Part shown: positions 1 through 54,674 of the stretch, piece after piece | Layout of the letters: each line of letters opens with the position of its first letter | How positions within the stretch are numbered: the first letter of the stretch is position 1 | Origin: Rhodospirillales bacterium | Lineage (GTDB): Bacteria; Pseudomonadota; Alphaproteobacteria; ATCC43930; CGMCC-115725 | Assembly: GCA_027315365.1 (NCBI GenBank) | Contig: DAHUYF010000178.1 | Location: 1 to 54,674, forward strand | Length of the DNA: 54,674 nt | Direction of reading: 5' to 3' | Program-made: the position numbers and the translations under genes | Notes under the pieces: generated by a model | Told to the model about the DNA's origin: nothing | What the model saw: only the letters and a program-made list of their open reading frames with translations | Database searches by the model: none

Positions 1-212
1 CGCGCGGCCGCGGCCGGCCGCGCGTCGATATAGACCGTCCACTCCACGAAGCACCGCTCCCGCTCCTCGACCTGCAGCACGCGCACGCCGTCGAGCCCGC
101 GGCGATTGAGCAGCAGCCGCTTCGCTTCCTCGATCGCCGACGGTCGGTCGGAGAAGATGGCGTCGATGCGCCAGTGCCGATGCGACAGCCGGTGCACCTC
201 GAAATGCGGCAT
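1..212 (-). CDS. Partial protein of an uncharacterised family (paralogue of 30101-30520)
   Basis: An open frame starts with ATG at 212 on the minus strand and runs off the left edge of the window, giving 70 residues without a stop. It begins MPHFEVHRLSHRHWRIDAIF, followed by a D-R-P-S-A-I-E-E-A-K-R-L-L stretch and then VRVLQVEE and FVEWTVY. The same pattern (W, then IF-DRPSA, an alpha-helical EA-RLL, VRV-QV, a Cys, and E-TV) recurs in the protein at 30101-30520, so the two are paralogues. I do not recognise a named family; it looks like one small alpha/beta domain. The C-terminus is outside the window, so it is unknown whether this copy also has the membrane anchor seen in the other. It diverges from the pentapeptide-repeat gene. 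Confidence 0.6.
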   Translation of the reverse strand, partial: MPHFEVHRLSHRHWRIDAIFSDRPSAIEEAKRLLLNRRGLDGVRVLQVEERERCFVEWTVYIDARPAAAA

Positions 213-388
213 GCGGGACTGACTCAATCGCGGCTCCCCTGGTGCGGCGCGCCTCCCGAGCATTCTTCGCCGGCGGCGCTCAACAAGAGATTAAGCGCGC
301 GCCGCCGGGCGTTTGGCGCGTGTTTTATCTGCTTGCTTTTGTCGCGATCGTGCGCGCTTTTCGCCGTGCCCTGCGCAATACTCGGGGC

Positions 389-1687
389 ATGCAATCGTCC
401 ACCGGAAACGGCGCCCTGCCCGAGAAGAAGCGGCTCACCGCGCCGCAGCTGCGGCGCGTGCTGCTGCTGCAAAAGCGCTATGTCAGAGGCTGGTGGGGCG
501 GCCGGCCGGCGGCGCTGGCGCATCACGATCTCAGCGGCGTCGATCTCAGCAATCAGGATCTCTCCGGCGCCGACCTCACCGGCGCCAACCTGCAAGGCTG
601 CAAGCTCGACGGCGCCCGCCTCGCCAAGGCCAATCTCTTCGTCGCCGATCTCCGTCTCGCCGGCCTCGCCGGCGCCGATCTCTCCGAGGCGGATCTGCGC
701 GGCGCGCGGCTCTGGGGCGCGCAGCTCGAGCGGGCGCGGCTCACCGGCGCCGATCTGCGCGAAGGCGCGATCGCCAATCTCCACGGCGGCAACCCGTCGA
801 ACGCGGCCGGCTACGAGACGCAGCGCGCCGATCTGCAGTCGGTCCAGGCCAAGGGCGCCGATTTCTCCGGCGCCAAGCTCGCCGGCGCGGCGCTGTCGAT
901 GGCGCAGCTCGTCGACACCGTGCTGCGCCAGGCCGATCTCTCGCAGGCCGACCTGCGCCGCACCAACCTTACCGGCGCCATTCTCGAGAGCGCCGATCTC
1001 AGCGACGCCAAGCTCAACGACGCGGTGCTGCGCGGCGCGGTGCTGTCGGACGCCAAGCTGCGCGGCGCCGAGCTGCGCGGCGTCGACATCACCGGCGCCA
1101 TCCTCGATCCCGGCGCGCTGCAGGAGACGGTCGGCCGCGACGGCCTGCACGGCCTCGCCCTGCGCCCCATCACCCGCGAGCGGCTGGCAACGATGCTGCG
1201 GCTGCACGCGCAATGGATCGACAGCGACGGCAGCGAGGGCGAGCGCGCGCAGCTCAACGACACCGATCTCAGCGGCCACGACCTCCACAGCGTCAATCTG
1301 GCGCTGGCGGAGCTGTCGCATGTGGCGCTACGCGGCGCCAATCTCGCCGGCGCGCTGCTCGCCGCCTGCGACCTGTCGCTCGCCGATCTGCGCGAGGCCG
1401 ATCTGAGCGGCGCCGATCTGCGCGGTGCCAAGCTGGCCCATGCCCATCTCGGCCGTGCCGTGCTCGCCGGCGCCGATCTCGGCCCGCTCGAGGAAGTCGG
1501 CGCCGAGGGTGTCGACCTCGCCACCGACCTCGAAGGCGCCAAATTCTTCGGCGCCGATCTGCGCCAGGCAAGCCTGCGCCACGCCAAGGTCGACGCCGCG
1601 GATTTCGGCGGCGCGCTGCTCGACGAGGTCGATTTCGCCGAGGTCGATCTCTCCCGCGCGCGGATGAGCCGCAACCGCACCGGATAG
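389..1687 (+). CDS. Pentapeptide-repeat protein
   Basis: This 432-residue protein is made almost entirely of A(D/N)LxG-type pentapeptides, which fold into a right-handed quadrilateral beta-helix. There are three visible blocks: about residues 45-195, 200-250 and 295-425. They are separated by a helical linker that contains an LRPITRERLATMLRLHAQW segment. The first 40 residues are a basic, non-repeat region. The frame is open further upstream to 242, but the repeats and the ATG at 389 after CTCGGGGC favour the later start. Some family members (Qnr, MfpA) mimic DNA and bind gyrase or topoisomerase IV; most have no known role. There is no signal peptide, so it is probably cytosolic. A PAS_5 gene starts 31 bases downstream in the same direction, so the two may be co-transcribed. 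Confidence 0.85.
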   Translation: MQSSTGNGALPEKKRLTAPQLRRVLLLQKRYVRGWWGGRPAALAHHDLSGVDLSNQDLSGADLTGANLQGCKLDGARLAKANLFVADLRLAGLAGADLSEADLRGARLWGAQLERARLTGADLREGAIANLHGGNPSNAAGYETQRADLQSVQAKGADFSGAKLAGAALSMAQLVDTVLRQADLSQADLRRTNLTGAILESADLSDAKLNDAVLRGAVLSDAKLRGAELRGVDITGAILDPGALQETVGRDGLHGLALRPITRERLATMLRLHAQWIDSDGSEGERAQLNDTDLSGHDLHSVNLALAELSHVALRGANLAGALLAACDLSLADLREADLSGADLRGAKLAHAHLGRAVLAGADLGPLEEVGAEGVDLATDLEGAKFFGADLRQASLRHAKVDAADFGGALLDEVDFAEVDLSRARMSRNRTG

Positions 1688-1718
1688 CCCGCATCCCCAT
1701 GCCCGCAAGGAAGACGCC

Positions 1719-2210
1719 GTGCAGACCGACAGCGATTTCGATCTCGACACGGCCAAGTGGCATCCGCGCACGACGCGGCTTTACCACTATTGGCGGTCGA
1801 TCCGACCTCGGCCGAGCCTGCTGCCGGGCCGCCAGCATTTCGACCCGATAGAAGTCCCGGAGCTGCTGCCGGGGATGTGGCTGCTCGACGTGGCGCGCAA
1901 CCCCTTCCGGCTGCGCTACCGGCTCTGCGGCACCGGCGTGGTGGGCGCGATCGGCCGCGAGGTGACCGGGATGTGGCTCGACGAGGCGCATCGGCAGGCG
2001 CCGGCCGCGACGGATTGCGCCGCCCGCTGCCGCCGGCTGGTGGAGGACGGCACGCCGAGCTGGCGCAAGGCACCGCCGCGGCTGTGGACGCAGGGCGATG
2101 TCGGCATGGTGGAGACCTTGCTGCTGCCGTTGGCGCGCGACGGGCGCACCATCGACATGCTCTGCGCCCATGGCGTGCTCTACCATCCCGACGGATCGGT
2201 CGCGTTTTGA
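1719..2210 (+). CDS. PAS_5-type sensory domain protein
   Basis: A 163-residue single-domain protein. Features typical of the alphaproteobacterial PAS_5 (PF07310) family are visible: a TRLYHYWRS helix, FDPIEVPELLPGMWLLDV, then the core strand RLRYRLCGTG and VTGMWLDE. The last half holds the remaining PAS beta strands (VETLLLPLARDGRTIDML). Family members are predicted small-ligand or signal-sensing modules with no output domain of their own; their ligands are mostly unknown. The start is a GTG with GGAAG five bases ahead. It lies 31 bases after the pentapeptide gene. A second, divergent PAS_5 protein is encoded at 6217-6702. Confidence 0.75.
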   Translation: MQTDSDFDLDTAKWHPRTTRLYHYWRSIRPRPSLLPGRQHFDPIEVPELLPGMWLLDVARNPFRLRYRLCGTGVVGAIGREVTGMWLDEAHRQAPAATDCAARCRRLVEDGTPSWRKAPPRLWTQGDVGMVETLLLPLARDGRTIDMLCAHGVLYHPDGSVAF

Positions 2211-2217
2211 GCTGTCG

Positions 2218-2319
2218 GCTATCAGCCGTCAGCCGTCGGCCAGATCCGTGCCGCCGGGCGCCAGTTGCGTTCCATTCCCGCACCGCCTATCAGCTACCTC
2301 TTCGCTGACGGCTGATAGC
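2218..2319. repeat. 16-bp inverted repeat between PAS_5 and aminotransferase genes
   Basis: The word GCTATCAGCCGTCAGC at 2218-2233 recurs as its exact reverse complement at 2304-2319, with 70 bases between the arms. The right arm ends just before the Shine-Dalgarno AGGAAG of the aminotransferase. It could act as a weak transcription end for the upstream pair, or be a remnant of a dispersed repeat. There is no U-tract after the right arm. Confidence 0.6.
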
Positions 2320-2332
2320 TAGGAAGTACCGC

Positions 2333-3532
2333 ATGCTGACCATGGCGGGCCGCATGGCCCAGCTCGGCACCGAGAGTGCCTTCGAGGTGCTCGCCCGCGC
2401 GAAGGCGCTCGAAGCCGAGGGCCGCTCGATCATCAATCTCGGCATCGGCCAGCCTGATTTCGCCACCCCCGCGCATATCGTCGAGGCCGGGCGCAAGGCG
2501 CTCGCCGACGGCCATCACGGCTACACTCCGGCCAATGGCATCCTGCCGCTGCGCGAGGCGGTCGCGGCCGATCTCCACCGCCGCCACCGGGTCGGCGTCT
2601 CGCCCGACCAGGTGCTGGTGGTGCCCGGCGGCAAGGTGACGATGTTCTTCGCCGTGATGATGTTCGGCGAGCCCGGCGCCGAGGTGATCTACCCCAGTCC
2701 CGGCTTCCCGATCTACGAGAGCATCATCCGCTTCTCCGGCGCGACGCCGGTGGCCATGCCGCTCTACGAGGCCAAGGGCTTCTCGTTCAGCGCCGAAGAG
2801 GTGCTGGACAAGATCACGCCGCGCACCCGGCTGCTCATTCTCAACAGCCCGGCCAACCCCACCGGCGGCGCCGTGCCGCGGGCCGAACTCGACGCGCTCG
2901 CGCGCGGCCTCGAGCGCCATCCCCAGGTCGCGATCCTGAGCGACGAGATCTACGGCGAGATGGTCTATGACGGCGCCGAGCATATCAGCCTGCTGACCTA
3001 CCCGGCGCTGCGCGACCGCGTCATTCTGCTCGACGGCTGGAGCAAGACCTATGCGATGACCGGCTGGCGGCTGGGCTACGGGGTCTGGCCGAAGCTGCTC
3101 TTCGCGGCCGCCGAGCGGCTCGCCATCAACTGCCACTCCTGCGTCAATGCCGCCGCGCAGTACGCGGGGATTGCGGCATTGACCGGCCCGAAGGAGGCGT
3201 CGCTCAAGATGCTTGCCGCGTTCGCCGAGCGGCGGCGCTACATCGTGCAGGCGCTCAACGCGCTGCCCGGCTTCCGCTGCGCCACGCCCGGCGGCGCCTT
3301 CTATGCCTTCCCGCAGATCGGCGGCACCGGCTTCGACAGCCGGGCGCTGCAGGCGCGCCTGCTCGACGAGGCCGGCGTCGCCACCATCGCCGGCACCAGC
3401 TTCGGCGTCCACGGCGAGGGGTATCTCCGCTTCTCCTACGCCGCGAGCCTGCCGGCCCTGGAAGAGGCGGTGGCGCGGATCGGCGATTGGCTGGCGCGCC
3501 AGGACAACGATTCCCGGATAAAGACTGCTTAG
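2333..3532 (+). CDS. Class I/II PLP-dependent aminotransferase
   Basis: This 399-residue fold-type I aminotransferase moves an amino group between an amino acid and a 2-oxo acid using pyridoxal phosphate. Family landmarks are INLGIGQPDF near the N-terminus, GYTPANGILPLREA, the NSPANPTGG loop, the cofactor-binding SDEIYGEMVY, and the Schiff-base lysine at about residue 238 in GWSKTYAMTGWRLGYG. The length is normal. AGGAAG lies six bases before the ATG. The subgroup resembles aspartate/aromatic aminotransferases and the many AspC-like paralogues of alphaproteobacteria; the substrate cannot be fixed from sequence alone. The next genes, glnB-glnA, also concern nitrogen, but a regulatory region of about 180 bases separates them, so this is not clearly one operon. 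Confidence 0.9.
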   Translation: MLTMAGRMAQLGTESAFEVLARAKALEAEGRSIINLGIGQPDFATPAHIVEAGRKALADGHHGYTPANGILPLREAVAADLHRRHRVGVSPDQVLVVPGGKVTMFFAVMMFGEPGAEVIYPSPGFPIYESIIRFSGATPVAMPLYEAKGFSFSAEEVLDKITPRTRLLILNSPANPTGGAVPRAELDALARGLERHPQVAILSDEIYGEMVYDGAEHISLLTYPALRDRVILLDGWSKTYAMTGWRLGYGVWPKLLFAAAERLAINCHSCVNAAAQYAGIAALTGPKEASLKMLAAFAERRRYIVQALNALPGFRCATPGGAFYAFPQIGGTGFDSRALQARLLDEAGVATIAGTSFGVHGEGYLRFSYAASLPALEEAVARIGDWLARQDNDSRIKTA

Positions 3533-3544
3533 CCATGCGGCAAT

Positions 3545-3582
3545 TGCCTATTTTTTAGGCAGAATTGCCTCTTTGTTGAGGC
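3545..3582. promoter_or_regulatory. Two phased dyads upstream of glnB (possible NtrC enhancer)
   Basis: TGCCTA-N5-TAGGCA at 3545-3561 is a 17-bp palindrome with the TGC-N11-GCA outline of NtrC sites. A second dyad, GCCTC-N6-GAGGC, follows at 3567-3582. The word AATTGCCT is repeated at 3542 and 3563, exactly 21 bases apart (two helical turns). The dyads lie roughly 75-100 bases upstream of the start expected from the sigma-54 promoter at 3625. They could instead be the weak terminator of the aminotransferase gene. Confidence 0.4.
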
Positions 3583-3624
3583 GTTGATTCGGGCTAGCTT
3601 CGGCCTGCCGCGGCGCGACGCCTC

Positions 3625-3640
3625 TGGCACGGCTCATGCT
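3625..3640 (+). promoter_or_regulatory. Sigma-54 (RpoN) promoter of glnBA
   Basis: TGGCACGGCTCATGCT matches the -24/-12 consensus TGGCAC-N5-TTGCW with one mismatch. The invariant GG (3626-3627) and GC (3638-3639) have the required 12-base phase. Transcription would start near 3651, about 60 bases before the glnB ATG. This fits NtrC-controlled nitrogen-limitation expression of glnBA. Confidence 0.75.
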
Positions 3641-3643
3641 TAA

Positions 3644-4048
<405 letters not shown>

Positions 4049-4133
4049 GCATCGAGGACGCGTCGAGACGTCGAATTCCGGCTGCGCTCTGCGGCGGGCA
4101 ACCCAAGGACCAAGTAACGACGGGAAAGAGGCT

Positions 4134-5543
4134 ATGTCCGACATTAAAAAAGTCATGTCCATGATCAAGGAGCACGACGTCAAGTACGTCGACTTCCGCT
4201 TCACCGATCCGCGCGGCAAGTGGCAGCACTTGGCGCACCACGTCCGCACCGTCACCGAGGATTTCCTCGCCGGGGGCGTGATGTTCGACGGCTCCTCGAT
4301 CGCCGGCTGGAAGGCGATCAACGAGAGCGACATGGTGCTGATGCCGGATTGCGCCACCGCGGTGCTCGATCCCTTTGCGGCGCAGACCTCGCTGATCGTC
4401 GTCTGCGACGTGCACGAGCCGCTGACCGGACAGCCCTATACCCGCGATCCGCGCTCGATCGCCAAGAAGGCGGAAGCCTATCTCGGTTCGACCGGCATCG
4501 GCGACAAGGCCTATTTCGGGCCCGAGGCGGAGTTCTTCATTTTCGACGACGTCCGCTACAAGACCGGCATGAACGGGGCGATGTACGAGATCGACAGCGA
4601 CGAAGGCCCCTATGTCAGCGACAAGAAATATCCCGACGGCAACACCGGCCATCGTCCGCCGATCAAGGGCGGCTATTTCCCGGTGCCGCCGGTCGACGGC
4701 CAGAGCGACATCCGCGCCGAGATGCTCTCGGTGATGGCCGATATGGGCCTCAGGGTCGAGAAGCATCACCACGAGGTGGCGCCGAGCCAGGCCGAGCTCG
4801 GCTTCGAGTTCGGCACCGTCGTCGAATGCGCCGACCATATGCAGATCTACAAGTACGTGGTCCACAACGTCGCGCATCAGTACGGCAAGACCGCGACCTT
4901 CATGCCGAAGCCGATCAAGGGCGACAACGGCTCGGGCATGCATGTGCACCAGTCGCTGTGGAAGGGCAGCAAGCCGCTCTTCGCCGGCTCGGGCTATGCC
5001 GACCTCTCCGACATGGCGCTCTTCTACATCGGCGGCATCATCAAGCACGCCAAGGCGATCAACGCCTTCACCAACCCCACCACCAACAGCTACAAGCGGC
5101 TCATCCCGGGCTTCGAGGCGCCGGTGCTGCTGGCCTATTCCGCGCGCAACCGCTCGGCCTCATGCCGCATCCCGATCGTGTCGAGCCCCAAGGCCAAGCG
5201 CGTCGAGGTGCGTTTCCCCGACCCGGCGGCCAACCCCTATATGGGCTATGCCGCCATGCTCATGGCCGGGCTCGACGGCATCCAGAACAAGATCCATCCC
5301 GGCGATCCCATGGACAAGAACCTCTACGACCTGCCGCCGGAAGAGCTGAAGGACGTGCCCACGGTGTGCGGCTCGCTGCGCGAGGCGATGGAGAACCTGC
5401 GTGCCGACCACGCCTTCCTACTGAAGGGCGACGTCTTCACCAAGGATCTCGTGGAATCCTACATCGAGCTCAAATACGAAGAGATCCACAATTTCGAGCA
5501 CACGCCGCACCCGATCGAGTTCCAGATGTACTACAGCGTCTGA
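4134..5543 (+). CDS. glnA: Glutamine synthetase type I
   Basis: Makes glutamine from glutamate, ammonia and ATP, the main route of ammonium assimilation. The 469 residues match dodecameric GSI. Visible signatures are the N-terminal [26 protein letters not shown], the metal-binding EAEFFIFD and [11 protein letters not shown], and the ATP-binding [27 protein letters not shown] and the adenylylation site NLYDLPPEE (Tyr near 398) follow, so the enzyme should be under GlnE control. The frame is open upstream into glnB, but the ATG at 4134 after GGGAAAGAGG gives the standard start. It is 85 bases downstream of glnB and followed by a strong terminator. Confidence 0.97.
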
Positions 5544-5567
5544 GCGCGACGGACGGCTCGATACAGC

Positions 5568-5596
5568 AGCCCCGCCGGGAAACCGGCGGGGCTTTT
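5568..5596 (+). terminator. Rho-independent terminator of glnBA
   Basis: A perfect 11-bp stem, AGCCCCGCCGG / CCGGCGGGGCT, with a GAAA loop is followed by TTTT, 24 bases after the glnA stop. Confidence 0.92.
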
Positions 5597-5658
5597 GCTT
5601 GCTGCGCCCGACCGCCGGCGCGTCGCGACCCGCATCAGGGCCGGCGCGCGGCAGCGGC

Positions 5659-6084
5659 TCATTTCATCTCGGCGCCGATGGCCCGGAGCGCCGCGCGCGC
5701 GCATTCCATGTCCTGGGTGTAGTGGCCGCCGCTCAGCCCGATCGCGCCGACCGTCTCGCCGTCCAGCACGATGGGAAAGCCGCCGCCGAAGATGATCAGG
5801 CGCGGCGTGTGGGTGATGCCGTGGAGCAGCGGCGGGTCGTCCTTGATGAAGTCGTACCACACATGTGTCGGCATGCCGAAGGAAGCGGCGGTGAACGCCT
5901 TGTCCTGCGCGATCTGGATCGACAGCCCGGGGGCGCCGTCCATGCGCGAGAAGGCTTTGAGATTGCCGGCTTCATCGGTGACGGCAATGCACATGCGGAG
6001 CTTGAGCTCCGCCGCCTTCTGCGCCGCCGCGGTGACGGCACGCTCGGCGGTCTCGGCGTCGATGCTGTGTTTGACAATGCTCAT
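5659..6084 (-). CDS. HbpS/GlcG-family (DUF336) protein
   Basis: A 141-residue protein of the GlcG/HbpS-like fold. Members bind heme or corrinoids, or sit beside oxidoreductases without a known catalytic role. The pattern is clear: AAAQKAAELKLRMCIAVTDE, GNLKAFSRMDGAP, a central AQDKAFTAASFGMPT helix, GGGFPIVLDGETVGAIGLSGG and a C-terminal helix DMECARAAL. There is no signal peptide, so it should be cytosolic. The start at 6084 has a strong GGGGAGGAGAGG site. It faces glnA across the terminator and is not obviously linked to its neighbours. Confidence 0.8.
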   Translation of the reverse strand: MSIVKHSIDAETAERAVTAAAQKAAELKLRMCIAVTDEAGNLKAFSRMDGAPGLSIQIAQDKAFTAASFGMPTHVWYDFIKDDPPLLHGITHTPRLIIFGGGFPIVLDGETVGAIGLSGGHYTQDMECARAALRAIGAEMK

Positions 6085-6216
6085 TCGGCCTCTCCTCCCC
6101 TGCAGCGCGCGCGACATGAGACCCGTGGGCCGGGCCGTTCCGGACGATGATGAACCCGTCCGCCTTGCCGCGTCGGCTCATCTTCGTCTGGTGCCCGGCA
6201 CTGTCAACGCCGGCGA

Positions 6217-6702
6217 TCAGCGATGGCCAGGTTCGGCCGCCGCCGGCTCGCCGGTCACGCGATAGATCATCAGCATGTTGATCGCCTGCCCGTCCGAGGA
6301 CAGCGGCAGCGCCAGCGATTCCTGCCGCCAACGTCGCCCGTCGAGCACCACCCCGTCGTTTTCGTAGAGCGGCGCGGCCGCCGACAGCGCGCGCCGGTAA
6401 TGGCGTTCGGCAAAGTCGCGCATCTCGGGTTCCGGAGCCTGGTCGAGGAACTTCCCGGTCATCTCGTAGCCGAGATGCCGGGTGAGCTGGGTCGAGACCA
6501 CGCGATAGTAGAACCGCGGCGGGCTCTCCAGCACATCGATCAGCGACACGCGGCCCAGGGCATAGTCGAACTCCACGGGATCGATGTCGTCGCGCGACGG
6601 AAAGGCACGCGCGCCGCGGCGCGCGTGCCAGTACAGATAAAGGCGCCGGAGATCGGCATCGGCGCCGACGCGCTCGAGATCGGCAATGTTCGTCACCTTC
6701 AA
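6217..6702 (-). CDS. PAS_5-type sensory domain protein
   Basis: A 161-residue single PAS_5 domain protein, paralogous to 1719-2210. Matching landmarks are LRRLYLYWHARRG, DIDPVEFDYALGRVSLIDV, the core strand RFYYRVVSTQLTRHLGYEMTG and FLDQ. The last 40 residues (RWRQESLALPLSSDG, AINMLMIYRV) supply the final beta strands. It probably senses a small molecule or forms a PAS dimer; no effector domain is attached. It is monocistronic or the last gene of a minus-strand group. Confidence 0.75.
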   Translation of the reverse strand: MKVTNIADLERVGADADLRRLYLYWHARRGARAFPSRDDIDPVEFDYALGRVSLIDVLESPPRFYYRVVSTQLTRHLGYEMTGKFLDQAPEPEMRDFAERHYRRALSAAAPLYENDGVVLDGRRWRQESLALPLSSDGQAINMLMIYRVTGEPAAAEPGHR

Positions 6703-6966
6703 CAGCTTCCTCCGTCGGCGTCGTTTTCAGCCATGCCCCCGCCGCATCCTCCGGCCTGGGCGCGCGGGCGACCGATCACCGGCAGGTTGCGTTTGCAGTG
6801 TCACTTCCAGAGTCAGGTAGACAAGACAGCGCATGGTCGAGCGGCCCCCGGCTCCGAGCAGAGCATATCGGGGCAACCGGGGCAATCCGGCCCGACATCG
6901 CCGACCGACGCCATGTCGGGGTGTGCGCCGCCGTGGAACGGGACGGCGCTCACGTCGATCGGCGGC

Positions 6967-7170
6967 CTAGTTGACGCTCTCGCTGTCGCCCCGGACGCGG
7001 GTAAGCTCGTGGACCGCCTGGTCGACCTGCAGCCAGGAGGCGATGGCCGAGGCCTCGACCTCGCCGTCGCGCAATCGGGCGATCCGCGCACTGACCACGT
7101 TGGGCGCGGCCGCGCCGTGCTTGGCAACCAGCCAGGCGGCGACGGTCCAGATGTTGCGGTTGATCACCAT
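6967..7170 (-). CDS. Small helical protein, DUF6961-like (copy 1 of 3)
   Basis: A 67-residue protein starting MVINRNIWTVAAWLVAKHG. The pattern W-x2-A-x2-LV-x2-HG-x2-A-x2-V, then a second helix ending in a W and V-x2-A-x2-EL, is shared with the two proteins at 7401-7676 and 7666-7875. It resembles short proteins annotated DUF6961 in alphaproteobacteria, which have no known function. A longer start (7218 or 7237) is possible, but the extra residues are not conserved among the three. No membrane segment or metal site is visible. Confidence 0.55.
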   Translation of the reverse strand: MVINRNIWTVAAWLVAKHGAAAPNVVSARIARLRDGEVEASAIASWLQVDQAVHELTRVRGDSESVN

Positions 7171-7362
7171 CCTGGAAGTTGAACGACGCGCCGCCGCGCG
7201 AAGTTCCGGCGCGACCATCCTTCCGCGCGCACGACATGCCGCGCCGCGTCGAAGCGGTCGCGCCGCGCCGGGCGCTTATGGGCAGCAGGCATCGACTTTG
7301 TCGCTCCCGAAACTCTTTCGTCCATGGTGGACGAGAGCGTCGGTCCGGGGCAACGGAAGTCT

Positions 7363-7370
7363 ATGGTTAA
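7363..7370 (-). promoter_or_regulatory. CtrA-type half-site TTAACCAT
   Basis: TTAACCAT reads on the minus strand about 190 bases upstream of the gene at 6967-7170. It is one of three such words in the window, all outside the confidently called genes. In alphaproteobacteria this word is the CtrA half-site, but a single half-site is weak evidence. Confidence 0.25.
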
Positions 7371-7400
7371 CGAAAAATTTCCCGGGCGGCGCAGCCCCGC

Positions 7401-7676
7401 TCAGGCATCCGCCATGCGTCGCAGCAGCGCCCGCGTCGCCTCGATCACCGCGCGCCAGGCATCGAGCGCCAGATCGTCGCCGATCTCGACCGCGCGCCGC
7501 GCCCGGTCCTGGGCGAAGGTCAGCGCGTCGATGCCATATTTGTCGGTCAGGCTACGCGCCATGCGCGCCGCATCGGAAGCTTCGAGCATGACCGGAGAAC
7601 GCTCGAGCGGCCGCAATGCCTCCATGGGAGCTTGCGAATTCCGCCGATTGTCGCGACCGCCGCCTTCAATGGACAT
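7401..7676 (-). CDS. Small helical protein, DUF6961-like (copy 2 of 3)
   Basis: A 91-residue protein with a polar N-terminal extension of about 30 residues, followed by the shared helical module: AARMARSLTDKYGIDALTFA, QDRARRA, then DAWRAVIEATRALL. Its ATG lies inside the last codons of the upstream gene (11-base overlap with 7666-7875), so the two are probably translationally coupled. Relative to the sister proteins it has MARSLTDKYG where they have LV-x2-HG. Function unknown. An alternative start lies 17 codons inside (MEALRPLER). Confidence 0.6.
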   Translation of the reverse strand: MSIEGGGRDNRRNSQAPMEALRPLERSPVMLEASDAARMARSLTDKYGIDALTFAQDRARRAVEIGDDLALDAWRAVIEATRALLRRMADA

Positions 7677-7875
7677 GCTCGTCCTCTCCCGGCTCGGATT
7701 TGATCAGCTCGGCGGTCGCGCGCGCGATCCAGCACCAGACGACGTAGGTGAGGTCATCGGCGCCGTCGCCGTGCTTCTTGGCCTCGCGCCCGGCAACGTC
7801 CGCCGCGTCTTCGCCATGGCGGCGGACCAGCAGCATCGCCGCCTCCCAGATCTGCCTTTCGCTCGTCATCACCAT
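7666..7875 (-). CDS. Small helical protein, DUF6961-like (copy 3 of 3)
   Basis: A 69-residue protein beginning MVMTSERQIWEAAMLLVRRHG, then DAADVAGREAKKHGDGAD and a second helix with VVWCWIARATAELIKS. It is the closest of the trio to proteins I know as DUF6961-like. Its last codons overlap the start of the next gene (7401-7676). The ATG at 7875 is chosen because homology with the other two begins there; 7923 is also open. No function is known. Confidence 0.6.
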   Translation of the reverse strand: MVMTSERQIWEAAMLLVRRHGEDAADVAGREAKKHGDGADDLTYVVWCWIARATAELIKSEPGEDEHVH

Positions 7876-7967
7876 GCGCCACCACCCGCCTCTTGCGGGC
7901 GAGAACCGGCGCGGCCGGGCCAATGGCCGCCGCGGCCGCGCCGATCCTCACGTCCTTCGGACCGAGG

Positions 7968-8519
7968 CTAGTCGAACGCTGCCACCTGCTGCGGCAGGAT
8001 CTCGATGCGCACCAGCGCCAGCCCCTCCTTCTCCATGCCGAGCAGCTTGGCCGCCTGCGTCGACAGGTCGAGCACCCGGCCGGCGATGTAGGGGCCGCGG
8101 TCGTTCACCTTCACCTCGATCGACTTGCCGTTCTCGAGATTGGTGACCTTGACCTTGGTGTCGAGCGGCAGGGTGCGGTGAGCCGCGGTCAGCTTGCGCG
8201 CGTCGAAGCGCTCGCCGCTGGCGGTCAGCCGTCCCTGCTCCTGGTTGCCGTACCAGGAGGCGATGCCGACCTGGTCCACCTCCTGCACCATGGCGGGATC
8301 GGCCTCGCCGGGCTGCGCCTCCGCCAGCGGACTTGCGGCCGCCACGCTCGCGACGGCCGCTACCGCCGCCGGTGCGGGCGCGGACGCAACAGGATTCGCT
8401 GCACCCGACGCCACGTTGCGCGAGACATTCGCATCTGCCGAAACACCGGATCCAATCATGCTGATCAGACCGGCTACAGCAGGCCAATACACCCACAAGC
8501 CTAACCGACGTATCCGCAT
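7968..8519 (-). CDS. rlpA: RlpA-like septal ring / lytic transglycosylase lipoprotein-family protein
   Basis: A 183-residue exported protein. The N-terminus has a hydrophobic stretch (LGLWVYWPAVAGLISMIGSG) acting as a signal peptide, without a convincing lipobox. An Ala/Pro-rich linker follows, then the double-psi beta-barrel RlpA core: GIASWYGNQEQGRLTASGERF, TAAHRTLPLDTKVKVTNLENG, VNDRGPY and DLSTQAAKLLGM. The catalytic Asp of the family is the D in VNDRGPY. Family members cleave denuded glycan strands at the division site or act in envelope maintenance. No SPOR domain is present, so this is a short type. The start at 8519 is chosen for AGGAAGGTGAGG upstream. An EcfG-type promoter lies about 50 bases ahead. 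Confidence 0.85.
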   Translation of the reverse strand: MRIRRLGLWVYWPAVAGLISMIGSGVSADANVSRNVASGAANPVASAPAPAAVAAVASVAAASPLAEAQPGEADPAMVQEVDQVGIASWYGNQEQGRLTASGERFDARKLTAAHRTLPLDTKVKVTNLENGKSIEVKVNDRGPYIAGRVLDLSTQAAKLLGMEKEGLALVRIEILPQQVAAFD

Positions 8520-8568
8520 CGGAGCCTCACCTTCCTGATTGGTCTTTTCGTTTATTTTCTGTGAAGAC

Positions 8569-8594
8569 AACGAGGGAGACTAACGGTTTGTTCC
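8569..8594 (-). promoter_or_regulatory. EcfG-type general-stress promoter for rlpA
   Basis: On the minus strand GGAAC (8594-8590), a 17-base spacer and CGTT (8572-8569) match the alphaproteobacterial EcfG promoter consensus exactly. The expected leader to the rlpA ATG at 8519 is about 40 bases. The region is AT-richer than its surroundings. Confidence 0.6.
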
Positions 8595-8643
8595 GTAGAA
8601 TGCAAACTATTCAGTAGAAATATTGGCACGCATGCGTAACGAA

Positions 8644-9045
8644 TCAGGGAAACGGCGGCACTGGCCGGGGCCGCCGGTCCGCCCCGATGGCGACGAAGGT
8701 GAACAAACCTTCGGTTACCTTGATGCGCTCCTCGCTCAACCCGCGGCGCGCCCAGGACTCGATCTTGACCGCGATCGAGCTGCGCCCGACCTTGGTCACC
8801 TCGCCGTAAAAGCTCACCTCGTCGCCGACCAGCACCGGCTGGTGGAAGCTCATGGCGGTGATGGCCACCGTGGCCACCCGCCCGCGCGCCCGCCTGGCTG
8901 CGACCAGGCCGCCGGCGATGTCCATCTGCGCCAGCACCCAGCCGCCGAAAATGTCGCCATTCTGGTTGGCGTCGGCCGGCATCGGCACCGCTCGGATCGC
9001 CGGCTCGTAAGTCGGCGGCCCAGATCTCTCCGCTGTTCCGTTCAT
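8644..9045 (-). CDS. YciA-like acyl-CoA thioesterase (hotdog fold)
   Basis: A 133-residue hotdog-fold thioesterase that hydrolyses acyl-CoA esters. The signature PAIRAVPMPADANQNGDIFG, then GWVLAQMDIAGGLVAARRARG, is the YciA/acot type: the Asp of QMD is the usual catalytic residue and the N-N-G-D-IFGG loop lines the active site. ATVAITAMSFHQPVLVGDEV and the C-terminal beta strands complete the fold. The length is typical. It diverges from parE, with about 100 bases between the starts. Confidence 0.85.
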   Translation of the reverse strand: MNGTAERSGPPTYEPAIRAVPMPADANQNGDIFGGWVLAQMDIAGGLVAARRARGRVATVAITAMSFHQPVLVGDEVSFYGEVTKVGRSSIAVKIESWARRGLSEERIKVTEGLFTFVAIGADRRPRPVPPFP

Positions 9046-9079
9046 GGATGAAACCCGCTATTGTCCCGGATCGCTAAGA

Positions 9080-9110
9080 CCACATGTTGTGGGAGGGGCC
9101 TTCAGCCCCT
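9080..9110 (+). promoter_or_regulatory. Tandem hairpins in the parE leader
   Basis: Two adjacent perfect hairpins, CCACA-TGT-TGTGG (9080-9092) and AGGGGC-CTTCA-GCCCCT (9094-9110), lie 33-63 bases before the parE ATG, with TTTTT at 9117-9121. They could be a leader structure or attenuator, or part of the divergent promoter region. I found no convincing -35/-10 pair here. Confidence 0.35.
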
Positions 9111-9142
9111 ACCGTATTTTTGATGATCGCGACGGTACCCGC

Positions 9143-11116
9143 ATGCCAGACCTCTTCGACAATCTCGCCCGCAAGCCCGGCTCCGGCTATTCCGCCAAGG
9201 ATATCGAGGTGCTGGAAGGCCTCGAACCGGTGCGCCGGCGCCCCGGAATGTATATCGGCGGGACGGACGAGCGGGCGCTGCATCATCTCGCCGCCGAGGT
9301 GCTCGACAATGCCATGGACGAGGCGGTGGCGGGCCACGCCAGCCGCATCGAGCTCGAACTGCACAAGGACGGCAGCGTCGTCGTTCGCGACAACGGCCGT
9401 GGCATGCCGGTCGACCCTCATCCCAAATTCCCCAAGACCTCGGCGCTCGAGGTCATCCTGACGATGCTGCACTCCGGCGGCAAGTTCTCGGGCGATGCCT
9501 ACAAGACCTCGGGCGGTTTGCACGGCGTCGGCGTGTCGGTGGTGAACGCGCTCAGCGACCGGCTCTGGGTCGAGGTCGCGCGCGACAAAAAGTCGTGGAC
9601 GCAGGAGTATTCGCGCGGCAAACCCAAGACAAAGCTGAAGGACGGCGGCGCGGTTTCCAATCGTCGCGGCACCACGGTCGGATTTCATCCGGATCCGCAG
9701 ATCTTCGGCGACAAGGCGCAGTTCAAGCCGGCGACGCTCTACCGCCTCGCGCGCTCCAAGGCCTACCTCTTCCGCGGCGTCGAGATCCGCTGGTGGTGCG
9801 ACCCCACCCTCGACCGTCCGGACGAGGTGCCGCAGGAGGAGCGCTTCCACTTTCCCGGCGGGCTCGCCGACTACCTCGCCTCGCTGCTTGCGGGGCGCGA
9901 GACGCTGACCCCCGTCCCCTTCGTCGGCGAGCACGAATTCGGCGAAGGCGGCCGCGTCGAATGGGCGATCGCCTGGCCGGCGGATCAGGAAGGCTTTCAG
10001 TCCTTCTATTGCAACACCGTGCCGACGCCGGAAGGCGGCACGCACGAGGCCGGCCTGCGCGCCGGCCTCACCCGCGGCCTCAAGGCCTATGGCGAGCTGA
10101 CCAGCAACCGCCGCGCGGCGCAGGTCACCGCCGAGGACGTCATGACCGGCGCGGTGGTGCTGCTCTCGCTGTTCATCCGGGAGCCGCAATTCCAGGGCCA
10201 GACCAAGGAGCGGCTGGCCTCGCCCGAGGCGGCGCGGCTGGTCGAAGGCGCGCTCAAGGACCATTTCGACCACTGGCTGTCCGGCGACCCCGAGGCGGCG
10301 CGGCTGCTGCTCGACGAGGTGATCGAGCGCGCCGAGGAGCGCCAGCGCCGCCGCCAGCAAAAGGACCTCGATCGCAAGAGCGCCACGCGCAAGCTGCGCC
10401 TGCCGGGCAAGCTCGCCGATTGCAGCGCCGGCTCCGCCGGCGGCACCGAGATCTTCCTGGTCGAGGGCGACAGCGCCGGCGGCTCGGCCAAGCAGGCCCG
10501 CGACCGCGAGACCCAGGCCATCCTGCCGCTGCGCGGCAAGATCCTGAACGTCGCCTCGGCCAGCGCCGACAAGCTGCGCCAGAACCAGGAGATCGCCGAC
10601 CTGCTGCAGGCGCTGGGCTGCGGTTCGGGCGAACGCTACAGCGAGGAAAAACTCCGCTACGAGCGCGTCATCATCATGACCGACGCCGATGTCGACGGCG
10701 CGCACATCGCCTCGCTGTTGATGACCTTCTTCTTCCGCGAGACGCCGAAGCTGGTGGCCGGCGGCCGCCTCTTCCTCGCGGCGCCGCCGCTCTACCGGCT
10801 GCACCAGGGCGAGACGACGATCTACGCCCGCGACGACGCGCATAAGGACGCGCTCTTGAAAAGCGCCTTCGACGGGCGCGGCAAGGTCGAGATCAGCCGC
10901 TTCAAGGGGCTGGGCGAAATGCCGCCCAAGCAGCTGCGCGAGACGACGATGAATCCGGCGAGCCGCACGCTGCTCAGGGTGACGCTCCCCGAGGAAGGCC
11001 AGCGCGACTTCAAGAGCACGGTCGATCTCGTCGAGAGCCTGATGGGCCGCAAGCCCGAGCTGCGCTATCAGTTCATCCAGGAACGGGCGCAGTTCGTGCG
11101 CGATCTCGACGTCTGA
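9143..11116 (+). CDS. parE: DNA topoisomerase IV subunit B
   Basis: This is the ATPase subunit of topoisomerase IV, which decatenates daughter chromosomes together with ParC. The 657 residues contain the GHKL ATPase domain (DNAMDEA, DNGRGMPVD, GGLHGVGVSVVNALS), the transducer domain, and the TOPRIM domain with EGDSAGGSAKQARDR near residue 440 and the metal-binding DADVDGAH near 513. It ends with the GLGEMPPKQLRETTM region. The length is well below that of GyrB (about 800) and lacks the GyrB insert, which supports ParE. The ATG at 9143 gives the usual short N-terminus; the frame is open to 9044. parC is not in the window. Confidence 0.92.
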   Translation: MPDLFDNLARKPGSGYSAKDIEVLEGLEPVRRRPGMYIGGTDERALHHLAAEVLDNAMDEAVAGHASRIELELHKDGSVVVRDNGRGMPVDPHPKFPKTSALEVILTMLHSGGKFSGDAYKTSGGLHGVGVSVVNALSDRLWVEVARDKKSWTQEYSRGKPKTKLKDGGAVSNRRGTTVGFHPDPQIFGDKAQFKPATLYRLARSKAYLFRGVEIRWWCDPTLDRPDEVPQEERFHFPGGLADYLASLLAGRETLTPVPFVGEHEFGEGGRVEWAIAWPADQEGFQSFYCNTVPTPEGGTHEAGLRAGLTRGLKAYGELTSNRRAAQVTAEDVMTGAVVLLSLFIREPQFQGQTKERLASPEAARLVEGALKDHFDHWLSGDPEAARLLLDEVIERAEERQRRRQQKDLDRKSATRKLRLPGKLADCSAGSAGGTEIFLVEGDSAGGSAKQARDRETQAILPLRGKILNVASASADKLRQNQEIADLLQALGCGSGERYSEEKLRYERVIIMTDADVDGAHIASLLMTFFFRETPKLVAGGRLFLAAPPLYRLHQGETTIYARDDAHKDALLKSAFDGRGKVEISRFKGLGEMPPKQLRETTMNPASRTLLRVTLPEEGQRDFKSTVDLVESLMGRKPELRYQFIQERAQFVRDLDV

Positions 11117-11117
11117 C

Positions 11118-11153
11118 GCCGCGCGGCCGCGTCACGACGCGGTCACGCGCGGC
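11118..11153. terminator. GC-rich hairpin after parE
   Basis: GCCGCGCG (11118-11125) pairs with CGCGCGGC (11146-11153), and inside it CCGCGT-CACG-ACGCGG forms a second stem. It begins right after the parE stop. There is no U-tract, so it is at best a weak or Rho-assisted terminator. Confidence 0.3.
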
Positions 11154-11225
11154 ACCTATCCTGCGCTATGATGATCACCGGTCGGTCGAGGCGGCGCCGG
11201 ATGCCGGCCGCCCGCGAGGCGCACC

Positions 11226-12407
11226 ATGAGTAGCGATCCGGACAAGCCCACCTATGTGCTGGTGTTGCAGGGCGGCGGCGCACTCGGCGCCTACCAGATC
11301 GGCGCCTATCAGGCGCTGGCCGAGCACGGCCTGCTGCCGGATTGGATCTGCGGCATCTCGATCGGCGCCATCAATGCCGCGATCGTCGCCGGCAATCCGC
11401 CGGAGCGCCGGCTGGCACGGCTCGAGGAATTCTGGGACGCCATCTCCTGGCCGACGCTCTTTGCGCCCACCGGCGGCGAGACACTGCACGCGCTCTACAA
11501 CACCGCCAGCTACGCCGAGGCGATGGTGTTCGGCCAGCCGAACTTCTTCCAGCCGCGGCCGATCAGCCCGTTCTTCGCGCCGCCCGGCGCGGCGGCGACC
11601 AGCTTCTACGACTCCGCGCCGCTGCGCTCGACATTGCTGCGCCTTGTCGGCTTCGATCTCATCGCGGCGAAGACGATCCGCCTCAGCCTCGGCGCCACCG
11701 ACATCGCCACCGGCGATCTGCGCTTCTTCGATAACTGGCAGGACCGGATCGGGCCGGAGCATGTGATGGCGAGCAGCGCGCTGCCGCCGGCCTTCCCGCC
11801 GGTGCAGATCGGCGAGCGCTTCTACTGGGATGGTGCCTGCGTCTCCAACACGCCGCTCGACGCGGTGGCAGGCCAGCCGCCTGGCGGCCACACGGTGGTG
11901 TTCATGATCGACCTCTGGGACGCCGCGGGAAAACCGCCGCGACAGATGACCGAGGTGCTCTGGCGCAACAAGCAGATCCAATACGCCAGCCGGACGGCGG
12001 CACATATCCAGGCCGTGGCCACCACCGTAAAACTCCGCCATGCGCTGCGGCGGTTGCACCCCTCCGGCGCGGCGGAGAGCGAGGCGGCGGTGCCCGACGG
12101 CACGGCATTGGCGACCGGAATGCTCGATATCGTGCACATCGTCTATCGTCCCGGCGCCGATCAGATCCCGAACAGCGACGCCGAATTCTCGCGCGTCTCG
12201 CTGCGCGAGCGGCGCCACGCCGGCCATCGCGATATGAATCGGGCGCTGACGGCGTCACCCTGGCTCGCGCCGGCGGCGCCGGCTCATTTCGGCGCACGCG
12301 TGCATCGCGTCTCGGCGGAAGGCGTGACGACCGAGCCGGCCGCCGATCTCGGCCCCGGTCCCGGTCCCGAGACGCGGCCGCCGGCGAAAAGGAGAAAGCG
12401 CGCCTAG
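11226..12407 (+). CDS. Patatin-like phospholipase family protein
   Basis: A 393-residue serine hydrolase of the patatin type (lipid acyl hydrolase). The oxyanion loop GGGALGAYQIG is at residues 15-25, the nucleophile elbow GISIG has Ser45, and the catalytic dyad Asp is in WDGACVSNTP (Asp202). The part after about residue 220, with an RNKQIQYASR helix, looks like the DUF3734-type C-terminal region common in alphaproteobacterial patatins. The last 40 residues are a Pro/Gly/Arg-rich tail. There is no signal peptide, so it should be cytosolic or membrane-associated. In other bacteria such proteins sit near polyhydroxybutyrate genes; here no such gene is nearby except perhaps the helical protein at 12417. 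Confidence 0.85.
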   Translation: MSSDPDKPTYVLVLQGGGALGAYQIGAYQALAEHGLLPDWICGISIGAINAAIVAGNPPERRLARLEEFWDAISWPTLFAPTGGETLHALYNTASYAEAMVFGQPNFFQPRPISPFFAPPGAAATSFYDSAPLRSTLLRLVGFDLIAAKTIRLSLGATDIATGDLRFFDNWQDRIGPEHVMASSALPPAFPPVQIGERFYWDGACVSNTPLDAVAGQPPGGHTVVFMIDLWDAAGKPPRQMTEVLWRNKQIQYASRTAAHIQAVATTVKLRHALRRLHPSGAAESEAAVPDGTALATGMLDIVHIVYRPGADQIPNSDAEFSRVSLRERRHAGHRDMNRALTASPWLAPAAPAHFGARVHRVSAEGVTTEPAADLGPGPGPETRPPAKRRKRA

Positions 12408-12416
12408 CAGCTAAAT

Positions 12417-12695
12417 CTACCGAGGGCGGAGCCGCTTGGCGTTCGCGCGGGCGCGGCTATGCCAGGGCGTCACCGCGGCGCGCAGCCCGCGCTGGCCGGA
12501 GAGCGTCATCATGGCGAGCGCCGAACGCTGCGCCGCCTCGGTTTTTTCCAGCACCATGCGCTGATATTCGGCGACCGAGCAGTTGCCCGCGGCCATCATC
12601 GCGGTCCGGCGCAGCACGGTTTCCCAGGAAGCGACCGTCAGCTCCGCCAGCAGCAGCGGCAGCGGCAGTACGGCCCGGCGGCGACGCTTTTTCAT
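12417..12695 (-). CDS. Small helical protein of unknown function (phasin-like)
   Basis: A 92-residue protein. A basic start (MKKRRRRA) is followed by a Leu-rich stretch, then an amphipathic helical core: TVASWETVLRRTAMMAA, CSVAEYQRMVLEKTEAAQRSA. The tail is basic. The core resembles short phasin-like or stress-associated proteins of Rhizobiales, but I cannot name the family. It starts seven bases after the DUF1328 stop on the same strand, so both should be read from the EcfG-type promoter at 12894-12919. Confidence 0.55.
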   Translation of the reverse strand: MKKRRRRAVLPLPLLLAELTVASWETVLRRTAMMAAGNCSVAEYQRMVLEKTEAAQRSALAMMTLSGQRGLRAAVTPWHSRARANAKRLRPR

Positions 12696-12702
12696 GTCCG
12701 AC

Positions 12703-12885
12703 TCAGTGGCCCGAGAGGCGGCGTCCGAGGAACAGGCCCAGCACCAGGGTCAGTACGAACAGCGCGATGAAGATGTAGAACAGCAGTTTGGCGATCCCGG
12801 CCGATGCGGCCGCGATGCCGCCGAAGCCGAAGAGCGCGGCGACGATCGAGATCACCAGGAAGATCAATGCCCAGCGCAACAACAT
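12703..12885 (-). CDS. DUF1328 (YtjA-type) small membrane protein
   Basis: A 60-residue protein with two transmembrane helices: [20 protein letters not shown], then a [11 protein letters not shown] turn and [20 protein letters not shown]. This is the whole DUF1328 family pattern, including the FGFGGIA motif. The family is frequent in general-stress regulons of alphaproteobacteria; the molecular role is unknown. The promoter word upstream ends only about eight bases before the ATG, so the mRNA may be leaderless or nearly so. Confidence 0.85.
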
Positions 12886-12893
12886 GATGCGCC

Positions 12894-12919
12894 AACGCCG
12901 GCCGGCGCACGGCGGTTCC
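12894..12919 (-). promoter_or_regulatory. EcfG-type general-stress promoter for the DUF1328 operon
   Basis: On the minus strand GGAAC (12919-12915), a 17-base spacer and CGTT (12897-12894) match the EcfG consensus exactly. It is squeezed between the stop of the alpha/beta hydrolase gene (12926) and the DUF1328 ATG (12885). DUF1328 genes are typical members of this regulon. Confidence 0.55.
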
Positions 12920-12925
12920 GGCGCG

Positions 12926-13621
12926 TCAGCCGCCGAGCCAGGCGCGCAGCGCCACGTTCACCGGCTGCGGCCGCTCCAGCGTCGAGAGATGGCCGCAGCG
13001 CTCGATGATGGTGAGCATCGCGCCCGGGATCAGCGACGCGATCTCCTCGTGCAACGCCAGAGGCGTCGACTGGTCCTCGCGCCCGCACAGCACCAGCGTC
13101 GGCACGCGGATGCGGCGGAGATCGTCGCGCCCGTCCGGCCGGCCCATGATCGCCCGCATCTGGCGAAGATAGGCGTCGCGTCCGACGCGCTGCGTCATCT
13201 CCATGATGGTCCGGGTCAGCACCGCGTCGGCGAGATGATCGGCATGCAGCCATTGCGGCAGCAGGCGCGGCGTGATCCCCTTGAATTCGCCCTTCCGCGC
13301 CAGCTCGATCAGGCCGCGGCGGGCGGCCAGGCGCTCGGGCGTATCGGCGCGGGCGGAGGTGTCGAGCAACGCCAGCCGCATCACCCGTTCCGGCGCCTGC
13401 CGCATGATCTCCTGGGCGAGGTAGCCCCCCATGGAGAGGCCGGCCAGCGCGAAGCGGTCGGGCGCCTCGGCGAGCACGCGCGCCGCCATCAGCGACAGCG
13501 ATTCGTCACGGGTGAGATCGGCAACGCTGATCTCCGCGATGTCGGCCAGGGCCGCCGCCTGCGGCTCCCACAGCGCCCAGTCGCACAACAGCCCCGGCAG
13601 CAGCGTCAGCGGAACTTTCAC
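12926..13621 (-). CDS. Alpha/beta-fold hydrolase
   Basis: A 231-residue alpha/beta hydrolase. The nucleophile elbow GLSMGG has Ser63, the acid is probably the Asp in [10 protein letters not shown], and the catalytic His is in [25 protein letters not shown] near the N-terminus supplies the oxyanion region. Short proteins of this type include esterases, BioH-like pimeloyl esterases and enol-lactone hydrolases. BioH activity cannot be excluded, but no biotin gene is near. It is cytosolic, with no signal peptide. Confidence 0.8.
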
Positions 13622-13713
13622 GTCACAGGCCTCGCTCCGGCGGCTTGGTTGTCCATGCCGTCAGAGTATAGGTCCCGCCGCGCGCCCGCCAAGCGGGGTG
13701 GCATCCCTCCGGC

Positions 13714-14853
13714 TCAATCCGTTTGCGTCAACCGCGAGCGAAGAATTGCCGCCATCTCATCGCCGTGAGGCGCCGTTCGGGCGGGGTCGCGCGGGCGGAG
13801 GCTGAGGATGGATCGCCTCGCCGGCTCCTCGATGAAGCGCCATACCAGGATGGCGGCGGCCAGCGTGACCGGAAAGGCCAGCAGCCGCCCATAGGGCGAA
13901 GGCACGAACATGCGGAGATAGGTATGCGACGGGCCTTGCAGCAGATAGAACGCATAGCTCGCGCTGCCGAAGAGATAGAGGGCGCGGCACCCGAGCAGGC
14001 GCGTAAAGCCGTTGTCCGACACGTAGATCAGCGCGATCAGCAATCCGATCAGGACCGTGGCGGCGGCGACCGCTCTGTCGTCCCGCGTGATCGAGAGCAA
14101 TGCGGCGATTGCGGCCGTCACCCCGAGACAGAGCGCGCTGCCGGGCCGCCTGGCGATCGGCGAGGCGCGGAGGACGAGTGTCTGCAGCAGCATGCCGAAC
14201 AGGAATTCACCGCTTCTGGTCAGCGGCAGGAAAAGATGAAGCGGCCAGGCAGGAACATGGACATGACCCGCGAAATCGGTCCATGGCGTGATTGTCGGCG
14301 TTCCGGCATCGATCATGAAGACGGCATCGATGACGCAAGCGACCAGCAGCAGGGGACTGCCGAGGCGGCGCAGCATGTTTATGAGGAAGGGGAAAAGCAG
14401 GTAGAAGAAGAACTCTACCGAAAGCGTCCATGCCTGCATGATCCAGGCATAGCCGGAATGGCCGTAGGCGTTGGTCCAGGATTGCACCATCGCCAGGACG
14501 GCGACGGCCGTCTTGGCGGTGAGCGGCACGGAGGTAATCGGTATCGGCAGCGCCAGAAGCAGGGCGAACAGATAGACCGGGTAAAGTCGGGCGAACCGGC
14601 CGATGAAATAGTCCCGGTATTGTGCCGGAGCCTTGAACCGCGCCGGATGGGCATGAGCCAGGATGAACCCCGACAGGACGAAGAAGACGCTGACGCCGAA
14701 CGCGCCGTTGCGGAGAAAAGTGGCGAGCGGCCGCGGCGCTCCAGCCCGGGCGAGGAAGGTCGCGCCATAATGCATGATGAAAACATAGGATGCCGCGACG
14801 AAGCGGATGCCGGTAAGCGCCGAAACCTTTCCGTTCGCCGCGGATATTTTCAT
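13714..14853 (-). CDS. Acyltransferase 3 family membrane protein
   Basis: A 379-residue polytopic membrane protein with about ten hydrophobic helices. The N-terminal TGIRFVAASYVFIMHYG carries the family's R..A...V...H signature (catalytic His in MHYG). FGVSVFFVLSGFILAH and RFARLYPVYLFAL follow, with QAWTLSVEFFFYLLFPF in the middle. These enzymes O-acetylate or otherwise acylate surface polysaccharides or lipids. The start at 14853 has CAGGTCAGGGG ahead and gives the family's short N-terminus. Base composition is slightly lower in GC than its neighbours, which is common for surface-modification genes and may reflect transfer. No polysaccharide cluster surrounds it. Confidence 0.85.
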   Translation of the reverse strand: MKISAANGKVSALTGIRFVAASYVFIMHYGATFLARAGAPRPLATFLRNGAFGVSVFFVLSGFILAHAHPARFKAPAQYRDYFIGRFARLYPVYLFALLLALPIPITSVPLTAKTAVAVLAMVQSWTNAYGHSGYAWIMQAWTLSVEFFFYLLFPFLINMLRRLGSPLLLVACVIDAVFMIDAGTPTITPWTDFAGHVHVPAWPLHLFLPLTRSGEFLFGMLLQTLVLRASPIARRPGSALCLGVTAAIAALLSITRDDRAVAAATVLIGLLIALIYVSDNGFTRLLGCRALYLFGSASYAFYLLQGPSHTYLRMFVPSPYGRLLAFPVTLAAAILVWRFIEEPARRSILSLRPRDPARTAPHGDEMAAILRSRLTQTD

Positions 14854-15063
14854 CGGAGCCCCTGACCTGCATGACAACCCGGTGATTGGTGCCGGCGGAG
14901 GCTTCGCCCGACCCGAGCCCGACCGCCGGTAGCGGCCTTAGTAACGAGCCGTGATGGCTTTCGTTCAGCCGCTACAACTTTTGGCTGCCGCGATCGAGAA
15001 TGGAGCAGCCGCAGCGCGACAAAAACCCGGGACCTGGCTGTGCCGCCCGGGTACGCGGGAGCG

Positions 15064-15332
15064 TCAGGCGTCTCGCCCGACGCGTTGCCTCCTTTCCGTC
15101 ATGCCCTCGATGTCCGGCTCGGCGCGCATCGACGAGATGACCGGCAGGGCGTGTCGCCATCGGCGACCCGCGACTCGCCGCCGCCGGGAGCGGCGACGCC
15201 AATCGCCGCCAAGACATCGCGCACCGCCGCCTGCGGCTCCCGCCGCGCCTGATCGCACGACAGCCGCGGCCGCGGCGCCGGAGGGATTTTTCCCCGGACG
15301 CCCCTTTTTGCAGCTTCGTTAACCATTGACAT
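15064..15332 (-). pseudogene. Possible frameshifted small gene
   Basis: An ATG at 15332, with GAGG about ten bases ahead, opens a 77-residue frame ending at 15099. It looks coding for about 55 residues (MSMVNEAAKRG, then QARREPQAAVRDVLAAIGVA) and then turns into Arg/Ser-rich translation. From about 15160 the neighbouring frame continues with coding-like sequence (HALPVISSMRAEPDIEGMTE) to a stop at 15064. This is consistent with a single-base frameshift in a protein of about 85 residues. The family is not recognised, and chance open frames are common at this GC content. Confidence 0.25.
15319..15326 (+). promoter_or_regulatory. CtrA-type half-site TTAACCAT
   Basis: TTAACCAT lies in the divergent region before the DEAD-box helicase, six bases before the ATG of the putative minus-strand small gene. 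Only the half-site is present; there is no second TTAA at the N7 spacing. Confidence 0.25.
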
Positions 15333-15389
15333 GAGAGTATAAACCTCTCGGAGCGCGCGCCCCGCAGGCCTGCCCTCCGGCGAAATAAT

Positions 15390-15418
15390 TTGACTTTCGG
15401 GCGCGCACCCCCAATTAA
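15390..15418 (+). promoter_or_regulatory. Sigma-70-type promoter of the DEAD-box helicase
   Basis: TTGACT (15390-15395), a 17-base spacer and AATTAA (15413-15418) form a reasonable housekeeping promoter in an AT-richer stretch. This gives a leader of about 45 bases before the ATG at 15469. The -35 matches the consensus in five of six bases; the -10 is weak. Confidence 0.45.
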
Positions 15419-15468
15419 AGAGCGATCCTGAAAGTCAGAAACATAGAAAGCGCGAAGTACACAACTGC

Positions 15469-17007
<1,539 letters not shown>

Positions 17008-17022
17008 GCGGGGTAGGTCCCG

Positions 17023-17280
17023 ATGAAGACGATCTTCGTGATGGTGAAATGCGATCTCGGCAAGGCCTACAAGGTCGCCGAGGAAGCGGTCGAAGGCGTC
17101 GAACAGGTTTCCGAGGTCTATTCGGTCTCCGGCCAGTACGACCTGCTGATGAAATGCTATCTGCCGCCGGATATGGATGTCGGCCATTTCGTGGTCGAGA
17201 AGCTGCAGACGCTGCCGGGCATCAAGGACACGTTCACCATCATGGCCTACAAGGCCTTTTCGGAAGATCAGTCCTTCTGA
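17023..17280 (+). CDS. Standalone Lrp/AsnC ligand-binding (RAM) domain protein
   Basis: An 85-residue protein consisting only of the RAM/AsnC effector domain: KTIFVMVKCDLGKAYKVAEE, then VSEVYSVSGQYDLLMKCYLP and a C-terminal LPGIKDTFTIMAYKAFSED. The N-terminal helix-turn-helix of Lrp proteins is absent and the gene begins cleanly, so this is a stand-alone RAM protein (SraM type), not a truncation. Such proteins bind amino acids and can co-assemble with full-length Lrp regulators. It follows the helicase by 15 bases and may share its transcript. Confidence 0.88.
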   Translation: MKTIFVMVKCDLGKAYKVAEEAVEGVEQVSEVYSVSGQYDLLMKCYLPPDMDVGHFVVEKLQTLPGIKDTFTIMAYKAFSEDQSF

Positions 17281-17379
17281 CGTTGGAACCGCGGGCGGCC
17301 GGGCTTGCGGCGTTTGGCCGCGGCGCCCGCCGGCCGGCTGCCGCCAATATCCCGGGCGTCTGATGGCACGGAGACAATG

Positions 17380-17745
17380 ATGGCCAACGGTTCGCCCCTG
17401 ACGTCGATGCTGCGCGGCCTGCGCCGGCGCTGCCCGCATTGCGGCGAGGGCGCGCTCTATCGCCGCTACCTGAAGCCGGTGGCGCGATGCGAGCGCTGCG
17501 GCGAGGCCTTCGACCAGATCCGCGCCGACGACTTCCCTCCCTATCTTACCATCCTCATCGTCGGCCATCTGGTCGTGCCGCTGATCCTCGTTGCCGAGCG
17601 CGTGGGTCTCTCGACCGTGGCGCAGGTGGCACTCTGGGTCCCCGTGACGCTGCTTCTCGTCCTGCTGCTGCTGCCGCGCTTCAAGGGCGCAGTCATCGGT
17701 CTGATGTGGTCGCTCAACATGGGCGCCGCCAAACCGCAGCTCTGA
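17380..17745 (+). CDS. DUF983 membrane protein with zinc-ribbon-like start
   Basis: A 121-residue protein. Two CxxC pairs, CPHCGEGALYRRYL and CERCGEAFD, form a probable zinc site at residues 20-45. Two transmembrane helices follow (YLTILIVGHLVVPLILVAE and ALWVPVTLLLVLLLLPRF). RGLRRRCPHCG and DDFPPYLTILIVGH are DUF983 signatures. In alphaproteobacteria this family often lies near cytochrome oxidase assembly or cell-wall genes; its role is unknown. Two adjacent ATG codons exist; the second (17380) has better spacing from GGAG. Confidence 0.85.
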   Translation: MANGSPLTSMLRGLRRRCPHCGEGALYRRYLKPVARCERCGEAFDQIRADDFPPYLTILIVGHLVVPLILVAERVGLSTVAQVALWVPVTLLLVLLLLPRFKGAVIGLMWSLNMGAAKPQL

Positions 17746-17794
17746 GGCATCAAGGCACCTAACCCGGCCCTCCCCGGCCTGTCCCTCCCCGGCC

Positions 17795-17823
17795 TTGCCC
17801 CGCCTCTCGCCCCGGCGTAGATT
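17795..17823 (+). promoter_or_regulatory. Promoter of the aromatic-CoA catabolic operon
   Basis: TTGCCC (17795-17800), a 17-base spacer and TAGATT (17818-17823) form a plausible sigma-70 promoter for the SDR-marR-OYE-ligase genes. The palindrome at 17823-17840 begins at the last base of the -10 box, so a bound repressor would block it. Confidence 0.45.
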
Positions 17824-17840
17824 ATTTTAGGTCTAAAATA
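17823..17840. promoter_or_regulatory. Candidate MarR operator palindrome
   Basis: TATTTTAG-GT-CTAAAATA is a perfect 8-2-8 inverted repeat in an otherwise very GC-rich region. It lies 21 bases before the SDR start codon and overlaps the presumed promoter. The second gene of the operon encodes a MarR repressor, and AT-rich palindromes of this size are typical MarR sites. Autoregulation with release by an aromatic-CoA or aromatic acid is the likely logic. Confidence 0.7.
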
Positions 17841-17861
17841 TCTCGCGCGAGGACGTCCGGC

Positions 17862-18647
17862 ATGGCTGCGGATCCGGCAAGACCGCTTCTCGGACGGCAT
17901 GCCGTCGTCACCGGCGGCGGCGGCGGCATCGGCGCCGCGGCGGCCCTGGAGCTGGCGCGGCTCGGCGCCCGGCTGAGCCTGCTAGGCCGCCGGCCGGAGC
18001 CGCTCGCCGCACAGAGCCGCGCCATCGCCGACAGCACCGGCAGCGAGGTGGCGACCCTGAGCCTCGACGTTACCGATGCGGGGGCGGTGCCGGCGGCCTT
18101 CGCCCGGCTCGGCGCCGTCGACATCCTCGTCAACAATGCCGGCGCTGCCGAGAGCGCACCGTTTCTCAAGACCGGGCTCGATCTGCTCGAGCGCATGCTC
18201 GCGGTCAACCTGAAGGCCGCCTTCCTGTGCAGCCAGGCGGTGCTGCCCGGCATGCTTGCTTCCGGCCAGGGCAGGATCGTCAACATCGCCTCGACCGCGG
18301 GCCTCATCCCCTACGCCTATGTCAGCGCCTATGTCGCGGCCAAGCACGCGCTGGTCGGGCTGACCCGCGCGCTGGCGCTGGAGACCGCGAAGAGCGGCAT
18401 CACCGTCAACGCCGTCTGCCCCGGCTTCACCGACACCGACCTCGTCGCCCGCGCCGTCGCGACGATTACCGCCAAGACCGGGCGCTCGGCCGAAGCGGCG
18501 CGCGGCGAACTCGCCAAGACCAACCCGATGGGGCGCCTCGTCAGCCCGCAGGAAGTGGCCGGCGCGATCGCCTTCCTCTGCCTGCCGGGCAGCGGCGCGG
18601 TGACCGGACAGGCGATCGTCGTCGCCGGCGGCGAGGTGATGGGGTGA
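17862..18647 (+). CDS. SDR-family NAD(P)-dependent dehydrogenase
   Basis: A 261-residue classical short-chain dehydrogenase. The cofactor loop TGGGGGIGAAAALELARLG, NNAG near residue 91 and the catalytic set Ser144, Tyr157 and Lys161 (IAST, YVSAYVAAK) are present, and VNAVCPGFTDTDLV follows. It resembles 3-hydroxyacyl-CoA/3-oxoacyl reductases. As the first gene of an operon with an aromatic-CoA ligase and ring-modifying flavoproteins, it most likely oxidises a hydroxyacyl-CoA intermediate of the ring-derived chain. GAGGACG precedes the ATG. The next gene starts with GTG overlapping its stop (GTGA). Confidence 0.85.
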   Translation: MAADPARPLLGRHAVVTGGGGGIGAAAALELARLGARLSLLGRRPEPLAAQSRAIADSTGSEVATLSLDVTDAGAVPAAFARLGAVDILVNNAGAAESAPFLKTGLDLLERMLAVNLKAAFLCSQAVLPGMLASGQGRIVNIASTAGLIPYAYVSAYVAAKHALVGLTRALALETAKSGITVNAVCPGFTDTDLVARAVATITAKTGRSAEAARGELAKTNPMGRLVSPQEVAGAIAFLCLPGSGAVTGQAIVVAGGEVMG

Positions 18648-19147
18648 GCGAGCTGCGGCTGCAGGGGACGGCCTCCGATCGGGAATCGGCGCTGGTAAGC
18701 GACGACAAGCTCGAGTTGAAGCTCTGGCTGCGCCTCCTCACCTGCAGCAACCTCATCGAGGGCGAGGTGCGCGCGCGGCTGCGCGAGACCTTCGCCACCA
18801 CCCTGCCCCGCTTCGACCTCCTGGCGCAGATCGATCGCGCGCCGGACGGATTGACCATGGGCGAGCTGTCCTCGCGGCTGATGGTGAGCAACGGCAACGT
18901 CACCGGCCTCACCGACGCGCTGGAGCGCGAGGGCCTGGTCTCGCGCCTGCCCGAGCCGGAGGATCGGCGCAGCCTGCGCATCCGCCTCACCCCTTCCGGC
19001 AAGCGCGCCTTCGACGCCATGACCCCCACCCACGAGCAGTGGATCGATCAGATGATGGCCGGCCTCACCCGCGCCGAGATGGCGCATCTGCTGGAACTGC
19101 TGGGCCGGCTCAAGCAATCGGCGCAACGCGCCGGCGCCGCGTCATGA
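18644..19147 (+). CDS. MarR-family transcriptional regulator
   Basis: A 167-residue winged-helix regulator: SNLIEGEVRARLRETFATTL dimer helix, FDLLAQIDRAPDGLTMGELS, recognition helix with VSNGNVTGLTDALEREGLV, then the wing EPEDRRSLRIRLTPSGK and a C-terminal dimerisation helix. MarR proteins usually repress until an aromatic compound or its CoA ester binds. The gene overlaps the SDR stop (GTG at 18644) and is followed by the OYE gene, so it sits inside the operon it probably controls through the palindrome at 17823-17840. Confidence 0.88.
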   Translation: MSELRLQGTASDRESALVSDDKLELKLWLRLLTCSNLIEGEVRARLRETFATTLPRFDLLAQIDRAPDGLTMGELSSRLMVSNGNVTGLTDALEREGLVSRLPEPEDRRSLRIRLTPSGKRAFDAMTPTHEQWIDQMMAGLTRAEMAHLLELLGRLKQSAQRAGAAS

Positions 19148-19175
19148 AGGCCGCCGAGCTGGGGAATGAGCCAGC

Positions 19176-20648
19176 GTGACCGCCGCGATGAAGCTCCTGT
19201 CGCCGCTCCGCATCAACGGCATGACGCTGCCCAACCGGGCGGTGGTGCCGGCGATGGTGACGCGGCTCTCCGGCGAGGACGGCTATGTCAACGCGGCGGT
19301 GATCGAGCGCTACCTGCGCTACGCCGAGGGCCGGGTCGGTCTCATCGTGGTCGAAGCGACCGCCATCCACGGCAACAAATCGGGGCCGCTGCTGCGGCTT
19401 TCCGATGCCAGCTTCGTCCCCGGCCATCGCGAGCTGGCGCGGCGCGTGCACGACGCCTCCGACTCCAAGATCGTGCCGCAGATCATTCATTTCCTGAAGG
19501 TCGCGCGCTCCGGCTGGCGGCAGCGGATCGACAGCCTGTCGAGCGCCGATATCGACCTCATCGTCGACCAGTTCGCCGCCGCCGCGGCGCGCGCGCGCGA
19601 GGCCGGCTATGACGGCGTCGAACTGCATTCGGCGCATGCCTATACGCTCTCCTCCTTCCTGTCGCGCCACAACCCGCGCCGCGATGCCTATGACGGGCGC
19701 ACGCTGGAAGGACGCTTGCGCCTGTTCGGCCGCGTCATGGCGGCGGTCCGCCGGCGCGTCGGTGCGGATTTCCCGGTCGGCGTGCGCTTCCTCGCCGAGG
19801 AGGCGATCAAGGACGGCTACGCGCTGCCCGATGCCGAGCGTATCGCACTGCGCATGGCGCAGCTCGGCGTCGACTACATCTCGCTGTCGGTCGGCGGCAA
19901 GTTCGAGGACGCCATCCACAAGCCGGGCCAGCCGCTCTACCCCTATACCGGCTATTCCGGCGACCGCTGCATGCCCGGCGACTGGTATCCGGCGCTGCCG
20001 CATGCCGAGCACGCCGCGGCGGTGAAGCGCTACATCAACGGCAAGGGCTATCAGGTGCCGGTGATCTCGGTCGGCAAGATCAGCGATCCCGCGGATGCAG
20101 AGCGGCTTCTCGCCGAAGGCAAGGCCGATCTGATCGGCATGGCGCGCCAATTGCTGTCCGATCCCGATTGGGTGCGCAAGCTCGCCGAGGGTCGCAGCGA
20201 CGCGATCATCCGCTGCATCTACTGCAATGTCTGCAAGCAGCTCGACGAGAACTTCAAGCTCGTCACCTGCTTTCTCTGGCCCAAGGGGACGGTCCAGGCG
20301 CCGCGCGAGGACGCATCGGGCGCCGGCCCCGACTGGGATGCCGACGGCGCCGGGCTCGCCGGCGAGATCCGCGACGGCCGGGTGCGGCTCACCTGGTGCA
20401 AGCCCAGGGGCGAAATCGCCGGCTACGACATCCACCGCGCCGAGGAGGACGGCGAAGCGCTGGTCGTCGAAGCGGTAAAGAGCACGAAATTCACCGACCG
20501 GCTGGCCTTGGGCGGGCTGCGCTACAGTTACTACGTGCGCGCCTACGACAGCTCGGGCCGCCATAGCCCGCCTTCCAACCGCGTCACTATCGACATGCCC
20601 CTTCCCGATCTTTCGGCCATCGCGCCGGCGGAGTCCTCCCATGCTTGA
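19176..20648 (+). CDS. Old-yellow-enzyme-type NADH:flavin oxidoreductase with Fe-S cysteines and C-terminal FN3 domain
   Basis: A 490-residue protein in two parts. Residues 1-345 are an FMN-binding TIM barrel of the old yellow enzyme type: PLRINGMTLPNRAVVPAM, then VELHSAHAYTLSSFLS with the substrate-binding HxxH, and VPVISVGKI / ADLIGMARQLLSDP at the FMN phosphate. Next comes CIYCNVC and a fourth Cys 12 residues on (C-x2-C-x2-C-x11-C, from about residue 347), much like the 4Fe-4S motif of 2,4-dienoyl-CoA reductase. Residues 395-480 do not form the flavin/NAD domain of that enzyme but a fibronectin type III sheet (VRLTWCKP, GYDIHRA, YYVRAYDSSG). Its partner genes suggest reduction of an aromatic or dearomatised CoA thioester. 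The start is GTG; an ATG lies four codons inside. Its stop overlaps the ligase start by eight bases. Confidence 0.85.
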   Translation: MTAAMKLLSPLRINGMTLPNRAVVPAMVTRLSGEDGYVNAAVIERYLRYAEGRVGLIVVEATAIHGNKSGPLLRLSDASFVPGHRELARRVHDASDSKIVPQIIHFLKVARSGWRQRIDSLSSADIDLIVDQFAAAAARAREAGYDGVELHSAHAYTLSSFLSRHNPRRDAYDGRTLEGRLRLFGRVMAAVRRRVGADFPVGVRFLAEEAIKDGYALPDAERIALRMAQLGVDYISLSVGGKFEDAIHKPGQPLYPYTGYSGDRCMPGDWYPALPHAEHAAAVKRYINGKGYQVPVISVGKISDPADAERLLAEGKADLIGMARQLLSDPDWVRKLAEGRSDAIIRCIYCNVCKQLDENFKLVTCFLWPKGTVQAPREDASGAGPDWDADGAGLAGEIRDGRVRLTWCKPRGEIAGYDIHRAEEDGEALVVEAVKSTKFTDRLALGGLRYSYYVRAYDSSGRHSPPSNRVTIDMPLPDLSAIAPAESSHA

Positions 20649-22347
20649 TCCCAGCGCCCATATCGACAGCTTCTGCCGCGACCATCTGCCGCCGCGCGAG
20701 GAGTGGCCGGTCTTCGACCATGGCGGGCTTCCCGAGCTCGACTATCCCAAGCGCCTCAACGCCGCCGTCGAGCTGCTCGACCGCATGGTCGAGAAGGGCT
20801 TCGGCGGACGGCCTTGCCTGCGGCGCGAAGGCGTCGAATGGAAGTCGGTCATCGATCCCGACAGCCATCAGCCCGCGGCCCAGCCGGTCGCTACCATCGA
20901 GATCTGGACCTATGCCGACCTGCTGGAGCGCGCCAACCGCATCGCCAACCTGCTGGTGAACGAGCTGGGATTGGTGCCGGGCGAGCGCGTGCTGCTGCGC
21001 GACGCCAACACGCCGATGATGGCGGCGTGCTGGTTCGCCGTGCTCAAGGCGGGCGGCGTCGCGGTCGCCACCATGCCGTTGCTGCGCGCGCGCGAGCTTG
21101 CCTACATCATCGACAAGGCCAGGGTGAAATACGCGCTGTGCGCCGAGGATCTGGCATCCGAGCTCGACGCGGCGCGCCAGCACACGCCGGTGCTGGAGAA
21201 GCGCGTGCTGTTCCGCAGTGAACGGCCCGAGGGGCTCGAGGCGCGCATGGCAGCACAGCCGGCGAGCTTCGCCAACATCCTCACCTCGCATGACGATGTG
21301 GCACTCATCGCCTTCACCTCCGGCACCACCGGCGCCGCCAAGGGCACGATGCATTTCCATCGCGACGTCCTGGCGATCTGCGACTGCTTCCCGCGCTACG
21401 TGCTGAAGCCCGGGCCCGACGACATCTTCTGCGGCAGCCCCCCCTTGGCCTTCACCTTTGGCCTCGGCGGCATGCTGCTCTTCCCGATGCGGGTGGGCGC
21501 CTCGACCCTGCTGATGCCCAAGGTGACCGCCGAAGGGCTGCTGCAGGCGATCCAGCGCCATCGCTGCACCATCTGCTTCACCGCGCCGACCCTCTATCGC
21601 GCGATGGCGGATCTCGCGCGCAACTTCGATCTCTCGTCGCTGAAGAAATGCGTCTCGGCCGGCGAGACCCTGCCGCTGCCGATCTTCGAGACGTGGCAGC
21701 GCGCCACCGGCATCAAGATCATCGACGGCATCGGCTCGACAGAGATCCTGCACATCTTCATCTCCGCCGCCGGCGACGACATCCGCCCCGGCGCCACCGG
21801 CAAGCCGATACCCGGATACCAGGCGATGGTAGTGGACGAGACCGGCCGGCCGCTGCCGCCCGACAGCGTCGGCCGCCTCGCCGTGCGCGGACCGACCGGC
21901 TGCCGCTATCTCGACATGCCGGAGCAGCAGAAGAAATACGTGCAGCACGGCTGGAACCTCACCGGCGACGCCTACCGCATGGATCGCGACGGCTATTTCT
22001 GGTACCAGGCACGCACCGACGACATGATCATCAGCGCCGGCTACAACATCTCCGGCCCCGAGGTCGAGGCGGTGCTGCTCGACCATCCCAAGGTGCTGGA
22101 ATGCGCCGTGGTCGGCAGCCCCGACCCTGAGCGTGGCGAGGTGGTCAAGGCCTTCGTCGTGCTGCGCCCGGGTATCGGCACCGACGAGGCGACGCGGAGC
22201 GAGCTGCAGGACTACGTCAAGGCCGAGATCGCGCCCTACAAATACCCCCGCGCGGTCGAGTTCGTGACCTCGCTGCCGCGCACCGAGACCGGCAAGATCC
22301 AGCGCTTCCGCCTGCGCGAGGAAGAGCGGCGGAAGCCGGCAGGCTGA
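20641..22347 (+). CDS. Aromatic acid-CoA ligase, benzoate/2-aminobenzoate-CoA ligase type
   Basis: A 568-residue AMP-forming ligase of the benzoate-CoA ligase family. Motifs seen: FTSGTTGAAKGTMHFHRDVL (phosphate loop), FCGSPPLAFTFGLGG, IDGIGSTEILHIFIS, LTGDAYRMDRDGYFWYQART, and the C-terminal lysine in ETGKIQRF. The N-terminus (AHIDSFCRDHLPPREEWPVF) and the overall pattern fit proteins annotated 2-aminobenzoate-CoA ligase better than plain benzoate-CoA ligase; this is from memory of the family, not a search. It would activate an aromatic acid with ATP and CoA, the first step of the pathway encoded here. The ATG lies inside the last codons of the OYE gene, so the two are translationally coupled. 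Confidence 0.85.
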   Translation: MLDPSAHIDSFCRDHLPPREEWPVFDHGGLPELDYPKRLNAAVELLDRMVEKGFGGRPCLRREGVEWKSVIDPDSHQPAAQPVATIEIWTYADLLERANRIANLLVNELGLVPGERVLLRDANTPMMAACWFAVLKAGGVAVATMPLLRARELAYIIDKARVKYALCAEDLASELDAARQHTPVLEKRVLFRSERPEGLEARMAAQPASFANILTSHDDVALIAFTSGTTGAAKGTMHFHRDVLAICDCFPRYVLKPGPDDIFCGSPPLAFTFGLGGMLLFPMRVGASTLLMPKVTAEGLLQAIQRHRCTICFTAPTLYRAMADLARNFDLSSLKKCVSAGETLPLPIFETWQRATGIKIIDGIGSTEILHIFISAAGDDIRPGATGKPIPGYQAMVVDETGRPLPPDSVGRLAVRGPTGCRYLDMPEQQKKYVQHGWNLTGDAYRMDRDGYFWYQARTDDMIISAGYNISGPEVEAVLLDHPKVLECAVVGSPDPERGEVVKAFVVLRPGIGTDEATRSELQDYVKAEIAPYKYPRAVEFVTSLPRTETGKIQRFRLREEERRKPAG

Positions 22348-22408
22348 TCGCCTCTTGCGCGGCTGAGACCGCGCCTCCACCATGGTATTGGAAGAACCGG
22401 AGATCGTC

Positions 22409-22487
22409 GCACCCCACCTCACCCCGGCTCTCTCCGCCCCTAAGCGGAGAGGGAGGGACCCGCGTAGCAGGAGGGTGAGGCGGGGCG
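22409..22487. repeat. Palindromic intergenic element inside the operon
   Basis: A large hairpin with an inner stem CTCTCCGC / GCGGAGAG and outer arms ending CCTCACC / GGTGAGG lies between the ligase and the monooxygenase. It looks like a REP-type element of alphaproteobacterial intergenic regions. It may protect or attenuate the transcript, separating the ligase block from the monooxygenase block. Confidence 0.6.
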
Positions 22488-22513
22488 ATTGACGCGACGG
22501 GCAAGAGGGAGTG

Positions 22514-24136
22514 ATGACGCAAGGGGGCTCGGCGACGGGAGGCGGCTATGCGCTGCCGGTCTTTCCCTATCGCCGGCCGGCGGAGCTGGCAGGCGAAACC
22601 AGGCGCCACAAGGTCGCGGTGGTGGGCGGCGGCCTCGCCGGCCTGACCGCGGCGTGTGACCTTGCCAGCCGCGGCATCCCGGTCGTGCTGCTCGACGAGG
22701 ATGACACGGTGGGGGTGCGCGGCGCCTCGAGCCGCGGCATCGTCTATGCGCAAAAGACGCTCGAGATCTTCGACCGCCTCGGGATATATCGCCGGGTCGC
22801 GGAAAAGGGCGTCACCTGGTCGGTCGGACGGGTGCTGGCCGATGACGACCTGCTTTACAGCTTCGACGCGGCGCAAGGCTCGCAATCGCGCCAGCCGCCC
22901 TTCATCAACCTGCAGCAATTCTACATAGAATGGTATCTGGTCGATCGCCTGGCGGAGCTGCCCGAGGCCGAGCTGCGCTGGCGCAACCGGGTCACCGGCA
23001 TCACCCTCCATGACGACCACGCGGCGCTTGCCGTTGAAACACCGGACGGCAGCTACACGCTCGAATCGGAATGGGTGATCGACGCCTCCGGGCTGGCGAG
23101 CCGCGTCCGTCAGGTGCTCGGCGCCCGCATGGCGGCCGAGCTGGGCGAGGACCGCTGGTGCATCAGCGATGTCCGCTTCGAGAAGACGCTACCGGCCGAG
23201 CGCTGGACCTGGGCCAAGGCGGCGTTCAATGATGGCCGCGCCGTCTGGCAGCATCCGATGGCGGATGGCGTCTGGCGGCTCGACTATCAGATGGGCGCCG
23301 ACGCCGATCCGCAAACCATCGCCGATCCCGAGACGGTCCGGGACCGCTTGCGCCGTCATCTCGGCGCGACGCGGGTGGAGATCGTCTGGGTCGGCCCCTA
23401 TGGCTATCGCACCCAGCTCATGGAGAATTTCCGCCACGGCCGCGTCTTCTTCGCCGGCGACGTCGCGCACGTCATGAACCCGTTCGGCGCGCGCGGCGGC
23501 AATAGCGGCGTGCAGGACGCCGAGAACATCGCCTGGAAGCTCGCCGCGGTGCTGACCGGCGCCGCGCCCGAAGCGCTGCTCGACAGCTACGACGAGGAGC
23601 GCCATGCCGCCGGCGCGCACAACATCCGGGTCACCACGCGCACCATCCGCTTTCTGGCGCCGCGCTCGCCCTTCGAGCACCGCCTGCGCGATGCCGTGCT
23701 CGATCTTGCGCGGCGCTATGACTTCGCTCGCGCGCTGGTCAACACCGGCCGGCTCTCGGCGCCCTTCGACTATGCCGGCTCCGCGCTGACGACGAGCGGC
23801 GGCGGGTCGCTGCCCAATCTCCCGCTCGTCCATCCCGACGGCACGCCGGGCGCGCTCAGCGACCTGCTGCGCGGCCCCGGCGCGCGCTTCCTGGTGCTGT
23901 GCTTTCCCGGCAGCGCCGCGCCGGAGCTGCCCGCCGGGCTGGCGCGGTGCTTTGCCTGCGGCGGCGCGGTGGGCGATCTTCCGGTGCTGCGCGGCGACGC
24001 GATCGACCGCCTCGCCGGCGCCGGCGAGGTGCTGGTCGTCCGGCCGGACCAGCATCTGGCGGCGCGGCTGCTGCGGCCGGAAACGACGGCGGTGCGCGCC
24101 GCCATCGACCGGGCCCTCGGCCGGGAGTGCCGATGA
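22514..24136 (+). CDS. FAD-dependent aromatic monooxygenase (PHBH/MhpA superfamily)
   Basis: A 540-residue group A flavoprotein hydroxylase. The FAD-binding VVGGGLAGLTAACDLASRG is at residues 38-56. The DG-type strand (WVIDASGLASRVRQ) and the second FAD motif FFAGDVAHVMNPFGARGGNS follow. From about residue 420 there is a C-terminal thioredoxin-like domain as in MhpA and phenol hydroxylases (FLVLCFPGSAAPELP), without redox cysteines. It would use NAD(P)H and O2 to hydroxylate an aromatic ring. A GTG one codon upstream is an alternative start. Its stop overlaps the next ATG (ATGA). The substrate is not determinable; context suggests a step of the aromatic acid route. Confidence 0.85.
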   Translation: MTQGGSATGGGYALPVFPYRRPAELAGETRRHKVAVVGGGLAGLTAACDLASRGIPVVLLDEDDTVGVRGASSRGIVYAQKTLEIFDRLGIYRRVAEKGVTWSVGRVLADDDLLYSFDAAQGSQSRQPPFINLQQFYIEWYLVDRLAELPEAELRWRNRVTGITLHDDHAALAVETPDGSYTLESEWVIDASGLASRVRQVLGARMAAELGEDRWCISDVRFEKTLPAERWTWAKAAFNDGRAVWQHPMADGVWRLDYQMGADADPQTIADPETVRDRLRRHLGATRVEIVWVGPYGYRTQLMENFRHGRVFFAGDVAHVMNPFGARGGNSGVQDAENIAWKLAAVLTGAAPEALLDSYDEERHAAGAHNIRVTTRTIRFLAPRSPFEHRLRDAVLDLARRYDFARALVNTGRLSAPFDYAGSALTTSGGGSLPNLPLVHPDGTPGALSDLLRGPGARFLVLCFPGSAAPELPAGLARCFACGGAVGDLPVLRGDAIDRLAGAGEVLVVRPDQHLAARLLRPETTAVRAAIDRALGRECR

Positions 24137-24339
24137 TGAGGACCGATCCGAACATTCCCGACGCCGACGGCTTCTATGAAGCGCTGATCGCCGCCCAGGA
24201 GGGGCTGAGCGAGGCGGCGTGCGAGGCCTTCCTGCTGCGCTTCGCCCTGCTGCTCGCCAACCAGGTGGGCGACCAGCAGGTGCTGCTCGAGGCGATTGCG
24301 GCGGCGCGCGCGATGATCGCGGACAAGGCGCATGGCTGA
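24133..24339 (+). CDS. DUF2783 protein
   Basis: A 68-residue helical protein: PNIPDADGFYEALIAAQEGL, then LLRFALLLANQVGDQQVLLE and a final AAARAMI helix. This is the DUF2783 pattern, a family that I know mainly as a neighbour of MhpA-like FAD monooxygenases; it may be a small partner or stabiliser. The usual LNARL-x-LLLANHIGD core is LLRFALLLANQVGD here. The gene overlaps the monooxygenase stop by four bases and the following gene by eight, so its stoichiometry is probably tied to both. Confidence 0.8.
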   Translation: MMRTDPNIPDADGFYEALIAAQEGLSEAACEAFLLRFALLLANQVGDQQVLLEAIAAARAMIADKAHG

Positions 24340-25606
24340 GCGGCGATGCCGGCGCTTGGCGATCGCGGTGCTGCTGCTGGCGCTCGCCTGCGGCGCACCC
24401 GGTGCCGCCGTCGCGGCCGGTGACGAATATCTGTGCGGCCCTTACGTCGGCCTCGATATCAAGCTTGCGCCGGCGATCCGCACCGATGTCGGCATTTCCG
24501 GCGACGATCACGCCTTCAGCTGCCTGGCATGGCAGAGCTTCATCTATCTCAACTGGCCGGCCAAGACGCCGGGCGAGCCCGATCGCGACGCCCGCTTCGG
24601 CCGTCCCGGCGTCACCGTCTGGGAAACCTACAAGCGTCATGACGAGGTGTTCCTTCAGGGGGGTGCACCGCCCGCGCCCTGGGGCGTCCCCGACCGCTCG
24701 CACGGCATGCCGCAGCGTCTCGCGATCATCCATCAGACCGATGGCGAGACCCTGGTCGACCGCGCCGGCAAGCCGGTCTATTACGAGATGCTGATCAACC
24801 GCGACGAGTTCAACTACATCGTCGCCAACCGCCTATACGACCCGGCCGCGCAGTTCGCCTTGGCACGGCGCGGCGATGTCGAGCTGCCCGCCGGCCCCAG
24901 CGCCGCCTACGGACCCACCGGCGCGATCGAGATCAAGGCGGCGTGGAAGGTGCTGAGTCCGGCCGAGCTGGCGCAATCGCCGCGCCGCTTCCACACCGCC
25001 GAAGCGGTCTTCGAGGACGGCTCGACCGCCACCGTGGGGCTGGTGGGCTTCCATCTCAACCAGCGCGTCACCGGCTTCACGCAAGGCCTCTGGGCGAGCT
25101 TCCTGCAGATCGACAGCGCCCCGGTGGCGGGCGCGGAAGAGACGGGGCACGCCTATTCCTTCTACGATCCCGCCTGCGCCCGCTGCGCCGTCAATGCCCG
25201 CACCGAGCCGCCGCAGAGCACCCAGGTCGAGCAGGTCTTTCCCGTCGCGCCCTCCGCGCGGGCGATCAACGACTTCGTCCAGGCCCTCATCCGCGCCGAC
25301 GATCCGGCCTCGCCCTGGCAGTTCTACGAGCTGCTGGGCGTGCAATGGCCGCAATATGCGTTCGGCCTGCCGGCGCCGGTGCCGGATCCGCAACGCCGCC
25401 TGCCGCGCGGCGTGCCGCTCTCGGTCGGCACGCCCAGCACCCGGACGCTGATGAACCCGGTGCTCGAGACCTTTCGCCAAACGCCCAATGTGAGCTGTCT
25501 CGGCTGCCATGCCGACGCGGCGATCGCGCCGCAGGCCGGCGCACCGCCGCTCGCCGCCGATTACAGCTTTTTGCTCGGCCACGCGCAGGCCGCCGCGCGC
25601 GAGTGA
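24332..25606 (+). CDS. Secreted protein with single CxxCH heme c motif, function unknown
   Basis: A 424-residue exported protein. The signal peptide is clear (LAIAVLLLALACGAPGAAVAAG). The mature chain has many Trp/Tyr residues (FSCLAWQSFIYLNWPAK, VTVWETYKRHDEVF) and a late FRQTPNVSCLGCHADA with the CxxCH motif near residue 389. It is thus a predicted periplasmic monoheme cytochrome-like protein in which the heme site is C-terminal; a Met ligand is not evident nearby. I do not recognise a named family. The ATG overlaps the DUF2783 stop by eight bases, tying a periplasmic product to a cytosolic monooxygenase pair. It is the last gene of the operon and converges with the chemoreceptor. Confidence 0.75.
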   Translation: MAERRCRRLAIAVLLLALACGAPGAAVAAGDEYLCGPYVGLDIKLAPAIRTDVGISGDDHAFSCLAWQSFIYLNWPAKTPGEPDRDARFGRPGVTVWETYKRHDEVFLQGGAPPAPWGVPDRSHGMPQRLAIIHQTDGETLVDRAGKPVYYEMLINRDEFNYIVANRLYDPAAQFALARRGDVELPAGPSAAYGPTGAIEIKAAWKVLSPAELAQSPRRFHTAEAVFEDGSTATVGLVGFHLNQRVTGFTQGLWASFLQIDSAPVAGAEETGHAYSFYDPACARCAVNARTEPPQSTQVEQVFPVAPSARAINDFVQALIRADDPASPWQFYELLGVQWPQYAFGLPAPVPDPQRRLPRGVPLSVGTPSTRTLMNPVLETFRQTPNVSCLGCHADAAIAPQAGAPPLAADYSFLLGHAQAAARE

Positions 25607-25659
25607 CGCTCGATCTCGCCGCCGCCTGATCCCGGCGATCCGACCCGGCGCGGCCGCCG

Positions 25660-27774
25660 TCAGGCGGCGCGGATCGAGGACAGGAAGCTTGCCATCTCGC
25701 CCTTGAGCCGCTCGGAATGGCGCGAGAGCTCCTCCGCCGCGGTCAGCACATGCCCGGCGGCCGCGCCGACCTTGCCCGAGGCCTGCGATACGCCGTCGAT
25801 GTTGCTCGAGACCTCGTCGGTTCCGCGGGCGGTCTCCTGGACATTCGTCGTGATGCCGCGGGTGGCGGCGTTCTGCTGCTCCACCGAGGCGGCGATCTCG
25901 GCGGAGATCTCGCTCATCTGAGCGATCGTGTTGCTGATGCCGCGGATGGCGGCAACCGCTTCGCCCGTGCTGCCTTGAATGGCGGCGATCTGGGCCGCGA
26001 TCTCCTCCGTCGCCTTTGCCGTCTGTCCCGCCAGATTCTTGACCTCGGCGGCGACCACGGCAAAGCCCCGTCCCGCCTCGCCGGCGCGGGCCGCCTCGAT
26101 CGTGGCGTTGAGCGCCAGGAGATTGGTCTGTGCGGCAATCGTCTGGATCAAGCTCACGACTTCGCCGATCTTTTCCGCCGCCTTGGTCAGGCCTTCGACG
26201 GTCTCGTCGGTACGCTGCGCGTCCTTGACCGCCTGGCTGGCGATCGCCGAGGACCGCTCGACGCGGCCGGCGATCTCGCCGATCGATGCGGTGAGCTCCT
26301 CGGTCGCCGATGCGATCGTCTGCGCGTTGGCGCTCGCCTGCCGCGACGCCGATGCGACGGCGGCCGTCTGCCGGCCGGCCTGCTCGACCAGCCCGGACAT
26401 GGATTGCGCGGCGCCATGCATGCCGGTGGCGGCCGACGCGACCGCCTCGACAATGCCGCCGACATTGCTTTCGAAGCGATCGGCGAGCGCGATCATCGCG
26501 CTGCGCTTCTCTTCGGCCGCGCGCGCATCCTGCGCCTTCTTCGCGGCTTCGGCGCGCGACTGCTCGAGGGCGTTCCGCTTGAACACCTCCACCGCCTTGG
26601 CCATCGCGCCGATCTCGTCGGTTTCGTCGCGCGACGGCACTTCCACCGCCATCTCGCCGGCAGCCAGCCGGCTCATCGCCAGCGTCATCCCGACGATCGG
26701 TCGGATGACGCTGCGCGCGATAAAAAACGCGACGAGGCCGCCGACGAGCAGCGACAGGCCGGCGAGGATGCGCTGCATCGCGATGGTGCCGGCGATGGTC
26801 GCCTCGCTGGACTGCCGTGCGCCGTTGAACTGGTCCCGCATGGCCTCTTGCGCGGCCTGCGTCGCGGTCATGACGTCGTCGAGCCGCGGGCCGATTTCCT
26901 CGTCGAAGAACTCGTCGCCGGTGAGGATGTCGGCCGACAGCGCCTTGAAATTGGCGGCGTAGGCATCGAGCGCGGTCTTGAGCGGTTCGAGCAGCGGTTG
27001 CGCCTTGTCCGGCACTCCCGCCTTCTGGAGCAGGGCGAATGCCGACAGGGCGCGCCCGACGCCCATCTTGAAATTCTCGACCTCCGGCGGATCGCGTGTC
27101 GCCATGAACCGCCAGTTCACCAGCCGCATGAACAGCAATGCCGAATCCAGCCTTGCCGCGGTGGCATTGGCGGCCGGCTGATCGGCCGCCCGGATCGCGT
27201 CGAGCAGCTTGTTGGCGGCAGAGGTGAGTGCGTCGGCGCTGGCAAAAAGCTTGGCGCGATCGGCCTGCATCTGACCGACCGTGCCGACGAGCGTGCCGCG
27301 CGCTTCCTGGAACTTGGCCAGCGCCTGGCCGAGCCCGTCATAGGTCTGGCGCGCCGTGCCGGCGAGCGCCGCCTGTCGCACCCCTTGGAGGCGCGCGGCG
27401 GCATCGGCTTCCGCCTGCTTTTCCGACTGAAGCGCGGCGTCATCGCCGCTGACCTTGTAGCGCAGGATCGAGGCGCGGATGACCTGGATGTCGCGCAGGA
27501 GCTCGAGCTCCCGCGTGTTGTCGTCGGAGAGCGCGCTCATGCGGCCGATCGCATCCCTCACCGAGGTCAGCTCCTGCACCGCATAGCCGGCCAGGACCAG
27601 GCCGAACAGGGCCAGCATGCCGACGCCGGCATAAAGACGCCAGCGAATGCCCAGCCGCCACCCGGCCGGTATGGGCAGCCGCAACCGCAGATCGGGAAAG
27701 CGCATGTGAAGCACCGGAAGCGACATCGCGAACCGGCTGACGCTAGGCAGGACGGGTGAAAATTCGGTTAGCAC
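25660..27774 (-). CDS. Methyl-accepting chemotaxis protein
   Basis: A 704-residue chemoreceptor. TM1 is at about residues 47-66 ([20 protein letters not shown]), followed by a helical periplasmic domain of about 270 residues rich in Ala/Gln. TM2 is near 335-352 ([15 protein letters not shown]), then a HAMP domain, and a long coiled-coil signalling region with the conserved tip [19 protein letters not shown]. There is no terminal CheR pentapeptide. The GTG start at 27774 has GGAAG seven bases ahead; ATG codons at 27726 and 27705 lack such a site. It converges on the aromatic operon, so it could sense a substrate of that pathway, but this is only positional. Confidence 0.88.
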
Positions 27775-27861
27775 GCAGCAACTTCCACCCCGATGCGGCG
27801 CCGTAGAAATCTCGACGGCAGCGCCGAGGCCGGATATCTCTCCGGCCCCAGCATATTCTAT

Positions 27862-27903
27862 GTTTCAGAGATTTATTTTCGCACTCGCACCCATATCTGA
27901 AAC
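27862..27903. promoter_or_regulatory. Inverted repeat upstream of the chemoreceptor
   Basis: GTTTCAGAGAT (27862-27872) and ATATCTGAAAC (27893-27903) form an 11-bp inverted repeat with one mismatch in an AT-rich patch, 88 bases before the chemoreceptor start. On the minus strand TAGAAT, a good -10 box, lies just downstream of it. It may be an operator or a terminator for the lactonase gene. Confidence 0.35.
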
Positions 27904-27942
27904 GGCCGCCGGATTGTTGCCGCGCAGAGCCGCCGCCCGATC

Positions 27943-28749
27943 CTACCCGGCCGGCTCCGCGTCGAGCCTGACCGCGACGCCCTCCAGCTCGCGGCCGGGC
28001 GGGCGATAGCGCTGCATCACCAGCGGATCGTGGCCGGGCACGATGTGCCGCGCCGAGGCGGCGAGCTGATGCAGGCGCCGGTGGCCATCGAGCATGTCGG
28101 CGACGTTGTGGACGATCGGAAAAGGCCGGCCCTGCTCCATATTGGCGTAGAGATGGCTGGTGTCGGAGGCGAGGACCACCCAGCCGCGCCGGGTGAGCAC
28201 GCGCACGCATTGGATGCCGGCGGTGTGGCCGCCGATGCGATGGACGGAGAATCCCGCGGCCAGCTCGTCGTCGCCGTCATGGAAAGCGACGCGGCCGGCG
28301 AAGACGTGGCGGACCATCTCGGTCACGTCCTCGACGGCAAAGGCGTGACGCATCGCCGGATGGCACATGCAGCGGCCGGTGGCGAACTGCATTTCGCGGT
28401 CCTGGAGGTGAAAGCGCGCCCGCGGGAAGGCGTCGAGCGTGCCGGCATGATCGTAGTGCAGGTGGGTGATGACCACGTCCTCGACCGTCGCGGGGTCGAT
28501 GCCGAGCGCCTGCACGCCCGCGGCGGGGGCGCGCAGCAGCTGGCGCCGGCGCGCGCGCGCCTGCGCCTCGCCGAAGCCGGTATCGACGATGAAGACGCGG
28601 TCCGAACGCTGCGCCACCCAGACGAAGTAGTCGAGCGGCGAAGCCCCCTCATGCGGGTCGCCGCCGATGAAGTTCTCCGCCGCGCTGCGCTCGGCGTGAT
28701 GCGCATAGCGGATGGCGAAGAGGTTGAACGGCTCGATCGCGGCGCTCAT
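27943..28749 (-). CDS. Metallo-beta-lactamase-fold N-acyl homoserine lactonase family protein
   Basis: A 268-residue MBL-fold hydrolase. The metal motif HLHYDHAG (THLHYDHAGTLDAF), the downstream HRIGGHTAGIQ, the bridging Asp in LASDTSHL and the last His in IVPGHDPLV are all present, so two metal ions should be bound. The FIVDTGFG strand and the overall length fit the AHL lactonase-like group, which includes quorum-quenching lactonases but also hydrolases of other lactones. It has no signal peptide. The ATG overlaps the stop of the LLM gene (ATGA), so it is translated with it. Confidence 0.85.
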   Translation of the reverse strand: MSAAIEPFNLFAIRYAHHAERSAAENFIGGDPHEGASPLDYFVWVAQRSDRVFIVDTGFGEAQARARRRQLLRAPAAGVQALGIDPATVEDVVITHLHYDHAGTLDAFPRARFHLQDREMQFATGRCMCHPAMRHAFAVEDVTEMVRHVFAGRVAFHDGDDELAAGFSVHRIGGHTAGIQCVRVLTRRGWVVLASDTSHLYANMEQGRPFPIVHNVADMLDGHRRLHQLAASARHIVPGHDPLVMQRYRPPGRELEGVAVRLDAEPAG

Positions 28750-29822
28750 GCGCTGGCCCGCGCGCGCCGCGCCGGATCGGCGAAGCTGGGCATGACCTCG
28801 GCGGCGAACAGCTCGAGCGAGGCCAGCGCCCGGTCGATGCCGTACCACGGCGGATAATGCAGCATCAGCGAGGCGAGGCCGGTCATGTGCTGCAGCCGCT
28901 GCAGCTTCTCGACCACGGTCTTGGGCGAACCGTGGAGGATGATGTCGCGGGCGAGCGTGTCGTAGTCGCGGCCGTTGGCGGCGCCGGTGCCGACGGTGCC
29001 GAGATATCCCGAGGTATGGCCGCTGAAGAAATGCGACTGGTGGCGCAGCATGCCGGCCTCGCTCTCCGCCTTCGCCTTGGCGTCGGTCTCCGCGACGTAG
29101 ACCCAGCGCGCGATGTCGACGTGGCCGCGCCCGGGATTGCCCGTCAACTCCGCCGGCGTCTCCGCCAGCGCGTCGCGGTAGTGCCTGACCTGCTTCGCCA
29201 GCCCCTCGAACGGCGTCCAGGTCGACAGCATCAGCCCCAGACCCATCCGCCCCGCGACCGCGATCGAGCGGTCGGTGGCGCCGGCGAGCAGGATCGGCGG
29301 ATGCGGCTGCTGCCGGGACTGCGGAAACAGCTCGTACTCGCCAGCCACCTTGACCGCGAAATGCGTGCCCCGATGGTCGACGCGCTTCTCGCGCAACAGC
29401 CGCATCAGCAGCGGCAGCGCCTCCTCCTGGATGTCGCGCCGCGCCGCGAAATCGACGCCGAAGCCCTCGAACTCGTACTGGCGATAGCCGGAACCGAGGC
29501 CGAGGGCGAAGCGGCCGCCGCTGAGGATGTCGACGAAGGCGGCGTTCTCGGCGACGCGCAGCGGATTGGCCAGCGGCAGGGTGACCACCGCCGTGCCGAT
29601 CTTGATGCGCCGGGTCAGGGCCGCGAGGTAGCCGGCGTAGACGAAGACGTCCGGCATGATGCCGTACTGGCTGCTGAAGTGATGCTCGGCCACCCAGGCA
29701 TAATCGAAGCCCAGCGCATCGGCGCGCAGCACCTCGCGCGTCACGCGCTGATGCACGTCGCGATGCGGATAGGGTTCGGTTTCGGTGTTGGGGTGGGATG
29801 TGAAGAGTATGCCGAATTCCAT
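28746..29822 (-). CDS. LLM-class (luciferase-like) flavin-dependent oxidoreductase
   Basis: A 358-residue luciferase-like TIM-barrel monooxygenase using reduced FMN. Signs are MEFGILFTSHPN, ADALGFDYAWVAEHHFSSQY, KIGTAVVTLPLANPLRVAE, DILSGGRFALGLGSGYRQYE and PPILLAGATDRSIAVAG. Members oxidise aliphatic, sulfonated or cyclic ketone substrates. Coupling to a lactonase suggests a Baeyer-Villiger-type sequence in which the monooxygenase makes a lactone that the next enzyme opens; this is an inference. The start has GGGGAGGAG ahead. It needs a flavin reductase from elsewhere. Confidence 0.87.
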   Translation of the reverse strand: MEFGILFTSHPNTETEPYPHRDVHQRVTREVLRADALGFDYAWVAEHHFSSQYGIMPDVFVYAGYLAALTRRIKIGTAVVTLPLANPLRVAENAAFVDILSGGRFALGLGSGYRQYEFEGFGVDFAARRDIQEEALPLLMRLLREKRVDHRGTHFAVKVAGEYELFPQSRQQPHPPILLAGATDRSIAVAGRMGLGLMLSTWTPFEGLAKQVRHYRDALAETPAELTGNPGRGHVDIARWVYVAETDAKAKAESEAGMLRHQSHFFSGHTSGYLGTVGTGAANGRDYDTLARDIILHGSPKTVVEKLQRLQHMTGLASLMLHYPPWYGIDRALASLELFAAEVMPSFADPARRARASA

Positions 29823-30100
29823 GCCTGGCGCTCCTCCCCGGCGGCTCGCCTAGTCCGGCGCGCCTGCTGCCGGGCATCATCCCATCCCGGCGCGCGAGGC
29901 GCCAAGGGATTCCACCGGCCGGCGGCCTTTCAAGAATTTCCAAGAGAATCTATCAGTCTCTATTTACATCTCGCAAAGGAATGACCGAGAATAATGCGGA
30001 AGAACAAGAAAATCTTCAATAATCTCGGTGATTGAGCGAGTTTTCTCATGTATTTATGCAATCTCGTGCCGACAGTGGGGCACCCGCAGGCGAGGATGGC

Positions 30101-30520
30101 ATGAGGCTGGTCACGTTCGAGACCCAGTCGCGGCGGGACCGCAACTGGCGCACGGTCGGCATCTTCGACGACCGTCCGTCGGCGGTGGCCGAGGCCGAAC
30201 GCCTGCTCGCGGCGCGGCGCACGCCGGCGGTGCGCGTCGTGCAGGTGCTGTACGAGCCCGGCGGGTCGACCTGCACGGAATACACCGTCTTTCGCGCCAC
30301 CTGCTTCGACGACGAGAACGAGCGCAGCCGCGCCGGCCTCGCCGATCAGGCGATGTTCGAATGGGGCGACGACGGCCGCCGGCGCGCGGAGGCGGGCGAG
30401 GTGTGCGAGGTGTGGATCGAGCGTCACTGGCCGCGCTGGGCGCCCGATTGGGCGACGACGGCGCTCGCCCTGTCGTTTGCCGTGCTGCTGGCCTCGATCA
30501 TGTTCCGCTGGACGCGGTAG
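30101..30520 (+). CDS. Uncharacterised membrane-anchored protein, paralogue of 1-212
   Basis: A 139-residue protein. Residues 1-70 hold the same domain as the partial protein at the window start: NWRTVGIFDDRPSAVAEAER, VRVVQVLYEP, CTEYTVFRATC. A charged linker follows, then a C-terminal transmembrane helix (WATTALALSFAVLLASIMF) ending in RWTR, so the domain should face the cytosol as a tail-anchored protein. The frame is open to a TTG at 30032, but homology and the GAGGA before the ATG at 30101 favour this start. Function unknown; the AT-rich 270 bases ahead probably contain its promoter. The GT9 gene follows after 28 bases. Confidence 0.7.
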   Translation: MRLVTFETQSRRDRNWRTVGIFDDRPSAVAEAERLLAARRTPAVRVVQVLYEPGGSTCTEYTVFRATCFDDENERSRAGLADQAMFEWGDDGRRRAEAGEVCEVWIERHWPRWAPDWATTALALSFAVLLASIMFRWTR

Positions 30521-30548
30521 CGGCGGCACTTGCCTCGGCGGCGCGGCG

Positions 30549-31546
30549 ATGACACTGTCGCGCGCCATGGATCTGCTGGTCTATTCCGGCCTCGAGCTGC
30601 TGGGCGACGGGGTGATGAAGCTGCCCTTCCTCGGCGCGCTTCGCCGGCGTTGGCCGCAAGCGCGCATCACCTGGCTCGCGGGCAAGGGCGAGACCGTCTA
30701 CGCCCACGCGCTGGCGCCGCTGGTGGCCCCCCTCCTCGACGAGATCATCGAGAACGCCGGCATCGGCTCGCGCGCCGCCGAGCTGCGGCGGCGGCCGCTG
30801 CCGGGTCGGCGCTTCGATCTCGTCATCGACACCCAGCGCCGCGTGCTCACCAGCCTCATCCTGCGCCGGCTCGACACCCGCTGCTTCGTCTCCGCGGCGG
30901 CGCGCTTCCTGCTCTCCGACAAGCGACCGCCGCGCGGCTACGAGCGGCCGCCCCGGCTCATCGACCAGCTCCTCGACCTCGTCGCCATTGCCGGCGGCGA
31001 GCCGGTGCGACCGGGCTTCGGCCTCGCCGTCGGTCCGCCCTGGAGCGAGGCCGCGGCGCTGGCCTTGCCGCCCGGGCCGGTCTATGTCGGCATCGCCCCG
31101 GGCGCCGGCGGCGCGCACAAGCGCTGGCCGCGCGAGCGTTTCCTCGCGCTCGCCGCGGCACAGCAGCGCGCCGGGCGGCGCGCGGTGCTGCTGCTCGGCC
31201 CCGACGAGCGCGGCTGGGCGGAAGAGCTGGCGCAGGCGCTGCCCGAGGCGCTCCTGCCGCTGCAGGACCGGCGCATCGCGCCGGCGGTCGCCGCCTCGCC
31301 GCTCTACACGCTGGCGCTCGCCGGGCGGCTCGCCGTCGCCGTCGCCAACGACAGCGGCACCGCGCATCTGCTGGCGGCGGGCGGCGCGCCGCTGGTCTCG
31401 CTGTTCGGGCCGAGCCCGGCGGCGAAATTCGCGCCCGCGGCGCGGCGGCTCGAGCTGATCGAGGCGCAAGGCTTCGGCGGCAGCGACATGGCGCTGATCC
31501 CGTTGAGCGCGGTGAGCGACGCGCTCGAGCGCAGCCTTGCCGCGGC

Positions 31547-31550
<4 letters not shown>
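30549..31550 (+). CDS. Glycosyltransferase family 9 (heptosyltransferase-like)
   Basis: A 333-residue GT-B glycosyltransferase resembling ADP-heptose:LPS heptosyltransferases. The N-terminal domain has LGDGVMKLPFLGALRRRWP and ITWLAGKGETVYAH. The donor-binding C-terminal half has IAPGAGGAHKRWPRERF, and VANDSGTAHLLAAGGAPLVS followed by LFGPSPAAKF is the GT9 signature. It would add a sugar to lipopolysaccharide core or a similar glycan on the cytosolic face. No other LPS gene is nearby. The last codons overlap, tail to tail, those of the histidine kinase. An alternative start is the Met six codons in. Confidence 0.85.
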
Positions 31551-34093
<2,543 letters not shown>

Positions 34094-34186
34094 CCTTACC
34101 CCACCGCACGCTGCAGCTCTGCGGGGAGATAGTTGCCGGCCGGTAGTAAACTTTTCATTAACCTCAACCTGCGCGCGCTGCCGCCC

Positions 34187-35161
34187 TCACCCGGCCTCCA
34201 GCAGATGGACGCTGAACAGGGCGGCCGGGTCGGTCCAGTGCCGCAGGGCCCGGAAACCGCCGCGCCCCGCCAGGCGCTGGAACTCGGCGACGGTGTACTT
34301 GCAGGAATCCTCGGTATGGATGCGCTCGCCCGCGGCAAAGCGGATGGCCCGCCCGGCGACGGTGACGATCTGGTCGGCCAGGCTCCGGATGTAGATCTCG
34401 ATGCGGCCGGCGGCCGCGTTGTAGAAGGCGTCGTGAGCGAAGCGGTCGAGGTCGAAATCGGCGTCGAGCTCGCGATTGATGCGCTCCAGCAGGTTGAGGT
34501 TGAAGGCGGCGGTGACCCCGGCGCGGTCGTTGTAGGCGGCATCGAGCGTGGCGGGATCCTTCTTGAGGTCGACCCCCACCAGCAGCGCGCCGCCGCGGCC
34601 GACCACGCGCCGGCAGCCGGCCAGGAAGTCCACCGCATCCTCGGGTGCGAAATTGCCGATGGTCGAGCCCGGGAAGAAGCCGAGCCGGCGCCCCTCGCCG
34701 CGCGCCGGCAGCGCCGGCAGGCGCAAGGGCTGGAGATAGTCGGCGCAGACCGCCACCACCGGCACCTCGGGGAAATCGGCGGCGACCTGCTCCGCGGCGC
34801 GGCGCAGCGGCTCGCGCGAGATGTCGATGGCGACATAGGCGGCGGGCTCGTCGAGCGCCGCCAGCAGCAGCCGCACCTTGCGCGAGGAGCCGCTGCCGAA
34901 TTCGATGAGCTGCGCATGCCGGCCGGCCAGCGCGCCGATCTCGCCGGCATAATCGCCGAGGATCGTCGTCTCGGTGCGCGTGAGGTAATATTCCGGCAGC
35001 TCGCAGATCTGCTCGAACAGCGACGAACCGCGCTCGTCATAGAGGAAGCGGCAGGGGATTTCCTTGGCGCGGCGGGTCAGCCCGCCCAGCACCGCATCGC
35101 GGAAGCTCTCCTCCGCCGGGGTGAGATCGTGAAATTGCGCCAGCGCGCCGCCGTGCCTCAT
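34187..35161 (-). CDS. egtD: L-histidine N-alpha-methyltransferase
   Basis: A 324-residue SAM-dependent methyltransferase that converts histidine to hercynine, the first step of ergothioneine synthesis. Family hallmarks: IPCRFLYDERGSSLFEQICE, LPEYYLTRTE, the SAM loop LIEFGSGSSRKVRLLL, AYVAIDISREPLRRAA, GFFPGSTIGNF and NLNLLERINRELDADFD. The length is typical. It overlaps the egtB stop (ATGA), the standard egtB-egtD coupling. Genes for gamma-glutamylcysteine handling (egtA, egtC) and the lyase egtE are not in the window. Confidence 0.93.
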   Translation of the reverse strand: MRHGGALAQFHDLTPAEESFRDAVLGGLTRRAKEIPCRFLYDERGSSLFEQICELPEYYLTRTETTILGDYAGEIGALAGRHAQLIEFGSGSSRKVRLLLAALDEPAAYVAIDISREPLRRAAEQVAADFPEVPVVAVCADYLQPLRLPALPARGEGRRLGFFPGSTIGNFAPEDAVDFLAGCRRVVGRGGALLVGVDLKKDPATLDAAYNDRAGVTAAFNLNLLERINRELDADFDLDRFAHDAFYNAAAGRIEIYIRSLADQIVTVAGRAIRFAAGERIHTEDSCKYTVAEFQRLAGRGGFRALRHWTDPAALFSVHLLEAG

Positions 35162-36450
35162 GAATCCTCCGCCAGCCTGATGCCGGCAAACGCCCAACGC
35201 GCGGCCGGCGGGAAGAAGTTGCGATAGGTGGCGCGCAGATGGCCGGCGGGCGTCACCGCCGCCCCGCCGCGCAGCACCATCTGGTTCGACATGAATTTGC
35301 CGTTGTACTCGCCGACGGCGCCGGCGGCCGGCCGGAAGCCGGGATAGGCGGTATAGGGGCTGGCGGTCCATTCCCAGACGTCGCCGATCATCTGCCGCAG
35401 CCCGTCGCCGGCCGGCGCGGGCTCGGGATGGAACCGGCCGCGATCGCCGAGATTGCCGTCGAGCGCGACCCCGGCTTCGACCGCCGCCACCTCCCATTCG
35501 GCCTCGCCGGGCAACCGCCTGCCCGCCCAGCGGGCGAAGGCGTCGGCCTCGTAGAAGCTGACATGGGCAACCGGCTCGGCCGGGTCCAGCGGGCGCCGCC
35601 CGGCGAGCGTGAAGACCGACCAGCCCGAGGCCTCGCGGGCCCAATAGAGCGGCGCCGACCAGCCCTGCTGCTGCACCGTGGCCCAGCCTTCGGACAGCCA
35701 GAACTCCGGGCGGCGATACCCGTCCGCCTCGATGAAGCGCAGATAGTCGCCGCAGGTGACCAGCCGGCTGGCCAGGCGATAGGGCTCGAGCCAGACCTTG
35801 TGCCGCGGCGTCTCGTTGTCGAAGGCGAAACCGGCGCCGCCATGGCCGATCTGGCGCAGCCCGCCGGCCACCGCCTGCCAGGCCAGCGGCGGCGCCGCCC
35901 GCGCCGGCGACGGCGGCGGCGGTGCCTGATAGGCCGGCTGCAGCGGGTTGAGCGACAGCGCGTGCTTGATGTCCATCAGGATCAGCTCCTGATGCTGCTG
36001 CTCGTGCTGCAGGCCGAGTTCGAGCAGCGGCGCCGCCTCGCGCCAGTCGGCCGCGCCGAGCCCGGCGATGAGCGCCGCCATCGCGCCGTCGACATGGCGG
36101 CGATAGCGCGCGATCTCGGCCACCCCCGGGCGCGACAGCAAGCCGCGCTCGGGCCGCGGATGGCGCGCTCCCACCGCCTCGTAGTAGGAGTTGAAGAGAT
36201 AGCCGTACGATGCGTGAAAGGCGCGATAATCCGGCTGAAAGCGGGCCAGGAGAAAGGTCTCGAAGAACCAGGTGGTATGCGCCCGGTGCCATTTGGTCGG
36301 GCTGCAATCGGGCATCGATTGCACGCTCTGGTCCTCGGCCGAGAGCGGCGCCGCCAGCGCCTCGGTGGCGTCCCGGACCGCCGCGTAGCGCGCCGCAATG
36401 TGCGCACGCCCGGCCCCCGCCGGCACGCTTTCATGCGCGATCGGCCCCAT
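35158..36450 (-). CDS. egtB: Ergothioneine synthase EgtB (hercynine sulfoxide synthase)
   Basis: A 430-residue non-heme iron enzyme that joins hercynine to a thiol and oxidises sulfur with O2. The N-terminal DinB-like domain carries the iron ligands His58 (WHRAHTTWFFETF), His149 and His153 in LQHEQQHQEL. The C-terminal FGE-sulfatase domain follows (GGAGFAFDNETPRHKVWLEP, PVAHVSFYEADAFARWAGRR, GDVWEWTASPY, VLRGGA). Whether it uses gamma-glutamylcysteine or cysteine cannot be decided by eye. The absence of egtA/egtC nearby leaves the cysteine-using type possible. The start at 36450 has GGAGAGGGGAGG. A sibling role in selenoneine synthesis (SenA) is less likely because egtD is adjacent. Confidence 0.92.
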   Translation of the reverse strand: MGPIAHESVPAGAGRAHIAARYAAVRDATEALAAPLSAEDQSVQSMPDCSPTKWHRAHTTWFFETFLLARFQPDYRAFHASYGYLFNSYYEAVGARHPRPERGLLSRPGVAEIARYRRHVDGAMAALIAGLGAADWREAAPLLELGLQHEQQHQELILMDIKHALSLNPLQPAYQAPPPPSPARAAPPLAWQAVAGGLRQIGHGGAGFAFDNETPRHKVWLEPYRLASRLVTCGDYLRFIEADGYRRPEFWLSEGWATVQQQGWSAPLYWAREASGWSVFTLAGRRPLDPAEPVAHVSFYEADAFARWAGRRLPGEAEWEVAAVEAGVALDGNLGDRGRFHPEPAPAGDGLRQMIGDVWEWTASPYTAYPGFRPAAGAVGEYNGKFMSNQMVLRGGAAVTPAGHLRATYRNFFPPAARWAFAGIRLAEDS

Positions 36451-36617
36451 TGCCTCCCCTCTCCTGCCGCGGCGCCGTCCTCTCTTCAACAGCGCCCTGG
36501 TCGCAAAGTTGCGGGCGGCCCGTCCCCGCCGGGATACCCCCCGCGAAAGTCGGGCAAAACCCGCGCGTCAGCCGGAGATGGGATGCGCCGGCGCGAATGG
36601 CAAGGCGGCGGCGCTGC

Positions 36618-36986
36618 CTAGCTTCCGTCCTCGAGCGCCAGGCGCACCTCGGAGGCGATCTCGTCGGGCCGATAGGGCTTCTGGATCAGCTTGCCGTGCA
36701 GCTGGTCGCTGCCGCGGCGGGAGACATGCGAGAAGCCGGTGGCGTAGAGGATCTTGAGCCGGGGCTGCAGTCGCTTGGCACGGTCGGCGAGTTCGAAGCC
36801 GTCCATCATGCCCGGCATGACGATGTCGGTGAACAGCAGGTCGAACTTGACCTGTTCCATCAGGATCTGCAGCGCCACCTCGGCGTTGGGCACGGACAGC
36901 ACGGAATAGCCGCGATTGCGCAAGGACGTCGAGACCAGTTCCCGGACGTCGTCTTCATCTTCGACCACCAAGATGCTGAAGCCCAT
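36618..36986 (-). CDS. Single-domain response regulator
   Basis: A 122-residue receiver domain without an output domain. The acidic pair is in LVVEDEDD, the phosphorylated Asp54 in LFTDIVMPG, the switch Thr in YATGF and Lys103 in IQKPYR. The KPYRPDEI ending resembles receivers attached to hybrid kinases, so it may relay phosphate in a multistep system. It lies 167 bases upstream of egtB on the same strand; the histidine kinase at 31547-34093 is the nearest candidate partner. Confidence 0.88.
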   Translation of the reverse strand: MGFSILVVEDEDDVRELVSTSLRNRGYSVLSVPNAEVALQILMEQVKFDLLFTDIVMPGMMDGFELADRAKRLQPRLKILYATGFSHVSRRGSDQLHGKLIQKPYRPDEIASEVRLALEDGS

Positions 36987-37264
36987 CCCACTATCCCCCG
37001 AGACTTCCAGTCCTCCCTACAAGTACAAAGCTGAGCCTGCGCGGCCCGCTTGACGATACCCCGAAAGGGTCGATCGTTTCGAATTTGCCGTGGTTTTGCG
37101 TCGCATTGAGAGATAGTGGGCGCCCTCTTCCGCGAGCAAAAGAAAAATCCGCGCGGCCTGCGGTCGGAAGCGCTTCGCCGCGGTCCGGCACTCCCCCATA
37201 AGGGACAGGACATCATACGGTTGTATGTTTTCGCCCGACCGCCCCATCGCCGCGGCGCGCCGGC

Positions 37265-37678
37265 TCAGCGAAACGCGATACACGCGGTGCGGTCGATTCG
37301 CAGCACCGCCTGCTGCTGGAAGCGCGCCTTGTAGGCGGCGATCACCGCATCGAGGCGACCGTCGAGATCGCGCGCATCGACGGCGACGATGACGAGGAGC
37401 TTGCTGCGCTCGCGCTCGATCGCACCGTTCCGCCGCCACTGGCCCGCGGCGTCGATCACGCTGAGCCCGTCGGGAAAGCGCGGCGTGACGACCGCGTCGA
37501 GGAAGCTGCGCCACGCCGCCTCGTCGACCTCCCCGCCCTCCGGCAGGCCGCGTCCGAGGAACAGCTCGACCACCGGCACCGCCGTCGCCGGCGGCAGGCA
37601 GCGCGCGGCCCGGTCCGGCCCGGCGCAGCCGGCCAGCAGGGTCACCGCCGTCACCCCGATGAGGCTCCGCCGCCGCAC
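37265..37678 (-). CDS. DUF3574 lipoprotein
   Basis: A 137-residue predicted lipoprotein. A GTG start at 37678 gives VRRRSLIGVTAVTLLAGC with a good lipobox (LAGC). The mature domain has VVELFLGRGLPEGGEVDEAA, then VVTPRFPDGLSVIDAAGQWR and ERSKLLVIVAVDARDLDGRL, the DUF3574 pattern. Its function is unknown. AAGGGGG lies upstream at a workable distance. The frame is open further, but the added residues are not signal-like. It diverges from paaG with about 70 bases between them. Confidence 0.75.
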   Translation of the reverse strand: MRRRSLIGVTAVTLLAGCAGPDRAARCLPPATAVPVVELFLGRGLPEGGEVDEAAWRSFLDAVVTPRFPDGLSVIDAAGQWRRNGAIERERSKLLVIVAVDARDLDGRLDAVIAAYKARFQQQAVLRIDRTACIAFR

Positions 37679-37747
37679 CGCCGATCGCCCCCTTGCTTGA
37701 CGCGTTCGGACGAGTATAGGACGCTCGCGCCTCACAGGGAGGAAGGC

Positions 37748-38536
37748 ATGGGATTCGCGACCATCCTGTTCGAGATCGAGGACGGCGTCGCCAGCCTGAC
37801 GCTGAACCGGCCGGACCGGCTCAACAGCTTCAACGCCGCGATGCACGAGGAGGTCGCCGCCGCACTCGCCGCCGTCGAGAGCGACGCCGCGATCCGCGCG
37901 CTGCTCATCACCGGCGCGGGGCGCGGCTTCTGCGCCGGGCAGGACCTCAACCTGGGAGCGGCGACGGCGGGCGGCGAGTTCGACGCCGGCGCCGCGATCG
38001 AGCGCTACTACAACCCGCTGGTGCGGCGGCTCAAGGCGCTGCCGAAGCCGGTCCTCGCCGCGGTCAACGGCGCCGCCGCCGGCGCCGGCGCCAACCTCGC
38101 CTTCGCCTGCGACATCGTCATCGCCGCGCGCTCGGCGAGCTTTCTGCAGGCCTTCTGCCGCATCGGGCTGGTGCCCGATACCGGCGGCACCTGGTTCCTG
38201 CCGCGGCTCGCCGGCTCGGCCCGCGCGCTCGGCATGATGCTGCTGGGCGAGCCGCTGCCGGCCGCCACGGCGGCGGAATGGGGCCTGATCTGGAAGGTGG
38301 TCGAAGACGCAGCGCTGATGACCGAGGCGCGCGCGCTGGCGCGCAAGCTGGCGCAGGGGCCCACCGTCAGCCTCGGGCTGATCAAGCAGGCGCTCAACCG
38401 CTCGCTCGAGAGCACGCTCGACGCGCAGCTCGACGCCGAGCGCGACCTGCAGCGCGTCGCCGCCGCCTCGGCCGATTTCCGCGAGGGCGTCGCCGCCTTC
38501 CTGGAGAAGCGGCCGGCCCGGTTCACCGGTCGCTGA
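37748..38536 (+). CDS. paaG: Enoyl-CoA hydratase/isomerase, PaaG-like
   Basis: A 262-residue crotonase. The oxyanion motifs are GAGRGFCAGQDLNLG and AAVNGAAAGAGANLAFACDI. IGLVPDTGGTWFLPRLAG carries the conserved Asp expected for PaaG, which isomerises ring-1,2-epoxyphenylacetyl-CoA to the oxepin. The N-terminal LNRPDRLNSFNAAMHEEV also fits PaaG. Followed by paaI and paaK with overlapping codons, it belongs to the phenylacetyl-CoA pathway. The start at 37748 has AGGGAGGAAGG. An upstream TATAGG box with TTGCTT 16 bases earlier is a weak promoter candidate. Confidence 0.8.
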   Translation: MGFATILFEIEDGVASLTLNRPDRLNSFNAAMHEEVAAALAAVESDAAIRALLITGAGRGFCAGQDLNLGAATAGGEFDAGAAIERYYNPLVRRLKALPKPVLAAVNGAAAGAGANLAFACDIVIAARSASFLQAFCRIGLVPDTGGTWFLPRLAGSARALGMMLLGEPLPAATAAEWGLIWKVVEDAALMTEARALARKLAQGPTVSLGLIKQALNRSLESTLDAQLDAERDLQRVAAASADFREGVAAFLEKRPARFTGR

Positions 38537-38997
38537 TGGCCGCCAAGACGCAGGACCAGCCGCCGGAAGAGCGGCTCGCGGAGCTGGTCGGCCGCCGGAT
38601 GCTGGCGCAGGACGCGGCGTCGCGCGCGCTCGGCATGGTGCTGGACGAGGTCGGGCCCGGCCGCGCCCGGCTGCGCATGACGGTGCGCGCCGACATGGTC
38701 AACGGCCACGAGCTTTGCCATGGCGGCCTCATCTTCACGCTCGCCGACAGCGCCTTCGCGCTCGCCTGCAACGCGCGCAACCAGGTCACCGTCGCCGCCG
38801 CCGCCGAGATCCAGTTCATCAGCCCGGCGAGAACCGGCGAGACGCTGCTCGCGGCCGCCCGCGAGCGCGCCGCCGCCGGCCGCACCGGGGTCTACGACAT
38901 CGAGGTGACGGAACAGGGTTCGGGGCGGCTGGTCGCCCTCTTCCGCGGCCGCAGCCACCGCCTCGGCGGCGCAATCGTCGACGAGCAGCCGGCATGA
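38536..38997 (+). CDS. paaI: Hydroxyphenylacetyl-CoA thioesterase PaaI
   Basis: A 153-residue hotdog thioesterase. The PaaI signature is strong: DMVNGHELCHGGLIFTLADS, FALACNARNQVTVAAAAEIQ, FISPARTGETLLA, and GRTGVYDIEV. It releases CoA from dead-end hydroxyphenylacetyl-CoA esters and protects the pathway from CoA depletion. The catalytic region includes the HGG and the Asp of LADS. The ATG shares its A with the paaG TGA stop, and its own stop overlaps paaK. Confidence 0.9.
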   Translation: MAAKTQDQPPEERLAELVGRRMLAQDAASRALGMVLDEVGPGRARLRMTVRADMVNGHELCHGGLIFTLADSAFALACNARNQVTVAAAAEIQFISPARTGETLLAAARERAAAGRTGVYDIEVTEQGSGRLVALFRGRSHRLGGAIVDEQPA

Positions 38998-40325
38998 CCG
39001 CCGATTTGCCGTCCGTCGCCCCGCCCCGGCGCAGCGAGCTCGACCCGATCGAGATCGCCAGCCGCGACGAGATCGCGGCGCTGCAGACGCAGCGGCTCAA
39101 ATGGACGCTGCGCCACGCCTATGACAACGTCGGGCATTTCCGCGACAAATGCGCGGCGCTCGCCGTCCATCCCGACGATCTGCGCACGCCGGCCGATCTC
39201 GCGCGTTTTCCCTTCACCACCAAGGACGATCTGCGGCGCACCTATCCCTTCGGCATGTTCGCGGTGCCGCGCGAACGGCTGCTGCGGCTGCACGCCTCGA
39301 GCGGCACCACCGGAAAGCCGACGGTGGTGGGCTACACCGAGCGCGATCTCGCGATCTGGTCGGAGCTGGTGGCGCGTTCGATCCGCGCCTCGGGCGGCAA
39401 GCGCGGCGACCTCGTCCATGTCGCCTATGGCTATGGCCTCTTCACCGGCGGGCTCGGCGCGCATTACGGCGCCGAACGGCTGGGCTGCACCGTCATCCCG
39501 GTCTCCGGCGGCATGACCGAACGGCAGGTGCAGATCATCCACGACTTCAAGCCCGACATCATCATGGTGACGCCGTCCTACATGCTGGCGATCGCCGACG
39601 AGTTCGAGCGCCAGGGCCTCGATCCCCGCGCCGCCTCGCTCAAGATCGGCATCCACGGCGCCGAGCCCTGGACCAACGCGCTGCGCCAGGAGATCGAGCG
39701 CCGCATGGCGATGCATGCGCTCGACATCTACGGCCTGTCCGAGGTGATGGGGCCGGGGGTCGCCAATGAATGCATCGAGACCAAGGACGGGCTCCATCTC
39801 TGGGAGGACCACTTCTATCCCGAGGTGATCGATCCCGCGACCGGCGAGGTGCTGCCCGACGGTGCGGTCGGCGAGCTGGTGTTCACGACGCTGACCAAGG
39901 AGGCGCTGCCGCTGATCCGCTATCGCACCCGCGATCTCACGCGGCTGCTGCCGGGGACGGCGCGCAGCATGCGGCGCATGGAGAAGGTTACCGGGCGCAG
40001 CGACGACATGCTGATCGTCCGCGGCGTCAATCTCTTCCCCAGCCAGATCGAGGAGCTGATCCTCAAGCAGGCCGCGCTCTCCGGCCATTACCTGCTCGAG
40101 CTGAGCCGGCCGCGCCAGCTCGACGAGCTTGCCGTCATCGCCGAGCTGCGGCCGGGCGCCACGCCCAACAGCGCCGAGGCCGAGGCCGGCATCGCCGCCG
40201 CGCTCGCCCACGACATCAAGTCGCTGATCGGCGTCAGCGCGCGGGTCGAGATCGTGCCCGTGGGCAAGATCGAGCGCTCGATCGGCAAGGCGCGGCGGGT
40301 GGTCGATCTCCGCGGCAAAGGTTAA
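38994..40325 (+). CDS. paaK: Phenylacetate-CoA ligase
   Basis: A 443-residue AMP-forming ligase of the PaaK type, making phenylacetyl-CoA from phenylacetate, ATP and CoA. Landmarks are LRHAYDNVGHFRDKC, TTKDDLRRTYPFGMFAVP, the P-loop HASSGTTGKPTVVGYT, YGYGLFTGGLGAHYGAE, IYGLSEVMGPGVANEC, the hinge GRSDDMLIVRGVNLFPSQIE, and the C-terminal GKIERSIGKARRV. The length is standard. The start overlaps the paaI stop (ATGA). The oxygenase paaABCDE and the ring-opening paaZ are not in this window. Confidence 0.92.
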   Translation: MTADLPSVAPPRRSELDPIEIASRDEIAALQTQRLKWTLRHAYDNVGHFRDKCAALAVHPDDLRTPADLARFPFTTKDDLRRTYPFGMFAVPRERLLRLHASSGTTGKPTVVGYTERDLAIWSELVARSIRASGGKRGDLVHVAYGYGLFTGGLGAHYGAERLGCTVIPVSGGMTERQVQIIHDFKPDIIMVTPSYMLAIADEFERQGLDPRAASLKIGIHGAEPWTNALRQEIERRMAMHALDIYGLSEVMGPGVANECIETKDGLHLWEDHFYPEVIDPATGEVLPDGAVGELVFTTLTKEALPLIRYRTRDLTRLLPGTARSMRRMEKVTGRSDDMLIVRGVNLFPSQIEELILKQAALSGHYLLELSRPRQLDELAVIAELRPGATPNSAEAEAGIAAALAHDIKSLIGVSARVEIVPVGKIERSIGKARRVVDLRGKG

Positions 40326-40399
40326 CGCCGGCCTTGCATTCGCCGCCGCGCCACCCGACATTATTGCCGCCGATACTCAGCCACCCGATGGGGGCAGTC

Positions 40400-41350
40400 A
40401 TGCCGAAACTCCGGACCCTGGCCGCCGCGCTCCTCAGCGCGCTGATCCTGCTCACCCCGGCGCTCGCCGCCGCGCGCGCCGGCGGCAGCTATGGCTCGCG
40501 CGGCATGAGCTATTCCAGCCAGGGCAGCCTGGGCTCGCGCACCTATAACGACAATGGCGGACAGGCGATCGGCCGCAGCGCCACGCCGCAAGGCCAGGCC
40601 AACTCGCCCTATTACGGCTACGGCCGGCCCTACGGCTTCGCCCAGAGTCATCCCTTCCTCACCGGCATGGCCGGCGCGTTCTTCGGTTCCTGGCTCGGCT
40701 CGCTGCTGTTCCCGCATTGGGGCTACGGCTACGGCATGGGTTTCGGCCACGTCTTCGGCTCGCTGTTCTCGTGGATCGTCATCATCCTCGTGCTGTCGAT
40801 GGTCTTCCGCCGCTTCCGCCGCTCCTACGGACCGCTCTCCGCGTCGCCGCTGGGCGGCTTGGGATTTGGCGGCGCGCCGCAAGGCGCCGGCTTTGCCGCC
40901 TATGGCGGCGGCGGCGGCGCCGCAAGCCGTGCGCTCACGGTGAACGCCGCCGATTACGCCGCCTTCGAGGCCATCCTCAAGGCGGTGCAGCAGGCCTGGA
41001 GCCATGGCGATTTGCGCGCGCTCGGCCATTACGTGACGCCGGAGATGCTGGGATATTTCGGCGAGGAACTCGCCGCCAACGCCAGCCGCGGCGTCGAGAA
41101 CCATGTCGAGCGGCTCGAGCTGGTCAACGGCGACGTGCGCGAGGCCTGGGACGAGGGCGCGCTGCAATACGCCACCTGCCTGCTGCACTGGCGCGCCCTC
41201 GACTACACCGTGCGCCGCGACCTGCAGCCCGGCGAGCCCGGCTGGCTGGTCGAAGGCGACGCCCAGCGCCCGAGCGAGGCGCAGGAGCTCTGGACCTTCG
41301 CCCGCAGCCCCGGCGGCCACTGGCTGCTCTCCGCCGTCCAGCAGATCTAG
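40400..41350 (+). CDS. Tim44-like domain protein, membrane-anchored
   Basis: A 316-residue protein. It has a signal peptide (LRTLAAALLSALILLTPALA), then a Gly/Ser/Tyr-rich stretch, two hydrophobic segments (FLTGMAGAFFGSWLGSLLF and LFSWIVIILVLSMVF), a Gly-rich linker and a C-terminal Tim44/MRPL45-like domain (about 180-316: DYAAFEAILKAVQQAWSHGD, LRALGHYVTPEMLGYFGEEL, ELWTFARSPGGHWLLSAVQQ). Bacterial members are inner-membrane proteins of unclear role in envelope or protein transport. The ATG at 40400 follows GGGGGCAG; an in-frame ATG four codons upstream also exists. It follows paaK by 74 bases. Confidence 0.85.
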   Translation: MPKLRTLAAALLSALILLTPALAAARAGGSYGSRGMSYSSQGSLGSRTYNDNGGQAIGRSATPQGQANSPYYGYGRPYGFAQSHPFLTGMAGAFFGSWLGSLLFPHWGYGYGMGFGHVFGSLFSWIVIILVLSMVFRRFRRSYGPLSASPLGGLGFGGAPQGAGFAAYGGGGGAASRALTVNAADYAAFEAILKAVQQAWSHGDLRALGHYVTPEMLGYFGEELAANASRGVENHVERLELVNGDVREAWDEGALQYATCLLHWRALDYTVRRDLQPGEPGWLVEGDAQRPSEAQELWTFARSPGGHWLLSAVQQI

Positions 41351-41419
41351 CCCGGCGCACGGCGCCGTCGCTTGCATCGCCGCGCCGGACCGGCCATGGA
41401 TCGCCGGGGAGGATCGGGC

Positions 41420-42583
41420 ATGATCGGGCTTTCGCCGGAGCAGCTACGCATTCGCGACGCCATCGCCCGGCTGTGTCAGGATTTCGACGACGCCTATTGG
41501 CTGGAGCGCGACCGCCAGGGCGGCTTTCCCGAGGATTTCTATGGCGCCGTGGCGCGCGGCGGCTGGCTCGGCATCGCCATGCCGGAGGCGTTCGGCGGCG
41601 CCGGGCTCGGGATATCCGAGGCGGCGGTGATGATGCAGGCGGTGGCCCAGTCCGGCGCCGGTTTCAGCGGCGCCTCGGCGCTGCACATGAACATCTTCGG
41701 CCTCAATCCGGTGGTCAAGTTCGGCACCGAGGAGCAGAAGCGCCGCTTCCTGCCGCCCTTGATCCGCGGCGAGGAGAAGGCGTGCTTTGCCGTCACCGAG
41801 CCCGATGTCGGCCTCGACACCACCCATCTGAAGACCCGGGCGGAGCGCCGCGGCGACCGCTATCTCGTCTCCGGCCGCAAGATATGGATCTCGACCGCGC
41901 AGGTCGCCCACAAGATGCTGCTGCTGGCCCGCACCACGCCGCTCGCCGAGGTGCCGCGGCCGAGCGACGGCATCAGCCTGTTCTACACCGCGCTCGACCG
42001 CAGCCGCGTCGAGGTGCGCGAGATCGCCAAGATGGGACGCAAGGCGGTCGATTCCAACCTGCTGTTCATCGACGGGCTGGACGTGCCGCGCGCCGACCTC
42101 ATCGGCGAGGAGGGCAAGGGCTTCCAGCTGATCCTGCACGGCATGAATCCGGAGCGCGTGCTCATCGCCGCCGAGGCGGTGGGGCTGGGCTTCGCGGCGC
42201 TCGCCAAGGCCGCCGCCTATGCGCGCGAGCGCATCGTCTTCGGCCGCCCGATCGGGCAGAACCAGGGGGTGCAGCACCCGCTGGCGCAATGCTGGGCCGA
42301 GCTCACGGCGGCGGAGCTGACGGTGCGCCACGCGGCGGCGCTCTACGACGCCGGCCAGCCTTGCGGCGCCGAGGCCAACGCCGCCAAGTATCTCGCCGCC
42401 GAGGCGTGCTGGCGCGCCTGCGAGACCGCGATCATGACCCATGGCGGCATGGGCTACGCACAGGAGTATCACGTCGAGCGCTATCTGCGCGAGGCGCAGA
42501 TCGCCCGCCTGGCGCCGGTAAGCCCGCAGCTCGTGCTCTCCCACATCGCCGAGCGCGTGCTCGGCCTGCCGAAATCCTATTGA
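41420..42583 (+). CDS. Acyl-CoA dehydrogenase (paralogue of 43282-44439)
   Basis: A 387-residue flavin acyl-CoA dehydrogenase, introducing a 2,3-double bond into an acyl-CoA. Signature stretches: GWLGIAMPEAFGGAGLGISE, CFAVTEPDVGLDTTHLKT, RYLVSGRKIWIS, GEEGKGFQLILHGMNPERVL, FGRPIGQNQGVQHPLA and AIMTHGGMGYAQEYHVERYL. The HGGMGY loop carries the usual FAD/substrate contacts. It shares an unusual ending (RVLGLPKSY) with the convergent paralogue. The substrate is unknown; the neighbouring paa genes make an aromatic-derived or branched acyl-CoA plausible. Confidence 0.88.
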   Translation: MIGLSPEQLRIRDAIARLCQDFDDAYWLERDRQGGFPEDFYGAVARGGWLGIAMPEAFGGAGLGISEAAVMMQAVAQSGAGFSGASALHMNIFGLNPVVKFGTEEQKRRFLPPLIRGEEKACFAVTEPDVGLDTTHLKTRAERRGDRYLVSGRKIWISTAQVAHKMLLLARTTPLAEVPRPSDGISLFYTALDRSRVEVREIAKMGRKAVDSNLLFIDGLDVPRADLIGEEGKGFQLILHGMNPERVLIAAEAVGLGFAALAKAAAYARERIVFGRPIGQNQGVQHPLAQCWAELTAAELTVRHAAALYDAGQPCGAEANAAKYLAAEACWRACETAIMTHGGMGYAQEYHVERYLREAQIARLAPVSPQLVLSHIAERVLGLPKSY

Positions 42584-42653
42584 TATCCTATTGAGTTGTC
42601 GCCGGCCCGGCGGTGACGGTATCCTGAAGCAAAGCGCCCCCTGGAGGACACCC

Positions 42654-43040
42654 ATGCCGCTCACCCAGCTCAACCACGTCACGGTGCGCACCGACGATCT
42701 CGAGGGCACCCGCGACTTCTACAGCGAGGCGCTGGGCTTGCGCGACGGCTTCCGCCCGCCGCTGGCCTTTCCGGGATACTGGCTCTATTGCGGCGAGCAG
42801 GCGGTGGTGCATCTGGTGCCGCGCAGCGGGCAGATCGGCGCCGGCCCCGGCGACACCACCGGCAATTTCGACCATGTCGCCTTCGTCGCGCAGGATTTCG
42901 AGGCGATGCGCGCCCGCTTCGCCCGGCTGGGCCTCGACTATCGCGAGAACGAGGTGCCGGGCATCCGGCTGCGGCAGCTCTTCGTCCAGGACCCCAACAA
43001 GGTGATGATCGAGATCAACTTCCCCGAACCCCAGGCCTGA
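42654..43040 (+). CDS. VOC-family (glyoxalase/dioxygenase superfamily) protein
   Basis: A 128-residue single VOC module pair. TQLNHVTVRTDDLEGTRDFY and FDHVAFVAQDFEAMRARFAR mark the two beta-alpha-beta-beta-beta halves; His8, His94 and the final Glu of KVMIEINF are likely metal ligands. LRQLFVQDPNKVMIEINF is typical of glyoxalase I/fosfomycin-resistance-like members. The reaction is unknown. GGAGGACACCC precedes the ATG. It lies 70 bases after the acyl-CoA dehydrogenase on the same strand and may be co-transcribed with it. Confidence 0.85.
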   Translation: MPLTQLNHVTVRTDDLEGTRDFYSEALGLRDGFRPPLAFPGYWLYCGEQAVVHLVPRSGQIGAGPGDTTGNFDHVAFVAQDFEAMRARFARLGLDYRENEVPGIRLRQLFVQDPNKVMIEINFPEPQA

Positions 43041-43135
43041 TCCGGAGCCGCCTCGCGCCGGGGTTGCACGGCACTAACTCGTCCGCTGAGCGTTAGCACG
43101 GTGATCGGATCAACCGGAGCGGGACGCGTGCCGTC

Positions 43136-43285
43136 ATGTCGAGTCTCGGATGGGCCATTCTGCTGGTCGGCTTGGGATTGGCGCTGGATGTCGCCTGGTC
43201 GGAATATCGCGCTCGGCGCAGCCGCCGCGCCGCCGAGCGGCGCACGCCGACCTTGACCACGCGCTTCGGGCTGCCGCGCTTCTAA
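43136..43285 (+). CDS. Putative 49-residue single-span membrane protein
   Basis: A short frame from ATG 43136 to TAA 43285 encodes MSSLGWAILLVGLGLALDVA, then WSEYRARRSRRAAERR and a short tail. One transmembrane helix followed by a strongly basic segment fits an inner-membrane microprotein with the tail in the cytosol (positive-inside). Its stop overlaps the stop of the opposite acyl-CoA dehydrogenase by four bases. The ribosome-binding site is weak (GGAG about 16 bases ahead). The family is not recognised, and chance cannot be excluded. Confidence 0.45.
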   Translation: MSSLGWAILLVGLGLALDVAWSEYRARRSRRAAERRTPTLTTRFGLPRF

Positions 43286-44439
43286 TACGAGCGCGGCAAT
43301 CCCAGCACGTGCTCGGCGAGATAGGCCAGGATCAGGTTGGTCGAGATCGGCGCCACCTGATAGAGCCGCGTCTCGCGGAATTTGCGCTCGACGTCGTATT
43401 CCTCGGCGAAGCCGAAGCCGCCATGGGTCTGGATGCACATATCCGCCGCCTGCCATGAGGCGTCGGCGGCCAGCAGCTTCGCCATGTTCGCCTCCTTGCC
43501 GCACGCCTCGCCCTTCTCGTAGAGCGCGGCGGCGCGCTCGACCATCAGCGCCGCCGCCTCGCTCGCCGCATAGGCGCGCGCGATCGGGAACTGGATGCCC
43601 TGGTTCTGGCCGATCGGCCGGCCGAAGACCACCCGCCCCTTGGCGTAGTCCGTCGCCTTGGCGATGAACCAGCGGGCGTCGCCGACGCATTCGGCGGCGA
43701 TCAGGATGCGCTCGGCATTCATGCCGTCGAGGATGTAGCGGAACCCCCTGCCCTCCTCGCCGATCAGGTTCTCCGCCGGCACGTCGAGATTGTCGAAGAA
43801 CACTTCGGTGGTGGCGTGATTCATCATGGTGCGGATCGGCCGGATGGTGACGCCGCGGCCGCGCGCCTGGCGCAGGTCGACGAGGAACACGGAAATGCCC
43901 TCGGTGCGCTTGGCCGCGGCGCCGCGCGGCGTGGTGCGCGCCAGCAGCAGCATGAGATCGGAATGCTCGACGCGCGAGGTCCAGACCTTCTGGCCGTTGA
44001 CGATGTAGCGGTCGCCCCGGCGCTCGGCGACGGTGCGGATCGCGGTGGTGTCGGTGCCGGCGCCGGGCTCGGTGACGCCGAAGGCCTGCAGGCGGATCTC
44101 GCCCGAGGCGATCTTGGGCAGCCATTGCGCCTTCTGCGCCGGGCTGCCATGCCGCAGCAGCGTCCCCATGATGTACATCTGCGCGTGGCAGGCGGCGCCG
44201 TTGCAGCCGTTCTTCTGCACCTCTTCGAGGATTGCCGCCGCGGCGACGATGCCGAGGCCGCTGCCGCCATACTCCTCGGGAATGAGGCAGGCGAGGAAGC
44301 CGCCCTCGGTGAGCGCGCGGACGAACTCGGTGGGATAGCCGCGCTCGCGGTCGAGCGTGCGCCAGTATTCGCCGGGAAACCGCGCGCAGAGCGCGGCGAC
44401 GGCGTGGCGGATATCGGCGATGTCGCTGGCGGTGGCCAT
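43282..44439 (-). CDS. Acyl-CoA dehydrogenase (paralogue of 41420-42583)
   Basis: A 385-residue acyl-CoA dehydrogenase. Visible are GGFLACLIPEEYGGSGLGIV, AFGVTEPGAGTDTTAI, RYIVNGQKVWTS, NLIGEEGRGFRYILDGMNAE, FGRPIGQNQGIQFPIARAYA and CIQTHGGFGFAEEYDVERKF. It is close in design to the plus-strand enzyme at 41420 and ends with the matching HVLGLPRSY. The ATG at 44439 gives the conserved start; the upstream open frame is Arg-rich and overlaps repeat DNA. It is probably transcribed alone. Substrate unknown. Confidence 0.88.
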   Translation of the reverse strand: MATASDIADIRHAVAALCARFPGEYWRTLDRERGYPTEFVRALTEGGFLACLIPEEYGGSGLGIVAAAAILEEVQKNGCNGAACHAQMYIMGTLLRHGSPAQKAQWLPKIASGEIRLQAFGVTEPGAGTDTTAIRTVAERRGDRYIVNGQKVWTSRVEHSDLMLLLARTTPRGAAAKRTEGISVFLVDLRQARGRGVTIRPIRTMMNHATTEVFFDNLDVPAENLIGEEGRGFRYILDGMNAERILIAAECVGDARWFIAKATDYAKGRVVFGRPIGQNQGIQFPIARAYAASEAAALMVERAAALYEKGEACGKEANMAKLLAADASWQAADMCIQTHGGFGFAEEYDVERKFRETRLYQVAPISTNLILAYLAEHVLGLPRSY

Positions 44440-44504
44440 GATCGGGACCTCGGCAGGAAAGCGCCCGACCCTATTGCAGCCGGGCGCCGGCCGCCAGTCC
44501 CTCG

Positions 44505-44656
44505 GCGAAGGCGCGCAGCGCCTTCGTCTGCGGCGGGCGGCAGCGGTTGCCCTTGCAACCGCGAAAGCCCGCACCCCCGTTGGCTAGCCCGCACCGAGCG
44601 GGCTTTCGCGGTTGCTGCGCAACCGCTGGCGCCCGCCGGCGACAACGCTTCGCGTT
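44505..44656. repeat. Paired REP-like palindromic elements (copies A and B, head to head)
   Basis: Copy A (44505-44574) reads GAAGGCGC-hairpin, GCGGCGGGCG spacer, then GCGGTTGC-type hairpin and GCGAAAGCCCGCAC. Copy B (about 44596-44656) is the same element inverted: GCGGGCTTTCGCGGTTGC at 44598-44615 is the exact complement of 44555-44572 in copy A. Copy B ends with AACGC-TTC-GCGTT (44644-44656) across the stop of the GH15 gene. A further copy is at 48167-48235 and a diverged one at 48453-48507. This fits a BIME-like pair. Confidence 0.75.
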
Positions 44657-46628
44657 ACGCCAGCACCGAGCGTTGCGAGGGCGTGACCCGGCCGAGGCGC
44701 AGGCTCTGCTTGAGGTCGGTGAGCCAGGCGCCGAGCCCGGCCGCGGCGTCGATATGCCGGCGGGCGCGGTCGGCGTGGCTGCCGCGCAGCGCGGCCCGGC
44801 CCTGGCGCTGATGGATGAACTGCCGCAGCGCGCTGTGGATCAGCGCCAGATGCACCAGCGCCTGCGGCATGTTGCCGAGGAAGGCGTGGCTCTTGGGCTC
44901 GATCTCCTCGGAAAAGAGGCCGACATCGTTGGCCTTGGCCACCAGCGAGTCCAGCAGCGCCGCCGCCTCCATCGGCTTGTCCAGGTACAGCAGCGCATCG
45001 GCGAGCCAGAAGCTGCCGATCAGGAAGGCGCCCTCGGTGCCGTGGAGCCCGTCGGTGGCGACATAGCGGCGCAGGTAGTCGCCGTCGCGCAGCTCCGCCA
45101 GCGCCAGCTTCACCGTGCGGCGAAAGGTGTCTTGCGGCAGCGGAAAGCCGAGCCAGGGCGTCACCAGCAGCGCCGCGTCGGCGTGCGGCCGCCCGAAGGC
45201 CTGGATGAGGGCGCCGGAATGCGGATCGACGCCGTCCCGCAGCACCGTCTCGGCGATGCTGCGCCGCGCCTCGACCCAGGCCGGCTTCCCGCCGAAGAGG
45301 CGGATGGCGCGATCGACCGCGGTCCAGCACATGATCTTGGAATGGACGAAATGCCGGCGCTCGTCGCGCATCTCCCAGATGCCGTTGTCGGGCTCGCGCC
45401 AGCGCTCGGCGGCGCGGTCGGCGATCTGCGAAAGCGCCTGGCGCTCGACCGCATCGAAGCTGCCGCCGAGCTGGTTGTAGAGCAGCGCCAGGTCGAGCAG
45501 CTCGCCATAGACGTCGAGCTGCAGCTGGCGATGCGCGGCGTTGCCGACGCGCACCGGCCCGCTGTCGCGATACCCCGAAAAGCCGGCGACATCGTGCTCC
45601 TCAAGGTCGGTCTCGCCCTCGACGCCGTACATCAGATGCAGGCCGCGCTCGAGATGGGAGTGCTTGAGGAATCCGACGAAGCGCCGGGCCTCGCCGACGA
45701 AGCCCAGCGCCGCCAGCGCGTAGAGCGCGAAGCTGGCGTCGCGCACCCAGCAGAAGCGATAATCCCAGTTGCGCGACCCGCCCGGCGCCTCCGGCAGCGA
45801 TGTCGTCGGCGCCGCCACCATGGCGCCGCTGGGCGCGTAGATCAGCAGCTTGAGGGTGATGGCACTGCGCCGCACCGCGGCCGCATGCGGCCCGTCGTAA
45901 TGGCAATAGGCGATCCATTCGCGCCAGAACGCGGTCGTGATCTCGAGCAGCCGGCGCGCGGTATCGCCCAGCGCGAGCGATCCCAGCGGCGCCGGCGACA
46001 GGATGAAACAGCGCGTCTCGCCGGCGGCGACGGTGAAGTCGGCGGTGGCTTCCTCGCCGGCAACCGTGAACGGCGCCTCGCCGTGCAGCGCCGGCACGCC
46101 GATGCCGGTGACGCGCCCGCCATGTGCCTGAAGCGCGGCAGCGGCGCGGGTGAAGCCGCGGATGGGCCGGTAGGCGGCGCGCAAGCGCACCGCCCCCGCC
46201 TCGCCGCGCACGATGCGCACGATCCATCCCGGGGCGTTGACGCCGGTGTATTCATGCAGGCCGGCGCCCGGCCGGCAGCCCATCGGCATGAAATCGGTCA
46301 CCGTCGCCTCGCCCGATCGGGTGGCGAAGCGGGTGACCAGGATGGCGGTATCGTCGAGATAGCATCGCGTGCTGTGGGCCGGCTCGGCCGGCGCCAGCGC
46401 GAAGCATCCGCCGCGGCGGGCGTCGAGCAGGCGGGCCATCACCGGCGGCGCGTCGAAGCGGCCGAGACAGCACCAGTCGATGCTGCCGTCGCGGCAGACC
46501 AGCGCCGCGCCGTGGCCGTCGCCGATCAGCGCATAGTCGCGCAGCGGCGCGTAGGGCCGCTCCCTCCGGCTCGGATCGACGGCACGATCGGCCGCCGGAC
46601 GTGCCTCGTCAGCCAAATGTTCCGACAT
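44655..46628 (-). CDS. Glycoside hydrolase family 15 protein (glucoamylase/trehalase-like)
   Basis: A 657-residue soluble enzyme of the bacterial GH15 group. It has the N-terminal beta-sandwich (APLRDYALIGDGHGAALVCR, DGSIDWCCLGRFDAPPVMAR) and the (alpha/alpha)6 barrel with SRNWDYRFCWVRDASFALYA. It also carries the acidic GVEGETDLEEHDV region, FVHSKIMCWTAVDRAIRLF and the C-terminal GLFSEEIEP glutamates, likely the catalytic base region. No signal peptide. Members act on trehalose or short alpha-glucans. The ATG at 46628 is taken; a GTG at 46640 is also possible. Upstream, GGAAC-N15-CGTT is a near-miss to the stress promoter consensus. Confidence 0.88.
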   Translation of the reverse strand: MSEHLADEARPAADRAVDPSRRERPYAPLRDYALIGDGHGAALVCRDGSIDWCCLGRFDAPPVMARLLDARRGGCFALAPAEPAHSTRCYLDDTAILVTRFATRSGEATVTDFMPMGCRPGAGLHEYTGVNAPGWIVRIVRGEAGAVRLRAAYRPIRGFTRAAAALQAHGGRVTGIGVPALHGEAPFTVAGEEATADFTVAAGETRCFILSPAPLGSLALGDTARRLLEITTAFWREWIAYCHYDGPHAAAVRRSAITLKLLIYAPSGAMVAAPTTSLPEAPGGSRNWDYRFCWVRDASFALYALAALGFVGEARRFVGFLKHSHLERGLHLMYGVEGETDLEEHDVAGFSGYRDSGPVRVGNAAHRQLQLDVYGELLDLALLYNQLGGSFDAVERQALSQIADRAAERWREPDNGIWEMRDERRHFVHSKIMCWTAVDRAIRLFGGKPAWVEARRSIAETVLRDGVDPHSGALIQAFGRPHADAALLVTPWLGFPLPQDTFRRTVKLALAELRDGDYLRRYVATDGLHGTEGAFLIGSFWLADALLYLDKPMEAAALLDSLVAKANDVGLFSEEIEPKSHAFLGNMPQALVHLALIHSALRQFIHQRQGRAALRGSHADRARRHIDAAAGLGAWLTDLKQSLRLGRVTPSQRSVLA

Positions 46629-46762
46629 CCCTTCCCGCACGTTTCAGCCCGACCCGCGCTGTCTCAACGGAAGGCGGCAGGTTTCGTTCCGCTTGCGCCG
46701 CCATTGCCCGGGGCGCGGCGATAGGGCATATGTTCGCCCGCAGCAGCGGAGCGACCCCGCCG

Positions 46763-47098
46763 ATGGAGCCGCGGCTCAAGACGAAGATGCAGGTGATGGC
46801 GGCGGTGCGGCTCTGTACCGTGCGCGCCATCCCGATCGCCATCGCGCGGCGCGGCGACGAGGATGCCGGCACCATCCTGATCAAGCTCAACCGGCTCGAG
46901 CACGGCGTCACCGTGCTGGCGCAGACCCGGCTGCCGCAAGGCGAGCTCGCCTGGCTGCGCGCCACCGGCGAGGCGCCGGTCGACGAGGCCGCCGCCGACG
47001 CCTACATCGCCCGCCAGGTGCAGCGGGATCCGGATCTCTGGGTGATCGAGATCGAGGACCGCGAGGGCCGCCCGGTCTTCGCCGGTCGGGTACTCTGA
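46763..47098 (+). CDS. DUF1491 protein
   Basis: A 111-residue protein of the alphaproteobacterial DUF1491 family: AVRLCTVRAIPIAIARRGDE, DAGTILIKLNRLEHGVTVLA, and the ending AYIARQVQRDPDLWVIEIED. The family has no known function; it is small, soluble and widespread in the class. The start at 46763 gives the conserved N-terminus; the frame is open 54 codons further upstream without family-like sequence. It converges with the XRE regulator. Confidence 0.82.
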   Translation: MEPRLKTKMQVMAAVRLCTVRAIPIAIARRGDEDAGTILIKLNRLEHGVTVLAQTRLPQGELAWLRATGEAPVDEAAADAYIARQVQRDPDLWVIEIEDREGRPVFAGRVL

Positions 47099-47120
47099 GG
47101 CCCCCGACCGGCCGCGGCGC

Positions 47121-47516
47121 CTACCCGCCGTTCGCCAGCGCACGGGCGAGCTGGCTCAGCGCCTCCTGGTGGCGTTCGTTGGTGATGCCGGTGAAGTTCC
47201 GGGCGATCTCCAGCACCATGCGCTCGCGCGAGGTTATCGGCTTGGGCTCCTCCTCGCCGACGCCCTCGTAGAAATAGCTCATCGGGACGCTCAGCACCTT
47301 GGCGATCTGGAAGAGCCGTCCCGCCGAGACGCGGTTGACGCCGCGTTCGTATTTGTGCGCCTGCTGATAGGTCACGCCGATGAGCTCGGCGAGCTGCTGC
47401 TGCGTCAATCCCAGCATGATGCGGCGCTCGCGGATGCGCGCGCCGACATGCCGGTCGATCGTCGCGGTTGATTTTCCCCGTTTCGGCTTCGCCACGTCTT
47501 CCGCCCGATCTGCCAT
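47121..47516 (-). CDS. XRE/Cro-C1-type helix-turn-helix regulator
   Basis: A 131-residue DNA-binding protein. The HTH is GARIRERRIMLGLTQQQLAE, LIGVTYQQAHKYERGVNRVS, AGRLFQIAKVLSVPMSYFYE at residues 25-85, flanked by a basic N-terminus and an acidic helical tail. The Y-Q-Q-x-x-K-Y-E-x-G-x-N-R pattern is the one conserved in a widespread alphaproteobacterial group of cell-envelope/stress regulators. A 15-bp dyad at 47563-47577, 46 bases before its start, is a candidate autoregulatory site. Confidence 0.88.
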   Translation of the reverse strand: MADRAEDVAKPKRGKSTATIDRHVGARIRERRIMLGLTQQQLAELIGVTYQQAHKYERGVNRVSAGRLFQIAKVLSVPMSYFYEGVGEEEPKPITSRERMVLEIARNFTGITNERHQEALSQLARALANGG

Positions 47517-47562
47517 TACCGCGATCTCCTCTCGCCGGCCCTGCTCGCCGGAGCTACCAATC

Positions 47563-47577
47563 CTGTTCCACTAACAG
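47563..47577. promoter_or_regulatory. Dyad upstream of the XRE regulator gene
   Basis: CTGTT-CCACT-AACAG is a short perfect dyad with a five-base centre, the size expected for a Cro-type dimer, placed 46 bases upstream of the regulator start and about 120 bases before the divergent gene at 47695. Confidence 0.3.
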
Positions 47578-47694
47578 CGGCAATCCACAGTTATTCCAAA
47601 TCCTTCGCGCGCGGCGTTGAGGCGGCGGCGCCGGGCGGCACCGGGCGGCACGCGGTAACCCGATCTTAAGGGCGTTTCGGTCACACTACTGACG

Positions 47695-48180
47695 ATGAAT
47701 GCCGCTGCCGTTCCCGCGCCGCCCGACCTCGCCGCGACCGGAGGCGCGCTCGCCTCGCTCGGCCGCATCGCCCCGCCTTTCGAGCTCGACCGGTTCGGCG
47801 CCTCCTTCGGCCGCGGCGCGGCGCGCGCCTCGGGGTCGCTCGCCTTCCGGTTCTGTTTTCGCGAAGTGCCGTTCACCGCCAGTACCGAGCGGCAGGCGGA
47901 CCGGCCGGTGCTGCGCATCGCCGGCGACCTCGGCTACCTGCCCTACACCGTCGAGAACGCGACGCGGCGGCGGCGGCTGCGCAAGGCGCTGGCGGCGGCG
48001 CGGCGCGCCTCCGGCCTGCGCTGGGAGATCACCGGGCGGAACGTCATCCGCGTCGGCGGCGAGATCGATCTCGGGCGGCGCTTGACGCCGGCCTCGGTCA
48101 TCGCCGGCGCCACCGCGCTGCTGCTGCGCACCCGCCCCTATCTCGAGCTGATCGTCGCCGTCGCCAGCGAAGGCGCGTAG
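47695..48180 (+). CDS. Hypothetical protein
   Basis: A 161-residue protein of unknown family: a Pro/Ala-rich start, FELDRFGASFGRGAARASG, SLAFRFCFREVPFTASTERQ, VLRIAGDLGYLPYTVENATR, RRRLRKALAAARRASGLRWE, and a C-terminal ASVIAGATALLLRTRPYLEL. The pattern of strands and helices is regular, suggesting a real globular domain. The codon usage is typical for the window. No signal peptide is visible. The last 13 bases lie in a REP-like element, so the final residues may have been added or altered by the repeat. It diverges from the XRE regulator. Confidence 0.6.
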   Translation: MNAAAVPAPPDLAATGGALASLGRIAPPFELDRFGASFGRGAARASGSLAFRFCFREVPFTASTERQADRPVLRIAGDLGYLPYTVENATRRRRLRKALAAARRASGLRWEITGRNVIRVGGEIDLGRRLTPASVIAGATALLLRTRPYLELIVAVASEGA

Positions 48181-48235
48181 CGCCTTCGCTGCGGCGGGCG
48201 CCAGCGGTTGCTCTGGCAACCGCGAAAGCCCGCAC
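48167..48235. repeat. REP-like palindromic element (copy C)
   Basis: Nearly the same 69 bases as copy A at 44505: hairpin GAAGGCGC-GTA-GCGCCTTC, spacer GCGGCGGGCG, hairpin GCGGTTGC-TCTG-GCAACCGC, then GAAAGCCCGCAC. It overlaps the stop codon of the gene at 47695-48180. Confidence 0.75.
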
Positions 48236-48297
48236 CGTGCGGACTAGCGCTACTTGTACGGATTCTGACACTTCCTGACACTTTGCCTCCTTTTGGC

Positions 48298-48389
48298 GTC
48301 ATGGCCGGCCGCAGGCCGAGTCCTGGCCATCCACGTCTTGCGGCGGGGCGCGGAAAGACGTGGATGGCCGTGACAAGCACGGCCATGAC
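48298..48389. repeat. Long nested hairpin element
   Basis: An inner perfect 15-bp stem, GGCCATCCACGTCTT (48325-48339) with AAGACGTGGATGGCC (48355-48369), is enclosed by GTCATGGCC (48298-48306) and GGCCATGAC (48381-48389). The words match a palindromic intergenic repeat I know to be abundant in alphaproteobacterial genomes. It lies between convergent genes in a 329-base gap that otherwise holds only repeats. Confidence 0.75.
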
Positions 48390-48452
48390 GATTTGGAAAG
48401 CTCGTCAATCATCCGTCAGAATCAGCACGCTAACCCGCCCTGAGCGGCTCCC

Positions 48453-48507
48453 GCGCTTGCTGCGCAAGCGCTGACGCCGCCGCGGACGAACGCGCGAAAG
48501 CGCGTTC
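48453..48507. repeat. REP-like palindromic element (copy D, diverged)
   Basis: GCGCTTGC-TGC-GCAAGCGC (48453-48471), spacer TGACGCCGCCG, then GAACGCGC-GAAA-GCGCGTTC (48488-48507). The plan is that of inverted copy B, but both stems differ in sequence with matching changes on each side. It ends three bases before the LysM gene stop. Confidence 0.6.
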
Positions 48508-48509
48508 GC

Positions 48510-49460
48510 CTATGGTTTTCCCGGCACGGCGAAGACCTGGCCGGGATAGATCAGGTTGGGATCGCGGATCTTCGTACGATTGGCCTGATAGATCAGCGTG
48601 TAGCGCAGCCCGTCGCCATAGGAATGCTGGGCGATGCGCCAGAGATTGTTGCCGGGCTGGACCGCGACCGCGACCTGCCCCTCGGGCGGCGCCACCCGGC
48701 TGAAGCTCAGCGCCGTCTCGGCCAGCGTGCGGCCCTGCGCGTCGAGCGCCTCGAGCCTCAGCCGGTATTTCCCCTCCGGCACCGCATGGTCGAGGGTGAT
48801 CGACCAGCCGCCGGTGCCGTCGGCGACGGCGCCGCCGGCCAGGGCGTCGTCGAGATAGGCGTTGACGCGGCTGCCGGGCTCGGCGCGGCCGAGCAGCTGC
48901 ACCTTGCCCGCGGCATCGTATTCGATCACGTCGAGCGCGAGCTTCTTGCCGTGCGGCAGTTGCAGCGCCGTGGCGGGACCGCTGCCCTGGCGCGGCACCA
49001 GCACGGCGACGGGCTCGTTCGGCGCCCCCGGCTGGGCGCCCGGCGCCCGCTCCGGCACCATCATGGCGACGACGCCTTCCGAGGCGCTGGCGGTGCCGTC
49101 CTTGGCGCGGGCGCTGAGGCCGAGCTGATGCTCGCCGGGGCTCAGCGCCTCCTTCGGCACCAGCACCCATTCGCCGCGGGCGTCGGCCGTGACCTGGCCC
49201 AGCACCTTGTCGCCGTCAAGGATGGTGACCTCGGCACCGGGCGCGGCGCGGCCGGCGATCACCGCTTCGCCTTGCGGATTGACCCGCACCACGTCGAAGC
49301 TGGGCGTCCCGGCGGCGGGCCCCGCTGCCGGCGCCGCCGGCGGCGCGCTCGCCAGCGGCGGCGGCGCATTCGGCGGCGCGGCGGTCCAGCGCCAATAGGC
49401 AAGCCCCGCCACGATCGCCGCGGCGACGATAACCAGGCCGATGACCGCGGTCCGTTTCAT
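48510..49460 (-). CDS. LysM peptidoglycan-binding protein with Ig-like domains
   Basis: A 316-residue envelope protein. One N-terminal transmembrane helix (AVIGLVIVAAAIVAGLAYWR) anchors it, followed by a Pro/Ala linker, an Ig-like domain (VRVNPQGEAVIAGRAAPGAE, VTILDGDKVLGQVTADARGE), a second similar segment (VIEYDAAGKVQLLGRAEPGS) and a C-terminal LysM module (VQPGNNLWRIAQHSYGDGLR, YTLIYQANRTKIRDPNLIYP). The LysM domain should bind peptidoglycan, so the protein links the inner membrane to the wall. This architecture is common in alphaproteobacteria and has no defined enzymatic role. Confidence 0.87.
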   Translation of the reverse strand: MKRTAVIGLVIVAAAIVAGLAYWRWTAAPPNAPPPLASAPPAAPAAGPAAGTPSFDVVRVNPQGEAVIAGRAAPGAEVTILDGDKVLGQVTADARGEWVLVPKEALSPGEHQLGLSARAKDGTASASEGVVAMMVPERAPGAQPGAPNEPVAVLVPRQGSGPATALQLPHGKKLALDVIEYDAAGKVQLLGRAEPGSRVNAYLDDALAGGAVADGTGGWSITLDHAVPEGKYRLRLEALDAQGRTLAETALSFSRVAPPEGQVAVAVQPGNNLWRIAQHSYGDGLRYTLIYQANRTKIRDPNLIYPGQVFAVPGKP

Positions 49461-49541
49461 GCTCCCTCGTCGACCCTTGCCAAGCGCGGCGGCTTGGGCA
49501 TTCTAGCGCGGCCGGGCAATCCTGGGGAAGCAACACGCATC

Positions 49542-50123
49542 ATGGCGGCGATCAAGCGGCTTTGCGTCTATTGCGGCTCGTCGCGCGGCGCGGCGGCGAG
49601 CTACGGCGAGACGGCGGAGCGGCTGGGCACGCTGCTCGCCGATGCCGGGATCGAGCTGGTCTATGGCGGCGGCCGGATCGGGCTGATGGGACTCGTCGCC
49701 GATGCCGTGCTCGCGCGCGGCGGCCGCGTCACCGGCATCATCCCCGTCCACCTCCACGACCGCGAGCGGGCGCACACCCAGGTGCGGCTGGAGGTGGTCG
49801 GCAGCATGCACGAGCGCAAGCAGCGCATGTTCGATCTCTCCGACGGCTTCGTGACGCTGCCGGGCGGGCTCGGCACGCTCGACGAGACCATCGAGATCCT
49901 CACCTGGCGCCAGCTCGGCCTGCACGACAAGCCGGTGGTGGTGGTCGACGTCGCCGGCTACTGGGCGCCGCTCGCAGCATTGGTGGAGCACACCATCGCG
50001 CACGGCTTCGCCCCGCCGGCGGCGCGCGACTATCTCCGCACGGTGAGCCGGGTCGAGGACGTCCTGCCGACGCTTGCCGCCATGCCGGAGCCCAGGATCA
50101 AGGGCGACAGCCGCCTCGCCTGA
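49542..50123 (+). CDS. LOG-family protein (TIGR00730; cytokinin riboside phosphoribohydrolase-like)
   Basis: A 193-residue Rossmann-like enzyme. [41 protein letters not shown] and the catalytic [12 protein letters not shown] are the LOG signature. Family members cleave nucleoside 5'-monophosphates such as AMP or cytokinin nucleotides to base and ribose-5-phosphate. The bacterial role is general nucleotide turnover or cytokinin release. GGGGAAG precedes the ATG. It is 67 bases upstream of icd on the same strand. Confidence 0.9.
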
Positions 50124-50190
50124 CCCCGCGTTTGCGCTGCAGCGGCGGCATGCTATCTTCCGGCACTTTCGCTGCAAGGAATCGTCGGTC

Positions 50191-51405
50191 ATGAAGAAGA
50201 TCAAGGTGAAGACCCCGGTCGTCGAGCTCGACGGGGACGAGATGACGCGCATCATCTGGCAGTACATCAAGGACAAGCTGATCCTGCCCTACCTCGACAT
50301 CGACCTGAAATACTACGACCTCGGCATCGAGGCGCGCGACCGGACCGACGATCAGATCACCATCGACAGCGCCAACGCCATCGCCAAATACGGCGTCGGC
50401 GTCAAATGCGCCACCATCACCCCCGACGAGGCGCGGGTGAAGGAGTTCAAGCTCAAGAAGATGTGGAAGTCGCCCAACGGCACGATCCGCAACATCCTCG
50501 GCGGCACCATCTTCCGCGAGCCGATCGTGTGCAGGAACGTGCCGCGGCTGGTGCCCGGCTGGACGGCGCCGATCGTCATCGGCCGCCACGCCTTCGGCGA
50601 TCAGTACCGCGCCACCGATTTCGTCGTGCCCGGCCCGGGCAAGCTCACCATGAGCTTCACGCCGCGGGACGGCGGCAAGCCGCTGCACTACGAGGTCTTC
50701 GACTTCCCCGGCGGCGGCGTCGCGCTCAGCATGTACAATCTCGACGAGTCGATCATCGGATTCGCCCGCTCCTGCTTCAATTACGGGCTGCAGCGCGGCT
50801 GGCCGGTCTACCTCTCGACCAAGAACACCATCCTCAAGGCCTATGACGGCCGCTTCAAGGACCTCTTCCAGGACGTGTTCGACCGCGAATTCGCCGCCGC
50901 CTTCAAGGCCAAGGGCATCAGCTACGAGCACCGGCTGATCGACGACATGGTCGCCTCCGCGCTCAAATGGAACGGCAACTTCATCTGGGCCTGCAAGAAC
51001 TACGACGGCGACGTGCAGTCCGACGTGGTGGCGCAGGGCTTCGGCTCGCTGGGATTGATGACCTCGGTGCTGCTGACGCCCGACGGCAAGACGGTCGAGG
51101 CGGAGGCGGCGCACGGCACGGTGACCCGCCATTTCCGGCTGCACCAGCAGGGCAAGGAGACCTCGACCAACCCCATCGCCTCGATCTTCGCCTGGACGCG
51201 CGGCCTCGCCTATCGCGGCGAATTCGACGGCACCCCCGACGTCAAGCACTTCGCCGAGACGCTCGAGAAGGTGTGCGTCGACACCGTCCAGGCCGGGTTC
51301 ATGACCAAGGACCTCGCCATCCTGATCAGCCCGGAGCAGCCCTGGCTGACCACGACCAAATTCCTCGACAAGCTCGATGACGGCCTGAAGCGGGCGATGG
51401 CGTAG
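50191..51405 (+). CDS. icd: NADP-dependent isocitrate dehydrogenase
   Basis: A 404-residue isocitrate dehydrogenase of the homodimeric (eukaryote-like) type, converting isocitrate to 2-oxoglutarate in the TCA cycle and yielding NADPH. Landmarks: [20 protein letters not shown] at the start, substrate-binding [47 protein letters not shown] with catalytic Lys/Tyr context and metal-binding [24 protein letters not shown] and NPIASIFAW. The length is normal. Its product 2-oxoglutarate is the signal read by PII, encoded at the other end of the window. Confidence 0.96.
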
Positions 51406-51413
51406 CCGCCGGC

Positions 51414-51605
51414 TCAGCCGGCGGCGAGGATCAGCTGCGCCAGGCAGGACGCCGCGGCGAGCGCCGCGATCAGCATCGCCGCCGTCCGTTCCGCCGGGCT
51501 CCAGCGCCGCCAGTCGGCGGCAAGGTCGCGCGCCGCCTGCGGGCGGGCGATGGCGATGGCGCGCGGCCGGCGGGCCGGGCGGTCCATGGGGCGGCCGCTG
51601 CTCAC
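51414..51605 (-). CDS. Small membrane protein downstream of DUF1150
   Basis: A 63-residue frame starting with GTG that overlaps the DUF1150 stop (GTGA). The N-terminus is basic (RPARRPRAIAIARPQAARDL) and the end is hydrophobic (AAMLIAALAAASCLAQLILA), suggesting one C-terminal transmembrane helix. No family is recognised. An ATG six codons in (51587) is an alternative start. Coupling with DUF1150 supports that it is translated. Confidence 0.5.
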   Translation of the reverse strand: MSSGRPMDRPARRPRAIAIARPQAARDLAADWRRWSPAERTAAMLIAALAAASCLAQLILAAG

Positions 51606-51817
51606 TGGATGCTGACGGGGTCGAGATCGTGCCGGCGCAGCTCGGCGAAGGCGGCGTCGCGGTCGGCGAACAGCATCAGGTAGCTGCCGTCGGCGGCGTG
51701 CGCCGCATAGGCTTCGATGCCCTCGGCGTCGATGCGCTTGACATAGGCGGTGTCGGGACAGCCCAGCTCGGAAAATTCCTGCGGCGAGAGGGGCTTTGAC
51801 TTCAGCAGAGCCGGCAT
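51602..51817 (-). CDS. DUF1150 protein
   Basis: A 71-residue protein matching the alphaproteobacterial DUF1150 family: LSPQEFSELGCPDTAYVKRI, then AAHAADGSYLMLFADRDAAF and the ending LRRHDLDPVSIQ. It is small and soluble, and its function is unknown; in other alphaproteobacteria it often lies near small heat-shock protein genes. A perfect GGAGG lies five bases before the ATG. It follows alaS on the same strand after 124 bases, and a TTAACCAT word sits in that gap. Confidence 0.88.
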   Translation of the reverse strand: MPALLKSKPLSPQEFSELGCPDTAYVKRIDAEGIEAYAAHAADGSYLMLFADRDAAFAELRRHDLDPVSIQ

Positions 51818-51872
51818 CAGGTCCTCCGTTCGCGGCGCGCGGGCCACGATCGCGGAGAAGCCTAGCATCGAC

Positions 51873-51880
51873 ATGGTTAA
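51873..51880 (-). promoter_or_regulatory. CtrA-type half-site TTAACCAT
   Basis: TTAACCAT reads on the minus strand 56 bases upstream of the DUF1150 start, within an AT-rich patch after alaS. It is a half-site only. Confidence 0.25.
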
Positions 51881-51941
51881 CACGGTGTTTCCGGCGCGGC
51901 GCCGCGCTGCGGATTTTTTCGCCGCCGCGCGCTTGCCGCGC

Positions 51942-54614
<2,673 letters not shown>

Positions 54615-54674
54615 GGCGCTTATCTGGGCCTTCCTCCGGGCGGGGCCAAGACGCGGGACCGGAGATGCCCGGCC

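Follow-up and report, generated by a model that had tools for sequence, protein, structure and literature searches.

What does an old yellow enzyme (OYE) that ends in a fibronectin type III (FN3) domain do, and from where does it obtain its electrons? The question is raised by a gene, here called OYE-FN3, on a 54,674-nucleotide stretch of DNA from a Rhodospirillales bacterium (the window). The gene lies among the following features.

17862..18647, + strand: short-chain dehydrogenase (SDR), a conserved neighbour
18680..19147 (start approximate), + strand: MarR-family regulator, a conserved neighbour
19176..20648, + strand: OYE-FN3 protein, 490 aa from GTG 19176; likely start ATG 19188 (MKLLSPL)
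19191..20195, + strand: OYE TIM barrel; its predicted FMN site includes H151, H154, Y156 and R204, and a GGKFEDA loop spans residues 240-246
20214..20270, + strand: C-x2-C-x2-C-x11-C (C347/C350/C353/C365), probable Fe-S ligands
20355..20597, + strand: FN3 domain, about residues 394-474
20641..22347, + strand: acyl-CoA ligase of the benzoate-CoA-ligase family (379.3 bits to TIGR02262, cut-off 375.25); it starts within the 3' end of OYE-FN3
22511..24136, + strand: FAD monooxygenase, PRK08132 subfamily, with a homologue in 1 of 80 loci
24133..24339 (start approximate), + strand: DUF2783 protein, adjoining the FAD monooxygenase

ATG 19188 is the likelier start of OYE-FN3 because many homologues start there with MKLLEPL. 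A 424-aa protein encoded at window positions 24332-25606 (+) matched nothing in Pfam or NCBIfam at the thresholds applied.

An OYE barrel, a cysteine segment and an FN3 domain

An earlier note on this DNA had read the open reading frame at 19176-20648 as an OYE barrel with an FN3 domain at the C-terminus and, between the two, the motif C-x2-C-x2-C-x11-C, and Pfam, AlphaFold2, Foldseek and conservation across the family all bear this out. PF00724 (Oxidored_FMN) matches the frame with its best stretch at residues 6-238 (E 3.6e-46), and the first PDB sequence match of the whole protein (phmmer) is 2,4-dienoyl-CoA reductase. The full-length AlphaFold2 model, built from 51 alignment rows, has a pLDDT of 86.2 and a pTM of 0.86. 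It contains seven strands at residues 395-473, and the FN3 domain folded alone is a seven-strand sandwich with a pLDDT of 95.7. The best PDB matches of the isolated domain in Foldseek are the FN3 consensus protein FN3con (E 2.0e-5) and fibronectin FN14 (E 3.4e-5); titin and integrin beta4 are also matched. Thus, a beta-sandwich is predicted within residues 395-480, the region where the note had said that the lack of one would count against an FN3-like C-terminus.

Sequence comparisons place the domain near the limit of recognition. The first match of the tail to PDB sequences is again FN3con (E 2.6e-4). Pfam fn3 (PF00041) gives E 3.1e-5 with the tail alone, at 24.5 bits against a gathering cut-off of 25, and a sub-threshold match at residues 398-471 with the whole protein. 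In all 51 family members scanned, fn3 scored below its cut-off. At a Pfam E of 0.01 it was detected in 6 of the 51 (best in L082, E 5.9e-5, 23.6 bits), which may be why the domain stays unannotated. We regard the predicted fold as a stronger test of FN3 membership than the gathering score, and we reject a chance resemblance to FN3, since both the fold and the conservation of the domain speak against it.

The cysteine segment relates the protein to the three-domain Fe-S OYEs, that is, 2,4-dienoyl-CoA reductase (DCR; FadH in PDB 1ps9), trimethylamine dehydrogenase (TMADH), histamine dehydrogenase and 2-naphthoyl-CoA reductase (NCR). OYE-FN3 has their four-cysteine segment after the barrel but not the FAD/NAD(P)H or ADP domains found at their C-termini. 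As the note had it, the flavin/NAD module is absent: FN3 occupies the C-terminal region of a protein that is only 490 aa long. FadH, like OYE-FN3, has an Fe-S segment placed after an OYE barrel, and it acts on CoA thioesters, as OYE-FN3 may also do, but it has FAD and NADPH domains where OYE-FN3 has FN3. The note had also matched the cluster to the 2,4-dienoyl-CoA reductase group. The assignment to the Fe-S OYEs stands, but the spacing differs from that of the E. coli enzyme, which aligns only with a gap (C-x2-C-x3-C; x2-x3 before the third cysteine, versus x2-x2 in OYE-FN3); the motif of histamine dehydrogenase aligns gap-free. The top VIA-align match of the model is NCR (PDB 6qkg; Z 45.4, rmsd 2.2 over 354 residues), an aryl-CoA enzyme, as OYE-FN3 would also be in the role proposed below. 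Structural similarity to trimethylamine and histamine dehydrogenases is likewise high (Z 42-44), although OYE-FN3 lacks their ADP domain. Pairwise VIA alignments with the three-domain OYEs stop near model residue 465; a few residues of FN3 might therefore overlie the beginning of the FAD domain. We propose that the Fe-S segment was inherited from enzymes of this group and that FN3 replaces their FAD/NAD or ADP module, where it probably caps the Fe-S region or anchors the protein in an assembly.

The architecture is widely conserved. A genome scan confirmed 94 relatives, of which 80 loci were kept (best-segment identity 52-85%). In the survey of C-termini that the note had suggested, 79 of the 80 matches extend to query residue 472 or beyond, and the remaining one (L059) ends where its contig ends. 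Judged by record title, the loci come mostly from alpha- and betaproteobacterial metagenome bins and a few named strains, Oceanibacterium hippocampi (L018) among them, with further bins assigned to acidobacteria, planctomycetes, actinomycetes, SAR324 and Tectomicrobia. Because most genomes are metagenome bins, absences count weakly. Averaged over the positions of a 51-row alignment, the commonest residue accounts for 76% of the barrel, 75% of the Fe-S segment, 45% of the linker and 55% of FN3. A search of the open-access literature found no description of an OYE and FN3 fusion, which does not establish its absence in print; Oxidored_FMN and fn3 were mentioned together only in separate rows of one table, and the other matches were, by title, unrelated or about enzyme immobilisation.

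Flavin site and source of electrons

H151, H154, Y156 and R204 are present in 51 of 51 OYE-FN3 members. They align with the H-x2-H-x-Y motif and the arginine of plain OYEs, residues that we take to have flavin-site roles. YqjM-type OYEs share this motif and arginine with OYE-FN3 but have neither the Fe-S segment nor FN3, and at the position that presumably corresponds to YqjM Cys26, OYE-FN3 has a valine. Ordinary OYEs are not known to have a separate NAD-binding domain.

In the available text of PMC6502838, standard OYEs are described as having two histidines and one arginine around FMN, of which the low-potential, dearomatising NCR retains only the arginine; NCR also has an FAD domain. Both histidines are invariant in OYE-FN3 (51 of 51), and we therefore reject an NCR-like dearomatising reductase (a type III aryl-CoA reductase). 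Thus, despite the top structural match to NCR, the chemistry that we expect is that of a standard OYE, in which NAD(P)H supplies a hydride for an activated double bond. FMN itself, like the other cofactors, is predicted.

The note had offered a different source, a separate partner docked through FN3, and here its prediction fared poorly. In such a scheme, FN3 would bind a redox partner that feeds electrons via the Fe-S cluster to FMN. The conservation of the cysteines is consistent with this: C347, C353 and C365 are kept in 51 of 51 aligned members and C350 in 48, so that all four are present in 48 of 51, and in relatives the cluster is described as connecting FMN with FAD or ETF (PMC6502838, available text). 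However, the invariant flavin-site residues are those of the ordinary, NAD(P)H-using kind, no electron carrier is found among the annotated common neighbour genes, C350 has been lost from three members, and a sister protein without FN3 and with threonine in place of one cysteine occupies the same operon slot. We therefore consider this scheme quite unlikely.

The three members with glycine in place of C350 are L072, L084 and L087. The genomes of L084 and L087 were searched for ACMR (see below), and it was not found in either.

The sister protein, OYE2 (L131-L133, L150 and L160), is found in or near similar operons and has a threonine in place of the second Fe-S cysteine. It ends 34-50 residues past the last motif cysteine, has the motif C-x2-T-x2-C in 5 of 5 members, and, judged by eye, has roughly 70 extra residues in the barrel. 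The loop GGK[FHY][ED]DA is present in 51 of 51 OYE-FN3 proteins, 3 of 5 OYE2 proteins and 0 of 72 ACMR rows. In a phylogenetic tree, OYE2 and OYE-FN3 group together, apart from ACMR and from other OYEs encoded in the window's genome. Support for this grouping is moderate (88/97) and comes with a long-branch warning; the FN3 proteins do not form a supported group of their own (16/0). In operons with the order SDR, MarR, hydratase, dehydrogenase, X, ligase, ACMR, X is OYE-FN3 in L143 and OYE2 in L150 and L160, and the slot is empty in L154, L155 and L157, whose three genomes belong to a single genus. The ACMR of L143 is identical to that of L025, so L143 is not an independent case. Provided that OYE2 carries out the same step, its presence in the slot suggests that neither FN3 nor a complete set of cysteines is essential.

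An amine-dehydrogenase-like enzyme of the TMADH or histamine dehydrogenase type, removing an amino group oxidatively, would also fit some of these features. The cysteine spacing is that of histamine dehydrogenase, a CIxCNVC stretch is that of TMADH, and the proposed substrate (see below) bears an amine. Yet Val28, in 51 of 51 members, occupies what we take to be the place of the TMADH cysteinyl-FMN, the ADP domain is absent, and RidA-family genes, present in some of the loci, could free ammonia without oxidation. We judge this reading highly improbable.

Gene neighbours and co-occurrence with ACMR

Neighbouring genes were counted over the 80 loci at set thresholds, with genes lost at contig ends scored as misses. 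The window's type of ligase is present in 53 loci, the SDR in 49, the MarR regulator in 48, an acyl-CoA dehydrogenase (identity backed by a Pfam match) in 42 and an enoyl-CoA hydratase in 34 (one was tested and passed the PRK08258 cut-off); all five occur together in 24 of the 80. Co-occurrence with the ligase gene, which the note had suggested surveying, thus extends to 53 loci, or to 66 if a second type of aryl ligase is counted. This second type (13 loci) is nearest to 2,3-dihydroxybenzoate adenylases (TIGR02275) and scores under that model's cut-off. It suggests that some members may serve salicylate-like acids or another ortho-substituted benzoate. Other neighbours are less frequent. A RidA-family gene (Pfam Ribonuc_L-PSP) is present in 7 of the 80 loci (9 by a looser listing), and a branched-chain-amino-acid-type ABC transporter accompanies some of the clusters (each component in 10-19 loci, with Pfam support for four parts). 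Kynureninase-like and tryptophan-2,3-dioxygenase-like genes are clustered with OYE-FN3 in 3 of the 80 loci (L067, L072 and L087) and point to anthranilate; those of L067 fall under the NCBIfam cut-offs, and those of L072 pass the cut-offs of Pfam KYNU_C and Trp_dioxygenase.

The FAD monooxygenase at 22511-24136 was considered as a fixed partner and rejected: a homologue was found only in L060, on a contig that ends after its first 67 residues, so the gene is probably outside the conserved unit. In L086, a single 1068-aa open frame (2709-5915, +) covers OYE-FN3 and a CoA ligase. Apparent fusions of OYE-FN3 to the acyl-CoA dehydrogenase, in which long open reading frames overlap that gene, were taken for upstream open frames.

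The available text of a review (PMC4539516) gives ACMR as the key enzyme of aerobic 2-aminobenzoyl-CoA breakdown. Like OYE-FN3, ACMR (2-aminobenzoyl-CoA monooxygenase/reductase; NCBIfam PRK08255) contains an OYE domain, and the two share neighbourhoods and genomes. ACMR differs in being an FAD monooxygenase fused to a plain OYE, with no Pfam fn3 match, and in forming a separate clade. PRK08255 matches OYE-FN3 at 134.2 bits, in the OYE part only, against a cut-off of 1078 bits; OYE-FN3 is thus not an ACMR. ACMR is encoded directly after the ligase in L025, L032 and L040 and about 1.1 kb after OYE-FN3 in L051 (4 of 80 loci). In the remaining genomes that have it, its gene lies beyond the sequence retrieved on either side of OYE-FN3.

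The two proteins occur together far beyond these four loci. We sampled 241 genomes of Alphaproteobacteria, asking for 90% completeness and scoring the first few candidates per genome, and found OYE-FN3 in 14 (E 1e-100) and ACMR in 46 (E 1e-270; 45 over the cut-off). ACMR is present in 13 of the 14 genomes with OYE-FN3, the sole exception being G239, versus 33 of the 227 without it (Fisher p 1.2e-9, kinship not corrected). Among 61 relatives, including the window's own genome, three have OYE-FN3 and three have the FN3-less sister. ACMR is present in all six of these, though only partially in G003, versus 7 of the 55 others. A further set of 45 OYE-FN3 genomes was made up from 43 of the 80 loci, two of which share a genome, together with G000, G003 and G041. 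In 30 of these, ACMR scores over the cut-off; six others (G092, G101, G102, G003, G061 and G094) carry copies that are fragmented or score below it, and a full ACMR was not found in the other 9. Among 14 named control genomes, ACMR was over the cut-off in none, and weaker OYE matches were detected in 12 at E 1e-20. In the window's genome, ACMR is on contig C208, a hydratase and a dehydrogenase are on C109, and a tryptophan dioxygenase (over the cut-off) and a kynureninase-like gene are on C104.

In the class sample, 33 of the 46 ACMR genomes lack OYE-FN3 at E 1e-100, and at least two of these (G137 and G148) have the FN3-less sister; the OYE-FN3 step is therefore not obligatory. On a tree of ACMRs, the presence of OYE-FN3 is clustered (10 changes versus 23.9 when shuffled, reached in 0 of 500 shuffles), and OYE-FN3 alternates with OYE2 and with none inside clades. 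Here, "none" means none found: OYE2 was searched in part of the genomes, and L161 is labelled none though its genome has OYE2. Position 528 in the OYE half (Tyr or Trp) splits two ACMR clades, which are defined by the tree and not by the presence of OYE-FN3.

In L087, a single gene of the PaaA/PaaC family (di-iron epoxidase type; 6175-6897, +) lies between the enoyl-CoA hydratase and OYE-FN3. As ACMR was not found in the L087 genome, this protein could be a substitute oxygenase. L087 is the only locus with a solitary gene of this type next to OYE-FN3. The genomes G087, G097, G323 and G096 have homologues on other stretches, that of G097 adjoining MarR- and RidA-like genes. The PaaA/PaaC Pfam model gave matches in 7 of 7 genomes searched and in 4 of 14 controls and is thus not specific.

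A proposed role in anthranilate breakdown

Based on these results, we favor, with moderate confidence, a role for OYE-FN3 as an FMN ene-reductase in the pathway that degrades anthranilate, and perhaps other ortho-substituted benzoates, aerobically and in a CoA-dependent manner. The ligase would form 2-aminobenzoyl-CoA, and ACMR would hydroxylate and partially reduce the ring. OYE-FN3 would then take a hydride from NAD(P)H onto FMN and reduce an activated C=C bond (an enone or an enoyl- or dienoyl-thioester) of a later intermediate. The ring would next be opened and the product beta-oxidised, with the enoyl-CoA hydratase, the SDR and the acyl-CoA dehydrogenase as the enzymes. On chemical grounds, the later intermediates can be enones or enoyl/dienoyl-CoAs; the review names the later steps only as "beta-oxidation" in its available text (PMC4539516). 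Both NAD(P)H as the donor and the exact step are inferred. Against this role, ACMR already has an OYE half of its own, and FN3 is less conserved than the barrel.

Alternatively, in a split ACMR, OYE-FN3 would take the place of the OYE half and act directly on the hydroxylated 2-aminobenzoyl-CoA that a stand-alone FAD monooxygenase supplies. Some loci and genomes fit this arrangement. In L081, a homologue of the N-terminal half of ACMR without the OYE half is near OYE-FN3, with one ligase gene between them; in L074, a 945-aa open reading frame (5082-7919, -) combining an ACMR-type FAD monooxygenase half with a CoA-ligase-type domain is beside and divergent from OYE-FN3; and three of the nine OYE-FN3 genomes without a full ACMR (G083, G093 and G095) have the N-terminal half. 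However, some form of ACMR is present in 36 of the 45 OYE-FN3 genomes, and OYE-FN3 and the ACMR OYE half are not grouped in the tree. In addition, an alignment of 70 distinct ACMR sequences shows H568, H571 and Y573 of the OYE half in all 70, and we reject a loss of that half in ACMRs that travel with OYE-FN3. A replacement of this kind is possible but unlikely.

We also considered that an Fe-S OYE exchanged its FAD/NAD module for an FN3 that docks onto the ligase or ACMR, giving a channelled complex with a second, unrecognised reductive step. This elaboration is speculative, and we think it unlikely.

OYE-FN3 is an uncharacterised, widely conserved enzyme, a bacterial redox protein with FN3 where its relatives have electron-delivery domains. 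The occurrence of OYE2 in the same operon slot provides a natural control for the roles of FN3 and the Fe-S segment. If the role that we favor is correct, OYE-FN3 would add an enzyme to the aerobic breakdown of 2-aminobenzoyl-CoA, and thus to a pathway for anthranilate, a product of tryptophan.
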